From assembly GCA_005239175.1 (NCBI GenBank), contig SOPS01000001.1, forward strand, positions 620,001-684,000: 64,000 bases of DNA, given 5' to 3'. Each line of letters opens with the position of its first letter. Within the stretch, counting starts at the first letter, position 1. This stretch comes from a halophilic archaeon SHRA6. Its GTDB lineage: Archaea; Halobacteriota; Halobacteria; Halobacteriales; Haloferacaceae. A program made the translations under genes and the position numbers. This document shows, piece after piece, positions 1 through 64,000 of the stretch. The notes beneath the pieces were generated by a model. It had not been told where the DNA came from. It was given only the letters and a program-made list of their open reading frames with translations, and did not search any database.

Positions 1-181
1 GACCGAACACGGGATACTGACGAGTCCCCGCAACCGGACCCAGGAGCTCAAAAACTCGCACGAGGTACAGGGCGGCGGCAACGGCTATCCCGACGATCGC
101 CCCGATGGTCGCGTTTCGCGGGACCGCTAGCTCGTCGATCAGGATCGCCGTCGGTGGGCGATCGGGTACGTTTTGGCTCAC
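1..181 (-). CDS. Partial haloarchaeal membrane protein (N-terminal part only)
   Basis: The reverse strand is open from a GTG start at 179-181 to the window edge, giving the first 60 residues of a protein whose C-terminus lies outside the window. The start reads MSQNVPDRPPTAIL; a hydrophobic segment follows at about residues 25-48, so this is an integral membrane protein. It is divergent from the aspartoacylase-family gene. The segment resembles a short haloarchaeal membrane family of unknown function that I know only from memory. The reading frame and hydrophobicity are visible; any function is unknown. Confidence 0.6.
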   Translation of the reverse strand, partial: MSQNVPDRPPTAILIDELAVPRNATIGAIVGIAVAAALYLVRVFELLGPVAGTRQYPVFG

Positions 182-256
182 AGTTGCCGTTGGATCCGGA
201 TCGTCAAATCGGCACCGATCGAACCGCCTAAGGTCAGCCCGACCGATATCGAAGCA

Positions 257-1216
257 ATGACTCTCACGGTCGGAACCGCGAGTGCGCCCCCCGGCGAAAC
301 CGACACGGGGCGGCTGCAGGTCGGTGAGACACGCGATGGCAGCCCGGCGGCATTACCCGTCGCAGTGATAAACGGTGCGGCCGACGGCAAACGACTCTAC
401 ATCCAGGCAGTCAGCGACGGCGACGAACTCAACGGGCTTGGCGTGGTGAGCCGGCTGGTCCCACAGCTCGAGCCTGCGGAGCTCTCCGGAGAGCTCGTCG
501 TCGTCGGGATCGTCAACTATCACGGCTTTCAGGTCGCAGAGCATCGGAACCCGATCGACGATCGGAAGACGAACCGAACCTATCCGGGCAACGAGAACGG
601 CTCGACCTCCGAGCGCATCGCCGCAGCGACCTACGAGGTCGCCCGCGAGGCAGATCTCATTTTGGACCTCCACCAGGGATCGACAAGCCAGATGCTCACA
701 GAAGCGCGGATTCGCTGTGGACAGCGCCACAGGCTCCACGGAGAGTGTCTCAAGCTCGCGAAGGTGTTCGGCACCGGCTACGTGATCGACCAGAAGGGCC
801 CGGACGGACAACTCGCCCGCGTCGCGCCGGACAACGGCATCCCGACGATCGACCCCGAACTCGGTGGCTGTGTCGGCTGGGATCAAGAGAGCATCTCAAC
901 CGGGCTGACCGGCATCTACAACGTCCTCAAATACTACGGCTTTCTCGACGGCGAAGTCGAACTCGAAACGCAGACCCGCGCGAAGGGATTCGATCAGTAC
1001 GGCTCCCCGTCCGGGGGACTCGTGACGTTCAAGTGCGAACTCGGCGAGCGGGTACGGCCGCGCCAGACGCTGTTCGAGGTGACAGATATGTTCGGCGAGC
1101 TCAAAGCCCGCGTGACCGCGGACAACAGCGGGATCTTCTGGCGATCGCGCCGGCTGCCACAGGTCGCGACCGGCGAATACGTCTGTTCGGTCGCGACAAA
1201 TATCGACACCTACTGA
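257..1216 (+). CDS. Succinylglutamate desuccinylase/aspartoacylase family metallohydrolase
   Basis: 319 residues. The M14-like fold is suggested by the early segment with DGDELNG (about residues 50-56), where family members usually have HGDE or HGNE, then GNENG and a DLHQG motif carrying a likely zinc-ligand histidine. The C-terminal part is beta-rich and lipoyl-like, as in AspA/AstE homologues. These enzymes cleave N-acyl amino acids or related amides; the substrate here cannot be read from sequence. The ATG at 257 is preferred to an upstream in-frame start at 173, because the intervening residues look non-conserved. The next gene begins 7 nt downstream on the same strand, suggesting a two-gene operon. 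Confidence 0.75.
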   Translation: MTLTVGTASAPPGETDTGRLQVGETRDGSPAALPVAVINGAADGKRLYIQAVSDGDELNGLGVVSRLVPQLEPAELSGELVVVGIVNYHGFQVAEHRNPIDDRKTNRTYPGNENGSTSERIAAATYEVAREADLILDLHQGSTSQMLTEARIRCGQRHRLHGECLKLAKVFGTGYVIDQKGPDGQLARVAPDNGIPTIDPELGGCVGWDQESISTGLTGIYNVLKYYGFLDGEVELETQTRAKGFDQYGSPSGGLVTFKCELGERVRPRQTLFEVTDMFGELKARVTADNSGIFWRSRRLPQVATGEYVCSVATNIDTY

Positions 1217-1223
1217 GCGGACG

Positions 1224-2366
1224 ATGACCATAGATAATTCCTCCCGTAACCCCGACGTGGCCCACCTCCGCTGTCTCGACTGTGCGAGCACCCACCGCGA
1301 TCGCTGGCGCTGTACGTGCGGCGGCGTGCTGACCTACGACGGGTGGCCGATCGCAGACGGGCCGGCGCCCGATCCGGCGACGTTCGACGGCAGAGACGGG
1401 CTGTGGGCGTTTGATGCGTTCATTCCCGAACAGCCACACGTTACCCTCGGCGAGGGGATGACACCACTCGTCGACGCCCCCAACTGGAATGCATCGTTCA
1501 AACTGGAGTACGTCTTTCCGACAGCCAGCTTCAAAGATCGCGGTGCAACGACGATCCTCTCGCGAGCGACCGCGGTCGGTGTCGACACTGTTGTCGAGGA
1601 CTCCTCGGGGAACGCGGGCGCAGCGATCGCCACCTACGCCGCCCGTGCGGGGATCGACGCCAAAATATACGTGCCGGCGGCGGCGAAAGCCTCGAAGCTC
1701 CGGGCGATCGAACGCGCCGGCGCGACGCCCGTTCGCGTCGAGGGCACGAGACAGGCAGTCACCGACGCGTGTCTCCGGGCGGTCGAGTCAGGTGAGGCGT
1801 GGTACGCGAGCCACGCGTGGAATCCTGCGTTCCTCGCGGGCACGGCGACGATCGCCTACGAGATCGCCCTCCAGCGCGACTGGGACGCACCCGACGCCGT
1901 CGTGTTGCCACTGGGCCACGGGACGCTGTTTTTGGGTGCCTATCGAGGGTTTCACGCACTCGAACGCGCCGGGTGGATCGACGAGATGCCGAGACTGTTG
2001 GCCGCACAGGCGAGCGGCTACGCTCCGATCGCCGACGATCGACATTCTGACGCGATGGAGACTAATGCGACTGAGACCGGCGCGACGGAGACCGACACAA
2101 ACGAGATCGCCGACGGGATCCAGATCCGCGAGCCAGTCCGGGCCGAGGAGATCCACGCGGCGATCGAGGCGACCGACGGAGACGCGATCGCCCTCGGTGC
2201 GGACGCGGTCGAAGCGGCGCTCTCGCGGTTGCATCGCAATGGGTTCTACACCGAGCCGACGTGTGCGATCGCGCCCGCAGCGCTAGAGGTGTACCGCGAG
2301 CAGGGGACGATCGATCGCGATGACGACGTTGTCGTGCCGCTCACAGGAAGCGGGCTGAAAGGCTGA
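1224..2366 (+). CDS. Threonine-synthase-like PLP-dependent enzyme
   Basis: 380 residues. It begins with a small cysteine cluster (CLDC...CTCGG, residues 13-32) typical of archaeal threonine synthases. The PLP lysine motif TASFKDRG follows at about residues 91-98, then SSGNAG for phosphate and cofactor binding, and a C-terminal PLTGSGLKG. Threonine synthase converts O-phosphohomoserine to threonine. An acidic, Thr/Glu-rich insertion near residues 270-300 and the overall divergence suggest a paralogue, so a related beta-replacement or elimination reaction is possible. The gene follows the hydrolase by 7 nt and is probably co-transcribed with it. Confidence 0.8.
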   Translation: MTIDNSSRNPDVAHLRCLDCASTHRDRWRCTCGGVLTYDGWPIADGPAPDPATFDGRDGLWAFDAFIPEQPHVTLGEGMTPLVDAPNWNASFKLEYVFPTASFKDRGATTILSRATAVGVDTVVEDSSGNAGAAIATYAARAGIDAKIYVPAAAKASKLRAIERAGATPVRVEGTRQAVTDACLRAVESGEAWYASHAWNPAFLAGTATIAYEIALQRDWDAPDAVVLPLGHGTLFLGAYRGFHALERAGWIDEMPRLLAAQASGYAPIADDRHSDAMETNATETGATETDTNEIADGIQIREPVRAEEIHAAIEATDGDAIALGADAVEAALSRLHRNGFYTEPTCAIAPAALEVYREQGTIDRDDDVVVPLTGSGLKG

Positions 2367-2400
2367 TCCAACTCATCGCGTCAAATTCTGTTGAGCCGCT

Positions 2401-3717
2401 TTACCGCTCCGGATGGATCGCTGCGTCGAAGCCGCCACGAACGAGCGGCTTTGCGATGTGGCGACGTGCACAGGGCGGAACCTCGTACCAGCCCGGTTCG
2501 ATCGATCGCTCGATCGGGACCTCGACCTTCCCCGGCGCGTTTGTCCCACAGTCGCGACAGCGGTAGCCGGCGTCTCGGCCGGCCGATTTCATCGACCGGC
2601 TGCACTCCGGACACGTCGGCGTCCTGTGTTCGCTGTCGATGAGCGATCGCACAGCGAGCTTCTCGAGTTTCACCGTCCCGTTGCTCATCTCGCCGCACGC
2701 TGTTATCCGATCTCCCGCCCGAAGCGCTCGAACCCGATCGCGAAAACGCTTCGTCGGTTCGAACGCAGCACAGTCGATCGTCGGCCCCTCCCGAACGACA
2801 GCGTCCGCCTCAGCCGCCGGCGGGACGAGTTCAAAAAAGACGTGGCCGCCGCGTTCAGTGTGCGGATCACTGGCAACGATCCCGTCAACTCGATAGCCAC
2901 GGTCCTCGCGCAGCGATCCGATCGTCCCCGCCCGGAGGTGTGCGTCGGTCCCCTGGTTCGTCCGGAAGGTCACCGCCCGATCGACCGGCTCGCTCTCGAT
3001 CAGTGACGCGACTCGCCGGCACGCGTCGGGATCGTCACCGCGAATCCCGTGCAGGATTGGACCTGGCGCGTGTGGCACGCACACCGCCTGTTCCTCAACG
3101 CGATCGACGGTATCCCAGACGGTCGGATATTCTGCATCGGCGGCAGCCACGACCGAGTCGTAGTCGACAGCTCGGGGGGTCCCACAGCGATCGAAGACGC
3201 GATAGGAGATGTGTTCGTAAGTCGGCTCCGCCAGGGTCGCCATCAAGCCGATCGCCGCCAGCGCGCCGATCCGGCCGCGGCCGATCGTCTCACAGCCCGC
3301 GGCGGCCCAGCCGCGGTGGGTGTAGTCGTAGGTGTCGGCCAGTTCGATTGCGTCTGCCAGCCCGTGGATTTCTCGGAGTGCCTGCTGGCCGAACTGTTGG
3401 ACGGCTGCTGGCACGTCCGAACGATCGCCGGGCGCGACGACGAGACCGGGACTCGTGTGAGGGTCCTCACTGATTGCGCGGGATTCGATCGCTGCCGTGG
3501 CAATCTCGGTAGCAGCTTCGACAGAGAGGTCGGTTTCGATCGCCAGCGCCGCGTTCCCGCGGGTTTTGTGCTCGACGGCGGGATTGAGCCGGAGCAGCCA
3601 GTGGCCGTTGAGAGAGCCACCGGCGTCGGCGATTTCTTCCCCGACGAGCGCCGCGAGGTACGTCGTACACATCCCTCGCTCGCGGGAATCCGTGTCGTCG
3701 AGCGCGACGATCGTCAT
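2401..3717 (-). CDS. tiaS: tRNA(Ile2) 2-agmatinylcytidine synthetase TiaS
   Basis: 438 residues. TiaS ligates agmatine to C34 of the CAU-anticodon tRNA-Ile so that it decodes AUA, an essential archaeal modification. The N-terminus MTIVALDDTDSRERGMCTTYL is the conserved nucleotide-binding start. An OB-fold-like segment (GDRITACGEMSNGTVKLEKL) precedes a zinc ribbon CPEC...CRDC near the C-terminus, the expected domain order. The ATG at 3717 is chosen because the in-frame extension to 3858 does not look like protein. The gene is divergent from the HTH regulator at 3892. A minus-strand TATA-like stretch lies near 3777-3792. Confidence 0.92.
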   Translation of the reverse strand: MTIVALDDTDSRERGMCTTYLAALVGEEIADAGGSLNGHWLLRLNPAVEHKTRGNAALAIETDLSVEAATEIATAAIESRAISEDPHTSPGLVVAPGDRSDVPAAVQQFGQQALREIHGLADAIELADTYDYTHRGWAAAGCETIGRGRIGALAAIGLMATLAEPTYEHISYRVFDRCGTPRAVDYDSVVAAADAEYPTVWDTVDRVEEQAVCVPHAPGPILHGIRGDDPDACRRVASLIESEPVDRAVTFRTNQGTDAHLRAGTIGSLREDRGYRVDGIVASDPHTERGGHVFFELVPPAAEADAVVREGPTIDCAAFEPTKRFRDRVRALRAGDRITACGEMSNGTVKLEKLAVRSLIDSEHRTPTCPECSRSMKSAGRDAGYRCRDCGTNAPGKVEVPIERSIEPGWYEVPPCARRHIAKPLVRGGFDAAIHPER

Positions 3718-3860
3718 AGCCGCCCGTCGGTTATGAGTGCCCAAACCGGTTTCGCTCGATAGATCCGCCGGGAACAAAATAGTATATAACCGTTTCCACC
3801 CGCCCACTGGCAGAGATCGCCCGATAGCTATACGATCGGAGTGGCCCTGGTGCCACAACG

Positions 3861-3868
3861 CCTATATA
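3861..3868 (+). promoter_or_regulatory. TATA box of the HTH regulator
   Basis: CTATATAT is centred about 27 nt upstream of the ATG at 3892. That distance predicts transcription starting at or next to the A of the start codon, so this element both marks the promoter and decides the start against in-frame ATGs at 3868 and 3871. Confidence 0.65.
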
Positions 3869-3891
3869 TGATGAGCCGCTTACCTTCGGAT

Positions 3892-4860
3892 ATGTCTCGG
3901 TCCGCTCTCGTCGGAAACATCGCCGCCATGCTCGACGACGCAGGCTTTCTCGTGAGCGATCGGTGTGCGCTCCGGCCGAAGAGCTTCGACCTCGCGGCTC
4001 GCCGCGGCGAGGACCTGGTGTTGCTGAAAATCCTCGGCAACATCGACGCGCTGGACGCCGAAACCGGTGCTGAGCTGCGCCGGCTCGGCGAGTACCTCTC
4101 GGCGACGCCGATCGTAATTGGGCTTCGAACCCGCGACGAGGATCTCAACCCCGGCGTCGTCTACTTCCGTCACGGCGTTCCGGTGTTCCACCCCGACACT
4201 GCGTTCGACCTGTTCGTCGAAGAGGTCCCACCGCTCATTTATGCGGCCCCTGGGGGACTGTACGTGAGTATCGACGGCGACCTGCTGGCTGACGAACGCG
4301 AAGAACGCGGGTGGAGCCTCGGTCGGCTCGCAAGCGAGCTTGGCGTCTCCCGTCGGACGGTCTCGAAGTACGAAGACGGCATGAACGCCTCGATCGACGT
4401 CGCAATTCAGCTCGAAGAGCTCTTCAACAAGCCGTTTTCGAACCCGGTGTCAGTGCTTGAGGGCACCGACGAGATCCGCGAGGCCGATCCGACCCCAGAT
4501 GATCCCGCTGTGGATCCTGATGACGAACATGTCCTCACCGTCCTCACACGGGCGGGGTTCGAGGTGCACCCGACCGTTCGATCGCCGTTCAAAGCCGTCA
4601 GCGAGGACAGCGACAGCCGCGAGCGAAACGTCCTCACCGGTCACTCGACGTTCACAAAGACGGCCGAAAAGCGCGCGAAGCTCATGTCGTCGATCGGCTC
4701 GGTCACGCAAACGCGGTCGGTGTACTTCACCAAAGAGCAATCCAAGCGCGAGTCCGTCGATGGGACTGCGATCGTCTCCTGTGAGGAGTTGGCAGCGATC
4801 GACGATCCCGACCGAATCCGTGAGTTGATTCGCGAGCGAGCAGCCGAGCCCGATCGCTGA
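3892..4860 (+). CDS. Archaeal Cro/C1-type HTH transcriptional regulator
   Basis: 322 residues. An N-terminal alpha/beta domain (residues 1-125) resembles the nuclease-like domain of a widespread archaeal HTH regulator family. It is followed by a Cro/C1 helix-turn-helix ([20 protein letters not shown] and [10 protein letters not shown], about residues 134-165). The C-terminal third includes a segment with [19 protein letters not shown]. The family is conserved in Euryarchaea, but its targets are not known to me. The TATA box at 3861 fixes the start as leaderless. It is divergent from tiaS. Confidence 0.8.
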
Positions 4861-4891
4861 GGCCGGCGCGTCTCAACGCGGATGAAAAAGA

Positions 4892-5146
4892 TTACGCGGC
4901 GCTGCCGTACGTCTCTTCGAGATACTCGACGATATCGCCGCTTTCGGGCATGCCATCGATCCCGTTGGCCTCGTCAATGAGCACCGGAACGCCAGTCTGT
5001 CCACTGACTTCTTTGACTTCGGTCCGTTCGTCGTGCGATCGCGGCACCATCCGCGATTCGTAGTCAAGTCCAAGCGCTTCGAGTTTGGTTACGACTTTCG
5101 CACAGTACGGACAGCCTTCGAGTTCGTACAGAATGAGGTCTGACAT
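4892..5146 (-). CDS. Glutaredoxin-like thiol-disulfide protein
   Basis: 84 residues with the thioredoxin-fold pattern LILYELEGCPYCAKVVTKLE. CPYC at residues 10-13 is the classical glutaredoxin redox pair, and TGVPVLID supplies the cis-proline. The C-terminal part (GDIVEYLEETYG) matches the GST N-terminal/glutaredoxin family. It probably reduces disulfides or gamma-glutamylcysteine mixed disulfides in the cytoplasm, since haloarchaea use gamma-glutamylcysteine rather than glutathione (family knowledge). The start at 5146 omits three residues (MLL) of an upstream in-frame ATG. Confidence 0.85.
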   Translation of the reverse strand: MSDLILYELEGCPYCAKVVTKLEALGLDYESRMVPRSHDERTEVKEVSGQTGVPVLIDEANGIDGMPESGDIVEYLEETYGSAA

Positions 5147-5249
5147 CAACAGCAAGTACGCGCCGAACCAACCTTAATGTCGTGGGGACGTGTTCGTCGA
5201 GTGCACACCCCCAGCGCCATTTATCACGCAGCCCGTAAACGGATTGGGT

Positions 5250-6014
5250 GTGCTTCCTGTCGGATCGACGATGGCGATCGCGGTCGTCCTCTTGGGGGTT
5301 GCTGGGCTCGTCACCGGGATCGCAGGGTTCGGTTTCGCGCTTGTCGGCACGATGGGGCTCGCAACGGTTATCGGCCCGCGGGCGGCGGTCCCGTTCATGC
5401 TGTTGCCGATCGTCGCGGCGAACGCGTCGCTGTTTCGCGAACTCGATCCCGGCGAGCTACCCACCTGTGCTCGACGATTTGGGCCGTACGTCCTTGCGAC
5501 GCTCGTGGGAACGATCGCCGGCATGGTCCTTCTCGATCGGCTGCCAGGGCGACCGCTGACAATTGGGCTTGGCGTATTGACCCTCGGGTACGTCCTCACG
5601 AGTCAGGACGCGATCAAGATACCCGGCCTCGCAGCGCTCACCGAGCGGTGTTTCGTGTCGAGCCGGCGGGGAACGATCGCACTCGGTGCCGCCTCAGGGG
5701 TGGTCTTCGGCGCGACGAACGTCGGCGTCCAGATAATTGCGTATCTGCAGAGCCGCGATCTCTCACACTCAGTGTTTGTCGGCGTCATCGGCATGACGTT
5801 TCTCGGTATCAACGGCGTTCGCGTCCTTGCGGCCGGCGTGCTCGGGCTCTACCCCTCACTCGAATTTGTGGGGCTCTCTGTCATCGGGATTGTGCCGGGG
5901 CTCGCAGGCGTCGCAGTTGGGAAACGGATCCGAGGGGCAATTCCCGCCGAACGCCGAGAACTGCTCGTCCTGGGACTGTTGACCGTAATCGGAATCAGGC
6001 TCCTTGTCAGCTGA
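5250..6014 (+). CDS. TauE/SafE-family (TSUP) membrane permease
   Basis: About 254 residues with eight or so hydrophobic segments and the two-halved layout of sulfite/organosulfonate exporters. The first half contains GLVTGIAGFGFALVG and the second GAASGVVFGATNVGVQ, the equivalent repeat positions. TSUP proteins move sulfur-containing or carboxylate anions across the membrane; the substrate here is not inferable. The start is uncertain. A TATA-like TTTATC at 5220-5225 lies 27 nt before a GTG at 5250, which would be leaderless, but the ATG at 5271 is also plausible. No linked sulfur genes are seen. Confidence 0.8.
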   Translation: MLPVGSTMAIAVVLLGVAGLVTGIAGFGFALVGTMGLATVIGPRAAVPFMLLPIVAANASLFRELDPGELPTCARRFGPYVLATLVGTIAGMVLLDRLPGRPLTIGLGVLTLGYVLTSQDAIKIPGLAALTERCFVSSRRGTIALGAASGVVFGATNVGVQIIAYLQSRDLSHSVFVGVIGMTFLGINGVRVLAAGVLGLYPSLEFVGLSVIGIVPGLAGVAVGKRIRGAIPAERRELLVLGLLTVIGIRLLVS

Positions 6015-6047
6015 GAGCCCGCGCGTACCGCAGTTACCTGTGTTCGC

Positions 6048-7445
6048 TCACGCGAGTGTGCCGAACCGGATTGCGAAGTACACGACACACGCAAGCGCCA
6101 TGATCCACTGGAACGGGTGAACCTGATCGGTTCGACCCGCAGCGACGGAGACGATTGGATAGCTGAGCAGCCCGGCGGCGATCCCGTAGGCGATGCTCGA
6201 TGTCAGCGGCATGATCATGATAGTCAGCCCTGCCGGAATCGCGTGGGTGATATCATCCCAGGCGATCTCGACAACGTTTCGCAGCATCATCACGGCCACA
6301 ACGACGAGCGCCACGTACGGTGCGAACGAGGGGATCGCCCCCAGAAGAGGCACGAACGGCAGCGCAAGGAGGAACAGTCCGGCGACGACGAGCGCGGTCA
6401 GGCCGGTCCGGCCGCCCTCGCCGATGCCTGCGGCCGATTCGATATACGTAGTTACCGTCGAGGTCCCCAGGATTCCGCCAACGGTCGTCCCCACAGCATC
6501 GGCCATGAGCGGTTTGTCGATGTCCGGGAGGTTCCCGGAGTCGTCGGTCATTCCCGCGGCCTGACCCAAGCCAGTGAGGGTGCCGGCGGTGTCGAAGAAG
6601 TCGACGAAAAAGAACGTGAACACGACGAGCGCGAAGGTGAGCGCCTCGACGTTGGCAAAGCCTGTAATGAACGCACCCGCGAGCGGCGCGATGTTGAACG
6701 CCTCGGCGCCGTAGGTGATCGAGTTGAATCCGGGTGCGAAGGTCGCGGTCTCAACGAGCCCGAGATCGCCACCGCCAGACTGCGGTGTGACGCCGATCGC
6801 CGAGGCCAGGTACGCGACGGCGCTCGTCAGGAGGATACCGATCACGATCGCCCCACGAACCCCGCGGGCCCACAGCGCGAACGTGAGCAAGATCCCAAGA
6901 ACCGCAAGCACCGCGACCGGATCGGTCGCGATAATCGGGTTGATACTGACCTCGGCGGTGATGATCCGCATCTGTTCGAGGCCGATCAGCGCCAAGAACA
7001 GCCCGATCCCAGCAGCGACCGAGAGCTTCACCGGCTCTGGGAACAGCCGGATGACGTACTCACGCGCGCCGATCGCCGTCAGAATGATGAACAACACGCC
7101 TTCGAGAAAGATGGCGGACAGCGCGGTCTGCCACGGAATTCCCAGTTCAAGCACAACGACCACAAAGAAGGCGTTCAGTCCCATCCCCGGCGCTAATCCG
7201 AAGGGGAGATCGGCGTAGAAGGCCATGACGAGCATCGCGGCGACCGACGCAAGGATCGTCACGACAGCAAGCAGTTGGAAGGTGTTCTCACCGGCGTCGA
7301 TCGCCGACGAGAGGATCGCCGGGTTCACCACGATGATGTACGACATCGTGAGGAACGTCGTCAGGCCAGCGATTGCCTCGGTTGTAACGGTACTGTCTCG
7401 CTCGGTTACGTTGAAATATGCTGATAGGCTATCTGTGAGCCCCAT
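6048..7445 (-). CDS. NCS2/AzgA-family purine permease (guanine/hypoxanthine type)
   Basis: 465 residues with 12-14 predicted membrane helices. Recognisable AzgA/PbuG signatures are the N-terminal TTEAIAGLTTFLTMSYIIVVNP, the segment PFGLAPGMGLNAFF, and FFVDFFDTAGTLTGLG. The family imports guanine, hypoxanthine or adenine by proton or ion symport. The putative phosphoribosyltransferase-type regulator lies directly upstream on the same strand, and both genes carry a near-identical element upstream of their promoters (7479-7499 and 8363-8382). Purine-responsive control is therefore likely. The start ATG at 7445 sits 27 nt from a TATA-like TAAAATTT. Confidence 0.9.
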   Translation of the reverse strand: MGLTDSLSAYFNVTERDSTVTTEAIAGLTTFLTMSYIIVVNPAILSSAIDAGENTFQLLAVVTILASVAAMLVMAFYADLPFGLAPGMGLNAFFVVVVLELGIPWQTALSAIFLEGVLFIILTAIGAREYVIRLFPEPVKLSVAAGIGLFLALIGLEQMRIITAEVSINPIIATDPVAVLAVLGILLTFALWARGVRGAIVIGILLTSAVAYLASAIGVTPQSGGGDLGLVETATFAPGFNSITYGAEAFNIAPLAGAFITGFANVEALTFALVVFTFFFVDFFDTAGTLTGLGQAAGMTDDSGNLPDIDKPLMADAVGTTVGGILGTSTVTTYIESAAGIGEGGRTGLTALVVAGLFLLALPFVPLLGAIPSFAPYVALVVVAVMMLRNVVEIAWDDITHAIPAGLTIMIMPLTSSIAYGIAAGLLSYPIVSVAAGRTDQVHPFQWIMALACVVYFAIRFGTLA

Positions 7446-7469
7446 GTTACACGTATGGGCATAACTTCG

Positions 7470-7478
7470 AAATTTTAC
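7470..7478 (-). promoter_or_regulatory. TATA box of the purine permease gene
   Basis: On the minus strand this reads GTAAAATTT, centred about 27 nt before the ATG at 7445, predicting a leaderless transcript. The motif shared with the regulator gene abuts it on the upstream side. Confidence 0.55.
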
Positions 7479-7499
7479 TTAAGCGTTCCCATAAACGTG
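7479..7499 (-). promoter_or_regulatory. Candidate purine-regulator operator (permease copy)
   Basis: On the minus strand this reads CACGTTTATG, six bases, then CTTAA. The same 10-mer and CTTAA with a five-base gap occur upstream of the phosphoribosyltransferase-type regulator. The copy lies immediately upstream of the permease TATA box, where an archaeal repressor or activator could act. The match is visible; the role is inferred. Confidence 0.45.
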
Positions 7500-7596
7500 C
7501 GTAAAATTGTGTATCAAATAGCAATTTGTACCGATTGTATACACATATATGCCTATTCTTGCAGCTAAAACAGCGGGTTGCCAGCGGAGTGTCCAA

Positions 7597-8310
7597 TCAC
7601 TCAAACCGCGACAGTGCGCCGACCGGCGCGTCAGTCATGCGTTTCGCCCGATCGATTCCTTCGTCGCCGACCGCAATGAGTGCGAACACGCCGGCGACCT
7701 CGGTGTCGGCCTGTTCGGCGATATCCAAAAGCAGCTCTTGGGTTTCGCCCGATCGGATCAGATCGTCGACAATCAACACTCTGTCGTTCGCTGACAACGC
7801 TCGTGCGGGGAGGTAGTATGTCAGCTCAATCCCCGAAGCGAGCCGCTGGCGGGCCTCAATAAAGTCCTCGACCGCCGTCTCTTTCGACTTTTTTGCGTAC
7901 GCGAGGTTGGCGTCGAAGTAACTCGCCATCGCCGCCCCGAGTGTGATGCCGTCGGTCGCTGCGGTGAGAACCACGTCGGGGCGATCGAACGCAAAGCTGT
8001 CGGCAGCGACCGGTGCAACCAGATCCAGAAACGACTGATCGAAGACGACGCCGGAGTTGTCGACGTACCCCTCGTCGTCGAAGGTGATCCGCGATTCAAG
8101 CTCATCAGCGAGGGCATCCCGACCGATTCCGTCAACCACCTCTCGGGCGCGGTCGGCGCCTGGCAAGACATGGCCATTGACATAGCGGTTCAGGTCACCC
8201 GCAGGGAGTCCTGTAACCGCCGAGAGCTCGTCATACGTTCGCGTCTGTTTCAACATTCGCAGGACGGCGACCGCTTGCAGCTGGAGGGCGGCCTTCTCTG
8301 CTCTGTTCAT
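7597..8310 (-). CDS. HTH/phosphoribosyltransferase-domain protein, probable purine regulator
   Basis: 237 residues. Residues 10-60 carry a helix-turn-helix (TYDELSAVTGLPAGDLNRYV). The rest is a type I phosphoribosyltransferase fold with the PRPP-binding motif VLIVDDLIRSGET at 178-190. This layout, DNA binding plus PRPP sensing, parallels Bacillus PurR and haloarchaeal GfcR, but the sequence is not GfcR. The adjacent purine permease and the shared upstream motif suggest that it senses purine or PRPP status and controls uptake. An enzymatic salvage role cannot be excluded. The ATG at 8310 is chosen because the HTH family starts there. Confidence 0.75.
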   Translation of the reverse strand: MNRAEKAALQLQAVAVLRMLKQTRTYDELSAVTGLPAGDLNRYVNGHVLPGADRAREVVDGIGRDALADELESRITFDDEGYVDNSGVVFDQSFLDLVAPVAADSFAFDRPDVVLTAATDGITLGAAMASYFDANLAYAKKSKETAVEDFIEARQRLASGIELTYYLPARALSANDRVLIVDDLIRSGETQELLLDIAEQADTEVAGVFALIAVGDEGIDRAKRMTDAPVGALSRFE

Positions 8311-8362
8311 ACCGTGGGTTGACGAATTACGCAAATATGAACACTTCGATATCTACTATGGG

Positions 8363-8382
8363 TTAAGATACGCATAAACGTG
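8363..8382 (-). promoter_or_regulatory. Candidate purine-regulator operator (regulator-gene copy)
   Basis: Minus-strand CACGTTTATG, five bases, CTTAA. It lies 53-72 nt upstream of the start at 8310 and upstream of a TATA-like CATATTTGC. The 10-mer is identical to the copy before the permease. Autoregulation is the simplest reading. Confidence 0.45.
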
Positions 8383-8421
8383 GTATCTCACGTACACCGC
8401 GGATGAGTGCTCAACGGGGAG

Positions 8422-9264
8422 TCACCGTTCACGGACGACGACAAACTCCGCAAGATCGCGGAGGTATCCGCGTGCTTCAGTGTCAGGAATGCCAGTCGAT
8501 TCCAGCGCTTCGAGCGCGCGATCGGACTCCCTGCGGGCCCGTTCGTTCGCTTCCTCGGGGGTTAGATCCGTGACCTGGACGAGTGAGGGACGTTCCATCG
8601 CTTCGTCTTGGCCTGCGGGTTTGCCGAGTTCGACAGCGGTCGCGGTCGCATCGAGCACGTCATCGCGGATCTGAAAGGCGATCCCGACCCGCTCGGCGTA
8701 ATCACCGAATCCCTCGATGACGTACGGATCGGCACCACCGGCGACCGCACCGAGCTCTGCAGCGGCCCGAAACAGCGCGCCAGTCTTCCGGCGGGCGAGT
8801 GTCATGTACTCCTCCTCGTTGGTTGGCCTCGCGACGAGTTCCGTGGCCTCGCCTTCGCCTAGCTCGACCATCGACTCCGCGACAATCTGCATCGCCTGTT
8901 CGTTCTCCGAAAACAGCGAGAACGCCTCACCTAACAGGCCGTCACTCGCGATGATTGCTGGGCCGTAGCCATATTCGTTCCACGCACTCGGCGTGCCACG
9001 ACGGACGTCCGATCGATCGATGATATCGTCGATAACGAGCGAGGCGTTGTGAACAAGTTCAATGCCGGCCGCAAAATCCACTGCATCCGCCGATCGGCCG
9101 CCGACGGCCTCACACGCGAGAATCGTCACCGCCGGACGGACCCGCTTGCCGCCCGCGAGCACGACGTGTTCGAGTTCACCGGAGAGCTCGTCGGGGTCGA
9201 CGGCGTCGATGACCGCCCGAAGGCGATCGTTCACCATCGTGACCCGCGACTCCAGATACTCCAT
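8422..9264 (-). CDS. Short-chain polyprenyl diphosphate synthase (farnesyl/geranylgeranyl type)
   Basis: 280 residues. The isoprenyl transferase hallmarks are GGKRVRP (39-45), the first aspartate-rich motif DDIID (79-83) and a second motif RDDVLD. It condenses isopentenyl diphosphate with allylic diphosphates to make the C15-C20 chains used for archaeal ether lipids, carotenoids and menaquinone. Chain length cannot be fixed from sequence alone. The start MEYLESRV at 9264 is preferred to an in-frame ATG 102 nt upstream. It lies downstream of etfBA on the same strand with an 82-nt gap. Confidence 0.9.
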   Translation of the reverse strand: MEYLESRVTMVNDRLRAVIDAVDPDELSGELEHVVLAGGKRVRPAVTILACEAVGGRSADAVDFAAGIELVHNASLVIDDIIDRSDVRRGTPSAWNEYGYGPAIIASDGLLGEAFSLFSENEQAMQIVAESMVELGEGEATELVARPTNEEEYMTLARRKTGALFRAAAELGAVAGGADPYVIEGFGDYAERVGIAFQIRDDVLDATATAVELGKPAGQDEAMERPSLVQVTDLTPEEANERARRESDRALEALESTGIPDTEARGYLRDLAEFVVVRER

Positions 9265-9346
9265 TACACCACTATACGGCTGTGACCCAGAAGTAGGTGA
9301 CGAATCCCCGATCGATCGACCACCGCAGGTCGACAGACGAGCACGC

Positions 9347-10303
9347 CTACTCGTCGAATTCCTCAATCAGCGCCGGCACCACGTCGAAGAGATCGCCGAT
9401 AATCCCGTAGTCCGCGATATCGAAGATCGGCGCGTCAGGATCGGTGTTGATCGCCACGATCGTCTCCGAGCCTTTCATGCCGGCGACGTGTTGGACAGCC
9501 CCCGAGATGCCGATCGCAATGTAAACCTCCGGAGTAACGACTTTGCCTGACTGGCCGACCTGCCGGTTCTTCGGTAGCCAGCCGTTGTCGACGATCGGTC
9601 GCGAAGACGACAGCGTCGCCCCGAGGGCGTCGGCGAGCCGTTCGACGAGTTCAATGTTCTCTTCCTCCTCGATCCCACGACCCACCGACACGAGCACGTC
9701 TGCGTCAGTGATATCCACGTCGCCGCCGCCGACCTCCTCAAAGCCGGTGACAGTCGATCGCATCGCCGATTCGTCGATCGAGACCTCGAACGGCTCGATC
9801 GTTGCACCGCCGTTCCCCTCGGCTTTGGCCCATTCGCTGCCACGGACGGTTACCGCGAACGGCTCTTCGGAGACGGTGACAGTCGTTTCGACCTTTGAGC
9901 CGTACATCTCACGGGTGACGGTGAGTATCTCGTCGTACGAGAGATCGATCGCATCGGTCACGAGCGGCATCCCGAGCCGTTCAGCGATTGCCGGCGCGTA
10001 GTCGAGCCCGTTGACGCTGTTCGGCATGAGGAGGGCGGTCGGGGTTAGTTCGTCGTACAGCGCCTCGATCGACTGGACGTACACGTCGTGGTTGAACTCC
10101 TCGCCGTGATCGACGGTGTAGATCGTGTCGACTCCCTCCCGATCGAGCGTCGCGGCGAACTGTTCGACATTCCCAGAGATGACCGCGAGCGCCAGCGTGC
10201 CGTCCATCGCCTCGGCCAGCGCCGCGCCGGCGGAAATGAGCTCGTAGCTTACGTCCCGTAGTTGGCCGCGCCGGTGGTCGACGACCGCGAGCACGTCGCT
10301 CAT
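9347..10303 (-). CDS. etfA: Electron transfer flavoprotein alpha subunit
   Basis: 318 residues. EtfA binds FAD and, with EtfB, carries electrons from acyl-CoA and other dehydrogenases to the membrane quinone pool. The N-terminal adenine-nucleotide-hydrolase-like domain (residues 1-190) is followed by the FAD domain with [24 protein letters not shown] and [24 protein letters not shown], then [16 protein letters not shown]. Its start codon overlaps the etfB stop by 4 nt (ATGA), so the two subunits are translationally coupled. No fixC/fixX partner is in the window. Confidence 0.95.
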
Positions 10304-11094
10304 TCGGCGCCCACCCCCTTCTCGCGGAGGACCGTCGCAAGGTTTTCCGCAGCCGCGTTGGCGTCGCCTTCGAACAACTCGACATTGGATTCGCTTTCTG
10401 GCTCATACATGTCTGTGAGTTCGATCGGGCTGTCGACAACCGCTGGGTCGAGTCCGAGATCAGCAAGCGTCTGGACGTCGATCTCCTTTCGCTGGGCCAT
10501 TCGAATGCCCCTGAGGCTCGCGTATCGCGGCTCGTTGATCCCCGTCTGGATCGTCAACACGGCCGGTAGTTCCACGTCGGTGAGCTCCTCGACACCGCCT
10601 TCGAGCTCTCGGCGAACGTGTGCAGTCCCCGCGTCAGCGTCGAGTTCGAGCGCATTGACCACCGCTGCGTGGCCGAAGCCGGCGGCCTCGGCGACCGCAA
10701 CACCAGTTGCGCCAAAGGAGTCGTCGTGGGCCTGCACGCCGGTCAACACCAGATCGGGCGCTTCAGCCTCGATGACGGCGTCGAATAGCTCGGCCTTCGT
10801 TCGGACATCGAGCAGTTCGGCCGCGGCCAGCGTATCGTCCCACACCCGAATCGCCCGATCGACGCCCTTCGCCAGCGCCATCCGGATTGTCTCTTCTGCG
10901 CGTTCGGGGCCGATCGAGACTGACACGACCTCGATGTCATCGTCGTCCTCCGCGAGCTGGACGCCGGTCTCGATCGCGTAGTCGTCCCACTCGTTGAGGT
11001 CGTACTCGAGGTACCGCTCGTCGATCGTCGTGCCGTCGAGTTCGAAACCCTCCTCGACCGTCGCGACCTCTTTGACCGCTACGAGAACTTTCAT
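10300..11094 (-). CDS. etfB: Electron transfer flavoprotein beta subunit
   Basis: 264 residues beginning MKVLVAVKEVATVEEG. It contains LEYDLNEWDDYAIETGVQL and the EtfB signature region with DLVLTGVQAHDDSFGATG, then VLTIQTGINEPRYASLRGIR. EtfB holds AMP and the dehydrogenase recognition loop. The start at 11094 follows a minus-strand TTTACA about 30 nt upstream, consistent with a very short leader. It forms the operon etfB-etfA with a 4-nt overlap. Confidence 0.95.
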   Translation of the reverse strand: MKVLVAVKEVATVEEGFELDGTTIDERYLEYDLNEWDDYAIETGVQLAEDDDDIEVVSVSIGPERAEETIRMALAKGVDRAIRVWDDTLAAAELLDVRTKAELFDAVIEAEAPDLVLTGVQAHDDSFGATGVAVAEAAGFGHAAVVNALELDADAGTAHVRRELEGGVEELTDVELPAVLTIQTGINEPRYASLRGIRMAQRKEIDVQTLADLGLDPAVVDSPIELTDMYEPESESNVELFEGDANAAAENLATVLREKGVGAE

Positions 11095-11222
11095 TATTAT
11101 CTGGGTACCTCTCCGCCGATGTAAACAGTTTCGAAAACCGCACCCCCGTGGTCGGCGGTTTCTGTCGTCGAAGTGGCGATCGTTCGTGTACTGAGGTGGT
11201 GTCAATCGTCGATGACTGCCAC

Positions 11223-12449
11223 TTATTGGCTGCGGGAATCGGGATCTGTGTCGCTTCCCTCGGTTCCGTTCGTGGGGTCAGTATCGGCGGTTTCGTCGCC
11301 GGAATCCACCGGGGAGGTCTCCGGCAGTGAAATCAGGTTCTCTCGGCCCAGCCGGAGCTTCTCAACGCGATCGTTGGTCGCCATCGCCGACAGCAGCTGT
11401 GAGACTTTCGCATCAGACCACTCGGTCTCGGCGACGATCGCGGCCTGTTTCATCCGCCCGCCGTTCCGTTCGAGCAGCCGCTCGACACGCTCTTCGTCGG
11501 AGAGCAACGAGAGGTCTTCCTCAGTCCCGGCTTCCGATGCAGTTTCAGAGCCCGGACCTGATTCCGGCGGTGGTACACGCTGTGAGTCATCCTCGTGAGC
11601 GCCCTCACCTGTGTCAGCACCCGCGGGTGCGTCGGTTCCGTCAGTGCGACGCCGCCACAGAAGCACCCCGATCGCCAACCCGCCAAGTAGCACAGCACCG
11701 GCGGCAGCGAACGTGATGTATGCCGGTAACTCCCCGCCGTTCGGTTCGACCGGAGCGGATTCCTCGAAGGTCATCGAGATGTGTTCTTCGGTATCGAATT
11801 GGTGGGGACCGCGCTGTACGACGGTGTTCTCTTCAAAAGAGACCGTCGAGCTCTCGATCGAATACCCTGCTGGTGCGCGGATCCGGAGCACCTGGTCTTC
11901 TGAAAGCGATCGAAGCCACCGCTCGTCCTCGCCGACGACAAACACGTCGCCGAGTGAGAGCCGTCCCTCCTCACGGGAGAGGAATTGCGACCACGTGAAC
12001 GACAGTTGAAGCTCACCGGCGGTCTGGTTGACTGTCGCCTCTCGAGAGACGGCGGTGATTTCCATGTCGCGATCGGTCGTCTCACTCGCCTGTGCAGCGA
12101 TGTTCTCGAAGAGTTCAACTCGTGGGCCGGCCTCGCCATCTCCGGCCTCATACTGCTCGGCGGTTGTTTCAAACGCCTCGCGCTGTGCGGCGTCAGCGAA
12201 CTCATACGACGTCGTGACGGTCCATTCGGCGCTTTGATCCGGCTGGAGTTCAACGACTATCTCGGTCTGCGATGCCTGATCGGCCGCTTGGATCTGAGCG
12301 ATTCGTTCGGCGGGCTGGTCTGTCCCCGCGTGGACGGGCTCACCGCCGATTGAGGCCGCCGAGACGCCACCCGCGATCCCGAACGCAACCGCGGCTGCGA
12401 GGAGGCACAAACCGACAGAGAGGGCAACGAAACGGGAGACACACCGCAT
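11223..12449 (-). CDS. Membrane-anchored winged-helix regulator with exported sensor domain
   Basis: 408 residues. Order: signal/anchor segment (residues 5-32), an extracytoplasmic beta-rich domain (about 35-240), a transmembrane helix (AYITFAAAGAVLLGGLAIGV, about 243-266) followed by RRR, a Pro/Glu/Gly-rich linker, and a cytoplasmic winged helix (SDEERVERLLERNGGRMKQA to RLGRENLISLP). Such proteins are common in haloarchaea and may regulate transcription from the membrane, but I know of no characterised example. The start at 12449 is chosen over ATGs at 12488 and 12713 because the signal peptide begins there. It is divergent from the exported protein gene at 12571. Confidence 0.75.
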   Translation of the reverse strand: MRCVSRFVALSVGLCLLAAAVAFGIAGGVSAASIGGEPVHAGTDQPAERIAQIQAADQASQTEIVVELQPDQSAEWTVTTSYEFADAAQREAFETTAEQYEAGDGEAGPRVELFENIAAQASETTDRDMEITAVSREATVNQTAGELQLSFTWSQFLSREEGRLSLGDVFVVGEDERWLRSLSEDQVLRIRAPAGYSIESSTVSFEENTVVQRGPHQFDTEEHISMTFEESAPVEPNGGELPAYITFAAAGAVLLGGLAIGVLLWRRRTDGTDAPAGADTGEGAHEDDSQRVPPPESGPGSETASEAGTEEDLSLLSDEERVERLLERNGGRMKQAAIVAETEWSDAKVSQLLSAMATNDRVEKLRLGRENLISLPETSPVDSGDETADTDPTNGTEGSDTDPDSRSQ

Positions 12450-12570
12450 ATTTCCACCCTCACATCCGCTTGGCAAAACGCTTTCCATCTCCCCGTTCCT
12501 GTTGATCTTCCGAAGTGAGGCCACGCGAGTAGATGAGTTTTTTGTGGCTGCTCTGCAAGTGGACGAATAG

Positions 12571-13929
12571 ATGAAAGCGCTCCCGCTTGTGGTCGTTATC
12601 CTCCTCTTATCGGCATCCGTTGGGATCGGTGCGATCGCTCCCGCGGAGACGCCGACTGACGCATCGACCGAACGGCCGCCAGACGCTCCGACCGAGACCT
12701 CCGTCCCCAGCACCCAGTCTGCACCGACTGATGGGGGCGTGTTGAGCGTTGCTGCACCCGAGCGATCGAATTCGGCCCGGCAGCTACAGACGAACGGCCC
12801 AGAGCTCCGCCCCCCGTCGGAGACACAGACCCGAACGCTGGCGAACGAGCCTGAGGCGGTCGATCGCTACGAACTCGATCGCGAGCACGTCGACCTCGGA
12901 CCAGCGGTGGGGTTTGATACCAGGCGAACCGCCGGAAGCTTAGAGAATGATGCGGTCGAACAACGGATCGAAGACGCCGACCCGAATGGCGAAACCCAAC
13001 GACAGGTGTTGGGCGAACTAAACACGATCGAGCAGGCGATCGTCACACTTGAAGAGCGACAAGAGCGTGCGGTCGAACAGTACAATGCTGGCGAAATTAA
13101 TAGTCATGAGTTCCTCGTCGCGCTCGTCAGGATCCAAGCCGACGCCGCGTTGCTCGAAACGCGCCTCGAGATGATTACCGCCGGCGCGGAGGAGGGCGGA
13201 TACACGGTGAACGCGAATCGACGACAGGAGATTCAATCGAGCCTCGAACTGTTTTCGGGGCCTGTTCGAAGCTACGCCGAAGCAATTCTGTACGGCGACC
13301 GTGATCCCGATCGGATCTACGTCGAAACGACCGAACAAGGGATCGTCCTGAGTGCGATCGACGGGACGACCTATCAACGTGAGGTTCTTCGCACAGACCG
13401 CCGAGAGCCAAGCGGCGGAACGATCTCGCTTGAGAACGCTGAGTCGATCGTTGAATCAAACTATCCCGAGGTGTTCAATCAGAGTACGACCGTCCGCGTG
13501 AGCGGTTCAGAATCGGTAGTCCGCGTGACGATTCTCTACGACGGCGGCGAACTGGTCGCGTTCGTCGACGGCGGCTCCGAGCAGGTGTTCAAAGAGCACC
13601 GATCGGCCGAACTCAATGGGGTCGTCGCATCGGATGAGCGCTCGCGCGCGCAGAGCGGTCTCGATGTCCGCGTCAGACAGACGTACGTGGGCGGGCCTTT
13701 TGAGGTCGCAGTCGTCGATTCAGACGACGGCTCACCGGTGTCGGACGCGACTGTCACTGTCGGGCAGGGAAGCGAAGAAAGCGATGTCATTGGGACAACC
13801 AACGAGGACGGAGTTGTCCACGGAATCGAGCCGCGTGGTTCGTACACAGTCTCTGTGCTGCGTGGAACGAATACCGCATTCCTTGAACTCGACGCCACTG
13901 AACCGGTGACGCTCAGAGAAACGCAGTAG
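12571..13929 (+). CDS. Exported haloarchaeal protein with C-terminal Ig-like (carboxypeptidase-regulatory-like) domain
   Basis: 452 residues. A signal peptide (MKALPLVVVILLLSASVGIG) is followed by a disordered Thr/Pro/Glu stretch. A helical region around residues 130-215 contains NTIEQAIVTLEERQERAVEQ, and an alpha/beta repeat region follows. The C-terminal 80 residues (FEVAVVDSDDGSPVSDATV to EPRGSYTVSVL) look like a carboxypeptidase regulatory or Cna-B-type beta sandwich. No catalytic motif is visible; a cell-surface structural or binding role is an inference. It is divergent from the membrane winged-helix gene and followed 56 nt later by a pilin-like gene. Confidence 0.75.
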   Translation: MKALPLVVVILLLSASVGIGAIAPAETPTDASTERPPDAPTETSVPSTQSAPTDGGVLSVAAPERSNSARQLQTNGPELRPPSETQTRTLANEPEAVDRYELDREHVDLGPAVGFDTRRTAGSLENDAVEQRIEDADPNGETQRQVLGELNTIEQAIVTLEERQERAVEQYNAGEINSHEFLVALVRIQADAALLETRLEMITAGAEEGGYTVNANRRQEIQSSLELFSGPVRSYAEAILYGDRDPDRIYVETTEQGIVLSAIDGTTYQREVLRTDRREPSGGTISLENAESIVESNYPEVFNQSTTVRVSGSESVVRVTILYDGGELVAFVDGGSEQVFKEHRSAELNGVVASDERSRAQSGLDVRVRQTYVGGPFEVAVVDSDDGSPVSDATVTVGQGSEESDVIGTTNEDGVVHGIEPRGSYTVSVLRGTNTAFLELDATEPVTLRETQ

Positions 13930-13954
13930 ACAGTCGAGTTCGCCAGCGGTCAGG

Positions 13955-13963
13955 TTTTTATTC
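13955..13963 (+). promoter_or_regulatory. TATA box of the pilin-like gene
   Basis: TTTTTATTC is centred 27 nt before the ATG at 13986, predicting a leaderless mRNA. It shows that the pilin-like gene has its own promoter rather than depending on the upstream exported-protein gene. Confidence 0.6.
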
Positions 13964-13985
13964 GATAACGCAGCCACAGCCTCGC

Positions 13986-14474
13986 ATGCTGGATCGCGGA
14001 ACGGTTCCAATCGTCGCACACATTCTCCTCGTCGGTCTTGTTGTCGTCACCGCCGCGTCGGCCGGGGCGATACTAGTCACGACGGCAGATGTGCTCCCGT
14101 CGGCGCCGACGTTCGAGCCGGATCGTCCCGCCGAGTCCGAACCGCAGATTGACCTTGAGGCCGATCGTGCCGAACTGACGCTCACACACCGCGGTCCTGA
14201 CGCGATCGATCTGGGCGCGACAGCAGTAGAGATTACCGTTGACGGTGAGCCGTTGCGGTTCGATCCGACGGTGCCGTACTTTTCTATCGTTGGGTTTCGG
14301 CCGGGACCGACAGGGGCGTTCAATGTGGCCGGAGACGATCAGTGGGAGCCGAACAAGACGACCACGATTGAGATCGTTCCCCCGAACGATCCGATTCCAC
14401 AGGCCGGCTCAGAGGTTACGGTCACTGTACACGTCAACGGTGAGCAGTACGCACGGGCAAGCGATACCGCCTGA
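13986..14474 (+). CDS. Type IV pilin-like / single-anchor exported protein
   Basis: 162 residues. The N-terminus MLDRGTVPIVAHILLVGLVV plus TAASAGAILVTT is a single hydrophobic anchor close to the start, as in archaeal type IV pilins. The remainder is a beta-rich exterior domain (LEADRAELTLTHRGPDAIDLG, then TTTIEIVPPNDP). Archaeal pilin-domain proteins often have this anchor followed by an archaellin-like beta sandwich. A clear prepilin peptidase site is not obvious, so it could be a plain membrane-tethered protein. The start is supported by the TATA box at 13955. Confidence 0.6.
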   Translation: MLDRGTVPIVAHILLVGLVVVTAASAGAILVTTADVLPSAPTFEPDRPAESEPQIDLEADRAELTLTHRGPDAIDLGATAVEITVDGEPLRFDPTVPYFSIVGFRPGPTGAFNVAGDDQWEPNKTTTIEIVPPNDPIPQAGSEVTVTVHVNGEQYARASDTA

Positions 14475-14505
14475 TCGGACCGTCTGGCGACGCCACCGTG
14501 ATCAG

Positions 14506-15126
14506 CTACTCAGGTGCGCGAGCGATCGTGGTGATCGCCTTCGGGCTGCCGGGATACGCCTGCTGAATGTGGTGTTCGATGTCGACGAACCCCGCTTCTT
14601 CGAACATCCGATCGGCCTCATCGGCATCGTAAAACAGCATGATCGAGTCCGCAACGGCCTGCATCGCCGACGATCGCGGATAATCAGGGCCGACGACCAG
14701 CACCTTGTTGCCCGGTTTGACGACCCGTCGGAACTCTTCGAGGGCGTCAACGGGGTTCGGCCAGTATTCGATCGATCCCGAAGACCACACCACGTCGAAG
14801 CTGTTGTCTTGGAACGGGAGCCGCTCGGCGTCGCCGCGGTAAAACCGGACGCGATCGTGCTTGCCGAACTTTTCGAACGCTTTCTCCATCTGGTGGATGC
14901 TCTGATCGAGTCCGTGGACGTTGTCAGTGTAGCGAAGCAATCCTTCGGTCGCAAAGCCAGTTCCACAGCCCACGTCGAGAACCCGAGCACCCTCGGGGAT
15001 GTCGAGCAGCGACAGCGCCTCGTCGCGCATCTCGTCGTTCCAGATGAACGGGTTGATCGTGTCGTACACCTTCGAGAGATATTTGTAGAAAAGCCGAGCC
15101 CGGGCTTTGTTCTCTAACACACCCAT
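14506..15126 (-). CDS. SAM-dependent methyltransferase, menaquinone/MPBQ-methyltransferase-like
   Basis: 206 residues. Motif I (VLDVGCGTGFATEG, about 49-62), motif post-I (HGLDQS) and the region AERLPFQDNSFDVVWSSGSIEYW define a class I methyltransferase. The N-terminal ENKARARLFYKYLSKVYDTI and C-terminal YPGSPKAITTIARAP match archaeal proteins related to plant VTE3-type quinone methyltransferases, so methylation of menaquinone or a related ring is likely. An alternative start lies 30 nt upstream at 15156. A longer in-frame extension to 15708 is antisense to atpH and is not credible. Confidence 0.8.
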   Translation of the reverse strand: MGVLENKARARLFYKYLSKVYDTINPFIWNDEMRDEALSLLDIPEGARVLDVGCGTGFATEGLLRYTDNVHGLDQSIHQMEKAFEKFGKHDRVRFYRGDAERLPFQDNSFDVVWSSGSIEYWPNPVDALEEFRRVVKPGNKVLVVGPDYPRSSAMQAVADSIMLFYDADEADRMFEEAGFVDIEHHIQQAYPGSPKAITTIARAPE

Positions 15127-15267
15127 TGGTACCGATAGTAGCGGGTCCGCGGACATAATCCTGCGGTTTTTCTCGCGTCGCTCACCCGCAGAGCGAGCAA
15201 AAAGAGCCCAAATTGATCGCGGAGCAGTCGGTACTGTCTCCGGGCGATCGGTGCGTTCCGCAAACAC

Positions 15268-15275
15268 CTTATACA
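15268..15275 (+). promoter_or_regulatory. Promoter (TATA box) of the A-type ATP synthase operon
   Basis: CTTATACA is centred about 27 nt before position 15298, predicting a roughly 10-nt leader ahead of the atpH ATG at 15308. It is the only clear promoter upstream of atpH-I. Confidence 0.6.
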
Positions 15276-15307
15276 GCGGTCGTACAATGTTGGAATGATC
15301 AACGAGT

Positions 15308-15637
15308 ATGGCGAGACCAGAGGTTCTCGAACGGATACAATCGGCCGAGTCGGAGGCCGAAGAGGTAATCGCGGCGGCAGAGGCCGATCGCGAGGAACGC
15401 ATCGCCGAGGCCCGCCAGGAGGCCGACGAGATACGCGAATCGGCCCAACAGGAGGCCGACGAGCTCGAGGCCGATCGGCTTGAAACCGCCCGCGAAGAGA
15501 TCGACGCCCGGCGTGAGGAGATCCTCGAGGAAGGAGAGGCCAAACGGGAGGCCTTGGAGGCCGAAGCTGAGGATCGAATCGACGACGCCGTCGACGTCGC
15601 GATCGAGCAGTTCAAAGCCGAAATCACAGGCAACTGA
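15308..15637 (+). CDS. atpH: A-type ATP synthase peripheral stalk subunit H
   Basis: 109 residues, almost entirely one charged coiled coil rich in Glu, Ala and Arg (AEEVIAAAEADREERIAEAR onward), as expected for subunit H/G. It dimerises with subunit E to form the peripheral stalk that connects the catalytic head to subunit I. It is the first gene of the operon and ends 3 nt before atpI. The ATG at 15308 follows the TATA box at 15268. Confidence 0.9.
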   Translation: MARPEVLERIQSAESEAEEVIAAAEADREERIAEARQEADEIRESAQQEADELEADRLETAREEIDARREEILEEGEAKREALEAEAEDRIDDAVDVAIEQFKAEITGN

Positions 15638-15640
15638 GAA

Positions 15641-17812
15641 ATGAGCGTGCTTAGACCAGAGCGGATGAGTAAGGTCTCCGTGACCGGCTCGAAGCGGGTG
15701 CTGGACACCGTAATCGAGACCGTCCACGGGCTGAATCTCGTCCATCTTGACGACTACGACGAGTCCTGGGAGGGGTTCGAAGCCGGCAACTCGCTGGAGG
15801 GCGCCGACGAGACAGCCGAACAGCTCGTCACCGTCCGATCGATCGAGAGCATCCTTGGCCTCGAGGAGGTCGACGCAGCTGGCGGGATTCGCCTCGCAGA
15901 TGCCGACATCGCCGATCGGATCGACGATATCAGATCCCGTGTCAACGAGCTCGACGACGAACGCAATGAGCTCGACGGGCGGATCCGCGAACTGGACGAA
16001 GAGATTGAGGCAGTCGAGCCATTCGCCGAGCTCGGAATCGATCTTGACCTGCTTTCAGGCTACGACAGCCTCGACGTTGTCGTCGGCCGCGGAAAGGCCG
16101 AAGCGGTCGACGCGAAGCTCGCCGGCGCCGAGGGGATCGACACCTACGAGCTCTTTGTCGAAGGCCGCACTGTCGCTGTCTTCGCTGCACCCGCTGAGGA
16201 CGTCGATAACCCGGTTGCAGATGCCCTTGTCGGCGTCGAATTCACGACATATGAGGTCCCGGACTCCGAGAAGAGCCCTGGCGCGTACATCCAGGAACTC
16301 GAACAGGAGAAACGTGAGCTGCAATCGAAGCTAGCCACTGTCGAGAGTCGCCTTGAAGAGACGAAAATCGAGGAGGCCGACTTCATCCTCGCTGCCGAAG
16401 AGGCGCTGACGATCGAGGCGCAAAAGAAGGAAGCACCGCTTTCGTTCGCGACGACAAAGAACGCGTTCGTCGCGGAGGGATGGATTCCAACAAAGCGCTT
16501 TGACGAGCTCGAATCGGCCCTCAATGCCGCAGTTGGCGACAGTGTCCTTGTCGAGGAGCTCGAAATCGCAAGCTTCGGCTCGGACGGCAGCCACGCACAC
16601 ACCGAACACGTCGAAAACGGCGGCGAATCGGTCGCGACTGACGGCGGTCATGCGACCGAAGCGGAGACACCGCCGGTAGTGCAGAACGCACCGAAGGGCG
16701 CCCGATCATTTCAGCTGTTGACCGAAGCGGTCAGCCGGCCAAAGTACAAGGAGTTTGATCCGACCATTCTCGTGTTCTTGACGTTCCCGCTCATGTTCGG
16801 CTTCATGATCGGCGACGTCGGTTACGGGTTGTTGTACCTCGCGATCGGATACTTCATGTACAGCAACTACGAGTCTGCGGGAATCAAAAGCCTCGGCGGC
16901 GTTGCGATGTGGGCGGGCGGCTTTACCGTGCTGTTTGGATTCCTCTACGACGAAGTCTTTGGGTTACACCTCCACGAGTACACGTCGTTCGTCTCCCAGC
17001 CGCTGCCTGAGTACGTCGGCTTACACTACATCCACAAAGGAATCTTCCCGGCCGATATCGACTGGGCGATCGGCTGGCTCGTCGTGAGCGTGCTGTTCGG
17101 AATCGTCCACCTGAACATCGGCTACGTTCTCCAATTCATCGAGGATCTCGAGTTCCACGGCGCGAAAGAGGCGCTGTTGGAAACCGGCTCGTGGCTCCTC
17201 ATGCTCAACGGCCTATGGGTCTGGGTATTTAGTAACCACTACCGTGGTACGAAGCCGGATCTGCTGTTCGAGACGTTTGCCGCCGACAGCGTTGGCCCGC
17301 TGGCGATCGGCTTTACTGGTTTCTCGGAGACCATTGGACTGGTCGGGCTGGGTGTGTTCCTCGTTGGACTCGTGTTGCTCGCTGCGGCATCCCTCGCAGA
17401 GGTACTCGAATTCCTGAACGTGTTAGTCAACGGCCTGTCGTACACCCGGATCGCCGCGGTGCTCTTAGCGAAGGCAGGGATGGCGCTCACCGTCAACCTG
17501 CTCGCGTTTGGGGCTGTCCTCGAAGACGGAAAGTACCACTTCCTCGTTACTGCCGACAACCTCGCAGCTGCCCAACAGGGCGGCCAGGAGGTAGTGTTCA
17601 GCGGACTCATCACCTCAGGAAGTGTCGGCGGGCTGATCGGTGGCATACTCGTATTGGTCTTTGGACACATCGTCGTCCTGCTTTTGGGGATTACGAGTGC
17701 TGGCCTGCAGGCGATTCGTCTCGAGTACGTCGAGTTCTTTGGAAAGTTCTACGACGGCGGCGGCGACGCCTACGATCCGTTTGGCCACGAGCGGAAGTAC
17801 ACCGACGGCTGA
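15641..17812 (+). CDS. atpI: A-type ATP synthase membrane subunit I (a-subunit homologue)
   Basis: 723 residues, the full family length. The N-terminal cytoplasmic half (1-360) contains coiled-coil arms (about 95-125 and 220-250). The C-terminal half, starting near KYKEFDPTILVFLTFPLMFG (about 365), carries about eight membrane helices, including GDVGYGLLYLAIGYF and LNVLVNGLSYTRIAAVLLAK. The conserved arginine (SYTR) in the latter is the expected ion-path residue. Subunit I forms the stator half-channels with the c-ring (atpK). An acidic, His-containing stretch (about 305-345) is poorly conserved in appearance. It follows atpH by 3 nt. Confidence 0.95.
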   Translation: MSVLRPERMSKVSVTGSKRVLDTVIETVHGLNLVHLDDYDESWEGFEAGNSLEGADETAEQLVTVRSIESILGLEEVDAAGGIRLADADIADRIDDIRSRVNELDDERNELDGRIRELDEEIEAVEPFAELGIDLDLLSGYDSLDVVVGRGKAEAVDAKLAGAEGIDTYELFVEGRTVAVFAAPAEDVDNPVADALVGVEFTTYEVPDSEKSPGAYIQELEQEKRELQSKLATVESRLEETKIEEADFILAAEEALTIEAQKKEAPLSFATTKNAFVAEGWIPTKRFDELESALNAAVGDSVLVEELEIASFGSDGSHAHTEHVENGGESVATDGGHATEAETPPVVQNAPKGARSFQLLTEAVSRPKYKEFDPTILVFLTFPLMFGFMIGDVGYGLLYLAIGYFMYSNYESAGIKSLGGVAMWAGGFTVLFGFLYDEVFGLHLHEYTSFVSQPLPEYVGLHYIHKGIFPADIDWAIGWLVVSVLFGIVHLNIGYVLQFIEDLEFHGAKEALLETGSWLLMLNGLWVWVFSNHYRGTKPDLLFETFAADSVGPLAIGFTGFSETIGLVGLGVFLVGLVLLAAASLAEVLEFLNVLVNGLSYTRIAAVLLAKAGMALTVNLLAFGAVLEDGKYHFLVTADNLAAAQQGGQEVVFSGLITSGSVGGLIGGILVLVFGHIVVLLLGITSAGLQAIRLEYVEFFGKFYDGGGDAYDPFGHERKYTDG

Positions 17813-17987
17813 GCCCAGCAGCTGAGTCGGGCGCGCGGTGTTTCGACAATCAGAGTCGGTCGTTAGCAGAGTCAGGTTGATCGGTGCAAAAATTGCGGAC
17901 GATTGGGTTGCGCTGACACCCCATACTACAGAGAGTGTGAAGCCCGGAGAACGACCGCAAACGGCCGCTCATCGAATGTTTTGGGAA

Positions 17988-17995
17988 GCTTTATG
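17988..17995 (+). promoter_or_regulatory. Candidate internal promoter upstream of atpK
   Basis: The 248-nt gap between atpI and atpK is the largest within the operon and holds no gene. GCTTTATG is a good haloarchaeal TATA-like box; initiation about 27 nt downstream would give a leader of about 40 nt before the atpK ATG. Extra transcription of the multi-copy c-subunit would make sense; this is inference. Confidence 0.4.
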
Positions 17996-18060
17996 TTCGT
18001 CGTGGATGCAACTGTAAATTGTTCGGATACAAACAGCCGAAAATCGACTGACTACCTATA

Positions 18061-18309
18061 ATGATGGCAAACATGACAGAGATAGCTAATGTTGTACTGC
18101 AGGAAGGCGCGCTCACCGACCCGACCGCTGCGGCGGCGCTCGCCGTCGGTCTCGCGGCGTTCGGTGCAGGCTACGCAGAGCGAGGAATCGGTGCAGCGGC
18201 GGTTGGTGCGATGGCTGAAGACGAGGACCTGTTCGTTAATGGTCTGATCCTGACGGTGCTCCCGGAGACGCTGGTTATTCTCGCGCTGGTTGTCGTGTTC
18301 CTCGTCTAA
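18061..18309 (+). CDS. atpK: A-type ATP synthase proteolipid (c-ring) subunit K
   Basis: 82 residues forming one two-helix hairpin. Helix 1 has AAAALAVGLAAFGAGYAERG and helix 2 has LILTVLPETLVILALVVV. Glu69 in the LPET motif is the expected ion-binding carboxylate of the rotating c-ring. The single-hairpin length is normal for haloarchaea. Several Met codons lie at the start (18061, 18064, 18073), so the exact N-terminus is uncertain by a few residues. It is preceded by a long gap with a candidate promoter and followed 21 nt later by atpE. Confidence 0.93.
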   Translation: MMANMTEIANVVLQEGALTDPTAAAALAVGLAAFGAGYAERGIGAAAVGAMAEDEDLFVNGLILTVLPETLVILALVVVFLV

Positions 18310-18330
18310 CTGCCCCGTTTCATTTCACCA

Positions 18331-18912
18331 ATGAGCTTAGAAACAGTTGTTACGGACATCAAAACGGAGGCGGAAGCGCGCGCGGAGGAGATCCGCGAAG
18401 CGGCTGAATCGGAGGCCGACTCGATCATCGAGGCTGCCGAGGCGGACGCTGAGGAGATCCTCGAAGAGCGCGAAGCCGCGGTCGAGCGGCAGATCGCCCA
18501 AGAGCGCGAGCAGACGCTCTCGAGTGCGAAACTCGAAGCCAAGCAGGCACGGCTCGAAGCGCGTCGAAACGTCCTCGAGGAGGTCCGTGAGACGGTTGAA
18601 TCGCGGCTCGCCTCGCTTGCGGGCGACGAGCGCGAGGAGCTAACTCGGGCGTTGCTCGAAGCAGCCGCCGAGGAGTTCGAGGACGCAAACAGCGTCTCGG
18701 TATACTGCCGAGCCGACGATGAGGCGCTGCTCGAGGAGATCCTCGCCGACTACGACGGCTTCACTGTCGCCGGCACGCGTGAGTGTCTCGGCGGCGTCGT
18801 TCTCGAGAGCGACGAATCTCGCGTCCGCGTCAACAACACGTTCGACTCCGTACTGGAGGATGTCTGGGACGACAATCTAAAAGCGCTAAGCGATATCCTG
18901 TTCGACCAATGA
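18331..18912 (+). CDS. atpE: A-type ATP synthase peripheral stalk subunit E
   Basis: 193 residues. The first 100 residues are a charged coiled coil (AEEIREAAESEADSIIEAAE and onward). The globular C-terminal domain contains TRECLGGVVLESDESRVRVNNTF-type sequence, the family signature that binds the catalytic head. With subunit H it forms the stator stalk. The stop overlaps the atpC start (ATGA at 18909), indicating coupled translation. Confidence 0.93.
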   Translation: MSLETVVTDIKTEAEARAEEIREAAESEADSIIEAAEADAEEILEEREAAVERQIAQEREQTLSSAKLEAKQARLEARRNVLEEVRETVESRLASLAGDEREELTRALLEAAAEEFEDANSVSVYCRADDEALLEEILADYDGFTVAGTRECLGGVVLESDESRVRVNNTFDSVLEDVWDDNLKALSDILFDQ

Positions 18913-19955
18913 GCACAAGCGGCACATCGAACCCGGAGTACGTCAATGCCCGCGTTCGTGCGCGTCGTGCAGCGCTTTTTAGCGACGACGAGTATCAAAA
19001 ACTGGTTCGGATGAGCCCGGCTGAGATCGCCCGCCGGATGGAAGAGACCGAGTACGAAGCCGAGATCAACGCGCTCGGCACGCGACACTCCGGCGTCGAC
19101 CTCATTGAGTACGCGCTCAACCGAAACCTCGCAAAACACTTCGACGATCTGCTCGATTTCTCGGAGGGACAGCTCTATGATCTGATCGCCAGATACCTCC
19201 GGAAGTTCGACGCGTGGAACGCGAAGACGATCATCCGGGGGCTGTACGTCGGAGCCGATCGCGACTCGATCGAGACTGACCTCATCCGGGCCGGCGAGTT
19301 CAGCGATCGCATGATTTCGCGGCTGCTGGACGCCGGCACGATCGAAGATGTGGTAACGATCCTCAACGGAACGATTTTCGGAGAAGGCCTCACCGAGGCA
19401 TACGCCGATTACGAGGAGACCGACCTGTTGGTTCCGCTCGAGAACGCGATCGATCGTGGCTTCTATGGGCACTTACTCGACGACCTGCCGAACTCGGAAC
19501 CGGTGCAGCTGTACCGGGAGTTCCTGGTTGCCGAGATCGACTTCCGGAACGCACGGAACGCGCTCCGGTTGGCCCGAAGCGGCGCAGACATCGACCCGGC
19601 CGCGTACTACATCGACGGCGGGAAGCTTTTCAACCCGAGCGAACTCAACACGCTCGTTCAGAATCAAGAAGAACTCGTATCCCACATCCGCGAGAGCAGC
19701 TACGGACGAGAGCTAACCGACGTCCTCGACGAGCTAGAGGACGCCGATAGTATGATTTCGTTCGAGCGTGGGATCGAGAAGGCGCTTTTGGCCTACTCGA
19801 AACGCCTTGGCAACGTCCATCCGATGTCGGTCGCGCCGGTGATCTCGTACATCCTCGCAAAAGAGCGCGAGGTCGAGAACATTCGAGCGATCGCTCGTGG
19901 CCGAGAGGCCGGATTGAGCCAAGCAGAGATCGAATCGGAGTTGGTGATCCTATGA
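18909..19955 (+). CDS. atpC: A-type ATP synthase subunit C (central rotor adaptor)
   Basis: 348 residues, V-ATPase subunit d/C family. It contains NPEYVNARVRARRAALF at the start, an internal threefold helical repeat, and AYILAKEREVENIRAIARGR near the C-terminus, the conserved signature. It couples the central stalk to the c-ring. The ATG at 18909 overlaps the atpE stop, and the gene's own stop overlaps the atpF start by 4 nt. An in-frame extension starting at 18783 runs through atpE in another frame and is rejected. Confidence 0.93.
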   Translation: MSTSGTSNPEYVNARVRARRAALFSDDEYQKLVRMSPAEIARRMEETEYEAEINALGTRHSGVDLIEYALNRNLAKHFDDLLDFSEGQLYDLIARYLRKFDAWNAKTIIRGLYVGADRDSIETDLIRAGEFSDRMISRLLDAGTIEDVVTILNGTIFGEGLTEAYADYEETDLLVPLENAIDRGFYGHLLDDLPNSEPVQLYREFLVAEIDFRNARNALRLARSGADIDPAAYYIDGGKLFNPSELNTLVQNQEELVSHIRESSYGRELTDVLDELEDADSMISFERGIEKALLAYSKRLGNVHPMSVAPVISYILAKEREVENIRAIARGREAGLSQAEIESELVIL

Positions 19956-20278
19956 GCCAGGAGATCGCAGTTATCGGCAGCCCAGATTTCACGACCGGCT
20001 TTCGGCTCGCCGGTGTTCGTAAATGCGAAAACGTCCCCGACGATGAGAAGGACGAACAACTCGACGACGCCGTCGAACGCGTACTCGAAGACGATGATGT
20101 CGGGATCATCATCATGTACAATGACGATCTCGATCACCTCTCGCGATCGGCCCGAAACGCAGTCGAAACGAGCATCGAGCCGACGCTCGTCACCCTTGGC
20201 GGTGGCGCAGGCAGCGGCGGGCTCCGCGACCAGATCAAACGAGCCATCGGAATCGACCTGATGGACGAAGAAGACTAA
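19952..20278 (+). CDS. atpF: A-type ATP synthase central stalk subunit F
   Basis: 108 residues. [19 protein letters not shown] at the N-terminus and the [14 protein letters not shown] region match subunit F, a Rossmann-like protein attached to the rotor shaft that modulates catalysis. It overlaps atpC by 4 nt and ends 2 nt before atpA. Confidence 0.93.
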
Positions 20279-20280
20279 CT

Positions 20281-22046
<1,766 letters not shown>

Positions 22047-22047
<1 letters not shown>

Positions 22048-23456
22048 TGAAAGAATATCAAACCATCACCGAGATCAGCGGACCGCTCGTGTACGCCGAG
22101 GTCGACGAACCGATCGGCTACGACGAGATGGTCGAGATCGAAACGGACGACGGACGGACGCTCCGCGGCCAGGTGCTCGAATCCTCCGACGGTATTGTCG
22201 CGATCCAGGTGTTCGAAGGGACCAGCGGGATCGATCGAAAGGCATCGGTCCGGTTCCTTGGAGAGACCCTGAAACTCCCCGTGACCGAGGATCTACTCGG
22301 TCGCGTCATGGACGGGTCGGGCCAGCCGATCGACGACGGCCCCGAGATCGTTCCCGAGGAGCGCCGTGACATCATCGGCGCAGCAATCAATCCGTACTCG
22401 CGAGAGTACCCCGAGGAGTTCATCCAGACCGGCGTGTCGGCGATCGACGGGATGAACACCCTTGTCCGCGGCCAGAAGCTGCCGATCTTCTCGGCGTCTG
22501 GACTGCCGCACAACAACCTGGCGCTGCAGATCGCTCGGCAGGCGACGGTGCCAGAAGACGACGAGGAGGGCGGTTCGGAGTTCGCAGTGGTCTTCGGTGC
22601 AATGGGAATCACGCAGGAAGAGGCAAACGAGTTCATGCAGGACTTCGAGCGCACCGGCGCGCTGGAGCGCTCTGTGGTCTTCATGAATCTCGCGGACGAC
22701 CCCGCCGTCGAGCGGACGGTTACCCCGCGACTTGCGCTCACCACCGCCGAGTATCTCGCCTTCGACAAGGACTACCACGTCCTCGTTATCCTGACGGACA
22801 TGACCAACTACTGCGAGGCGCTCCGTGAGATCGGGGCGGCTCGCGAGGAGGTCCCCGGACGGCGTGGGTACCCCGGATACATGTACACCGACCTGGCGCA
22901 ACTGTACGAGCGTGCGGGTCGGATCGAGGGCCGTGCGGGATCGGTGACACAGATTCCGATTCTCACGATGCCCGGCGACGACGACACGCACCCGATTCCG
23001 GATCTGACCGGCTACATTACCGAAGGGCAGATCTACATCGATCGTGCGCTCAACAGCCAGGGCATTCAGCCGCCGATCAACCCGTTGCCGAGCCTCTCGC
23101 GGCTCATGGACGACGGGATCGGTGAGGGGCTCACCCGTGAGGACCACAGCGACGTCGCAAACCAGATGTATGCGGCGTACGCCGAGGGTGAGAACCTGCG
23201 GGACCTCGTGAACATTGTCGGTCGTGAGGCGCTCTCAGAGCGGGACAACAAGTACCTCGACTTCGCGGACCGCTTCGAAGCGGAGTTCATCCAGCAGGGC
23301 TACGACACCAACCGATCGATCGAGGAGACCCTCTCGATCGGCTGGGAGCTTCTGAGCAGCCTGCCGAAATCTGAACTCAACCGGGTCGACGAGGAGTTCA
23401 TCGAAAAGTACTACCTCGAAGACGACGCCGAAACTGCAGAAGTCACCGCCGACTGA
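22047..23456 (+). CDS. atpB: A-type ATP synthase regulatory subunit B
   Basis: 469 residues. It has the beta-barrel start ([20 protein letters not shown]) and the degenerate nucleotide site ([20 protein letters not shown] in place of a P-loop). The segments [20 protein letters not shown] and [20 protein letters not shown] are specific to non-catalytic B subunits. It alternates with subunit A in the hexamer. It is the last contiguous gene of the operon; atpD, normally next, lies 870 nt further on beyond an inverted gene. Confidence 0.96.
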
Positions 23457-23499
23457 ACGGCGGTTGGTAGTCTCAGTCGATCGAAGTCTTTTGTGAGAT

Positions 23500-24231
23500 T
23501 TACCCGCGTTTTGTCCACGAGAGCGATAGCTCCACATCTTCGTCGATCAGCTCAGCGACGTGGCAGGTCTGCTCGCCCGTCTCGACGATCCGTTCGAGGG
23601 TTCGATCGTCAGTCTCATCGACACCGACGAGTTCGACTGTCAGCTCGATCGACTCGACGGAGCCCGCTTTAGGCCAGCTTTCGGCTGATACTGCAACACC
23701 GTCGAAGTGGATGTCACGGATGTCTGCCTGGACGCCGATACTGACAGAGAGACACGCAGCGAAGGCGGCGGTAAAATAGTCGATCGGCGTTGGGGCTTGC
23801 CCGCCACCGAACGACGCTCCCCCGTCGTATGGCCACTCGTACCCGCCGGCGGAGACGAAGCCGGAGCGATCCGCAGCAAAGTGGGCGGTTGCCCGGCGAT
23901 TCGGCAGCACGGTAGGCGTGTCCGCCGCTGCGTCGGGCGTATCGAGTTCGTCGAGTTCGTTGAGTTCGTCGAGAAGTTCGTCGATCGATTCTGCGGCAGA
24001 CGCGACAATCCCGATCGGTGTCCCCGGCGGTGCGGTCTCATCCGCAGCGAGAAGCGATCGTCTGAGCACACCGTCCTCGCGGGCGGTAATCGTCGCTTGG
24101 ATGTGTCCGGAGTGCACGTCGACGATCGGCTCGTCCGCACTGACAGCTTCGCCCACCGAGACGTGCCACTCGGCCACGGTCGCCGCTGCCGACGGATCAT
24201 CGAGCCAGGGCGTTTTGAGAACGTACGCCAT
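23500..24231 (-). CDS. Lipoyl-like domain fused to OsmC-family domain
   Basis: 243 residues. Residues 1-75 resemble a biotin/lipoyl hammerhead domain (WHVSVGEAVSADEPIVDVHS followed by an ATITA strand, then a PPGTPIGIV turn), but the position of the modified lysine is not lysine (HSGHIQ). A Leu/Asp/Glu-rich linker leads to an OsmC-like domain (110-243) with GQAPTPIDYFTAAFAACLSVSIG, holding one peroxidatic-type cysteine, and a later GEQTCHVAELI with the second. OsmC proteins reduce organic hydroperoxides. The gene lies inverted between atpB and atpD. The start at 24231 is chosen from the MAYVLKTPWL context; 24252 is possible. Confidence 0.75.
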   Translation of the reverse strand: MAYVLKTPWLDDPSAAATVAEWHVSVGEAVSADEPIVDVHSGHIQATITAREDGVLRRSLLAADETAPPGTPIGIVASAAESIDELLDELNELDELDTPDAAADTPTVLPNRRATAHFAADRSGFVSAGGYEWPYDGGASFGGGQAPTPIDYFTAAFAACLSVSIGVQADIRDIHFDGVAVSAESWPKAGSVESIELTVELVGVDETDDRTLERIVETGEQTCHVAELIDEDVELSLSWTKRG

Positions 24232-24294
24232 GTCGGCCTGTTCGATTGGCATGGATATGCTCGTTTCGGCGGACCGCCGGGGGAACTGGAAACC

Positions 24295-24300
24295 TTTAGG
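24295..24300 (+). promoter_or_regulatory. Candidate separate promoter of atpD
   Basis: TTTAGG is centred about 33 nt before the atpD ATG at 24330, predicting a leader of about 6 nt. Since an inverted gene separates atpD from the main operon, atpD needs its own promoter, and this is the best candidate. Confidence 0.45.
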
Positions 24301-24329
24301 CACCTCCCAGCACAATCAGCCGCTAAGAG

Positions 24330-25025
24330 ATGGCCGAGGACGTCAAACCGACCCGAAAGAACCTGATGGCGATCGAGGACCGCATCGAGCTGTCCGAGCG
24401 GGGTCACGATACCCTCGAACAGAAGCGAGATGGGCTGATTATGGAGTTCATGGACATCCTCGATCAGGCCCAGGACGTGCGATCGGAGCTGAGCGACGAC
24501 TACAAAACCGCCCAACGGAAGCTCAACATGGCCCGGGCAATGGAAGGCGACGTCGCTGTTCGCGGGGCGGCCGCCGCGCTGCAGGAACACCCCGAAATCA
24601 CGACCCAGTCGAAGAACATCATGGGCGTGGTCGTTCCGCAGATCGAGTCCACAAAAGTCAAAAAGAACCTCGGCGAGCGCGGGTACGGACTGCTCGGCTC
24701 GTCCGCACGGATCGACGAGGCCGCAGACGCCTACGAGGAGCTCTTAGAGACGCTCATTCTCGCCGCAGAAGTCGAGACGGCGATGAAAAAGATGCTCGAA
24801 GAGATCGAGACGACCAAACGCCGTGTCAACGCCTTAGAGTTCAAGCTCTTGCCCGAACTGTACGACAATCAAGACTATATCGAACAGAAACTCGAAGAAC
24901 AAGAGCGCGAGGAGATCTTCCGGCTGAAAAAGATCAAGGGCAAAAAAGAAGACGAAGAGCGCGAGGAGCGTGAGGCCGAACAGGAAGCCGAAGAAGCCGC
25001 AGAGACCGTCCCGGCCGACGACTGA
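24330..25025 (+). CDS. atpD: A-type ATP synthase central stalk subunit D
   Basis: 231 residues, mainly a long antiparallel helical hairpin (residues 1-75 and 130-215), as expected for the rotor shaft that turns inside the A3B3 head. Diagnostic stretches are [20 protein letters not shown] and [20 protein letters not shown]. The C-terminal 30 residues are extremely Glu-rich, a haloarchaeal extension. It is separated from atpA-B by the inverted OsmC-family gene and has a candidate promoter of its own. A T-tract (25030-25034) follows the stop. Confidence 0.93.
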
Positions 25026-25029
25026 CCCG

Positions 25030-25034
25030 TTTTT
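25030..25034 (+). terminator. Possible T-tract terminator of atpD
   Basis: Five consecutive T residues start 5 nt after the atpD stop codon. Archaeal intrinsic termination uses short U-tracts. The tract is too close to the next ATG (25047) to be its TATA box. Weak evidence, since read-through into the following gene is equally possible. Confidence 0.25.
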
Positions 25035-25046
25035 ATTCTGGTCGCT

Positions 25047-25439
25047 ATGGCATGTCCGAACTGTGGAGCCGACCAAATTTTCTTTCCCATTCCCACAGCG
25101 CTTCGATCGATCGCCGACAGTGACGCCGCGGGAATCTGTCCGCACTGTCTCGCTTTTGAGCCCGTCGAAGACCCAGCAGAAATCAGTGCAGACGCGAACT
25201 TCTCGGCGATCGAGGCGTCGTTTCCGGACGGAGAGCCGGGCGTTGCGATCGCGTTACTCCTCGCGCGGCTCGATAGCCTCGCGCTCCACCGCCAGGCGGT
25301 CGTCGAGCTGTTCGACTACGCGGAGTCGAACGGCGCAGACGTGTTTTTGACGCTCGATCGGCTCATCGAATCAGACTCGGTTGAACCGTGGTTCGATCTT
25401 GAACGGCGGCGATCGCAGCTGGACGCGTGGGTGCAGTAG
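25047..25439 (+). CDS. Small haloarchaeal zinc-finger-like protein (DUF6276-like)
   Basis: 130 residues. It starts MACPNCGADQIFFPIPTALR and has a second pair ICPHC at about residues 30-34, so two CxxC pairs probably bind one zinc. The remainder is helical (EPGVAIALLLARLDSLALHR). It matches, from memory, the haloarchaeal family DUF6276, of unknown function. It lies 21 nt after atpD on the same strand and may be co-transcribed with it. Confidence 0.7.
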   Translation: MACPNCGADQIFFPIPTALRSIADSDAAGICPHCLAFEPVEDPAEISADANFSAIEASFPDGEPGVAIALLLARLDSLALHRQAVVELFDYAESNGADVFLTLDRLIESDSVEPWFDLERRRSQLDAWVQ

Positions 25440-25466
25440 TGCTTGCAGTCAAAAAACAAAATAGCG

Positions 25467-25673
25467 TTATCGTTCTATCGTGCGTCGATCACGACGCTCT
25501 TGTATTGCATCGCGAAGTGCATCAGCCTCGTCGTCACTCAAAATCCCTGCCAGTTCGAGTAGCGATCGCTCGGCAGTCAATCGGAGAATAACCGCAGAAA
25601 AGGTTTCATCAGGAGATCGACGAGCATCAAGACGTTCGTATGCTTCCTCAGATATCTCGATTCTTTTCGACAT
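25467..25673 (-). CDS. Orphan VapB-type antitoxin
   Basis: 68 residues: MSKRIEISEEAYERLDARRS, then DETFSAVILRLTAE. This is the short beta-strand plus helix pattern of haloarchaeal VapB-like antitoxins (DUF217-type). A PIN-domain toxin would be expected immediately downstream, but there is none: the next gene is the convergent zinc-finger-like gene at 25047. The start lies 8 nt after the prf1 stop on the same strand, so it may be co-transcribed with the release-factor gene. It could be a solitary regulator or a remnant. Confidence 0.65.
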   Translation of the reverse strand: MSKRIEISEEAYERLDARRSPDETFSAVILRLTAERSLLELAGILSDDEADALRDAIQERRDRRTIER

Positions 25674-25681
25674 GAGATTAT

Positions 25682-26926
25682 TTACACACCTGTCGAGTAC
25701 CGCAAAATCCCGGCAATCCCGCCAAAGGCGTCGTAGAGCTGTTCGCCCTTCTCGAAGTCCGTCGAGATGAACTTCGTCTCCGTCCCGCGCTGTTCGGCGA
25801 TGTTGATCAGATGATCGATCACGTCTTCGCGTTCTTTGACCGTGGCCTCCGAGCCGTCCGCACAGTCGTGGGCGGGGGTCGAGTGACGGCGATCGATCAC
25901 TTCGAACTCCTCGGTTCCGTTGCAGTCGTAGATGACGACGTCTTTCCGGAGGTCTTCGGAGATGAGCAGCCGATCGACCGAACCCATGATGAGATTCTCA
26001 CGGGTGGCCTCGAAGCCGTAGGTCGCCTCCTCGCCGGTGTGGAGGTTCTCGAAGAACTCCTCCATCTCGTGTTTGTCTTTGACGATCTCCTGGTCGGCGA
26101 GCACGTCGCTTGCGCGATCGACGAGGTCCTTGAGCCCAGACTCGTCGGTGTAGGAGACATCGAACTTGCCGAGTACTTTGTCCTGCAGTTCGTGGTGGAG
26201 GTAGCCGCCGTCGAGGAACTCGTCTTTCGTTGGAGACGGGCCGCCGACGAGGATACCGTCGAGTTCGTGTCGCTTCGATACGAAGAGATCGTTGGCCATC
26301 TCGGCGACCTCCTGATAGAAGTTGTCGATCGCCTCGAGTCGCAGCCGGGCGAACCGCTGGGCTGACTGGCCACCTTTGCGCTGCTTGCCAGGGACGAGCG
26401 AGGAGGCTGATTTAACCGCTTCGACGCGCTTGCCCTTGAGCCAGCCGACGTTCGCTTCTCGGCGATCGAGGACAATGAGCCCGAAGAGCCCCTTGTCCGA
26501 GAGCATGTGCTCGAGGGGCTCTGTGAGGAAGTCCGAGTCGCAGTGATAGCGGAAGGATTCGATCGGCTCTGGCGGCCGTTCGAGCACGCGGGTGACCATG
26601 TCAGTCTGGCCGCCGCCGCTGTCGACTGCCCCGGAGAACAGGACGATTCCGTTCTCTGGTGGGTACGTATCGTAGTATCGCAGTCGGTCTTTGATGCTCG
26701 TCAGCGCATCCTGCACGTTCGTCCGGGTCTGTTTGGACTTGATGTTCGCCGCCTCAGAGTGTTCTTGGGTAACATGGGCGACGACATCGGAGATCTGCTT
26801 GTCGTCGGGAATGTAGATCGTGACGAGCTGCGTGCCGGAGCCCTCGTACTCCTGGAGCTCCTCGATCACCTTTTTAAATTCGTATTTGCGGCGATCGGCG
26901 CTCGCCTCGTCAGCCTCGGTGCTCAT
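25682..26926 (-). CDS. prf1: Peptide chain release factor aRF1
   Basis: 414 residues. The stop-codon recognition motif NIKS is at 61-64 and the peptidyl-hydrolysis motif GGQ at 185-187 (RKGGQSAQRFARLR). The N, M and C domains follow the eRF1/aRF1 order. It recognises all three stop codons and releases the nascent chain. A minus-strand TATA-like GCTTACTTAC near 26950-26960 sits about 27 nt before the ATG, giving a nearly leaderless mRNA. An antitoxin-like gene follows after 8 nt. Confidence 0.97.
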   Translation of the reverse strand: MSTEADEASADRRKYEFKKVIEELQEYEGSGTQLVTIYIPDDKQISDVVAHVTQEHSEAANIKSKQTRTNVQDALTSIKDRLRYYDTYPPENGIVLFSGAVDSGGGQTDMVTRVLERPPEPIESFRYHCDSDFLTEPLEHMLSDKGLFGLIVLDRREANVGWLKGKRVEAVKSASSLVPGKQRKGGQSAQRFARLRLEAIDNFYQEVAEMANDLFVSKRHELDGILVGGPSPTKDEFLDGGYLHHELQDKVLGKFDVSYTDESGLKDLVDRASDVLADQEIVKDKHEMEEFFENLHTGEEATYGFEATRENLIMGSVDRLLISEDLRKDVVIYDCNGTEEFEVIDRRHSTPAHDCADGSEATVKEREDVIDHLINIAEQRGTETKFISTDFEKGEQLYDAFGGIAGILRYSTGV

Positions 26927-27022
26927 TACCTCTACATGGCCGTGCAGCGGGTAAGTAAGCTTTGACCTGTGACGACGCCCGTTTGTGCGTGGGTGGCAAC
27001 CGCGATCCCGTCAAGAGCGTAG

Positions 27023-27030
27023 TTTTATAC
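27023..27030 (+). promoter_or_regulatory. TATA box of the MinD-family gene
   Basis: TTTTATAC is centred 28 nt before the ATG at 27055. It supports that start against an in-frame codon at 26962 and predicts a leaderless transcript. Confidence 0.65.
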
Positions 27031-27054
27031 TTGCGTCGGGGGTTTGTGAGACGT

Positions 27055-28266
27055 ATGGCACAGGTGTACGCGATCGCCAGCGCGAAAGGCGGCGTTGGCA
27101 AAACGACGACGACGGCGAACCTCGGGGCGGTGATCGCCGACGCCGGCGCGTCGGTCGTCGTCGTCGACGGTGATATCGGGATGGCGAACCTCGGCGGTGC
27201 CCTTGGGGTCACCGACGTCTCGCCGACACTGCACGACGTGTTGGCGGGCAAAGCCGATCCAACCGACGCGGCCTACGAGGTGCCGAACGGGAGTGGACTT
27301 CGGGTCGTACCGGGCGATACCGCGCTTGATTCGTTCGCATCGGCCGATCCCGGACGGCTGGAGGACGTGGTCAACGCCTTTGCAGATGCGGATTTTGTCT
27401 TCATCGACGTTGGGGCGGGCGTGAGCCACGAGACGAGCATCCCGCTGTCGATCGCCGATGGGGTCGTGCTCGTTTCAACCGCCGAACGAGATTCGCTCAT
27501 CGACACCGAAAAGACCCGCCAGCTGGCCGATCGGCTCGGCGGCACCGTCGTTGGGGCGATCATCACCCGCGTCGACCCTGGCGTCCCGGTCGCGGAGATG
27601 GTGAGGACTCACCTCAACGCAGAGATTCTCGGGACGGTTCCAGACGATACCGTGGTCCGCGAGTCGGTCGCCGCCGCCGAACCACTGCCGACATACGCCC
27701 CCTACAGCGCGGCCGCCGCTGCGTATCGAACGATCGCGGGTGCGCTAACCGAGTTAGAGATTCCCGAGCCGCCTGAGCCGCCGGCAGCGTTCACAAAAGG
27801 GGCAGTCACCACGGATCAAGACGATCCAGCAGACGACCTCGAGGCGGCGGCGACAGCTGAATCAGTCGCGGCCCGATCGATCGAGTCCGGAGCGGACAGC
27901 GGTGAGACCAGCGGTGGAGAGCGGACAGTTGACGATGACGCCCCCGAAGAGGCATGGGCAGATGCCGCCGAGAACCGCGCAGGCGGCGACGAAGCACCAG
28001 ATTCCGAAGGGGTGGCCGACGCCGCCGACAGCGACACCGCCGACAGCGACACCGCCGACGCCGAAACTGACACAAAGTCCGACGAGGACGACGTGCCCGA
28101 AGACGCGATTCCATTTCAGGGACGATCGGACGAGGAAGATGAAGAACCGCCGGAGATTCCTGACGCAGAGGGCGGATCTGTGACCGAGACAGCCGAAGAC
28201 GAGTCAGCTGAGGAAGACGACGGAAAAAAGAAGAAACGCGGCCTGTTCAGCCGGCTGTTTCGATGA
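27055..28266 (+). CDS. MinD/ParA-family ATPase with long acidic C-terminal tail
   Basis: 403 residues. The deviant Walker A KGGVGKT is at 11-17, followed by DGDIGMANLGGALGV and FIDVGAGVSHETSIPLSIAD, so residues 1-245 are a complete MinD-type ATPase. Residues 250-390 are a low-complexity acidic tail (Ala, Asp, Glu, Ser), including tandem DSDTADSDTAD. The final residues KKKKRGLFSRLFR are basic and potentially amphipathic, a plausible membrane-binding helix. Haloarchaeal MinD4 also has a C-terminal extension and positions archaella and chemosensory arrays; equivalence is inference. It is divergent from prf1. Confidence 0.85.
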   Translation: MAQVYAIASAKGGVGKTTTTANLGAVIADAGASVVVVDGDIGMANLGGALGVTDVSPTLHDVLAGKADPTDAAYEVPNGSGLRVVPGDTALDSFASADPGRLEDVVNAFADADFVFIDVGAGVSHETSIPLSIADGVVLVSTAERDSLIDTEKTRQLADRLGGTVVGAIITRVDPGVPVAEMVRTHLNAEILGTVPDDTVVRESVAAAEPLPTYAPYSAAAAAYRTIAGALTELEIPEPPEPPAAFTKGAVTTDQDDPADDLEAAATAESVAARSIESGADSGETSGGERTVDDDAPEEAWADAAENRAGGDEAPDSEGVADAADSDTADSDTADAETDTKSDEDDVPEDAIPFQGRSDEEDEEPPEIPDAEGGSVTETAEDESAEEDDGKKKKRGLFSRLFR

Positions 28267-28316
28267 GCGGATAGGTTCGATCGACAGCGCGGCCCCGGAC
28301 GATCGCGTGACTGCGC

Positions 28317-30074
28317 TTACATCGAGTCGGGCGCGGCGACCCCGATGATCGACAGCGCGTTGGCGACCGTGTGCTTCGATGCCGACACAAGCGCGAGCCG
28401 TGCGTCCCGAACTGCGGGGTCGTCCGCAGAAAGTACGGGACACTCGCGATAGAAGCCGTTGAACGCTTCGGCAAACTCGCGGGTGTACGTTGCGACGATG
28501 TGTGGTTTGTGCTCGTCGGCGGCCGCCTCGACGACTGCCGGGAACCGAGCAATCGTCCGAAGCAAGTCGATCGCGGCCGGATCAGACAGCGCAGACGGAT
28601 CGATCGCTGCCAGCTCCGGGACCGTATCTGCCTCCTCAAGAATTCCACAACAGCGCGCGTGGACGTACTGGACGTACGGCGCAGACTGCGCCTCGAAGTC
28701 GAGCGCTCGATCCCACTCGAAGGTGATTGCCTTCGTCGGCTGTTTCGAGACGATATCGTAGCGGACAGCGCCGATTCCGACCTGATGGGCGATTCGGTCA
28801 ATGTCGTCCGCATCGAGGTCATCGTCGCGAATCCGATCGTCGAGACGGGATTCGACCTCCTCGCGGGCTCGATCGATCGATTCATCCAGCAGATCATCAA
28901 GCATGACGCCGGTCCCCCGCCGGGTCGACATCTTCCCCTCTGGGAGGTTCACGTACGAGTAGATCACGTCGTCGAGGCGATCGGTGTCGTTGCCGAGGAT
29001 TTCGAGGGCGGCCTGTAGCTGGCCGGCCTGGAGTTTGTGATCCTCGCCGAGGACAGTCACCGCACGATCATAGTTGTCGAACTTCCACTCGTGGTGGGCG
29101 AGATCGCGGGTGGTGTAGAGACTTGTCCCATCCGAACGCAGAAAGACGAGATTCTTCTCGAAGCCGTGCGCTGAGAGATCGAGCTGCCAGGCATCCTCCT
29201 CGTAGACAGCGTACTCGCTTGCTTTGAGCCGATCGGCGATCTCAGTGGTCGAGCCGTCCCGCATGAATCGGGTCTCTTTGACGAATTCGTCGAACGCCGC
29301 GGGAAGCCGCGCCAGACAGTCTTTCATCCCGCCGAGGACCTGATCGACAACGGTTCCGACCCGCTCGTAGGCTGCCTCCTCGCCCGCTTCGAGCCCCTGA
29401 AGGATCGACGTGATCTCGGCTTCTGCGGCCTCGACCTCGGCAGGATCGGCGTTTTCGAGGAAGTGGTTACCCTTGCGGTAGTACCGCACGAGGTCGTACT
29501 CAACCCGATCGCGTGCGGGTTCGTCCTCGAGAGCATCCTCGTCGAAGGTTTCGTACGCCCAGGTGAACACGGCCATCTGCCGACCCGCGTCGTTGACGTA
29601 GTAGTGTCTCTCCACGTCGTAGCCGGCAAAATCGAGCAGGTTCGCGACCGCGTCACCGACGATCGGGTTGCGTGCCCGCCCGACATGGACCGGGCCCGTC
29701 GGATTCGCGCTTGTGTGCTCGACGACGACACTCGTCTCTTGGTCCTCCAACCGGCCGTAGGAGTCGGCCTGGGCTGCCTCAAGCGTCTCTGCGAGGTAGG
29801 CGTCGTTGGTGTGGAAGTTGATGTACGGGCCCTGGGTATCGACGGCCGAGAGATAGTCGACGCCATCGGGATCGATCGCGTCTGCGACCGTCTGTGCCAC
29901 CTGCGGCGGTGCTGCGCCCATCTCGCCAGCGAGCCGGAAGGCCACGCTTGAGGCGAGTGTCGCCGGGAGGTCCTCGGGCGGTTCCTCGATGCCGAGGTCG
30001 TCGCTCGGCAACTCGAGCGATTCGAGCGCCTCGGTCAGCGCTCCGGCGACCGAATCGCGAAACTGTCGAAACAT
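28317..30074 (-). CDS. argS: Arginyl-tRNA synthetase
   Basis: 585 residues, class I synthetase. The N-terminal Arg-specific domain (1-110) is followed by the HIGH-like motif in [14 protein letters not shown] (HVGR) and the KMSKS-like motif GKMSTRRGT. The C-terminal DALR anticodon-binding helices include [20 protein letters not shown]. It charges tRNA-Arg. A minus-strand TTTAGG at 30094-30099 is near 27 nt before the ATG at 30074, so the mRNA is probably leaderless. It is divergent from ribK. Confidence 0.96.
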
Positions 30075-30200
30075 GTCCGTCCGTTGCGTTGGCCTCCTAA
30101 AGGCCCTTCCGAAGCGGATCGGCCCGATCGCGGACGGTGCTCGATCGACGGCTCTTTGGTCGATCGGTGCTGAGCAATAATACGGAAAATCGAATTCTGC

Positions 30201-30251
30201 GGATACCCATTCCACTTCTGATATGCATTCCATATTCGGTATGCTTATTCC
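30201..30251 (+). promoter_or_regulatory. Repeated TATGCATTCC-like elements and TATA box before ribK
   Basis: Three related blocks precede ribK: ATACCCATTCC (30203-30213), TATGCATTCC (30222-30231) and TATGCTTATTCC (30240-30251). ATTCC recurs with spacings of 18 and 20 nt, roughly two helical turns. The last block doubles as the TATA box (CTTATTCC, 27 nt from the ATG at 30274). Because the product has a DNA-binding domain, these are candidate autoregulatory operators. Confidence 0.45.
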
Positions 30252-30273
30252 GTCGGAGTGTTAACCAACGAGT

Positions 30274-30978
30274 ATGCAGAACGCAGCCGCCGCCGTCGGA
30301 CACGACGAGCTTGCGACCCTGAAGCTCGTCGCCCTCGAAGGGGGGCTCACCCAGCCCGCAAAGGTCTCGTGTTCGGGACTGGCCGATCGGCTCTCGGCGT
30401 CGAACCAGACCGCCTCTCGACGGCTCCAGGGCCTCGAGGAGGCCGAGTATGTCGAGCGCGAGGTCGTCAGCGACGGTCAGTGGGTGACGATCACGGACGC
30501 GGGTGAGGCCGCGCTCAGACGCGAGTACAGTGACTATCAGCAGATCTTTGAGCCGGAGAGTCCGCTGTCGCTGTCGGGAACAGTGACAAGCGGCATGGGC
30601 GAGGGCAAACACTATATTTCGTTGCCCGGCTACATGGAGCAGTTCACCGCAAAGCTCGGCTACGAGCCGTTTGCCGGCACGTTGAACGTTGTATTGGACG
30701 AACAAAGCGTTCGGGCGCGAGCGAGGTTGGCGTCGATCGACGCGGTGCCGATCGACAGCTGGGAGAGCGACGATCGAACCTACGGTGCAGCAACGTGTTA
30801 TCCTGCCCGAATTGAGACAGTCGACGGTGACGCCTATGAGCCGACCCACATCATCGTCCCCGATCGGACCCATCACAACGAAGAGAATATCGAGCTGATC
30901 GCGCCGGTCAAACTTCGCGACGAGCTGTCGTTGAACGACGATGAGCTGTTGACCGTCCACGTGGAGGAGGCCAACTAA
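30274..30978 (+). CDS. ribK: HTH domain-CTP-dependent riboflavin kinase (RbkR-type)
   Basis: 234 residues. Residues 1-90 form a winged helix ([20 protein letters not shown], then [12 protein letters not shown]). Residues 100-234 are the archaeal CTP-dependent riboflavin kinase ([53 protein letters not shown]). The enzyme makes FMN. The fused HTH form acts in other archaea as the repressor of riboflavin genes (established for RbkR). The stop overlaps the ribB start by 1 nt, so the two are coupled. Repeats upstream may be its operators. Confidence 0.93.
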
Positions 30979-31694
30979 TGTACGACACCAACGCTACGAC
31001 CAGTGACGGACCCGCTACAGCCACAGCTGACAGTCAGATCGACCCCGCCATCGCGGCGTTTCGAGACGGCGAGGCTGTGCTTGTCCACGACTTCGCCGAC
31101 CGAGAGGGTGAAACGGATATCATCTACCCTGCGGGCGCAGTCGAACCCAAAGACGTCGTCCGGCTCAGAGAAGACGCTGGTGGACTCATCTGTGTCGCCG
31201 TCTCTGATACGGTTGCGGACGCGTTTGGGCTGCCGTTCCTCGAAGACGAGATCGACCACCCGAGCGCCGCCAGCCACGATCTCGCCTATGACAGCCGATC
31301 GTCGTTTTCGCTGCCGGTGAACCACCGCGAGACGTTCACGGGGATTACTGACGTCGATCGAGCGCTCACTATCACCGAACTCGCCGCGGCAGCCGATCGG
31401 GCAGCCGCTGAGCCAGCGGCGTATACCCCAGAGACGTTCGCCGAGTCGTTTCGCTCGCCGGGGCACGTGCACGTGCTCCGCGGCGCACCCGGCCTGTTGG
31501 CAGATCGAACTGGACACACAGAGCTGGGGCTCGCACTCGCAGCAGCGGCCGGGCTCCCACCCGCCGTCGTCGTCTGTGAGATGCTCGACGGGGCAAGCGG
31601 CGCCGCAAGGACGCCGGCCGACGCGGCCGCCTACGCCGACGCCCACGATCTGGTCTACCTCGAAGGGAAGACGATCCTCGATCGGCTGGGATAA
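30978..31694 (+). CDS. ribB: 3,4-dihydroxy-2-butanone-4-phosphate synthase
   Basis: 238 residues. RibB converts ribulose 5-phosphate to dihydroxybutanone phosphate and formate, the four-carbon precursor of lumazine. The signature REGETDIIYPAG (usually REGEAD) and HPSAASHDLAYDSRSSFSLPVNHRETFTGI are seen, followed by HVHVLRGAPGLLADRTGHTE. The acidic metal-binding residues and the conserved HTE are present. It shares an operon with ribK and is probably controlled by it. Confidence 0.93.
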   Translation: MYDTNATTSDGPATATADSQIDPAIAAFRDGEAVLVHDFADREGETDIIYPAGAVEPKDVVRLREDAGGLICVAVSDTVADAFGLPFLEDEIDHPSAASHDLAYDSRSSFSLPVNHRETFTGITDVDRALTITELAAAADRAAAEPAAYTPETFAESFRSPGHVHVLRGAPGLLADRTGHTELGLALAAAAGLPPAVVVCEMLDGASGAARTPADAAAYADAHDLVYLEGKTILDRLG

Positions 31695-31771
31695 CTGAAG
31701 ATCCACAGTCGCCTTGAGAGGGGGTAATCTGGCTCGGATCGTATGCCATCTCTTCGCATCGATCTCGTAGA

Positions 31772-31779
31772 TTTATACC
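31772..31779 (+). promoter_or_regulatory. TATA box of ilvE
   Basis: TTTATACC is centred 27 nt before the ATG at 31802, giving a leaderless mRNA and excluding the GTG at 31796 as the start. Confidence 0.65.
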
Positions 31780-31801
31780 ACCCAGCGACGAACGTGTGCG
31801 C

Positions 31802-32731
31802 ATGGGATTCGACGAGATGGATGTCGACACGATCTGGCAGAACGGCGAGTTCGTCGACTGGGGGGACGCGACGACGCACGTCCTCACACACGGACTGCAC
31901 TACGGAACTGGAATTTTTGAAGGCGCACGGGCGTATGACACCGAACAGGGATCGGCAATCTTCCGCTGGGAGGAGCACCTCGATCGCCTGTTTGCGTCCG
32001 CAAAGCCCTACGAGATGGACATACCACACACTCGCGAGGAACTCACCGACGCAACCCTCGAACTCCTGCGCCGACAGGAGCTCAAAAGCGCGTACATCCG
32101 GCCGATCGCTTACTACGGCTACGACAGCCTCGGTGTGAGTCCACGCGATTGCCCGACCGACGTAGCGATCGCCTGCTGGCCGTGGGGCGCGTACCTCGGC
32201 GAGGACGCACTCGAAAACGGTATTGAGGTGATGGTGTCCTCGTGGCGCAAACACGCGTCTAGTCAAATCCCAACGAATGCAAAAACCACTGGCCTCTACG
32301 TCAACAGCCTCCTTGCGGGAGAGGAGGCCCGCCGCAACGGCTACGCGGAGGCGATCGTGCTCAACAAAGAAGGGCAGGTTGCAGAGGGCCCCGGCGAGAA
32401 TATCTTCCTCGTCCGAGACGGCGAAATCTTCACGCCCGGACTCTCACAGAGCATCCTCGACGGCATCACCCGCGATACGGTAATTACGCTCGCCGAAGAG
32501 CGCGGCTACACAGTGCACGATCAGGCAGTCATCAGCCGTGGCGAACTCAACACTGCAGACGAACTGTTCTTTACCGGCTCGGCCGCAGAGGTCACCCCGA
32601 TTCGGAAGGTCGACAACGTTGTGATCGGTGAGGGTACACGCGGGCCGGTCACCGAAGAGCTGCAGTCGGCCTTTTTCGATCTGGTCGAACGCCGTACGGA
32701 CGCCCACGACGAGTGGTTCACGTACGTCTAG
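31802..32731 (+). CDS. ilvE: Branched-chain amino acid aminotransferase
   Basis: 309 residues, fold-type IV PLP enzyme. LHYGTGIFEGARAYDT, the PLP-lysine region SQIPTNAKTTGLYVNSLLAG, and EGPGENIFLVRDGEIFTP with ILDGITRDTVI are diagnostic. It catalyses the last step of Val, Leu and Ile synthesis or the first step of their breakdown. Length is normal. It stands alone between ribB and the DUF502 gene. Confidence 0.95.
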   Translation: MGFDEMDVDTIWQNGEFVDWGDATTHVLTHGLHYGTGIFEGARAYDTEQGSAIFRWEEHLDRLFASAKPYEMDIPHTREELTDATLELLRRQELKSAYIRPIAYYGYDSLGVSPRDCPTDVAIACWPWGAYLGEDALENGIEVMVSSWRKHASSQIPTNAKTTGLYVNSLLAGEEARRNGYAEAIVLNKEGQVAEGPGENIFLVRDGEIFTPGLSQSILDGITRDTVITLAEERGYTVHDQAVISRGELNTADELFFTGSAAEVTPIRKVDNVVIGEGTRGPVTEELQSAFFDLVERRTDAHDEWFTYV

Positions 32732-32799
32732 TCGGGATCGGCCGGCGACAACAGTAGTGGAGCGGCGATCGATCGCCGGGACAATAGACCGTGATCGTC

Positions 32800-33495
32800 T
32801 CAGTTGTTCGAAGAGGACTGTTCGTGATCGGTGTCTTTCCGCGTGACGCTTGGTCGGTTCTTTGCGTCGCCGTCGACCTCGCTAATATGCGTTTCTTCTT
32901 CGACTGGTATCTGATGTGCGGATTCAGCGAATCCAGCGCTGAGAACTCTGGTCAGGGCTTCTTCAACCCGCTCGCCGGTGTCCTCGACGCGTTCTGGCTC
33001 GACCTCGATGACGAAGCCGGTCGTGATATTGGGCGCAGTTGGCATGAACAGCACGATCTTGCCGTCTTGGGTTCGCTTCCCGGTTTTGAAGGCGGTCATG
33101 CGGACACCGGGCCAGGTCTCTAATCGAACGGGCGATTGGAGCTCGTCTGTCCCAGAAAGGGCCGTCTCAACAGCGAGTTTCGACGCGTTGTAGATCACTC
33201 TGAGCACAGGCACCCGATTGATCGCGTCGTCGATCAGCGACTCCAAAACCTTCCCGCCAGTTGTCCGCATCAGGTACCCCACCGCAAGGATGAGCGTCGA
33301 GACCACCGCGAGCGCGATCAGCGCACGAACCCCCGGCACGAGACTCGAGGGAACATTGAAAATCGTCAGATCGAGCGTGGAGATAAGCGGTACTGAGATG
33401 ATCCTGACGTAGAGCCAGTTGATGATGAAAAGCAATACCGCAAGCGGGATGAGAACGATAAGGCCACTCGCGAAATCACGCTTCCACGTAGACAT
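32800..33495 (-). CDS. DUF502 family membrane protein
   Basis: 231 residues. Two N-terminal membrane helices (GLIVLIPLAVLLFIINWLYV at about 11-30 and LIALAVVSTLILAVGYLM) precede a cytoplasmic beta domain with PVLRVIYNASKLAVETALSG and IVLFMPTAPNITTGFVIEV. This matches DUF502, whose function is not established. The C-terminal tail is polar and probably disordered. Confidence 0.85.
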   Translation of the reverse strand: MSTWKRDFASGLIVLIPLAVLLFIINWLYVRIISVPLISTLDLTIFNVPSSLVPGVRALIALAVVSTLILAVGYLMRTTGGKVLESLIDDAINRVPVLRVIYNASKLAVETALSGTDELQSPVRLETWPGVRMTAFKTGKRTQDGKIVLFMPTAPNITTGFVIEVEPERVEDTGERVEEALTRVLSAGFAESAHQIPVEEETHISEVDGDAKNRPSVTRKDTDHEQSSSNN

Positions 33496-33580
33496 TCGAT
33501 CGCTGATACGACGGGCAGGCCCTTAGTTGATTCCAATGTCTGCCGGCCAGAATTGGCCTGACAGCCGGAGACGACAGCCA

Positions 33581-34420
33581 CTACCGGCCGAGGATGGCGC
33601 GGACAGCAAAGAGGGCGTTCTCTTTTCGCTCGCGGACTCGCCGATAAAAGTACGAGAACCACTTCTCCCCGTAGGGCGCGTACTGCCATACCTCGACGCC
33701 CTCGGATGCGAGCGATCGCTGGGCGTCCTCACGAACACCCATGAGCATCTGGATTTCGTAGTCTGCGCCGTGTTCGTCCGCCAGCGATCGCGCGTGGTCG
33801 ATCATCTCGGGATCGTGACTCCCAATCGCGATGCCACGATCGCGGTGCTCAAAGAGGAACGAGATATCCTCGCGATACCGCTCGTTCACCTGCGATTTTT
33901 TCTTGTACGCGATCGATCGATCCTCATCGTAGGCGCCCTTGACAACGCGGATTTTTCCGGGCACGTCGACCAGCCGTTCGAGATCATCCGCGGTTCGCTT
34001 GAGATTGGATTGGATACACTGGCCGACCTGCCAGGGGTACGTCTCTGCCATGGATTCGAAGACGTCGAGAGTGATGTCGGTAGTGTCGGCGTCTTCCATG
34101 TCACACCAGACGAACACGTCCTTTTTTGCGGCGTGCTCGACGATGCGCTCGTAGTTCTCCGCGAAGACCTCGTCGCCAATATCAAGACCGATCTGTGAGG
34201 GTTTCACCGAAACACAGCCATCAAGTTCTGTGGCTGCGATCTCGTCGATCAGTTTGCGGTACGTTTCGGCGTCGGTATCGGCTTCCTGGCGATTGTCGTA
34301 GTGTTCCCCAAGGAGGTTGAGAATGACCTTCACGTCCGATTCGTTCAGCGCTCGGGTGTGATCGAGCGCGGCGGCGATCGATTCACCTGCGACGAATCGG
34401 TCGGCGATCGGCGGAATCAT
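33581..34420 (-). CDS. Proline dehydrogenase
   Basis: 279 residues, FAD-dependent TIM barrel. GCVSVKPSQIGLDIG, FVWCDMEDADTTDITLDVFE, IRVVKGAYDE and IAIGSHDPEMI are the conserved barrel strands. RRVRERKENALF near the C-terminus contains the substrate-binding RRxxE motif. It oxidises proline to pyrroline-5-carboxylate and passes electrons to quinone. The partner P5C dehydrogenase is not adjacent. A minus-strand TTAACAAT about 30 nt upstream is a candidate TATA box. Confidence 0.93.
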   Translation of the reverse strand: MIPPIADRFVAGESIAAALDHTRALNESDVKVILNLLGEHYDNRQEADTDAETYRKLIDEIAATELDGCVSVKPSQIGLDIGDEVFAENYERIVEHAAKKDVFVWCDMEDADTTDITLDVFESMAETYPWQVGQCIQSNLKRTADDLERLVDVPGKIRVVKGAYDEDRSIAYKKKSQVNERYREDISFLFEHRDRGIAIGSHDPEMIDHARSLADEHGADYEIQMLMGVREDAQRSLASEGVEVWQYAPYGEKWFSYFYRRVRERKENALFAVRAILGR

Positions 34421-34546
34421 ACCACACAGTAGCGACTATGCGTACAAGATTGTTAACCCGTCTTTGGTCGGGTTCGACAGCCACGCCGTCGCTGGGTCGA
34501 TCGAAACCGCGGGGAGTTAAGCCGATTCCCTGACGAGAGTTCTCGT

Positions 34547-35089
34547 ATGGTATGGTCTGTTATTGCGGTCGCATTCTGGGCGATGTTGCCCGCCTACGTC
34601 CCGAACAACGCGGCAGTCCTCGCTGGTGGGGGTGCGCCGATCGACGGCGGCCGAACGATGGGCGACTCGCGACTGCTCGGAGATGGCAAAACGTGGCGGG
34701 GAACTGCCGTTGGCACAGTAATCGGCTTTTCGCTCGCGATGGTGCTCAACGCGATCAACGAACCGGCAAGCGCGGCGATCGGTGTGGAGTTCCCAACGTT
34801 TCCACTCTTGACCGCGCTGGGGCTGGCCTTCGGTGCAATGCTCGGCGACATCACGGCATCGTTCATCAAGCGACGGAGCGGCCGCGAGCGGGGCGCAGCA
34901 TTCCCCGGGCTCGACCAACTCGACTTCGTGGTCGGTGCGCTCACGATCGCATTTCTCACATCACCAACGTGGTTTCTCGAGACGTTCACGCTTGAGGTGT
35001 TGCTCGTCGTCGCAATCATGACTCCTGCCCTCCACGTCGCGACGAATATTATCGCCTACGCGATCGGTGTTAAAAATGAGCCGTGGTGA
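34547..35089 (+). CDS. carS: CDP-archaeol synthase
   Basis: 180 residues with five predicted membrane helices. The family pattern YVPNNAAVLAGGGAPIDGGR, LLGDGKTWRGTAVGT, GDITASFIKRRSGRERGAAF and PGLDQLDFVVGAL is complete. CarS activates unsaturated archaetidic acid with CTP before head-group attachment in membrane lipid synthesis. The last residues GVKNEPW and the stop are the apparent source of the 26-nt repeat array that follows directly. AGTTAAGCC at about 34515 is a suitable TATA box for the ATG at 34547. Confidence 0.95.
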   Translation: MVWSVIAVAFWAMLPAYVPNNAAVLAGGGAPIDGGRTMGDSRLLGDGKTWRGTAVGTVIGFSLAMVLNAINEPASAAIGVEFPTFPLLTALGLAFGAMLGDITASFIKRRSGRERGAAFPGLDQLDFVVGALTIAFLTSPTWFLETFTLEVLLVVAIMTPALHVATNIIAYAIGVKNEPW

Positions 35090-35240
35090 TCGCCGGCAAA
35101 AACGGACCCTGGTGATTGCCGGCAAAACCAAACTGTGATGATCGCCGGCAAAAACGGACCCTGGTGATTGCCGGCAAAACCAAACTGTGATGATCGCCGT
35201 CAAAAACGAACTGTGATGACCGCCATCAAAAGCGAACCGT
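35085..35240 (+). repeat. Six tandem 26-bp repeats derived from the carS 3' end
   Basis: Units start at 35085, 35111, 35137, 35163, 35189 and 35215, each exactly 26 nt, with the pattern GRTGATYGCCGGCAAAAACG plus six variable bases. Units 1 and 3 differ only at the second base and units 2 and 4 are identical, implying a 52-bp duplication; units 5 and 6 are more diverged. Read in its own frame, each unit gives AGKNGPW-stop or a relative (AGKTKL, AVKNEL, AIKSEPS), resembling the carS tail GVKNEPW-stop. The preceding 26 nt inside carS align as a seventh copy (about 15 of 26). Confidence 0.85.
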
Positions 35241-35342
35241 CGTAACTGGCTGTTGACGCGGCTGAAATGCCCGAATTGTGAGGAATCGCGACGACGGACA
35301 GGCTCAAACCGTGGGAACCCGTATGTTCACCGTGAGCCGGCC

Positions 35343-35984
35343 ATGATTGACACCGACACGCGATCGGCGACTCGACTCGATCGCCCTGACCTCCCAGCCG
35401 GTGCGCTCGCCGGTCGACTCCGCAGAGCATACCTCGAAGCGATGACCGTCCGGCCGCTCGGTGCGGATCGATACATCGTCGAAACCGAGGGCGGAACGTA
35501 CGTCGTCGACACGGCCGAAGGAAGTTGTACGTGTCCCGATGCGGCGATCCGCGGGGTTCGCTGCAAACATCGCTGGCGGGTGACGATCGACGAGCGAACC
35601 GGCGCGATCGGTACCGACGAGCGAGTCTGCGGCGTCTGCGGGGAGCCGCTGTCAGCATCGAACCCGACGCTGCTTTGTCCGCAACACCGCCCCGAACGCG
35701 GCGAGTTCGTTCGCGACCGCGAAACCGGGGGGATCGCGATCGTCATTGCCGTCACGCCGTTTCTGGCCGAGGAGTACACGACGCCGACCGGCGAGCCGAT
35801 CGCGACGTATCCCTCGAACGCCAACTACGGCGACCACGAACCGGTCGTTCTGGCGTCGTACACGGGCTCAATCGGCCCGGACACGTCGATCGAAGACGCG
35901 CCACGGTACGCCTTTCCGGCCTCGCGGCTCGTCCGTTTTGCGGACGAACGTCAAGCCATGCGGTTTCCGGGGTTTACGGAGTGA
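35343..35984 (+). CDS. SWIM zinc-finger domain protein
   Basis: 213 residues. The SWIM motif is at about 58-76 (GSCTCPDAAIRGVRCKHRWR, CxCx(n)CxH), after a small beta segment YIVETEGGTYVVDTAEG. A second CxxC...CxxH group follows (VCGVCGEPL...LLCPQH, about 96-118). SWIM domains bind DNA or protein. The C-terminal half (TGGIAIVIAVTPFLAEEY) is haloarchaea-like and of unknown role. An upstream in-frame start at 35253 adds a CPNC pair but lies close to the repeat array and is less likely. Confidence 0.75.
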   Translation: MIDTDTRSATRLDRPDLPAGALAGRLRRAYLEAMTVRPLGADRYIVETEGGTYVVDTAEGSCTCPDAAIRGVRCKHRWRVTIDERTGAIGTDERVCGVCGEPLSASNPTLLCPQHRPERGEFVRDRETGGIAIVIAVTPFLAEEYTTPTGEPIATYPSNANYGDHEPVVLASYTGSIGPDTSIEDAPRYAFPASRLVRFADERQAMRFPGFTE

Positions 35985-35994
35985 TCGGGCTGAG

Positions 35995-36107
35995 CTATAG
36001 TAGCGTTGGCAATTATTTTCTCACTTCGATTCAGTAACTTCCGGTTCACGCTCTCTCGGACTGTGTTTCGAGGTGCTTGTTACAGAGAGTTGCAAACGTT
36101 ACTATAG
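35995..36107. mobile_element. MITE-like element with 18-bp terminal inverted repeats
   Basis: The left end CTATAGTAGCGTTGGCAA (35995-36012) is the imperfect inverse of the right end TTGCAAACGTTACTATAG (36090-36107), matching at 16 of 18 positions. The 113-bp unit has no coding capacity and fills the gap between two convergent genes. No clear target-site duplication is visible. Size and structure fit a non-autonomous miniature inverted-repeat element; the parent IS is not in the window. A convergent transcription terminator is the alternative. Confidence 0.6.
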
Positions 36108-36119
36108 TTGTCGACTCAG

Positions 36120-36617
36120 TCACGACGCGTCGCCGCCGAGCATCTCGGTCGCCTCCTCGACCGTCAACAGCCCTTCCTCAAGCGCAACGAGCACGTCCCG
36201 AATTGATTCCGTCTCGCCCGTGTCAGCGTCGCGAAGCGCCTCAAGCGGCGTTCCGGATTCGATCGCCGTTTCTTTTTTAACACGATAGTTCCCGCCGTCG
36301 GTTTGATACAGCGTGGCTGGGTGAAAACAGTACCACGCTTCGCGATCGAACCGCGCGGCCACGAGCGGCTTCGCTCCGAAATTCTGCGCGAAGTAGATGA
36401 GCGCTTCGACCTCCTCGCCGGAGAGGTAGATCGGCCGCCCCGCGGAGGCTTTCGCCTCGATCGCGTAGAAGGCGGTCCCGTCGCCGGCGAGGACATCTGG
36501 CAGCTCTCGTTCGGTCGCGCTGCCGCTCGCTGGTGCGCGCATGACGGCAAACCCAAGCTCGTCGAGGCGGTTGACGAGTTCGCGCTCGCGGCGATCGCCT
36601 TTCGCGTTCGAGCTCAC
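36120..36617 (-). CDS. hjc: Holliday junction resolvase Hjc
   Basis: 165 residues. [40 protein letters not shown] and [15 protein letters not shown] contain the nuclease residues (Glu, then the PD...ExK arrangement) of archaeal Hjc. It cleaves four-way junctions symmetrically in recombination. The C-terminal 40 residues ([15 protein letters not shown]) are an extension common in haloarchaea. Translation starts at GTG (36617), overlapping the ahcY stop by 4 nt, so it is coupled to ahcY. Confidence 0.93.
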
Positions 36618-37903
36618 GTGCCGTGATCCCAGCTGTCGAGATATTCCGCCTGCGTGTCCGAGAGCGTGTCGTGGTCGACCCCCTCAGCGTCGAGTTTGAT
36701 CGACGCGATATCGCGGTCGAGTTCGTCGGGCACGTCGTGGACGCCGGCGTCGTACGCGTCGCCGTTTTCGGCGAGTTCGCGGACGCAGGCGGCCTGGACA
36801 CCGAACGATTGGTCCATAACTTCGACGGGGTGGCCAAGCGCGATCGGGCTTGCGAGGTTGACGAGCCGCCCCTCTGCGAGGACATTCAGCCGTCGGCCGT
36901 CTGCGAGTTCGTAGGCCTCGACGCCGTCTCTGGCCTCGTAGCGATCGACCGCCAGCTTGTCGAGTGCGTCGAGGTCGATCTCGATGTCGAAGTGACCGGC
37001 GTTCGCGAGCAACACGCCGTCGTTCATGACCTCGAAGTGCTCTTCCACGACGACATCGCGGTTGCCGGTGGTCGTGATGATCACGTCGGCCTTTGCGGCG
37101 GCCTCCCGCATTGGCAACACCTCGTAGCCCTCCATGTGGGCCTCAAGCGCCTTTCGGGGGTCGACTTCGGTGACAATCACGTTCGCGTTCTGGCCGGCGG
37201 CCTTCTTTGCGACACCCCGGCCGCAGTAGCCGTAGCCGGCGACGACGACGTCCTTGCCGGCGTACGAGAGGTTCGTCGTCATTGCGATCGTCGCCAGCGA
37301 GGACTCGCCGGTGCCGTGGACGTTGTCGAACAGCGTCTTCATCGGCGTGTCGTTGACCGCGAACACTGGGTACTCCAGCGCCCCGTCGGCGTCCATCGCA
37401 CGCAGGCGGTGAACGCCCGTAGTCGTCTCCTCACAGCCGCCGACGATCGACTCGAGCAGTTCGGGATGATCCTCGTGGATCGCCGCAACCATGTCCATCC
37501 CGTCGTCGACGGTGATCGTCGGGTTGATCTCGAGGGCCGCGTCGATCGCCGCGTAGTAGCCCTCCTCGTCAACGCCGCGAACCGCGTAGGAGGTGATGTT
37601 TTTGTGGGTGTCGAGCGCCGCGCTCACGTCGTCGTGGGTCGAAAGCGGGTTGCAGCCGGTGATCGTGACCTCCGCACCACCCAGCGCGAGGAGCTCGACG
37701 AGGTTCGCGGTCTTTGCCTCGACGTGCATCGCCATCGCGATCCGCTGTCCCGAAAGCGGCTTGTCGGCTTCGAACTCCTCACGAAGCGCCTCAAGGATTG
37801 GCATGTGTTGGGCCGCCCAGTCCATCTTGCGTCGTCCCTCCGTCCGGGCAGCCTCGACATCGTCGAGGTGCGCAGACACCGGCGGGTACGCCGTTTCGCT
37901 CAT
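36614..37903 (-). CDS. ahcY: S-adenosylhomocysteine hydrolase
   Basis: 429 residues. The NAD-binding loop [17 protein letters not shown], the catalytic region with [14 protein letters not shown] (Asn, Asp and Lys) and the C-terminal domain are present. It splits S-adenosylhomocysteine, the product of methylation, to adenosine and homocysteine. Upstream on the same strand is an amidohydrolase that can deaminate SAH or adenosine derivatives, and downstream is hjc with a 4-nt overlap. Confidence 0.95.
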
Positions 37904-37955
37904 ACGCTTCGTTCGGGAACGCGAGCAAAAACCCTACCGAAGGGGATACCGTCGC

Positions 37956-39260
37956 TTATGCCCGATCGACGAGCGCCGCCGCGTGCTCGCGGGCGGCCGA
38001 AAGGACCGCAGATTCATCGAGTGTCTGGACGACCCCATCTCGTAGCAGGAACTGCCCATCACAGATCGTGTGTCGAACATCCGATCCACGGGCGGCGTAC
38101 GCGAGGTGGCTCACGGGATCATGTGCCGGCGTGAGGTGGGCAGCGTCGAGGTCGATCACTGCCAGATCAGCGACCGCCCCCGGTTCGATCGCCCCGCCTG
38201 GTAGGCCAATCGCCGCCGAACCGCCCTGCGTCGCCATCTCGACGACCGCCGCAGCGGGGACCGCAGACGCATCACCGTCGGCGAGTTTACCGATCATCGC
38301 GGCGTCGCGCATCTCATCGAAGATGTCGAGGTCGTTGTTCGAGGCCGCGCCGTCGGTTCCCAGTCCGACCGTGACGCCAGCCTCGCGGAGCCGCTGGATC
38401 GGCGCGATCCCGCTCGCAAGCTTCATGTTCGAGGCCGGACAGTGGATCACACTCGTCTCCGTTTCGGCGAGGCGGTCGATCTCGTTATCGTCGAGGTGAA
38501 CGCCGTGAGCGAGAAACGTCTCTGGGCCGAGCAATCCGAGCTCGTCGGCGTACTCGATCGGGCGCAGCCCACGCTCGTCGACGATCGGCTCAACCTCATC
38601 AACCGTCTCGTTCGCGTGCAGATGCAGTCCGACTCCGGCGTCGGCTGCGGCCTCGGCCGCCTCACGGAGGTACGCCTCTCCGACGGTCGTGAGGCTGTGT
38701 GGCATGATTGCCGTCTCGATCCGCCCGTCAGCCGCGCCGTCGAGTCGCTTCGCGACCGCGATGCTCTCTTCGAGATCCGCCCACGCGTCGTCCTCGCTCT
38801 TGGCGACCGTGACGACACCGTGGCCAAGGCGCGCACGGAGCCCGCTTTCATCGACGACATCAGCGACCCTATCCTCGGCGAAATACATGTCGGCAAAGGC
38901 GGTAACGCCCGATCGGATCATCTCGACAGCGGCCAGTTCGGTCCCGACGCGGATGTCCTTGGGTGTGAGTTCGGCCTCGATCGGCCAGATGTCCTCCTGG
39001 AGCCACGCCTCGAGCGGCTTGTCGTCGGCGTACCCACGAAGCAGCGTCATCGCCGCGTGGCCGTGACCGTTGACGAGCCCGGGAGTGATGAGACAGCCAG
39101 CAACGTCGACAACCTCGTCAGCGTCTTCGTCGTCTCCGTCGTCTCCGTCGGTCCCTATCGACTCGATCGTCCCCCTATCGCGGTCGATCACCACATCTGT
39201 GTCGACGACTGTTCCGTCAGGACGGAGAACCGAGCCGCCGGCGAGCGAAAACGTACTCAT
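37956..39260 (-). CDS. SAH/5'-methylthioadenosine/adenosine deaminase-type amidohydrolase
   Basis: 434 residues, metallo-dependent hydrolase. The metal-binding HGHAA (usually HTHAA or HTH) lies after GLVNG; LHLHANET supplies the third-strand His and FLAHGVHLDDNEI the next. VIHCPASNMKLASGI and LGTDGAASNNDLDIFDEMR carry the final His and Asp. The family includes MtaD and the methanogen deaminase DadD. The position next to ahcY suggests a role in SAH or adenosine recycling. A minus-strand CTTAAGTC 27 nt before the ATG predicts a leaderless mRNA. Confidence 0.85.
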   Translation of the reverse strand: MSTFSLAGGSVLRPDGTVVDTDVVIDRDRGTIESIGTDGDDGDDEDADEVVDVAGCLITPGLVNGHGHAAMTLLRGYADDKPLEAWLQEDIWPIEAELTPKDIRVGTELAAVEMIRSGVTAFADMYFAEDRVADVVDESGLRARLGHGVVTVAKSEDDAWADLEESIAVAKRLDGAADGRIETAIMPHSLTTVGEAYLREAAEAAADAGVGLHLHANETVDEVEPIVDERGLRPIEYADELGLLGPETFLAHGVHLDDNEIDRLAETETSVIHCPASNMKLASGIAPIQRLREAGVTVGLGTDGAASNNDLDIFDEMRDAAMIGKLADGDASAVPAAAVVEMATQGGSAAIGLPGGAIEPGAVADLAVIDLDAAHLTPAHDPVSHLAYAARGSDVRHTICDGQFLLRDGVVQTLDESAVLSAAREHAAALVDRA

Positions 39261-39354
39261 GCGGTCTGATTTCGGGTATTCGGACTTAAGCGGACGGTGT
39301 TCGATCGCGATCGATCACTGGCGGGGTGTTGAGCGACGATCGCTCTCAGCGCTT

Positions 39355-40014
39355 TCACCGTTCCCTGAGTCGATCGATCCGCTGGCCGAGCGGCGGCTGG
39401 ATCTCGACCCACGTGCCGAGACTCGCTTCCCCGGGAACGACGCCGCGGATGTCGGCGACAGCCTCGAACGCGTCCGCCAGCGCTGTAGCGCCGACCCGGT
39501 CGCCGGCCCGGCGATCCGCAAGAAACTGCAGCCGGCGCCCGAGCCAAAATAGCACCAGCGCAGCCACAGCGATCGCGAATAGGCCGTCACCGAAGTCGAG
39601 CCAGCCGGCGAACATCGCCGTCGCAATCCCGAGAACGGCCGCTGCCGCGGCGATTCGGTACTCGAGGTACAACAGTCGGGCCCGTTCGACCTCGGCGGCC
39701 ACCAGTGGGGCCGAAATCTCTCGATCGAGCGTCTCCAGCACGTAATCGCTGACGAGCAGGTAGCGGTAGCCGGGCGGCCCGCGGATCGTGACTGAGATCG
39801 ACGCCTCGCCAACGGTGTCGAGCACCCAAACCGCTGCGGGAGAAAACTCTGCTGGGTCGAGGAGGTCCGAGACGATCGCCGCCTCCTCCTCGGTGGGCTC
39901 CCGGGCATCTCGAACACGGAGCAACGCCAGCGGGCCGACGGTCGTCGCAACGAACAGAAACGCCACCGCAGCGAGCACGAAGACGATCGGATCTAACTGG
40001 ACCTGCAGGAGCAT
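39355..40014 (-). CDS. M48-peptidase-like membrane protein lacking the HExxH motif
   Basis: 219 residues with a membrane helix near the N-terminus (PIVFVLAAVAFLFVATTVG) and a central hydrophobic pair (IAAAAAVLGIATAMFAGWLD, FAIAVAALVLFWL). YRYLLVSDYVLETLDREISA is like the strand-helix of HtpX-type M48 proteases, but where HExxH should follow the sequence is AAEVERA. The later LADRRAGD resembles their third-ligand region. If related, it is a pseudoprotease. The homology is my reading and unverified. The start at 40014 precedes the first membrane helix. Confidence 0.55.
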   Translation of the reverse strand: MLLQVQLDPIVFVLAAVAFLFVATTVGPLALLRVRDAREPTEEEAAIVSDLLDPAEFSPAAVWVLDTVGEASISVTIRGPPGYRYLLVSDYVLETLDREISAPLVAAEVERARLLYLEYRIAAAAAVLGIATAMFAGWLDFGDGLFAIAVAALVLFWLGRRLQFLADRRAGDRVGATALADAFEAVADIRGVVPGEASLGTWVEIQPPLGQRIDRLRER

Positions 40015-40118
40015 TCGAGCGTGGTTTCGGGGCGACCGGCGAAAGGATTTCGCTCGCGAGGGGTGCGCCAGTGACAATCAGCGAACCACATAGGTGGCTC
40101 CGCCTCGTTTGCCCGTGC

Positions 40119-41063
40119 ATGCAAGCCGACAGCCTGGATCCGCAGGCGAAACGAGCCGTCGATCGGCAGGATCGCATCCCGTTCCCACACAGCCGCCGCG
40201 CGCTACCGCTCGTACGCCTCCTCGAACGCGCTTTCACCCGTTTCGAAAACAGATCCCTCCCGAGCGTTGGCCGCACAGTCGATCGAACGATCCCCGGTCC
40301 CGCTGGCGACATCGACGCACGGTTGTTCCTGCCAGAGGGCTCTGGTCGGTTTCCAACCGTCGTCTTCTTTCACGGCGGCGGGTACGTCTTCGGGAGCATC
40401 GACACCCACGCGTGGCTCTGTCGACACCTCGTCCGCGAGAGCGGCTGTGCGGTGCTGTCGGTCGACTATCGGCTTGCTCCCGAACATCCGTTTCCTGCGG
40501 CAGTTGAGGACGCGTACGCCGCCGTCGAGTGGGCCGCCGCAAACGCTGATTCGATCGCCGGGACCGGAACGATCGCCGTCGCGGGTGACTCCGCGGGCGG
40601 GACGCTCGCTGCTGTGACTGCGCTCATGGCCGCCGAACAGGACGGCCCAGACATCGCGTATCAGGCGCTTTTGTACCCGGCGATCGGGGCGAAACCAGAC
40701 CACCCCTCGATGGAACACGCGGGGATCATCCTCAGCGAGGCCGATCTGCGGTGGTTCCGCGAGTGCTACTACGATAGCGAGATACACGAGCGAAATCCCT
40801 ACGGAGATCCGTCAAACGCAGCTGATCTCTCTGGGCTCGCTCCTGCCACGGTGTTGACCGCAGGGTTCGATCCGCTGCGAGACGGCGCGCGAGCCTACGC
40901 CGAACGGCTCGTCCGCGACGGCGTAAAGACGCGATACGTGAACTACGAGGCAATGCCGCACGGCTTTTTGACATTTCGGGAGGTCGACCGCACGCGTGAG
41001 GCGATCGCCGACATCGGCGACGATCTGGCCGACGCGCTTCTCAAAGACAACCCGCGACAATAG
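40119..41063 (+). CDS. Alpha/beta hydrolase, hormone-sensitive-lipase-type esterase
   Basis: 314 residues. The oxyanion-hole motif [11 protein letters not shown], the nucleophile elbow GDSAGG (serine), the catalytic Asp region [11 protein letters not shown] and the His in MPHGFL give a complete catalytic triad in HSL-family order. It hydrolyses short-chain acyl esters; the natural substrate is unknown. The ATG at 40119 is preferred over a GTG at 40071. It lies upstream of hisG on the same strand, which has its own TATA box. Confidence 0.9.
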
Positions 41064-41065
41064 TC

Positions 41066-41073
41066 CTTATACG
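41066..41073 (+). promoter_or_regulatory. TATA box of hisG
   Basis: CTTATACG is centred 27 nt before the hisG ATG (41096), just after the esterase stop, predicting an independent leaderless transcript. Confidence 0.6.
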
Positions 41074-41095
41074 TCGGTACGGCGAACGCTCGACC

Positions 41096-41941
41096 ATGCG
41101 TATCGCAGTGCCCAACAAGGGCCGCCTGCACGAGCCGACGATCGAACTGCTAGAGCGGGCGGGCTTGCACATCGAAAACGGCGCAGACCGCAAACTCTAC
41201 GCGGAGACTGTCGATCCCGACGTCACGGTGTTGTTCGCTCGCGCCGCGGACATTCCCGAATACGTCCACGACGGGGCCGCAGAGATGGGGATCACCGGGC
41301 TCGATCAGGTCCGCGAATCGGGCCGCGAGCTGGCAGAGCTGCTGGATCTCGCGTTCGGTCGCTGCCGGCTCGTCCTCGCCGCGCCTGAGGACGGTGACAT
41401 CACCTCGCCGGAAGACCTCGCCGACAAGACCGTCGCGACAGAGTTCCCACGGATTACGCGGACGTACTTCGACGATCGAGGGATCGAGCCGTCGATCGTC
41501 GAGGTTACCGGCGCGACGGAACTCACCCCACACGTCGAGATGGCCGACGCGATCGTCGACATCACCTCCACCGGAACGACACTCGCGGTCAACCGACTGG
41601 CGATCCTCGACGAGGTACTGTCGAGTTCCGTTCGGCTGTTCGCTCGCCCGGACGTGGTCGACGACGAGAAGGTTCAACAAGTGACGACCGCACTGTCGTC
41701 TGTGCTGGCTGCCAGCGGCAAACGATACCTGATGATGAACGTCGCCAGCGAGGACCTCGATGCTGTCAGAGACGTAATCCCTGGAATGGGCGGCCCGACC
41801 GTCATGGACATCGCTGGCACCGATGACGTTGCCGTCCACGTGGTCGTCGACGAACGAGAGGTGTTCGAGGTTATTACGGATCTCAAGTCGGTCGGCGCGA
41901 GCGACATCCTCGTGACGGAGATCGAGCGATTGGTCGAGTAA
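41096..41941 (+). CDS. hisG: ATP phosphoribosyltransferase, long form (histidine biosynthesis)
   Basis: 281 residues. It begins [20 protein letters not shown], with [14 protein letters not shown] and [13 protein letters not shown] (PRPP-binding) in the catalytic domains. The C-terminal ACT-like regulatory domain (about 205-281, [20 protein letters not shown]) identifies the HisZ-independent long form subject to histidine feedback. It catalyses the first step of histidine synthesis. No other his genes are nearby. Confidence 0.96.
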
Positions 41942-42017
41942 CCCCAGGTCAAAACCGCGTCCCCGTCTCGTTTGCCGATTTCTCTGTACTCATGTCCGTG
42001 GCCGAACGACGACTGCT

Positions 42018-42878
42018 ATGCAAACGATCGACGACCATCGACTTCGGTTTGGCGAATTTGCAGGTCCACTCGTCCACGGTGCCCGCGTATTCGACTGGCT
42101 GTTGATTTCTACGCAGGTAGTCGCAGACGCGTTCGAGTACTCCTTCGAGACGATCCTCGCTGACGACGGGATCCCGTACGCGCCCGTCGTTGCGAGTGGG
42201 TCGATCTCACGGTACCCGACAATCGGTGAGACGATCCAGGTAGAGGTTGTCCCGATTGCCGTCGGTACGTCGAGCGTAGAGCTATGCTACGAGATCTCGA
42301 CCGACACAGGTGAGTCGCTGGCGACCGCTCGGATCCTCCACGTGACGATCGACCCCGATGGCTCGGCCAAAGCACTTCCTGAAGCGACCCGGTCGGCGTT
42401 CGAGGCGGCGGTGGTCGATCGAGATCCGCAAGTCGGCCCGACACACCCGGCGGCGGTGGACTCGGACGGGGAGAACGTATCGTTCGCGTCGTCGTTCCCG
42501 ATCCGCAGCCCGCACATCGAAGGCGCGGAACTCGCGTACTTCGAAGAATACCCTCGATTTGCCGACGTTGCGATCGAAGAACACCTCGAGGCGAACAGAA
42601 CGAGCCTTCCCACGCTCGTCGGTGAGAAACAGCCCTATCGGCTCCGGGCGTGGCGCTGGGAGTTCACTGCACCGGTGCGATTCGGGTCGACACTGCAAGT
42701 CGCTGCGGACGTGATCTCGGCCGACAACGAGACAATCCGCCTCGATCACCGGCTCTCGAGCAACGGCGAAACGAACATTGCGGGCGTCACCGAGTACGGC
42801 TGTTTTGATCGGGCGGGATCACCGACCACGTTCGACGAACCGATGCTCGCGCCGTTCAAAGCGGCGCCGACGCAATAA
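42018..42878 (+). CDS. Tandem hotdog-fold acyl-CoA thioesterase-like protein
   Basis: 286 residues that divide into two hotdog-like halves. The first (5-112) contains LRFGEFAGPLVHGARVFDWL and PTIGETIQVEVVPIAVGTSSV; the second (155-275) contains ELAYFEEYPRFADVAIEEHL and FTAPVRFGSTLQVAADVI. The arrangement fits 4-hydroxybenzoyl-CoA/acyl-ACP thioesterase relatives. Substrate is unknown. The last 23 nt overlap the convergent gene at 42856. It lies 76 nt after hisG. Confidence 0.65.
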   Translation: MQTIDDHRLRFGEFAGPLVHGARVFDWLLISTQVVADAFEYSFETILADDGIPYAPVVASGSISRYPTIGETIQVEVVPIAVGTSSVELCYEISTDTGESLATARILHVTIDPDGSAKALPEATRSAFEAAVVDRDPQVGPTHPAAVDSDGENVSFASSFPIRSPHIEGAELAYFEEYPRFADVAIEEHLEANRTSLPTLVGEKQPYRLRAWRWEFTAPVRFGSTLQVAADVISADNETIRLDHRLSSNGETNIAGVTEYGCFDRAGSPTTFDEPMLAPFKAAPTQ

Positions 42879-43236
42879 GCGCGACAACACCCACCAAGAT
42901 CGCTCCGAGAAGGATCGTTACGACGATGTGGATGGCCGTAATGTATGCCGAGAGCCGCCGATCTTCGCCGTAGAGATACGAAATTGCAGCAAAGTCGATG
43001 GCGAGTGCAACCGGCAGCGCGATCGCCGCAGAGATCTCAAACACCTGTGACGTTGTGGAGATGACCGCAGGAAGCGGGCCAACGCCGAGTGCTGAAATGA
43101 ACTTGACGTCCCCGAGAACGTTTCTCGCGGCGATGTGGGCAGTAATCGAAAGAAACAGCGCAAGCAACCCAACCGTGCCAAGAACGGCAGTCGTCGACGC
43201 GTCAGTCTGCAGTGCGATCGACGCAAACAGCTCCAT
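42856..43236 (-). CDS. Small haloarchaeal membrane protein
   Basis: 126 residues with about four membrane helices (TTAVLGTVGLLALFLSITAH, ISALGVGPLPAVISTTSQVF, SAAIALPVALAIDFAAISYL, HIVVTILLGAILVGVVALIA). No catalytic motif is visible. The conserved-looking YLYGEDRRLSAYITAIH loop joins the last two helices. It is convergent and overlaps the thioesterase-like gene by 23 nt. I do not recognise a function. Confidence 0.65.
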   Translation of the reverse strand: MELFASIALQTDASTTAVLGTVGLLALFLSITAHIAARNVLGDVKFISALGVGPLPAVISTTSQVFEISAAIALPVALAIDFAAISYLYGEDRRLSAYITAIHIVVTILLGAILVGVVALIASAPL

Positions 43237-43298
43237 AGTGCCAGTTCGTTCTAGGCGACACTATCGGTTTCGATCCGAGAATACCCAGACGTGCGTCG

Positions 43299-43856
43299 TC
43301 ACAACAGGCCGAGATCGCCGAGTTTTTCCTCAATAACGGCGATCGCTGCGGCAGCGTCACCGGTGTCCTTACCGCCGGTGATGACGACTTTGCCGGAGCC
43401 GAACAACAACGAGACGACCTCCGGGTCGTCGAGCCGGTAGACGAGGCCGGGGAACTGTTCGGGTTCGTACTCGATGTGTTCGAGCCCAAGACCGATCGCG
43501 ATCGCGTTGAGGTTCAACTGCACGCCGAGATCCGCGCTCGCAACGATGTTTTGAATCGTGATCTCTGGGGTGTCTTCGATCGGGATGTCGAGCGCGCGGA
43601 GCTTTCCGAAGACGATATCCAGACTCTCGTGGACTGCGTCGGGCGAGCTTGCACCGGTACAGACGATCTTCCCGGAGCGAAAAATGAGCGCTGCGGACTT
43701 CGGATCGGTCGTCCGGTACACCAACCCCGGAAACTGTTCTGGGTCGTAGTTCGCACCGTCAAGATCCATCGCGACGTTCTGGAGGTCGAGCTCAATACCG
43801 ATATCCGTCGACGCGACGACGTTCTCGATCGAGATCGACTCCGCTGAATCGCTCAT
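43299..43856 (-). CDS. tbp: TATA-box-binding protein
   Basis: 185 residues consisting of the two pseudo-symmetric TBP repeats. The first has IENVVASTDIGIELDLQNVA and EQFPGLVYRTTDPKSAALIF; the second has IQNIVASADLGVQLNLNAIA and EQFPGLVYRLDDPEVVSLLF. It binds the TATA element and recruits TFB and RNA polymerase. Haloarchaea usually encode several TBPs; whether this is the main one cannot be told. The ATG at 43856 is favoured over the upstream GTG because a TATA box lies 27 nt away. Confidence 0.97.
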   Translation of the reverse strand: MSDSAESISIENVVASTDIGIELDLQNVAMDLDGANYDPEQFPGLVYRTTDPKSAALIFRSGKIVCTGASSPDAVHESLDIVFGKLRALDIPIEDTPEITIQNIVASADLGVQLNLNAIAIGLGLEHIEYEPEQFPGLVYRLDDPEVVSLLFGSGKVVITGGKDTGDAAAAIAVIEEKLGDLGLL

Positions 43857-43880
43857 ACACACTGGTTGGGGAGGCCGCCG

Positions 43881-43887
43881 TATAAAA
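43881..43887 (-). promoter_or_regulatory. TATA box of tbp
   Basis: Minus-strand TTTTATA is centred 28 nt before the ATG at 43856, giving a leaderless transcript. A second TATA-like TATATAAG lies at 43892-43899. Confidence 0.6.
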
Positions 43888-43907
43888 CCGACTTATATAC
43901 TAGCTGC

Positions 43908-44240
43908 TCAGCGCGCCCCGTCTCGACGGCGGAGCGTACGGATGTTTGCGATGGTGACACCCGCGCCGAGGACGGCAAGAACGATCGGAATCCCGACCGC
44001 GATCGGACTCCCGCGGATGAGGAGGTAGCCGCCGGCACAAACCACGAGTGCAGTGAGCTTGAGGATAGCAAAGCCAACCGGCGTGGGACGATCTGAGAGG
44101 AGATACCGGACGGCGGGGTTGGCCTCAACGACGCCGGAACGGCGGACTGCGAGCACCGTCGTCAGATAATCGCCGACGCCGTAGCAGCCGATCGCCGCGA
44201 TCCAAGCCAACAGATCGAGGGAGACAGTCGACGCGAGCAC
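43908..44240 (-). CDS. Small membrane protein (DUF5658-like, uncertain)
   Basis: 110 residues from a GTG at 44240. Three or four membrane helices are evident (LDLLAWIAAIGCYGVGDYLT, PVGFAILKLTALVVCAGGYL, AVGIPIVLAVLGAGVTIANI), with a conserved-looking GDYLTT...EANPAVRYLL region and a basic C-terminus. No in-frame ATG exists near the start of the hydrophobic region; the upstream extension to 44441 is Arg-rich and antisense to the Trm-G10 gene. The start is therefore uncertain. Confidence 0.55.
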   Translation of the reverse strand: MLASTVSLDLLAWIAAIGCYGVGDYLTTVLAVRRSGVVEANPAVRYLLSDRPTPVGFAILKLTALVVCAGGYLLIRGSPIAVGIPIVLAVLGAGVTIANIRTLRRRDGAR

Positions 44241-44311
44241 GGATGCAGCGAGGATGGGAAGATACTCGTCGGTTTCGATACGCTCATACCCGTTCTGGCC
44301 GACCCACCGGT

Positions 44312-45304
44312 GTGTACTGTCTCGAACTCGTCGGCGAGGAGGATCGCTTTGCCGCCCGCGAAGCCGAGGCCGCAGCGACGGCGATCGAGCGGGTCGCACC
44401 GGGAGTCGCGACTGCCAGAGGAATCGATCGTGAGCGAGCACAGGGGCTTGCGTACACCCGGTTTATCTCCGAGCTGGTCGGCAAATCAACCGCCGATATC
44501 GAGGCCGCTCGATTGATACTCGAGGCAGCATCGTTCGATCGAACCGGCTCGATCGCCGTCAGGGCTCGCGACGTACGCGCCAGCACCGAAATCGATACCC
44601 AGACAGCCGAACGGGTGCTCGGGAGCGTGCTGGTCGATCGCGGCTTCACTGTCGATCTCGACGACCCTGATCACGTACTGAGAGCAGTCTTTTCGCAGGG
44701 CACTCTGGACGGCGAGGAGCGATCGACCTGTCTGCTCGGCTGGCTAGCCGTCGAAACCGATCGGGAATTCTCCACGCGCAAGCCGACTGACCGCCCGTTC
44801 TTTCAGCCCGGCAGCATGGCCCCGATGGACGCACGAGCGTTCGTCAACCTCGCCGGCGGCGGTCCAGACACGACGGTGTTGGATCCGATGTGTGGCACGG
44901 GTGGCGTGTTACTCGAAGCGGGGTTGCTCGGCGCGCGGCCGATCGGCGTCGACGCCCAGGCGAAGATGGTTCGCGGCGCACGAACGAACCTCGCGGCGTA
45001 CGTCCCCGACTGCGAGTCGGCCGTGATCCGCGGCGACGCAACTGACCTGCCGCTTCGCGACGGATCGATCGACGCGGTCGTCTTCGACGCCCCGTACGGC
45101 CGGCAGTCGAAGATCGCCCGCCACGGCCTCGCCGAGTTGGTCAGCGGTGCGCTCACCGAAGCCCATCGGGTCGCGCCCCGGGCAGTGATGATCGCAGACC
45201 GCTCGTGGGCAGACGCAGCCGAGGCTGCCGGCTGGACGCTCGAGGATCGGTTTGTCCGGCGGGTGCACCGATCGCTCGATCGGCACGTCCACATTCTTCG
45301 GTAG
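44312..45304 (+). CDS. tRNA (guanine(10)-N2)-dimethyltransferase Trm-G10
   Basis: 330 residues from a GTG start. An N-terminal THUMP-like domain (1-150) with YTRFISELVG is followed by a methyltransferase: FFQPGSMAPMDARAFVNLAG, LDPMCGTGGVLLEAGLLGA (motif I), and motif IV DAPYGRQS in place of the usual DPPYG. This is the archaeal enzyme that dimethylates G10 of tRNA. The start GTG-TAC (MYCLELVGEE) matches the family N-terminus; the in-frame extension to 44243 is rejected. Confidence 0.9.
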   Translation: MYCLELVGEEDRFAAREAEAAATAIERVAPGVATARGIDRERAQGLAYTRFISELVGKSTADIEAARLILEAASFDRTGSIAVRARDVRASTEIDTQTAERVLGSVLVDRGFTVDLDDPDHVLRAVFSQGTLDGEERSTCLLGWLAVETDREFSTRKPTDRPFFQPGSMAPMDARAFVNLAGGGPDTTVLDPMCGTGGVLLEAGLLGARPIGVDAQAKMVRGARTNLAAYVPDCESAVIRGDATDLPLRDGSIDAVVFDAPYGRQSKIARHGLAELVSGALTEAHRVAPRAVMIADRSWADAAEAAGWTLEDRFVRRVHRSLDRHVHILR

Positions 45305-45373
45305 AAGCGGCCGACATGTGTACTGTTGTTCGATAACCAAACAAAGAATAAGAGACATTACCAGTCGATGGAG

Positions 45374-45775
45374 TCAGTTGGAGTATTCAGGTTCTAACGG
45401 TATCCGATCGAGGCCAACAGTATCGTAGTCTTGTTCCGTCGAAAGAACGCGCGTTTTTGTTGTCGTGACGAATCCAGCGTGAAGCGCATCAAACGGGGTC
45501 AGATCGTATTCATCAATGAACGCTGCAGCGGCCAGCACTACATCCTCATGTGTGTTCGGTCGGATCGGAACCAGTTCGAGAAGGTTAGTAATCGCCCGCG
45601 GCACATCAATGTCGTACGCAGCAGCCTCGCGGTCGTAAAACAATACCAAGACCTCGGCGTATGCGAGTATTGAGGTATGGATATCCTCATGCTCTTCGAG
45701 CGCGCGGATAGCAGCATCCTGAAGCCAATCGTCGTCTTTCACTAGCGCAGTGAGAAAATCAGTTTCGACATACAC
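45374..45775 (-). CDS. vapC: VapC-type PIN-domain toxin ribonuclease
   Basis: 133 residues. The PIN-domain acidic residues are visible: Asp6 in MYVETDF, Glu in ILAYAEVLVL, Asp in TPFDALHAGF and Asp in STEQDYD. VapC toxins cut tRNA or rRNA. The gene is 3 nt downstream of its AbrB-type antitoxin on the same strand. Haloarchaeal length and motif spacing are normal, so it is probably active. Confidence 0.9.
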   Translation of the reverse strand: MYVETDFLTALVKDDDWLQDAAIRALEEHEDIHTSILAYAEVLVLFYDREAAAYDIDVPRAITNLLELVPIRPNTHEDVVLAAAAFIDEYDLTPFDALHAGFVTTTKTRVLSTEQDYDTVGLDRIPLEPEYSN

Positions 45776-45778
45776 GGT

Positions 45779-46045
45779 TCACTCCTCGCTATCTTTCGAC
45801 CGATCTTGTGCTTCCGCTCGAGCCTCTTGGGCGATCGACTCGCGCACATCCGTTTTCATCTCGTCGATAGCTGTCTCTGCAAACGCATCACCAACAGCTG
45901 CTCGGAGGCCGTCTACTGGGTCTTCGTCGACCGGAAAGAGCGCAACGTGGCTTGGGAGTTCGACAATTCGATACTGGTCACCGAATCGTTCACGGATATC
46001 TTTTGGAAGGTAGATCCGCCCCCGTTCATCTGTCGACTTCGACAT
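45779..46045 (-). CDS. vapB: AbrB-family antitoxin VapB
   Basis: 88 residues. The AbrB/MazE swapped-hairpin DNA-binding motif is KSTDERGRIYLPKDIRERFG with YRIVELPSHVALFP (residues 3-40). The C-terminal helical tail (MKTDVRESIAQEARAEAQDR) would wrap the toxin. It pairs with the adjacent vapC. The start MSKSTDERG at 46045 is supported by the promoter/operator 20-43 nt upstream. Negative autoregulation is expected for this family. Confidence 0.88.
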   Translation of the reverse strand: MSKSTDERGRIYLPKDIRERFGDQYRIVELPSHVALFPVDEDPVDGLRAAVGDAFAETAIDEMKTDVRESIAQEARAEAQDRSKDSEE

Positions 46046-46064
46046 AGCGTGTATATGTGTCATA

Positions 46065-46088
46065 CGGGAAAATATATGAATATTCCCG
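46065..46088 (-). promoter_or_regulatory. vapBC promoter with CGGGAA/TTCCCG inverted repeat
   Basis: CGGGAA (46065-46070) and TTCCCG (46083-46088) flank a 12-bp AT-rich core containing the minus-strand TATA box ATATATTTT. The box is about 28 nt before the vapB start (46045), so the mRNA is leaderless. A palindrome enclosing the TATA box is the expected target for AbrB-type autorepression. Confidence 0.55.
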
Positions 46089-46120
46089 TGTCCCTGATCG
46101 ATCGCAGCAGCGATCCGTTC

Positions 46121-46128
46121 GTTTAACC
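46121..46128 (+). promoter_or_regulatory. TATA box of pyrE
   Basis: GTTTAACC is centred 28 nt before the ATG at 46153, predicting a leaderless pyrE transcript divergent from vapBC. Confidence 0.6.
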
Positions 46129-46152
46129 GCCTGGACTGCGCTGTGATTGCTA

Positions 46153-46677
46153 ATGGTCGACAGCGAACTGATCGCAGCACTTCGGGACGCAGAGGCGGTG
46201 CAGTACGGCGAATTCGAACTCTCTCACGGCGGAACGAGCAGCTACTACGTCGACAAGTACCTCTTCGAGACTGACCCGGTCTGTCTGGACCTGATCGCCG
46301 CGGCGTTCGCCGATCGCATCGGCGAGGAGACGCTTGCGGGCGTCGCCCTCGGGGCCGTCCCGCTCGTCTCCGTCACCGCTGTTGAGACGGAAAAACCGTA
46401 CGTGATCGTCCGCAAGAAAACAAAGGAGTACGGGACCGCAAACCGGATCGAAGGCCGCCTCTCGGCGGGCGATCAGGTCGTTGTCCTCGAAGATATTGCA
46501 ACGACCGGCAAGAGCGCCCTTGATGCAGTCGAGGCGCTCCGCGAGGCCGGGGCGGTCGTCGATCGCGTGCTCGTCGTCGTCGATCGTGATGAGGGTGCCG
46601 CCGAACTGCTCGCAGACCACGACGTGCAACTCGAAGCGCTCGTGACAGCCGAAGATCTCCTGGACGCCGATGCGTAG
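46153..46677 (+). CDS. pyrE: Orotate phosphoribosyltransferase
   Basis: 174 residues. [36 protein letters not shown] and the PRPP loop [19 protein letters not shown] are diagnostic for PyrE. It makes orotidine monophosphate in de novo pyrimidine synthesis. The ATG at 46153 ([10 protein letters not shown]) is supported by the TATA box at 46121. It is divergent from vapBC. Confidence 0.95.
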
Positions 46678-46724
46678 GCAGTCTGAGCGATCATATTCTC
46701 GTCTGATCGGCCGATACTGAAGCG

Positions 46725-46730
46725 TTTAAG
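46725..46730 (+). promoter_or_regulatory. TATA box of the 29-residue microprotein gene
   Basis: TTTAAG, in the context GCGTTTAAGC, is centred 27 nt before the ATG at 46755. This exact spacing is the main evidence that the very short gene is real and leaderless. Confidence 0.6.
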
Positions 46731-46754
46731 CGACCACCGGATCTGGGTGTAGGT

Positions 46755-46844
46755 ATGAGCACAGCAACCAAGATCACAGTTGGAACGATCGCGGTTTCGG
46801 CGATTCTCGTGGTCACAATCATCCTCTCGTTCGCACTGGTGTAG
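46755..46844 (+). CDS. 29-residue single-helix membrane microprotein
   Basis: MSTATKITVGTIAVSAILVV is followed by TIILSFALV and a TAG stop. After a short polar start, about 20 hydrophobic residues form one membrane span. A promoter at the right distance precedes it, and its stop codon is directly followed by the ATG of the next gene (46845), so the two are translationally coupled. I know no function. Confidence 0.65.
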   Translation: MSTATKITVGTIAVSAILVVTIILSFALV

Positions 46845-47630
46845 ATGTTCGCTGAGCGATCACTATCGCCCCGCGTTGCGGCAGTCAAAGACGCGTACGC
46901 CCCCGGCGCACTCACGTTTACGATGGAGTCGGACAGCGAAACGCTGCCGCCGGCCGCCGCCGAAGAACTCGGACTGGTCGTCGACGCGCTCGATCCGGCG
47001 ACCTATCCCGAGGAGTGGCTGCCCGACGACGCCCCAGCACTGCTGCGGCGCTATGCCGGTACCGATTTCACGATCGGGATGCCCGGTGACGGGACCGTCA
47101 TCTGGACGCGCCAGACCGACCCGCCCTGTGTCTTCGTGAAACACCGTGGAACTGGAACGCCCGAGGCGTTCCTCGAGTTCTTGCTCGCAGAGGCGTACGT
47201 GCAACTCAACACAGAGGTCCCAGAGCACTTTCTGCCGTTCTTCGGCGCCCAGTACCGATCGCTCGCCACGGCCGCAAAGCTCGGACCGGGAGACACCTAT
47301 CAGCTTGCGGCCGCGCTGTTCGACGCGTGGGTTGGCTTACAGACCCGCGAGGAATTTGCCGGCTGGGCCGACGAACACCCAGAGATTTACGACGCGTGGC
47401 TCGACGCCGGCTCGCGGCTCGAAGGCCGTCTCGACGACCTCTCCGGAGAGGTTGCTCGCGGCTCGACGAGCTTTGCGGAGGCGACCGAATATGCCTGTTC
47501 GGCGATGAAACACGATCTGGATCTTCCTGCCCCGTTCGCCGCGCTCGATACGCAGGCGTATCTCGAGCACGGAGCGAGCTATGCGGTTCGATGGACCCAA
47601 AAGACGTTCGAAACGCTCAGAGACGAGTGA
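46845..47630 (+). CDS. Haloarchaeal protein of unknown function (DUF7089-like)
   Basis: 261 residues, soluble and acidic. Recognisable haloarchaea-specific stretches are LSPRVAAVKDAYAPGALTF, YAGTDFTIGMPGDGTVIWTR and QTDPPCVFVKHRGTGTPEAF. No catalytic motif, membrane helix or signal peptide is seen. It starts immediately after the stop of the 29-residue microprotein gene and shares its promoter. The family assignment is from memory. Confidence 0.7.
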   Translation: MFAERSLSPRVAAVKDAYAPGALTFTMESDSETLPPAAAEELGLVVDALDPATYPEEWLPDDAPALLRRYAGTDFTIGMPGDGTVIWTRQTDPPCVFVKHRGTGTPEAFLEFLLAEAYVQLNTEVPEHFLPFFGAQYRSLATAAKLGPGDTYQLAAALFDAWVGLQTREEFAGWADEHPEIYDAWLDAGSRLEGRLDDLSGEVARGSTSFAEATEYACSAMKHDLDLPAPFAALDTQAYLEHGASYAVRWTQKTFETLRDE

Positions 47631-47670
47631 GCACGCTGCAGACCGTTTTGTTTGATTGGCGGCGACAACA

Positions 47671-48255
47671 CTACTCGTTCATTTCGACCTGCACACCGCC
47701 GTCGCCGTCGAGGGTGACAACACCGTCGAACAGCGACTTGAACCGATCGATCGTCGCCTCGTCGTGGACCTCGACCGAGAGGTGGAACAGCCCGACTGCG
47801 TCGTGTTCGTCCAACAGGTCGAGGAACGATTTCGTGGCCTCGTAAACGCCGTCTTCGTCGGCGTAGTACGCCATCTCGGTGAGCGAGTCAACGCTGATCC
47901 GGCGTTTGCCGTCGTGGGCCTCAAGAAACCGGCGGGTCTGTTCGACGATCCCGTCGAGATCATCCGGCGAGGAGACGTAGTGAACGTTCTCCGAGGAACG
48001 CCGCGAGTAGCCGCGCTCGACCGAGAGGGTGTCGAGGATAACCGCTCGAGACTCGTCGACATCGTAGTGTTCGAGCTTTTGTTCGACCTCGCGAGCGGTC
48101 GTTCGTGTTGAGACGACGAGAAAGCGATCAGTGTCTGTTTTCAGAAAGTCAGTGTCGATCCGATCGGTTTCGCCGATGCTCGGGTGAATCAACAACAAGC
48201 CCGTCCCGCCCGGAATCGAATCGGGCGCGTTCTCGATTGCCAACGAATACTCCAT
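47671..48255 (-). CDS. KaiC/RecA-superfamily-like protein with degenerate P-loop
   Basis: 194 residues. The fold resembles the small KaiC-like ATPases of haloarchaea: an early loop (SIPGGTGLLLIHPSIGETDR) where the P-loop should be, strand LVVSTRTTAREVEQKLEHY, and RISVDSLTEMAYYADEDGVY at the Walker B position, then LSVEVHDEATIDRF. GKT is absent, so ATP binding is probably lost. A regulatory or scaffold role is possible. The assignment rests on my reading of the pattern. Confidence 0.6.
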   Translation of the reverse strand: MEYSLAIENAPDSIPGGTGLLLIHPSIGETDRIDTDFLKTDTDRFLVVSTRTTAREVEQKLEHYDVDESRAVILDTLSVERGYSRRSSENVHYVSSPDDLDGIVEQTRRFLEAHDGKRRISVDSLTEMAYYADEDGVYEATKSFLDLLDEHDAVGLFHLSVEVHDEATIDRFKSLFDGVVTLDGDGGVQVEMNE

Positions 48256-48342
48256 ACCAGAGGCAACCGCTGTGTGACCTTAATCCTTGATGACACGGCA
48301 GGACGGCGGACGGCCGACGCCGATCGTCCTCTCAGCCGACGA

Positions 48343-48807
48343 TCAGAACACGCTATCGGCGGTCGCTGCGCCAACAACACTGAACACCGCGCCGACGCTC
48401 ACCGCTTTGAACGTCACAGCCGTCATCTCCACGGTCGTGAGACCGTTCTCACCGAGGAACGTTTCGGGCGCGTTGAACGCCAACGCGAGAACGGTAACCG
48501 AGCCGAACGAAACGATCATCAACGAGAGGAAGCGAACAGGAATCCCGGCGACCTCAACCTCGTGATCGGCATCACGCTTTGTGTCGGCCTTGTAGAGGGC
48601 CGCGTAGCCGATCGCGGCGACGATCCCGACAGTGGCGAGTGTCTGCCAGATGCTCATTGCCGCTGCAAGGACCCACACCTCCTCGGTGACGACGAACGGC
48701 CCGGCCAACAGGAAGCCGCCGACGATCTGTTGCGCCGAGTCGGCGAGTCGGAACTGCGGCTTGAGCCGCCTCGCCGTGTCCAGTCGCAGCCGTGGTCGTG
48801 ATCTCAT
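48343..48807 (-). CDS. DUF2391-like membrane protein
   Basis: 154 residues with four membrane helices. QIVGGFLLAGPFVVTEEVWV near the N-terminus is characteristic of the DUF2391 family. Later helices contain TLATVGIVAAIGYAALYKAD and FLSLMIVSFGSVTVLALAFN. Function unknown. The start MRSRPRLRL at 48807 is chosen; the long in-frame extension to 49140 is antisense to the methyltransferase gene. Confidence 0.75.
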   Translation of the reverse strand: MRSRPRLRLDTARRLKPQFRLADSAQQIVGGFLLAGPFVVTEEVWVLAAAMSIWQTLATVGIVAAIGYAALYKADTKRDADHEVEVAGIPVRFLSLMIVSFGSVTVLALAFNAPETFLGENGLTTVEMTAVTFKAVSVGAVFSVVGAATADSVF

Positions 48808-48886
48808 ACCGGTGGCGTGGTCCCCGGCGGTGTTAGGCGCACCGATCGCGGCCCAGCACAGTGCTCGCGTCCCCAGACCGAACCCG

Positions 48887-48895
48887 TTTACCCGA
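48887..48895 (+). promoter_or_regulatory. TATA box of the class I methyltransferase gene
   Basis: CGTTTACCC is centred about 24-27 nt upstream of the ATG at 48915, consistent with a leaderless transcript and with the shorter start. Confidence 0.5.
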
Positions 48896-48914
48896 TGCCG
48901 AACCACTGACGTGT

Positions 48915-49595
48915 ATGAGCGTTCGCGAGGAGTTCGACGAGTGGGCTCGGACGGGCCGCGATCGGGGGATGGAAGAGCGTCACTGGCACACCGCAAAGCA
49001 CGTACTCGCACGGATGCCTGTGGAGGCAGGCGAAACAGTCCTCGACCTTGGCACCGGCAGCGGCTACGCGCTGCGGGCGTTAGCGGAGACGAACGAAATC
49101 GGCCGGGGCTACGGCCTCGATGGGGCCCCCGAGATGGCACACAATGCGGCGGGGTACACCACTGATTCGAACGTCGCGTATCTCGTCGGTGATTTCGACG
49201 CGCTGCCGTTCGACGATAACAGTGTTGACCACGCGTTTTCGATGGAAGCGTTCTACTACGCGGCCGACCCCGAGCACACTCTCTCGGAGTTAGCCCGTGT
49301 GCTCCGCTCGGGTGGCACGTTCTACTGTGCAGTTAACTACTTCGAGGAGAACGAGGCCTCCCACGCGTGGCAGGACAACATTAGCGTCGAGATGACGCTG
49401 TGGAACCGCCGCCAGTACCGCGACGCCTTTCGAGCGGCAGGGTTTCACGTCGCTGAACAGGACACAATTCCCGACCAAGAGATCGAGATTCCACCGGAAT
49501 CGGCGTTCCCGATCGACGGCTGGGAAACCCGCGAGGCGATGGTCGATCGCTACCGCACCTGGGGCACACTGCTCACCGTCGGGGTGGTGCCCTAG
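48915..49595 (+). CDS. Class I SAM-dependent methyltransferase
   Basis: 226 residues. Motif I VLDLGTGSGYALRALAE, GRGYGLDGAPEMAHNA, and GDFDALPFDDNSVDHAFSME establish the fold; LARVLRSGGTFYCAVNYFEE is the post-III strand. The substrate is unknown; the acidic C-terminal part offers no hint. The next gene begins 3 nt after the stop, so the two are an operon. Confidence 0.85.
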   Translation: MSVREEFDEWARTGRDRGMEERHWHTAKHVLARMPVEAGETVLDLGTGSGYALRALAETNEIGRGYGLDGAPEMAHNAAGYTTDSNVAYLVGDFDALPFDDNSVDHAFSMEAFYYAADPEHTLSELARVLRSGGTFYCAVNYFEENEASHAWQDNISVEMTLWNRRQYRDAFRAAGFHVAEQDTIPDQEIEIPPESAFPIDGWETREAMVDRYRTWGTLLTVGVVP

Positions 49596-49598
49596 CAG

Positions 49599-49961
49599 AT
49601 GATCGACGAGGAACCCCCCGCTGAGCCGCCACACGAGGTCGACGACGTGCCGACGATCAGCTGTTCAGTCTGCGATCGCGAGTGGCAGCTGACGTACGAA
49701 CTCGATGAGCTTCGGGTCGGCAACCGCGCGGTCGAGCAGTTCGCGCTCGATCACAAGCGCCACACCGGGCACTTCCCCGATGAGGTCATGCCGTGGGTCG
49801 TCACCTGCACGGAGTGTCCAGACGGCGAGGCGTATCTCGAGGAGCGACCTGCCGATCGGTGGGCGCACGCTCATGCCAGACACGCCCGCCACGCGGTCAT
49901 CGTCGAACACGAGTCGATTGACGGCGAGCGGACGATCAAGCCGCCCGAATCGGACGACTAG
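49599..49961 (+). CDS. Small haloarchaeal putative zinc-binding protein
   Basis: 120 residues. Two CxxC pairs (ISCSVCDREW near residue 20 and VTCTECPDGE near 68) and clustered histidines (DHKRHTGHF; AHAHARHARHAV) suggest a structural zinc site. Disordered acidic ends flank it. It lies 3 nt after the methyltransferase gene and is probably co-transcribed, perhaps as a partner. No function is recognised. Confidence 0.7.
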   Translation: MIDEEPPAEPPHEVDDVPTISCSVCDREWQLTYELDELRVGNRAVEQFALDHKRHTGHFPDEVMPWVVTCTECPDGEAYLEERPADRWAHAHARHARHAVIVEHESIDGERTIKPPESDD

Positions 49962-50074
49962 CCCACAGACGGATCTGCGGAGTCGTGCAACCTTGTTGTG
50001 TGACTACTCTCACGACTGCAGGCGTCTCCTCAAATCGCTGTAATCCACAGGATGGGAGTCGGATGTGAGGCGAA

Positions 50075-50105
50075 ATTTGAACAAAGTTTGTACGATATTT
50101 GAACA
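50075..50105 (+). promoter_or_regulatory. Pair of ATTTGAACA direct repeats upstream of the redox cluster
   Basis: ATTTGAACA occurs exactly at 50075-50083 and 50097-50105, 22 bp apart (about two helical turns), 28-58 nt upstream of the TATA box of the lipoprotein gene. The position suits an activator. A regulator candidate is the winged-helix protein encoded in the same cluster. Function is inferred. Confidence 0.4.
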
Positions 50106-50132
50106 CATTCTATCCCCTTATTGAAAAATTCC

Positions 50133-50140
50133 TTTTATCC
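50133..50140 (+). promoter_or_regulatory. TATA box of the Met/Asp-rich lipoprotein gene
   Basis: TTTTATCC is centred 27 nt before the ATG at 50164, giving a leaderless transcript and favouring that ATG over the GTG three bases earlier. Confidence 0.6.
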
Positions 50141-50163
50141 AACCGTGTCTCCGCACCAGTGTG

Positions 50164-51216
50164 ATGTCAGATAAGACACGACGGCGGTTTTTGCAACTTA
50201 CTGGTGGAGTTGGGGCGATCACACTGGCTGGCTGTACAGGCAGTGATGGAGCGGAAGAAGGGATGGATGAGGATGGAATGGACGATGACGAGATGGACGA
50301 TGACGGGATGGGCGACGAAGAGATGGACGATGACGGCATGGATGAAGATGGAATGAATGATGAGGAGATGGACGGTACGGATCCTGCAGAAGCACCACGT
50401 GCCTCCATCGATCGCTTCAGCGAGGCCGCCGGGACGTTGTTGGTACGCAACGACGACAACGCGCTTCCGGGCCCCGACGAACCGATCGATTTCGATCAAG
50501 CGCCGTTCATCACGCAGGGACTCGGCCCCGACGGCGAAACGGTACAGTACTACAACTTCGACGTCCAGCCGACGACGCCAGCGCCGATCTACGCCTTCTT
50601 CTACGAGAACGGAGACCCAGTCGAAGAGCAGCTGAACATTGTCGACGTCATCCCCGGCGACGAGGGCTATAACGACTTTTGGCAGGTGAACATGGTGACT
50701 GTCCCCGAGGAGTACGTACCAAACACGGTAACCAGTGTCGCCGGAATTTCCGAGGCGGGCTACGACATCGAGCCGACAAACACCATCAAAAACTGTCCGA
50801 TCGTCCCCGAGGGATCAACGGCCGCACAACATGCGGGTGACGATCACGATGAGGCCCCCGTCGTGCAGGGCTGGTATGACAGCCAGGTTGTGGAGTACTT
50901 CCTCTTCGAGGAGGACAGCTTCGAGACCATGGACAGCAGCGTTCCGCTTTCGCCGATCTACGTCACCTTCAACACGAATCCAGGCCAGGATGGCGGCGGT
51001 CCCGAATCCGGCTTCAGGACCGAAGACGACAGTACACAGACGCACAACGTTGTTGGGACGCTGCCGGGCGATGCCGGCTACTCGCCGCTTTGGCGGGTCA
51101 CCGTCTACGACAACGCGGACTTCGACGACGTCTCGGATCTCGATTCCGCGATGGATGCGACCATTCTCGACGACGAAGCAGCGCACGTCAACTGTCCGAT
51201 CGTCTCAGTCGAGTAA
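50164..51216 (+). CDS. Tat-exported lipoprotein with Met/Asp-rich linker and duplicated domain
   Basis: 350 residues. SDKTRRRFLQLTGG is a twin-arginine signal, and LAGC24 a lipobox. Residues 25-72 are a Met/Asp/Glu/Gly linker with Met every four or five residues (GMDEDGMDDDEMDDDGMGDE). The rest is two homologous halves. Half 1 has APIYAFFYENGD, DVIPGDEGYNDFWQVNM and NCPIVPEG; half 2 has SPIYVTFNTNPG, TLPGDAGYSPLWRVTVY and NCPIVSVE. The protein would sit on the outer face of the membrane. The linker could bind metal ions. The following gene encodes a molybdoenzyme, so an electron-transfer or substrate-binding partner role is plausible but unproven. Confidence 0.75.
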   Translation: MSDKTRRRFLQLTGGVGAITLAGCTGSDGAEEGMDEDGMDDDEMDDDGMGDEEMDDDGMDEDGMNDEEMDGTDPAEAPRASIDRFSEAAGTLLVRNDDNALPGPDEPIDFDQAPFITQGLGPDGETVQYYNFDVQPTTPAPIYAFFYENGDPVEEQLNIVDVIPGDEGYNDFWQVNMVTVPEEYVPNTVTSVAGISEAGYDIEPTNTIKNCPIVPEGSTAAQHAGDDHDEAPVVQGWYDSQVVEYFLFEEDSFETMDSSVPLSPIYVTFNTNPGQDGGGPESGFRTEDDSTQTHNVVGTLPGDAGYSPLWRVTVYDNADFDDVSDLDSAMDATILDDEAAHVNCPIVSVE

Positions 51217-51333
51217 GCTAAGCTCATGTGTGCCCAGTCCACAAGCGGTCACGGGTTGATTCGATTGCCACCTCGCGGACCAACAGCCGCATACGGATCC
51301 GGGGCGAAGAAACGCTGTTACGGTTACGTATCT

Positions 51334-51465
51334 ATGAACACTGTCGAGATCTCCGCAGACATCGATGATCGGCGGTATACGCGCGGAGTCCCAACTACTG
51401 CTGAGTTACAATTAATGGTGGATGAAGGCAATCATTCGGCTGCTAAAAGGAGGGTGTTCGTGTGA
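51334..51465 (+). CDS. Possible 43-residue leader peptide or small protein
   Basis: MNTVEISADIDDRRYTRGVP is followed by TTAELQLMVDEG and ends FV-stop. Its TGA overlaps the ATG of the molybdoenzyme gene (TGATG), and an AGGAGGG Shine-Dalgarno-like sequence lies inside its end. These features suit translational coupling, but there is no clear promoter and the amino-acid sequence is not recognised. It may be fortuitous. Confidence 0.3.
   Translation: MNTVEISADIDDRRYTRGVPTTAELQLMVDEGNHSAAKRRVFV
51446..51453 (+). promoter_or_regulatory. Strong Shine-Dalgarno-like site before the molybdoenzyme gene
   Basis: AAAGGAGGGTG (51445-51455), containing AGGAGGG, lies about 11 nt before the ATG at 51465. 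Such sites are uncommon in a region where most genes are leaderless, and indicate that this gene is read from an internal position of a longer mRNA. Confidence 0.5.
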
Positions 51466-52946
51466 TGCGGTATCCAACACGATCGGAGTCGATCGTTGCG
51501 ATCCTCGCTGGGATCACCGCCGTCGTTGGCTCCTTCGCAATGGCCGGCTACACGCGGTCATTCGTCATGCAGCCGGTCGATGACTTTGTTGTCAATACGA
51601 CACCAGGTGTAATCTCACAGTTCATGATTGAAAACGTCGGCCAGGCGGCTCATCATCTCCATCGGGCGCTGTCGGTGTTGATCCTCGTTGGGCTCTTCGG
51701 CGTGTTTGCACTCGGTGGCTTCGCCGTTGCCAGACGCTTCGATACAGCGGTGGCCGGTATCGGCTTTGCAGGGCTGGGTAGTTGGGCGCTAACAGTCGCG
51801 CTAACTGGTGAACCAGTACTTGCACTTGGATCTTCGGTCCCCGTTGCGTTGTTCACCGCAATCGGCACCGTGCCACAACCAATCGAACCGACCAGTTCAC
51901 GGCGGCGGGTGCTGGCCGCGAGCGCTGGGGCGATCGGATTCGTCGGCCTCGGACTCGGTGCTGGCAGCCTCCTTCACGAAAGCGAACTCGAAATCGACGA
52001 GCAGGTTCCCGGTATCGAGGGTGAAGCGATCGAACAACAGTTCCAGCAAGCCAGAAATCAGGAACTCGATGTTGCCAGCGACGAACTGCCAGGGCTCGTC
52101 AGTACGATCGACAACTTCTTTCGGACGAGCATCTCTGATTTCGATCCGACGATCCCATCGGAGGACTGGACACTGACGGTCACCGGGGAGGTCGGGATGG
52201 ACACGGAGATCGGATACGAGCAGTTGACCGAGATGCCGATCGAACACCGGACAATGACGCTGCGGTGTGTTGGAGAGAGCCTCAATGGAAAGAAGCTGGA
52301 TACGGCTATCTGGACCGGGACACCGATCAGGTCCCTCCTTGATTCGGTCGACCCAGACGGCGAGTGTGGGTGTGTGATGCTCCACGGCGAAGACGGCTAC
52401 TACGTCCAGTTCCCAGTCGACGTGCTGGAAGATGGCTTTCTGGCCTGGGGGATGAACGGCCAGCCGCTCCCCCGGAAGAACGGCCATCCCGTCCGCCTGC
52501 TCGTTCCGGGCCACTGGGGAGAGACGAATGTCAAGTGGATTGAAACAATCGAACTGCTCGAAGAACCAGCGGACGGCTACTGGGAAGAACGCGGCTGGGA
52601 GGGGACCGGGCCCGTCAATACCGTTGCCAAGCTCTGGGAAGAGGGCGTCACCGAACTGTCAAACGGAAGGGTGGAACTCGCTGGGCACGCCTACGCAGGA
52701 ACGCGTGCCATCGAAAGCGTTGAGGTTTCGATAGATGGCGGCGAAACGTGGAACGAGGCAACGCTATCTGTACCGTTGCCAGACGAGGATGTCTGGCGAA
52801 TGTGGCGCTACGAATTTGAGCCGGCGGACAGCCACGAGATCGTTGTCCGAGCAACTGATGGCAACGGCAACCTGCAGGAACAGCGTCGATCAAGTCCGTC
52901 TCCGAGCGGGGCGACCGGGTGGGTCAAAAGAACAATCAATGGATGA
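51465..52946 (+). CDS. Membrane-anchored molybdopterin oxidoreductase (sulfite oxidase family)
   Basis: 493 residues. Four or so N-terminal membrane helices (about 8-140; SIVAILAGITAVVGSFAMAG, LHRALSVLILVGLFGVFALG) include an AHHLHR patch. A further hydrophobic segment (LAASAGAIGFVGLGLGAGSL) precedes the catalytic part. The Mo-pterin domain starts near residue 215. Cys268 in TLRCVGESLNGKKLDTAIWT is the expected molybdenum ligand, followed by HPVRLLVPGHWGETNVKWIE. The C-terminal dimerisation-type Ig domain (VELAGHAYAGTRAIESVEVS) completes the sulfite-oxidase layout. The substrate is unknown. It is probably co-transcribed with the lipoprotein gene. Confidence 0.85.
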   Translation: MRYPTRSESIVAILAGITAVVGSFAMAGYTRSFVMQPVDDFVVNTTPGVISQFMIENVGQAAHHLHRALSVLILVGLFGVFALGGFAVARRFDTAVAGIGFAGLGSWALTVALTGEPVLALGSSVPVALFTAIGTVPQPIEPTSSRRRVLAASAGAIGFVGLGLGAGSLLHESELEIDEQVPGIEGEAIEQQFQQARNQELDVASDELPGLVSTIDNFFRTSISDFDPTIPSEDWTLTVTGEVGMDTEIGYEQLTEMPIEHRTMTLRCVGESLNGKKLDTAIWTGTPIRSLLDSVDPDGECGCVMLHGEDGYYVQFPVDVLEDGFLAWGMNGQPLPRKNGHPVRLLVPGHWGETNVKWIETIELLEEPADGYWEERGWEGTGPVNTVAKLWEEGVTELSNGRVELAGHAYAGTRAIESVEVSIDGGETWNEATLSVPLPDEDVWRMWRYEFEPADSHEIVVRATDGNGNLQEQRRSSPSPSGATGWVKRTING

Positions 52947-53044
52947 TAAAATCGTACAGGTACGAGCCGTTGGAGTTGTCCTCAACGGAGGGTAGAGATG
53001 TCGAAACGTCTTTGATTACAGGGTTTGGACCACCTACACAGCCA

Positions 53045-53320
53045 ATGGAGAAGGCCCTATGGTACCTATTTGCTGGCACGCGCGGGGGGACAAACAGGGT
53101 CCGCATCGTCGATGAGCTCTCCAATCGGCCACGGAACGCAAACGAACTGGCGGAGAAACTGGCAGTCGATTACAACACGATTACCCACCATCTGGATATG
53201 CTCGAAGAACACAACGTCGTCGAACCGAGCGACCACGATTACGGAAAGCTGTATTTCCTGACCGATCAGTTCAAACAACACGAGGAGACGTTCGAACGGA
53301 TCGCCGAAGAGGTAGTGTGA
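53045..53320 (+). CDS. ArsR-like winged-helix transcriptional regulator
   Basis: 91 residues: RVRIVDELSNRPRNANELAE, LAVDYNTITHHLDMLEEHNV and YGKLYFLTDQF are a compact winged helix. This is a common haloarchaeal type that is often paired with a small membrane protein, as here (the next gene begins at or near its stop). The start MEKALWYLFAG matches the family; an in-frame extension to 52919 overlaps the molybdoenzyme gene. It probably controls the redox cluster, but that is inference from position. Confidence 0.8.
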   Translation: MEKALWYLFAGTRGGTNRVRIVDELSNRPRNANELAEKLAVDYNTITHHLDMLEEHNVVEPSDHDYGKLYFLTDQFKQHEETFERIAEEVV

Positions 53321-53322
53321 CA

Positions 53323-53622
53323 ATGGCGACTGAAGGGTTCAGGCTGATCGGGATGGTGCTTTCGGGGATCAACAGCGCAATGCTTCTGGTGTTGCTTTCT
53401 GTCTGGCTGCGGAACTACCGGAAGTTCCGCTCGAATATGGTGCTCGGGTTGGTCGGATTCAGCGGAGTCCTCCTACTGGAGAATCTGATTGCCGTGTTCT
53501 TCTTTTTTAGAGGTATGCAGATGCTGTACTCCTCGGATCCAGTGATCGGTCAAGTAGTCATCGCGATGCGGGTGCTTGAGTTGGTCGCGATCGGATTTCT
53601 GACCTACGTGACTGTGCAGTAG
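53323..53622 (+). CDS. Small haloarchaeal membrane protein paired with the winged-helix gene
   Basis: 99 residues from ATG at 53323 (a GTG at 53317 would overlap the regulator stop). Three membrane helices are visible: LIGMVLSGINSAMLLVLLSV, MVLGLVGFSGVLLLENLIAV and VIAMRVLELVAIGFLTYVTV, joined by short charged loops. A winged-helix gene followed by such a membrane protein recurs in haloarchaea (from memory) and may form a membrane-linked switch. Confidence 0.7.
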   Translation: MATEGFRLIGMVLSGINSAMLLVLLSVWLRNYRKFRSNMVLGLVGFSGVLLLENLIAVFFFFRGMQMLYSSDPVIGQVVIAMRVLELVAIGFLTYVTVQ

Positions 53623-53726
53623 TAACCAAATTGTCGAGAGAAGTCGTCAAATCAGTTGTACGTGCTTTTATCACTACCCAGGTATCAGCCGACAAACACC
53701 CAAGTATCTCTTTGAGTCTCCCTGAG

Positions 53727-53734
53727 TTTTATTT
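53727..53734 (+). promoter_or_regulatory. TATA box of the four-helix membrane protein gene
   Basis: TTTTATTT is centred 27 nt before the ATG at 53757. It supports that start over an upstream in-frame ATG-like codon at 53631 and predicts a leaderless mRNA. Confidence 0.6.
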
Positions 53735-53756
53735 TCGTTCCACCCGGTCATCGCAT

Positions 53757-54272
53757 ATGACACAGTTGCACCGGGCGAACACAATCCCCCGCGTCGTGCG
53801 GGAGAACCCGCTTCAGGCGGGCAAATTCGTGGGGATTTTGCTTGCCCTCGCCATGGGCGTTGCCGGGTTCTTTCGCATCATCGACGCCCAGGGCCTTCTC
53901 GGCAACCCGCTGCTCGGCGATGGGCAGTTTCTTGCGCTCATTACAATCCCACTCGTCAGCCTCGGACTGGTCTGTCTCGTGTTCGTCGAGACACTCGTGA
54001 CGACCTATCGCGTCCTTCGATCGGACGCCGCCATCTCCGAGCAGATTACCGATCGCGTTGGGTATATTCTGCTTCGAAGCGTCGAAGCGGGGATCGCAGT
54101 GATAGGGGTCATAATTATCGGTACCGCGCTTCCAGTCCTGTTCGCCGAATCCACACCGGCACCCGCTGGTGTCGGCGCCATGCTCCTTTTGTTCGGGGTG
54201 GGGATCGGGATTTTGCTCGCGAGTCTTGTCCGATCCAGCGCCGAACTCTTCGTGTACGGGCGTTCGAACTGA
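53757..54272 (+). CDS. Four-helix membrane protein of unknown function
   Basis: 171 residues. Membrane helices are GKFVGILLALAMGVAGFFRI, FLALITIPLVSLGLVCLVFV, VEAGIAVIGVIIIGTALPVL and AGVGAMLLLFGVGIGILLAS. No motif is recognised. It ends 15 nt from the convergent thiamine-type ABC ATPase gene. Confidence 0.65.
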   Translation: MTQLHRANTIPRVVRENPLQAGKFVGILLALAMGVAGFFRIIDAQGLLGNPLLGDGQFLALITIPLVSLGLVCLVFVETLVTTYRVLRSDAAISEQITDRVGYILLRSVEAGIAVIGVIIIGTALPVLFAESTPAPAGVGAMLLLFGVGIGILLASLVRSSAELFVYGRSN

Positions 54273-54287
54273 GCGATCCAGCACGTT

Positions 54288-55376
54288 TCAAGAACCGACC
54301 GACACAATCCGAACAGCGTCAGGGTCGAACGCGAGTGTCACCTGCCCGTCGATCGGATCGGTTGTCCGCACGAGGAGTTCGGTTTCGCCCCACGAGACGT
54401 GAACTCGAGTCGTTTCACCGAGAAACTCGGAACTGACGACCGACCCAGTCAGTCGGTTCAACTCTCCGCCCGACTTTTTACCGCGGTCATCCTCACTAGC
54501 CGTCACTGACACGTATTCCGGACGGACACAGATCGTTACGGTATCGCCGCGGTCGATCGACCGATCCGCCGGAATCGCCGCGTGAATGGAAGCGCCTTCG
54601 ATGGCGATCGTCGCCGTCTCATCATCCTGCTCAATCACTGTCACGCGGCCGGAAAACACGTTGTTGTCACCGACGAACCGTGCGACGAACGGCGTGTCTG
54701 GTCGCCGATAGATCGCCTGTGGGGTCCCGATCTGTTCGATCGCACCCCCCGAAAGTACGGCGACGCGATCGGAGACAGACAGCGCCTCTTCTTGATCGTG
54801 CGTGACGTAGACGGTCGTGATTCCCAGTTCAGACTGAATGCGCTTGAGCTGGAGTCGAAGCGACTCCCGAAGCTGGGCGTCGAGCGCGCTCATCGGCTCG
54901 TCAAGCAACAGCACGCGCGGTCCCGGCGCGAGTGCTCGCGCGAGCGCAACTCGCTGTTGTTGCCCGCCGGATAGCGAGTCGGGGTCGCGATCGTCCATTC
55001 CGGCCAGATCCACGAGCGCCAACAGCTCCTGAACTCGTTCGTCCGGCGACAGATCGCCCGGAGGGTCTGTGAACTGGAGGCCGTAGCCGACGTTTTCGGC
55101 AACAGTCATGTGCGGAAACAGCGCGTAGTTCTGGAAGACGACGCCAACCCCGCGGTTCTCCGGCGGAACACCCGCGACGTCCTCGCCGTCGAAGCGGATC
55201 GTCCCGCTCGTCGGCTCCTCGAAGCCCGCGATCAGCCGCAGCGTCGTGGTCTTCCCGCAGCCGGAGGGACCCACGAGCGTAAAGAACTCGCTGTCGGCGA
55301 TCGACAGCGTTGCGTCGGCGATTGCAGTTGTCTCTCCGTACCGTTTCGACACGCCGTCGAGTTCGATCGTCGTCAT
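54288..55376 (-). CDS. thiQ: ABC transporter ATP-binding protein of a thiamine-type importer
   Basis: 362 residues. Walker A GPSGCGKTT (about 37-45), the Q-loop, the signature LSGGQQQRVALARAL, Walker B VLLLDEPMSALD and the switch VYVTHDQEEALS are all present, followed by a TOBE-like C-terminal domain (about 240-360). This is the Fbp/Pot/Thi subfamily. Substrate assignment rests on the binding protein two genes upstream. It is the last gene of thiB-thiP-thiQ, 40 nt after the permease. Confidence 0.85.
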   Translation of the reverse strand: MTTIELDGVSKRYGETTAIADATLSIADSEFFTLVGPSGCGKTTTLRLIAGFEEPTSGTIRFDGEDVAGVPPENRGVGVVFQNYALFPHMTVAENVGYGLQFTDPPGDLSPDERVQELLALVDLAGMDDRDPDSLSGGQQQRVALARALAPGPRVLLLDEPMSALDAQLRESLRLQLKRIQSELGITTVYVTHDQEEALSVSDRVAVLSGGAIEQIGTPQAIYRRPDTPFVARFVGDNNVFSGRVTVIEQDDETATIAIEGASIHAAIPADRSIDRGDTVTICVRPEYVSVTASEDDRGKKSGGELNRLTGSVVSSEFLGETTRVHVSWGETELLVRTTDPIDGQVTLAFDPDAVRIVSVGS

Positions 55377-55416
55377 CGATTGTGCCCTCCGTTACTCACA
55401 GTCCATCCGCCGTTTC

Positions 55417-57249
55417 TCACAGTCCACCACCTCGTTCTTCAACATCGCCGCCGAAGCGATCGACGACGACGAAGCTCGCCGCCGTCACAACCAGTAAAAC
55501 ACACCCCATCGCAGTCGCCGGACCGAGCCGCCGCCCGAGGTATCGTTCGATCGCCACGGGCATCGTGTACTCTCCCGAGCCGGTCGCGAGCACGATCGTC
55601 GAGTTGAACTCGCCGATGCTGATCGCGACGGCGAAGGCCGCCCCGGCGACGACGCCAGCCCGGACCAACGGGAGCTCAATGTCGAGGAGCGTTCTCGTGC
55701 GTGTCGCCCCGAGGCTCCGTGCAGACTCAATCATTGATCGATCGATTGCCGCAAGTCCGGGCGTCACGTTACGGGTAACGAAGGGATACGCGCTCACGGC
55801 GTGGGCGGCGACGATCGCCAGCGAGCCGCCGACCGCGATCCGCCAGCCGGCGATCTCGACGCCAAACACCAGCCCGCGAAGCAGTCCGAGCCCCACGATG
55901 ATCCCCGAAACCGCGAGCGGGGCCATGGCGATCGCGTCAACGAGCTTCCGGCCACGGTAGCGCCGCGTGGTCACCACCGAGACGACGACACCCATCGGCA
56001 CGGCGACGGCGAGGGTTCCAAGTGCAAACATGAGCGAGTTTCGGATAGCTCCGAGCGGGCGGACCTGAAAGCTCGCGCCCGTCGCCTGTCGTTCGACTAA
56101 GAACGCGTAGTGCGCCAGCGTAAACGAGCCGTCGCTGGCGGTAACGCTCGCAAGAATCATGCTGACGATCGGGCTGAGGAAGACGAATGCCGCGATCACG
56201 GCGTAGCCGGCGATCGCGAGCCGAGTCATAGCTGCCTTGGGTGTCCACCGATCAGGGAGTAACGACCGCCGTGGCGGTGGGTGGACCCCGCGGCGAGAAA
56301 TTCGTTTGGCGTCCTCGTAGCGAAGATAGCCGTACAGCAACCCGAGTGAGATCACGAGCTCAATAATTGCAAGCGCCGCGGCCTCCGTGTAGTTGAGATT
56401 GATGAGCTGGCGGTAGATGAACACCTCAATCGTTGCCAGCCCGTAGCCACCGAGCGCGAGGACGATCGGAAACGACGCGAAGGTGAAAATGAACGTCAGC
56501 GCCGCACCCATCAAAATCGCGGGCATGAGTTGGGGAACGACCACATCGAGCGTGGCTCGCAGCGGTGACGCGCCAAGGCTCCGGGCGGTTTCGATCGCTC
56601 GGGCGTCCACTGACTCCCAGGCGGCGGTCACGATCCGCGCGACGAGCGGCGCGTTATAGAACGCATGGGCGATCAAAATCGCCTTGAGCGTGAACATGAG
56701 TTCGACGGGCCCGAGCCCGACGATCGCGAGCGCGCTGTTGAGCGTGCCGTTCCTGCCGAAGGTCGCGACGAAGCCGACTGCGACCATGATCGACGGCAGC
56801 ACGAACGGCAAGATCGTCAGCGACCGTAGCGTCCGCCGACCCGGAAACTCGAACCGCGCGAGCAGCCACGCCGCGGGCAGCCCGATCGCGACGCTGAGCA
56901 CAGTCGAGAGCGCAGCTTGATAGGCCGTAAACGCGAAGATGTCAAGGTAGAACCGATCGGTGAGGATGTCGACGAACGCCGAAAGCGTGGGCGATCCGTC
57001 GACGACCACCGCCTCGATAAAGACAGTCGAGACCGGATAAAAAAAGACCACAACCAGGAGGGCTGCGGTCACGATCGCACCCGCCTGGAGCGCGCGGGCT
57101 TCTGTCCCGCGGACGAGTCGACCTCGGCGGTCGTCAGACCGGCCTGTAGAGCGAGAGGCCTCGTCAGCGGTATCCGCGTCGCTTACGGGGGCGTCGACTC
57201 CCCCATCAGTTGCCGGCGAACTGTCGGTTCCAGGCGTCGACCCAGTCAC
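55417..57249 (-). CDS. thiP: ABC transporter permease, fused two-domain (ThiP/FbpB type)
   Basis: 610 residues with about 12 membrane helices in two homologous halves. Each carries an EAA-like loop (WESVDARAIETARSLGASPL and IDRSMIESARSLGATRTRTL). The acidic N-terminal 50 residues are disordered. The first 44 nt overlap the end of the binding-protein gene, an unusually long overlap; translation could start at a later GTG. It forms the membrane channel of the importer. Confidence 0.88.
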   Translation of the reverse strand: MTGSTPGTDSSPATDGGVDAPVSDADTADEASRSTGRSDDRRGRLVRGTEARALQAGAIVTAALLVVVFFYPVSTVFIEAVVVDGSPTLSAFVDILTDRFYLDIFAFTAYQAALSTVLSVAIGLPAAWLLARFEFPGRRTLRSLTILPFVLPSIMVAVGFVATFGRNGTLNSALAIVGLGPVELMFTLKAILIAHAFYNAPLVARIVTAAWESVDARAIETARSLGASPLRATLDVVVPQLMPAILMGAALTFIFTFASFPIVLALGGYGLATIEVFIYRQLINLNYTEAAALAIIELVISLGLLYGYLRYEDAKRISRRGVHPPPRRSLLPDRWTPKAAMTRLAIAGYAVIAAFVFLSPIVSMILASVTASDGSFTLAHYAFLVERQATGASFQVRPLGAIRNSLMFALGTLAVAVPMGVVVSVVTTRRYRGRKLVDAIAMAPLAVSGIIVGLGLLRGLVFGVEIAGWRIAVGGSLAIVAAHAVSAYPFVTRNVTPGLAAIDRSMIESARSLGATRTRTLLDIELPLVRAGVVAGAAFAVAISIGEFNSTIVLATGSGEYTMPVAIERYLGRRLGPATAMGCVLLVVTAASFVVVDRFGGDVEERGGGL

Positions 57250-58375
57250 TGAGATTCCCTTGGAGTTCGTCGTACGTGAACGTCACTGGTTCTGGCGGCT
57301 CATGGGCGAACTCGTCGTACTCGGGGTCGAGCTCCGCGGTCGAGGTGGCCGGGAAGACGACGTTTCGCTCGGCAATTTCACCCTGAACGTCCGGCCGAAG
57401 CACGAACGACATGAACGACTCGGCGAGATCGATCGCCTCGCTGTCCGCAAAGCGTGCCATGCCCTCCGGGTTCGCGTACGCCTGATCGTTGAGGAACCGG
57501 ATCTGGTGTTTGCTGAGGTCTGCGTCCTCCATGTTTGCGAACACCTGATCGGTCGAGTACGAGACGACCATCGGTGCTTCACCCTCGGTGTACGCCGCGT
57601 ACGAGTCCGACCACGACCCAAGGACCCGAACGTCGTTGTCCTGTAGCTCTGCCCAGTAGTCGAGGTACTCCTCTTCACCGATCGTGTAGATCGTGTGCAA
57701 CAGAAACGCCCGGCCCGTCTGGCTTTCGGGACTCTGTGCGAGCAGCTCTCCGCGGTGGTCTTCCTCGAGCAGTCCCTCGAACGTCTCCGGAGCCTCGGTC
57801 TCGTTCTCGTCGTATACGAGGCTGATGTAGCCGGTTTCGAACGGGACCGCGCGGTTGTCTGGATCGAACACCAGTTGCTCGCGAATGTCGGCTGCCCCCT
57901 CGATCTCTCCTGCGGCCGCAAATAGCGATTCGTCGGCGTTTTCGTCAACCCGGATCAGATCGTCTGTGGTGACTCCGAGGTAGAGGTCGGCCTCGATCGT
58001 CGAGCCGGCGTTCGATCGCTCGATATAGTTGTTGAGCCCGTTCGAGGGCGTCTCCCAGACGAGTTCGACGTCGTATTCGTCCTCGAACGCGCCCTTGAGC
58101 CACTCGCCAGGGCTGGTGCTTGGGGCGTCCAGGAATGATTCGTACGTACCGACGGTCAGCGTCGTCGGCTCGTCATCGCTATCGCCGTTTGCGGTGCCGT
58201 CGTCGCTGCCGTTGGCGTTTCCGTCGTCACCGCCGTTGCCGCCGTCGTCTCCGTTCCCATTGCCGTCATCTCCGTTTCCGTTGCCGGTCCGCTCGGCGGA
58301 ACACCCTGCAAGCAGAACCGCGGTCCCGGCCGCGCCAGCCGATCGGATGAACCGTCGCCTGTCTATGTTTGTCAT
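57206..58375 (-). CDS. thiB: Thiamine-binding-protein-like lipoprotein of an ABC importer
   Basis: 389 residues. A twin-arginine signal (DRRRFIRSAGAAGTAVLLAG) with lipobox cysteine 25 is followed by a Gly/Asn/Asp-rich linker (about 30-72). The substrate-binding domain has TLTVGTYESFLDAPSTSPGE, FEDEYDVELVWETPSNGLNN and STIEADLYLGVTTDDLIRV, matching the TbpA family that binds thiamine or its phosphates. The start at 58375 is chosen for the signal; the in-frame extension to 58507 is rejected. A hairpin-like CACTGGG...CCAGT sequence directly precedes the start. Confidence 0.85.
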   Translation of the reverse strand: MTNIDRRRFIRSAGAAGTAVLLAGCSAERTGNGNGDDGNGNGDDGGNGGDDGNANGSDDGTANGDSDDEPTTLTVGTYESFLDAPSTSPGEWLKGAFEDEYDVELVWETPSNGLNNYIERSNAGSTIEADLYLGVTTDDLIRVDENADESLFAAAGEIEGAADIREQLVFDPDNRAVPFETGYISLVYDENETEAPETFEGLLEEDHRGELLAQSPESQTGRAFLLHTIYTIGEEEYLDYWAELQDNDVRVLGSWSDSYAAYTEGEAPMVVSYSTDQVFANMEDADLSKHQIRFLNDQAYANPEGMARFADSEAIDLAESFMSFVLRPDVQGEIAERNVVFPATSTAELDPEYDEFAHEPPEPVTFTYDELQGNLSDWVDAWNRQFAGN

Positions 58376-58533
58376 TACTGGATAATCACACCCAGTGGTA
58401 CTTATGCCATCCGATCGGCGCACAGGGCTCGAAGAATGAGCAGCAGCGATCGCTGGTTCGAACCCGGAGCCCTCGCAGTGAACGGTCTGCTTGCGTTTTG
58501 TAAACAAGTCTACTTTCTATTCAAAAACGTTTC

Positions 58534-58545
58534 TTTAGTAATAAC
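58534..58545 (+). promoter_or_regulatory. Candidate promoter of the eut operon
   Basis: TTTAGTAATAAC is the best TATA-like element upstream of eutB; initiation about 27 nt downstream gives a leader of about 28 nt before the ATG at 58594. The 218-nt region between the divergent thiB and eutB starts is notably AT-rich here. No riboswitch could be recognised. Confidence 0.45.
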
Positions 58546-58593
58546 CCACAAAAGTTGAAGACAGTTGGTGAGAATCCCACACATAGAAAAAAG

Positions 58594-59958
58594 ATGGCAA
58601 TTACCTCTGCAATCGGTAGGGAACGCACAACATTCGACTCGGTGACAGAGGTACTCGCAAAAGCCAACGAGCGCAAGACTGGCGACGAGCTTGCGGGTGT
58701 CGCTGCCCGATCGGATGCCGAACGCGTTGCCGCCAAAGACGCACTGAGCCAGCTCACACTTGAAACACTCCGGGAGAATCCAGTTGTTCCCTACGAAGAC
58801 GATGAAGTCACCCGAGTGATCCAAGACACCGTCCGCGAGCCAGTCTACGAGCGAATCCGCGACTGGACAGTCGGTGAACTCCGTGAGTTCCTCGTCGACA
58901 GCAACACGACCGACGAAGACATTAGCGCGATCCGCCCCGGGTTGACAAGCGAGATGATCGCGGCGGTCGCGAAGCTGATGTCCGACATGGATCTCGTCTT
59001 GGTTGCTTCAAAACTGACGGTGACCGCTCGCTGTAACAATACGATCGGCGAGCCCGGCCGGCTCTCGTTTCGCTTGCAACCGAACGATCCGGCCGACGAC
59101 ATCGATAACATCCTCGATTCGACTCGTGAGGGACTCGCCTACGGCGTTGGCGATGCAGTCATTGGTGTCAACCCCGTGACTGACAACGTCGCAACGACGA
59201 CCGAGATATTGGAGGCGACCCGCGGAATCATCGACGAATACGAGATTCCGACCCAGAACTGTTGTCTCTCGCACGTGACAACCCAGATGGATGCAATCCG
59301 TGAGGGAGCACCGGCGGACCTGATCTTTCAGAGTCTCGCGGGTACGGAAGCCGGCAACGACGAGTTCGGCGTCGATGTCGAGATGCTCGACGAGGCCTAC
59401 GAGCTCGGAAAAAAGCGGTGTAGCTCTGCCGGCCCGAACATCATGTACTTCGAGACCGGCCAGGGCTCGGAACTTTCTGGTGACGCCCACCATGACGTCG
59501 ACCAGGTGACGCTGGAAGCGCGGTGTTACGGGCTTGCCAAGCGGTACGATCCGTTCATCGTCAACACCGTTGTTGGCTTCATCGGCCCCGAATACCTCTA
59601 TGACGGCAAGCAGGTGATCCGCGCTGGGCTCGAAGATGTCTTCATGGGGAAGCTGCACGGCATTTCGATGGGCATCGACGCCTGCTACACCAACCACATT
59701 CAGGCCGATCAAAACGATATCGAGCGACTGGCGATGTTGCTCGCAACGGCCGCGAACTACTTTATCACGGTTCCGATGGGCGACGATGTGATGCTCAACT
59801 ACCAATCCAACAGCTACCACGACGCCGCCTCACTCTGGGAGTTACACGACCTTCGGCCGGCGGCTGCCTTCGAAGAGTGGCTCGAAGAGATGGGCATCAT
59901 GCACGAGGGGCGACTCACGGAGAAGGCGGGCGATCCAACGCTATTCGCTGGAGGATAA
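58594..59958 (+). CDS. eutB: Ethanolamine ammonia-lyase large (catalytic) subunit
   Basis: 454 residues, close to bacterial EutB (about 453). Conserved segments in order: ARCNNTIGEPGRLSFRLQPN, GDAVIGVNPVTDNVATTTEI, IPTQNCCLSHVTTQMDAI, MYFETGQGSELSGDAHHDVD, FIVNTVVGFIGPEYLYDGKQ and GIDACYTNHIQADQND. With EutC and adenosylcobalamin it converts ethanolamine to acetaldehyde and ammonia by a radical mechanism. The ATG at 58594 matches the family start; an in-frame TTG at 58555 is less likely. eutC follows by 4 nt. Confidence 0.96.
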   Translation: MAITSAIGRERTTFDSVTEVLAKANERKTGDELAGVAARSDAERVAAKDALSQLTLETLRENPVVPYEDDEVTRVIQDTVREPVYERIRDWTVGELREFLVDSNTTDEDISAIRPGLTSEMIAAVAKLMSDMDLVLVASKLTVTARCNNTIGEPGRLSFRLQPNDPADDIDNILDSTREGLAYGVGDAVIGVNPVTDNVATTTEILEATRGIIDEYEIPTQNCCLSHVTTQMDAIREGAPADLIFQSLAGTEAGNDEFGVDVEMLDEAYELGKKRCSSAGPNIMYFETGQGSELSGDAHHDVDQVTLEARCYGLAKRYDPFIVNTVVGFIGPEYLYDGKQVIRAGLEDVFMGKLHGISMGIDACYTNHIQADQNDIERLAMLLATAANYFITVPMGDDVMLNYQSNSYHDAASLWELHDLRPAAAFEEWLEEMGIMHEGRLTEKAGDPTLFAGG

Positions 59959-59962
59959 CCCA

Positions 59963-60712
59963 ATGACAACCACCAATCCACCGAACGACCACGACGACCG
60001 TCTCGATCGCATTGCCGACCGCAACCCCTCTCGGCTTGGCGTGGGGCGGGCAGGGTCGCGGCCACGAACAGAGACATTGCTGGAATTCCGATCGGATCAC
60101 GGGATCGCTCGGGATGCGGTTCAGAGCCACGTCAGCGACGCACTCGTCGAGGAGATGGGGCTCTTTGCCGTCCAAACACTCGTCGAAGACAAAGATGAGT
60201 ATCTTGCCCGACCTGATAAGGGTCGAGAGATCTCCGCGGAGACTGCCGAGTTGCTTCGTGAGGAATGCCAACAATCACCGCAGGTACAGCTGATCGTTGC
60301 TGATGGCCTGAGTTCGATGGCGATCGAGAAGAACATTCCCGATCTCCTGCCGATTCTCCTCGATGGACTCGACCAGCGGGGACTTGACGTCGGGACGCCG
60401 ATTTTTGTGACCTACGGCCGGGTTGACGTCATGGATGCAATCGGCGAGGAGCTCGACGCCGAATCCTGTCTGGTCCTGATCGGCGAGCGGCCCGGACTGG
60501 CAACTGCCGAAAGTCTGAGTGCCTACATGGTCTACGGGCCCGAACGCGGGACGCCGACGGCGAAAAAAACGGTTATTTCCAATATCCATGCTGGTGGGCT
60601 GCCACCGGTCGAAGCCGGCGCTGAAATTGTCGATCTGATCGCCGAGATGTGTGACAAACAGGCCAGCGGCCTCGACCTTACTGCCGCAGACCGTGAGTTC
60701 GCGAAGGGCTAA
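59963..60712 (+). CDS. eutC: Ethanolamine ammonia-lyase small subunit
   Basis: 249 residues. SRLGVGRAGSRPRTETLLEF, QLIVADGLSSMAIEKNIPDL, VLIGERPGLATAESLSAYMV and TVISNIHAGGLPPVEAGAEI correspond to EutC, which helps bind adenosylcobalamin. The N-terminal microcompartment-targeting helix found in many bacterial EutC proteins is replaced by a short polar stretch. It is the middle gene of eutB-eutC-eutA. Confidence 0.95.
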   Translation: MTTTNPPNDHDDRLDRIADRNPSRLGVGRAGSRPRTETLLEFRSDHGIARDAVQSHVSDALVEEMGLFAVQTLVEDKDEYLARPDKGREISAETAELLREECQQSPQVQLIVADGLSSMAIEKNIPDLLPILLDGLDQRGLDVGTPIFVTYGRVDVMDAIGEELDAESCLVLIGERPGLATAESLSAYMVYGPERGTPTAKKTVISNIHAGGLPPVEAGAEIVDLIAEMCDKQASGLDLTAADREFAKG

Positions 60713-60739
60713 AGCTGCGGACACCGAAGCAGCGTAGCA

Positions 60740-62197
60740 ATGGTATTCGACCCGCCCACCGATGCTGCGACGCTCACAAGCGTCGGGATCGACGTTGGGA
60801 CCACAACCACCCATGTCGTCGTCAGCGAGCTAGCGGTCGAATCCGCCGGCGGTTCGGGAACCGAGAAACTCGCGATCGGCGATCGGACCGTTCGCTTTCG
60901 CGGCCCAGTTCACGAAACACCACTCGTCGATCCTGAAACCGTTGACATAGATGCGGTCTCCGAACTCATCGCGTCTGACCTCAAGACCGCTGGCGTAGCT
61001 CCTGAGGAGATCGATACCGGTGCAGTCATCGTCACCGGTGAGACGGCCCGCACCGCGAACGCGGAGCCGCTGGCGCACCAGCTCGCCGATGAGAGCGGGA
61101 GCTTCGTCGTTGCCACCGCCGGCGCAGCACTTGAGGCAATCCTGGCTGGGCAGGGTGCTGGATCGGCCGCCTACGCCGCTGATTCGGAAGCAACGATTGC
61201 GAACGTCGATGTCGGCGGCGGCACAACGAACACCGCGATTTTCGACCCCGACGGCGTTGTCGAAACCCGGTGTCTCGACGTTGGTGGACGGCTGGTCGGG
61301 ATTACCGACGGGAAAATAACGAAACTGGCTGATCCAGCCCGTACGATCAGTGAAGCGCACGGCCTTGGTCTTTCAGTTGGCGACCCCGTCGATCGAGAGA
61401 ACCTGTCCGCGCTTGCAGCGGCGATGGCTGTCCTCGTGATCGACTCGCTTCTCGGCCCGCCGTACGATCCGCTCACACGGCAGCTGTCGATCGGATCGCT
61501 CCCAGACGAGCCACAGGCGATCGATTCGGTCGTCTTTACTGGCGGGGTCGGCCGACTGATTGGTGAGTATACTGCGGCTGCCGAGGGCGATCTATTTGCC
61601 TACAACGACCTCGGGCCGTTGCTTGCTGCGGAACTCGCAGACGCGGCCGCTGACGCAGGGATGACAGTGACACGGCTCTCGGAGGATTTGCGTGCAACTG
61701 TCATCGGTGCGGGAACGCACACAACCCAACTCAGCGGTCGAACCGTCTTCATTAAGGCCGACCTGTTGCCGCTGCGTAATCTCCCTGTACTCTCAGCTGG
61801 CTCGCTGGCCGACATCGATAGCGGCGAACTCGCCGCGACATTTTCCATGGTTCTCTCACAGGCGACTCAGCGCCATGACGTTAGAGATATCGGCGGCGTT
61901 GCAATCGCGATCGATGACATCGGTGCGCTCTCGTACGATCGGCTTCGAGAGGTTGCAGCGTCATTTGCAGCGGCGCTGCAGGACGGCTATCCCGCATCGG
62001 TTCCGATCGTTGTCGTTACTGAGCAGAACTGCGCGAAGGCACTTGGGCAGTTGCTCCGCGCTCGCTGTGCAGACAGGCCACTGACAGTGATCGATGAGCT
62101 CGCTGTTAGCACGGGTTCGTATCTCGATATTGGCGAGCCAATTGCGCACGGGGAGACGGTGCCGGCAGTGGTAAAGACGCTCGTGTTTGGCTCGTGA
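60740..62197 (+). CDS. eutA: Ethanolamine ammonia-lyase reactivating factor
   Basis: 485 residues with the actin/Hsp70-type ATPase fold: TSVGIDVGTTTTHVVVSELA (phosphate 1), IANVDVGGGTTNTAIFDPDG (phosphate 2) and VFTGGVGRLIGEYTAA (adenosine). EutA uses ATP to expel damaged cobalamin from EutBC. It lies 27 nt after eutC. Acetaldehyde dehydrogenase, transporter eutH and shell proteins are not in the window. Length and motifs are normal. Confidence 0.94.
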   Translation: MVFDPPTDAATLTSVGIDVGTTTTHVVVSELAVESAGGSGTEKLAIGDRTVRFRGPVHETPLVDPETVDIDAVSELIASDLKTAGVAPEEIDTGAVIVTGETARTANAEPLAHQLADESGSFVVATAGAALEAILAGQGAGSAAYAADSEATIANVDVGGGTTNTAIFDPDGVVETRCLDVGGRLVGITDGKITKLADPARTISEAHGLGLSVGDPVDRENLSALAAAMAVLVIDSLLGPPYDPLTRQLSIGSLPDEPQAIDSVVFTGGVGRLIGEYTAAAEGDLFAYNDLGPLLAAELADAAADAGMTVTRLSEDLRATVIGAGTHTTQLSGRTVFIKADLLPLRNLPVLSAGSLADIDSGELAATFSMVLSQATQRHDVRDIGGVAIAIDDIGALSYDRLREVAASFAAALQDGYPASVPIVVVTEQNCAKALGQLLRARCADRPLTVIDELAVSTGSYLDIGEPIAHGETVPAVVKTLVFGS

Positions 62198-62291
62198 GTA
62201 CTCCCCCGACTGCAAGGTGAGGTGAATTCACCAATTCTGACACTCATTCTGTGCCGAAAGAGACGGAACACGGAGAGCAACCAGTCGCGTC

Positions 62292-62444
62292 TCACACTGC
62301 AACAACAGAAAACGTCGCGTAGGAGACGATCGTCGCCACCACCGGCACGATGTTTTGCATCCCAATGACTCGGGCGGTGGTCGCGGGATCGAACATATCT
62401 GCGGTCTCGGCGATTCGATCGCTTGAGAGGACGGGACGGCTCAT
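62292..62444 (-). CDS. 50-residue membrane microprotein
   Basis: The reverse strand encodes MSRPVLSSDRIAETADMFDP, then ATTARVIGMQNIVP and a C-terminal hydrophobic helix VVATIVSYATFSVVAV ending at TGA. The amphipathic start and one membrane span look like a genuine small protein rather than chance. Two 32-nt tandem repeats lie immediately upstream of its start. It is divergent from the AI-2E-type permease gene. Function unknown. Confidence 0.5.
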   Translation of the reverse strand: MSRPVLSSDRIAETADMFDPATTARVIGMQNIVPVVATIVSYATFSVVAV

Positions 62445-62445
62445 A

Positions 62446-62509
62446 ATCAGGACGGTTCATCATCAGGCCGATTTCCCATCAGGACGGTTCATCATCAGGC
62501 CGATTCATC
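62446..62509. repeat. Two tandem 32-bp repeats between divergent genes
   Basis: The units start at 62446 and 62478 and share an exact 28-bp block (ATCAGGACGGTTCATCATCA plus GGCCGATT). ATCATCAGG-type sub-repeats occur inside. The array occupies the gap between the 50-residue microprotein start (62444) and the permease promoter (62526), so it could hold regulator-binding sites. Confidence 0.7.
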
Positions 62510-62525
62510 ATCGATCCCATGAATG

Positions 62526-62531
62526 TTTAGG
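62526..62531 (+). promoter_or_regulatory. TATA-like box of the AI-2E-type permease gene
   Basis: TTTAGG is centred 27 nt before the ATG at 62555, predicting a leaderless transcript and excluding the in-frame start at 62531. Confidence 0.5.
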
Positions 62532-62554
62532 TGGATCCGGCCTGTCGTGCTACC

Positions 62555-63679
62555 ATGGGTAGCCGTGGGCAGGTCGTCGGTGCCGTGTTGATTGCGGCTG
62601 CAGCGCTTTCGATCGTCGCGCTGTGGAACGTATTGGGGACAGTACTGTTTGCGATCACGATCGCGTACGTGCTCACACCGCTTCGAACGAAGTTTCGCGA
62701 TCGTGGGGCACCGAGACATGTCGCGAGTGTCGCGACAACGGCCTGTGCGGTGCTCGCGGTCGCGCTGGCGCTGGCGCCGATCGCCTATCTGCTCGTAATT
62801 CGCATCGGTGGCGTCGTCACCGCGATAGAAACCCTGCCGGATTCGATTCCCCTCGAATTCGCCGGCTTCACCTACACGGTGTTGCTGTCGGATCTCACCG
62901 CGTTTGCGATTGCCCGGGCTCGCCAGGTGGGAACGGCCCTCGCCGCGTCGCTGCCAGTCTTATTGATAAAGTTCGCGCTGTTTGCTCTGTTGCTCTTTGC
63001 GCTGTTGGATAACGAACAAAACATCCAACAGGGCATTCTCGGCAGTGTGCCACCAGAGTACCGCGATATCGTTGAATCGCTCGCAGAAAGTGCCCGCGAG
63101 ACGCTGTCGGCGATTTATATTTTACAGGCGGCAACCGCATTCGGCACGTTTCTCATCGCGTTGCCGATCTTTGTGGCGTTCGGCTACGACGCGGCGATCG
63201 CACTGGCGACGATCGCCGGTATCTTGCAGTTTGTGCCGATTCTCGGGCCGACGGTGTTGCTCGTCGTCCTCGCTGGCGTCGAACTACTCGCTGGGGACAC
63301 GGTTGGCGCCATCGTGATCCTCGTCGGTGGGGGTGTACTCATTGGCTGGCTCCCAGATCTGTTGATTCGCCCGCGGCTGGCGTCGTACACCACTGACATC
63401 CCAGGAAGCCTCTACTTCATCGGCTTCGTTGGCGGGCTGCTCACGGTCGGATCAATCGGTGTCATCGTCGGCCCGCTCGCGGTCGGGTTGTTGGTCGAGT
63501 CGGCGTCGATCGCCGCCCGTGAGTACAACGCCGGCGATCAACGACAGCTCTCAGACGAGTTCGATGATACGCGCCAGACAAGCGATCAGCAGTCCTCAGC
63601 GACCGGTGAGGACGGCCTCGGCGATGAAGGGAGTGAGGAACGCCTCGATGAATCCAGCGATCACGAAGACGATCGCTAA
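62555..63679 (+). CDS. AI-2E transporter/PerM-family membrane protein
   Basis: 374 residues with about eight helices in the PerM layout: two N-terminal helices, a soluble stretch (about 70-110), a central pair, then FGYDAAIALATIAGILQFVP, LGPTVLLVVLAGVELLAGDT and PGSLYFIGFVGGLLTVGSIG with GVIVGPLAVGLLVES. The family includes putative AI-2 exporters and sodium/proton antiporters; the substrate is unknown. The final 50 residues are acidic and disordered. The last 84 nt overlap the convergent SpoIIM-family gene. Confidence 0.88.
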   Translation: MGSRGQVVGAVLIAAAALSIVALWNVLGTVLFAITIAYVLTPLRTKFRDRGAPRHVASVATTACAVLAVALALAPIAYLLVIRIGGVVTAIETLPDSIPLEFAGFTYTVLLSDLTAFAIARARQVGTALAASLPVLLIKFALFALLLFALLDNEQNIQQGILGSVPPEYRDIVESLAESARETLSAIYILQAATAFGTFLIALPIFVAFGYDAAIALATIAGILQFVPILGPTVLLVVLAGVELLAGDTVGAIVILVGGGVLIGWLPDLLIRPRLASYTTDIPGSLYFIGFVGGLLTVGSIGVIVGPLAVGLLVESASIAAREYNAGDQRQLSDEFDDTRQTSDQQSSATGEDGLGDEGSEERLDESSDHEDDR

Positions 63680-64000
63680 CCCCAGAAGAACCCGGTAGAC
63701 GAGTCGGAGTGCTACGGTGAGATCCTCGCGGGGTCGCTTTCCGCGAGCCGCGCCGATCGTCACCGACGCGAGATGAAAGCCCGCGCCGCAGGCGACGAAG
63801 ATCGCCGGCAGTTCAATGATCCCGTGTGGCGCAACGAGCGCGTAGAACACGAGCGGATCGCTGATGCCGTAGATTCCCCCGACGAGCGCGCCATTGAACA
63901 GGAGGCTGACGATCGTTGGAACGCCAACGACGATACCACCGAACGCCGCGCCCGCGGCGACGAGCCAGTTGTTGATGGAAAGCGAAACAAACGTTCCGAC
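63596..64000 (-). CDS. Partial SpoIIM/DUF95-family membrane protein (C-terminal part)
   Basis: The reverse strand is open from the window edge to a stop at 63596 (134 residues visible; the N-terminus lies outside). GIVVGVPTIVSLLFNGALVG, LVAPHGIIELPAIFVACGAG and a final helix FVIAGFIEAFLTPFIAEAVL match stage II sporulation protein M relatives (DUF95), widespread membrane proteins in archaea with no assigned function. The C-terminal coding overlaps the permease gene by 84 nt in antisense. Confidence 0.88.
   Translation of the reverse strand, partial: VGTFVSLSINNWLVAAGAAFGGIVVGVPTIVSLLFNGALVGGIYGISDPLVFYALVAPHGIIELPAIFVACGAGFHLASVTIGAARGKRPREDLTVALRLVYRVLLGLAIVFVIAGFIEAFLTPFIAEAVLTGR

Follow-up and report, generated by a model that had tools for sequence, protein, structure and literature searches.

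In haloarchaea, it is a methionine-rich acidic tether that goes with a membrane-bound molybdoenzyme of the sulfite oxidase family, and not the DUF7482 head to which the tether is joined in the halophilic archaeon SHRA6. The head is a movable, exchangeable module. We propose, with about an even chance of being right, that the tether scavenges oxidants sacrificially and that the enzyme would reduce its methionine sulfoxide. The tether and head of SHRA6 belong to a lipoprotein, presumably located at the cell surface, whose gene lies in the 64,000-nucleotide stretch of DNA analyzed here (the window). The lipoprotein and its neighbors have the following features:

50164..50235, + strand: Tat-like signal peptide with lipobox LAGC (residues 1–24), read by eye from the sequence
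50236..50376, + strand: Met-rich acidic tether (residues 25–71), the proposed oxidant-scavenging part, from Met spacing and composition
50377..50808, + strand: first half of the DUF7482 head (residues 72–215), with NCPIV at 50791–50805, from profile, alignment, and model
50809..51213, + strand: second half of the DUF7482 head (residues 216–350), with NCPIV at 51190–51204, from profile, alignment, and model
51465..52946, + strand: membrane-bound sulfite-oxidase-family molybdoenzyme with about five N-terminal membrane helices, a molybdopterin domain, and a Mo-co dimerisation domain (PF00174, 122 bits; PF03404, 35 bits)
52919..53320, + strand: ArsR-like HTH regulator (PF12840, 36 bits), kept beside the pair
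53317..53622, + strand: 101-aa membrane protein with about three hydrophobic helices, accompanying the HTH gene

The HTH frame shares its first bases with the enzyme gene, and the true start of the HTH gene is uncertain. Elsewhere in the window (45374–46180, reverse strand), PIN-domain-like and AbrB-like frames stand in tandem and resemble, by eye, a VapBC toxin–antitoxin pair.

Anatomy of the lipoprotein

The open frame at 50164–51213 on the forward strand encodes a protein of 350 amino acids (MSDKTRRRFLQLTGGVGAITLAGC). Its signal scores below the cut-offs of both TIGR01409 and Pfam TAT_signal (PF10518). Apart from the lipid-carrying Cys24, the only cysteines are Cys211 and Cys344, so that each half of the core has one, as a sequence-only reading of this DNA had stated. 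The tether contains eight methionines, at residues 34, 39, 44, 49, 54, 59, 64, and 69. That reading had correctly picked out a methionine-bearing linker but had described the residues as recurring every four or five positions; the spacing is exactly 5 throughout.

The core of the protein (residues 72–350) consists of two homologous halves, each closed by an NCPIV motif that contains the sole non-lipid cysteine of that half. Smith–Waterman alignment of the halves gave a score of 88, which none of 2000 shuffles reached (mean 32.8, SD 5.8, maximum 63). In blastp, one half found the other with an E-value of 2e-6, and profiles of the two halves, with 19 relatives each, matched one another with a probability of 97 and an E-value of 1e-10. 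An AlphaFold2 model of the core was obtained with a pLDDT of 86.9 and a pTM of 0.85 (the five models span 86.9 to 63.4). Strands and helix follow the same order in both predicted halves. Alignment, profiles, and predicted structure therefore uphold the duplication that had been proposed for the NCPIV domain.

The sequence-only reading had not recognized this domain. It is Pfam DUF7482 (PF24298), a domain without known function, whose cut-off of 27.5 bits is exceeded by the core with 35 bits. The alignment to this profile on the window protein covers residues 145–214 only, corresponding to profile positions 42–111 (70 of 257). Despite this partial match, the 279-residue core is conserved from end to end among its relatives, and a 32-row alignment of cores has 61 invariant columns. 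Our literature search on DUF7482 found neither the term nor a recorded function. When solved structures were searched by sequence with the lipoprotein, there were no matches up to an E-value of 10. Foldseek with the DUF7482 model returned a best E-value of 0.14 and nothing at 0.001 or better, and in VIA-align none of 565 chains reached a Z of 2 or more. The lack of a structural match does not prove that the predicted head is a new fold. Rows for the cupredoxins azurin and copper nitrite reductase (TM-score about 0.1) were too weak to serve as evidence. Because bacterial copies sit on lipoprotein-like chains and, in L023, occur together with cohesin and spondin-like domains, our guess is that the head may be an extracellular binding or positioning module.

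The tether, not the head, follows the enzyme

The molybdoenzyme at 51465–52946 is the next recognized gene on the same strand, and the sequence-only reading had pointed out this neighbor. It is present in 236 of 391 haloarchaeal genomes (E 1e-60). The DUF7482 core is patchy, being found in 34 of the 391, with two of the copies truncated or remnant (G115 and G021). A contig scan for relatives of the lipoprotein yielded 34 loci: 20 haloarchaeal and 13 bacterial loci with a whole or partial core, and L035, where the match is to signal and tether only and there is no core. The DUF7482 gene adjoins the enzyme in 6 of the 20 named haloarchaeal loci and in none of the 13 bacterial loci. Among 29 further haloarchaeal loci with 1.5-kb flanks, it lies beside the enzyme in 7, one of these being an enzyme fragment; the two haloarchaeal sets share species. 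Genes for the HTH and 101-aa membrane proteins are both present in 8 of the 20 haloarchaeal loci, and the membrane protein occurs alone in 2 more. The NCPIV domain was rejected as the main link to the enzyme: adjacency is loose, the genome distributions differ, and other heads are found beside the enzyme.

The tether was followed in 56 enzyme loci that lack DUF7482. They come from among the listed matches of the enzyme search rather than from a lipoprotein search, and comprise 36 closer and 20 distant orthologs. Left out were a close match, G158, and twelve rows aligning only from about residue 134–188 (G307 to G152). Also outside the set are L118, which has no enzyme, and L116, L117, and L119, which are DUF7482 loci. 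One of the 36, G023, had shown a Met-rich lipoprotein before the 56 loci were tested. A lipoprotein was detected directly upstream, on the same strand, in 18 of the 56 loci (17 of the 36 closer and 1 of the 20 distant orthologs), and none was detected upstream in the other 38. Each of these 18 upstream lipoproteins has 4 or more Met per 40 residues, a density reached by 2 of 40 lipoproteins at other places in the same set of 80 haloarchaeal loci (Fisher p = 4e-13, treating related loci as independent). By group codes, the 18 come from nine genera. L118, one of the two Met-rich cases found elsewhere, has a DUF7482 remnant and the genes of the HTH and membrane proteins as neighbors. Nine of the 18 have no head, being signal and tether alone, and nine have a spondin-like head; two such heads that were scanned scored 17 and 23 bits against a Spond_N cut-off of 24. 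These counts use a looser lipobox rule and a threshold from 4 Met per 40, since a stricter lipoprotein rule combined with 5 Met per 40 left L115 and L134 undetected; either rule may miss lipoproteins.

Together, these data show that linkage to the molybdoenzyme is real and that it is tight for the Met-rich tether and loose for the NCPIV domain. The sequence-only reading was thus right in the direction of its link but placed it on the wrong part of the protein.

In 464 kb of the SHRA6 genome, 5 Met per 40 residues occurs only in the lipoprotein at 50164–51213, and one other frame reaches 4. A similarity search with the N terminus of the window protein retrieved 27 Tat lipoprotein loci, 22 of them with 3 or fewer Met per 40 and 5 Met-rich. 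Within about 1.5 kb, one of these five adjoins the enzyme, one adjoins HTH and membrane genes only, and three adjoin neither. A Tat lipoprotein at L040:1381–2172, with no molybdoenzyme nearby, has an acidic tether in which HM recurs (DDHMDDDHM) and which could, from its sequence, bind metal.

We measured 19 Met-rich tethers, namely the 18 upstream of the enzyme and that of L118. They contain 8–18% Met and 26–53% Asp plus Glu, and none has Cys, His, Trp, Phe, or Tyr. Neighboring methionines are exactly 5 residues apart in 105 of 175 intervals (60%), against 8% in shuffles. In 38 distinct DUF7482 tethers the same spacing accounts for 55 of 165 intervals, again against 8% in shuffles.

Methionine content was also compared with the presence of the enzyme. 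Thirty-two DUF7482 genomes were queried; seven lack a full-length enzyme, and G037 has fragments only. Tether Met is 2.7–11.6% in the 7 genomes without the enzyme and 9.7–17.1% in 23 with it (p = 2.8e-4, kinship ignored); the two groups do not differ in the length of the tether (p = 0.23). G321, G257, G037, G021, and G115, which have no complete tether or a broken gene, are absent from this comparison. The tree contains only three independent contrasts in Met content, with group means that all point in the same direction. A paired test with thresholds has two or fewer informative pairs, and a sign test on three contrasts cannot reach 0.05. Lower tether Met in genomes without the enzyme is suggestive only.

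The head has a history of its own. Window and full-length bacterial cores are about 56–66% identical, and the core is present in 4 of 296 genomes of the phylum of bacterium L026. On the tree, the window core groups with that of G285, which is 84% identical and belongs to a different family by group codes; the gene was therefore probably transferred. Spread of the head on plasmids was set aside, as a plasmid collection held no match to it. In the Poribacteria locus L023, cohesin, DUF7482 (25.8 bits, cut-off 27.5), Spond_N, and a secretion-tail domain form one chain. In the bacterial loci L022, L026, and L028, the DUF7482 gene comes after genes that were named, by sequence reading, as response regulator and histidine kinase. 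The whole 280-aa DUF7482 unit is present as two tandem copies in the bacterial loci L020, L024, L026, and L034, so that duplication of DUF7482 has taken place on two levels.

Several haloarchaeal loci are broken. In G021 (L118:6319–6669 and 6121–6240), an intact Met-only lipoprotein, a stop-interrupted DUF7482 remnant, and HTH and membrane genes are found together, and the locus looks as if the tether had survived the loss of its head. The DUF7482 head of G115 is truncated, and the adjoining enzyme is intact, whereas in G400 only a stop-containing fragment of the enzyme lies next to the head and another enzyme copy lies elsewhere in the genome (L116:5016–5405 and L117:4180–4476 for the G115 and G400 cases).

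Proposed function and rival explanations

For the pair of tether and enzyme we infer the following route. The lipid Cys would anchor the lipoprotein on the outer face of the membrane, holding out a flexible acidic tether whose many exposed methionines would be its only readily oxidized residues. These would react first with hypochlorite, chloramines, and other oxidants, yielding methionine sulfoxide. The membrane-integrated enzyme, with its catalytic domain placed outside the cell, would turn the sulfoxide back with electrons from the respiratory chain, and recycling of this kind would let the tether be recharged again and again. Regulation of the cluster probably falls to the HTH gene. The C-terminal head, be it DUF7482, spondin-like, or absent, may serve as an interchangeable module outside the cell, either positioning the tether or being itself protected by it. 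Several findings count against this reading: the enzyme is not MsrP by score or by fold, 38 of the 56 enzyme loci have no detected lipoprotein, three of the five Met-rich lipoproteins from the N-terminal search lie away from the enzyme, and bacterial DUF7482 proteins manage without the enzyme.

The affinities of the enzyme bear on a reading of the opposite direction, which we consider unlikely, namely that it oxidizes a sulfur compound (sulfite or, like SoxC, protein-bound sulfane) with the lipoprotein as a substrate-binding or electron-passing partner and the methionines merely as part of a flexible, salt-tolerant tether. The enzyme has the PF03404 dimerisation domain, and its model (pLDDT 75, pTM 0.57) aligns across the whole sulfite oxidase fold. 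The nearest structures are SoxC and sulfite dehydrogenases including SorA (Z 20–22 over about 285–290 residues; 2blf/2ca4, Z about 22), compared with a Z of 13 over 198 residues for Escherichia coli MsrP. The best NCBIfam matches, SorT, SoxC, and SorA, point the same way at 98–105 bits, yet these scores are far under the cut-offs of 420–600 (SorT, 105 bits against 570; SorA, 98 against 600). With the MsrP model NF003767 at 63 bits against 207, the NCBIfam scan places the enzyme in none of the four families. Furthermore, a 12-residue loop that follows the Mo-ligand Cys in SorA, and that carries an Arg, falls in a gap of the enzyme alignment; most motifs from 68 enzyme orthologs have Leu at Cys+5. 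A plain tether would also leave 12.9% Met at spacing 5 unexplained, when 22 of the 27 similar Tat lipoproteins are Met-poor. The Mo-ligand motif, RCVGE, has RCV and E in common with RCVEA of E. coli MsrP, and the SHRA6 genome contains no MsrP above cut-off. As far as its sequence goes, the enzyme could be either a sulfoxide reductase or a sulfur-compound dehydrogenase. Its haloarchaeal orthologs have an invariant CxC at 301/303, where the aligned E. coli MsrP has no Cys, and, close to the membrane part, a His63 that hardly varies; these residues are a possible redox or cofactor site.

The composition of the tethers speaks to two further explanations. The sequence-only reading had suggested that Cys or Met might hold metal, and a tether that binds Cu(I) or Ag(I) like methionine-motif metal proteins, in a cluster that handles metal stress, would fit the repeated Met along a flexible extracellular chain and the ArsR-like HTH gene. 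We nevertheless judge metal binding by the tether improbable. The 19 Met-rich tethers have neither Cys nor His, and MxxM, the spacing that characterizes Cu(I) sites, is almost absent (2 of 340 intervals overall, 0 of 175 in Met-rich lipoproteins). No metal transporter or cupredoxin was recognized among the seven window proteins scanned, and the molybdoenzyme partner would go unexplained. For the DUF7482 head, the fold searches yielded no significant match that would favor a part in metal binding or electron transfer. It is likewise improbable that the tether is a halophilic spacer arisen by tandem repetition of GATGAN-like DNA, with Met as a by-product. Other tethers of the SHRA6 genome and its relatives are Met-poor, and Met enrichment tracks the enzyme in nine genera with differing repeat units, even though the DNA is of low complexity, with an ATG every 15 bases, as such an origin would predict.

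On the preferred reading, that of an oxidant-scavenging tether restored by the enzyme, the Met-rich partner is a concrete candidate substrate for the enzyme of 236 of 391 haloarchaeal genomes and makes the sulfoxide question directly testable. Strongly sunlit brines are rich in halides, and it would make physiological sense there to defend the cell surface from hypohalous acids.

Comparison with known systems

Archaeal sulfite-oxidase-family enzymes are widespread, and none is known to act on methionine sulfoxide according to a review (PMC6211008). Our literature search returned no title describing a pair of Met-rich lipoprotein and sulfite-oxidase-family enzyme in haloarchaea or archaea, and neither 'molybd' nor 'methionine' appears in the main text of a screen of Haloferax with hypochlorite (PMC6267482). 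In bacterial systems, an exported Met-rich MXKDX protein and MsrPQ are induced by HOCl (PMC8315932; PMC4623255), and the MXKDX protein is regarded as a sacrificial hypochlorite sink that the enzyme restores (PMC8315932; PMC8692401; PMC4623255).

The haloarchaeal pair would share the logic of bacterial MrpX/MsrP and realize it with different parts. In MrpX/MXKDX with YedYZ (MsrPQ) of Azospira suillum and in BcrXQP of Brucella, as in the haloarchaeal pair, a charged, low-complexity chain rich in Met at pentapeptide spacing is exported, and its gene adjoins that of a molybdoenzyme of the sulfite oxidase family in which RCV surrounds the Mo-ligand Cys. Run on the window tether, the bacterial profile TIGR02953 (penta_MxKDx) gives 16.8 bits over residues 31–70, under its cut-off of 41. 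Unlike MrpX, the haloarchaeal chain is lipid-anchored and acidic, with Asp and Glu and no Lys, and often bears a folded head. The haloarchaeal enzyme differs from MsrPQ in that it includes membrane helices of its own as well as a dimerisation domain, and the cluster has an HTH gene instead of sigma and anti-sigma factors. Compared with SorA/SorT and SoxC, the enzyme has the same fold over about 285 residues, but it also has N-terminal membrane helices and the CxC at 301/303, falls below the NCBIfam cut-offs, and is missing the SorA loop after the Mo-ligand Cys. The Spondin_N-like lipoproteins of haloarchaea have the same kind of signal, the same Met-rich tether, and the same site upstream of the enzyme, and differ in the head. 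It is possible, though on balance we lean against it, that these parts amount to an independent second origin of Mo-dependent protein methionine sulfoxide reduction, with a membrane-tethered Met polymer, exchangeable heads, and a non-MsrP enzyme, together with a two-repeat DUF7482 fold that has no solved relative and was transferred between haloarchaea and bacteria.
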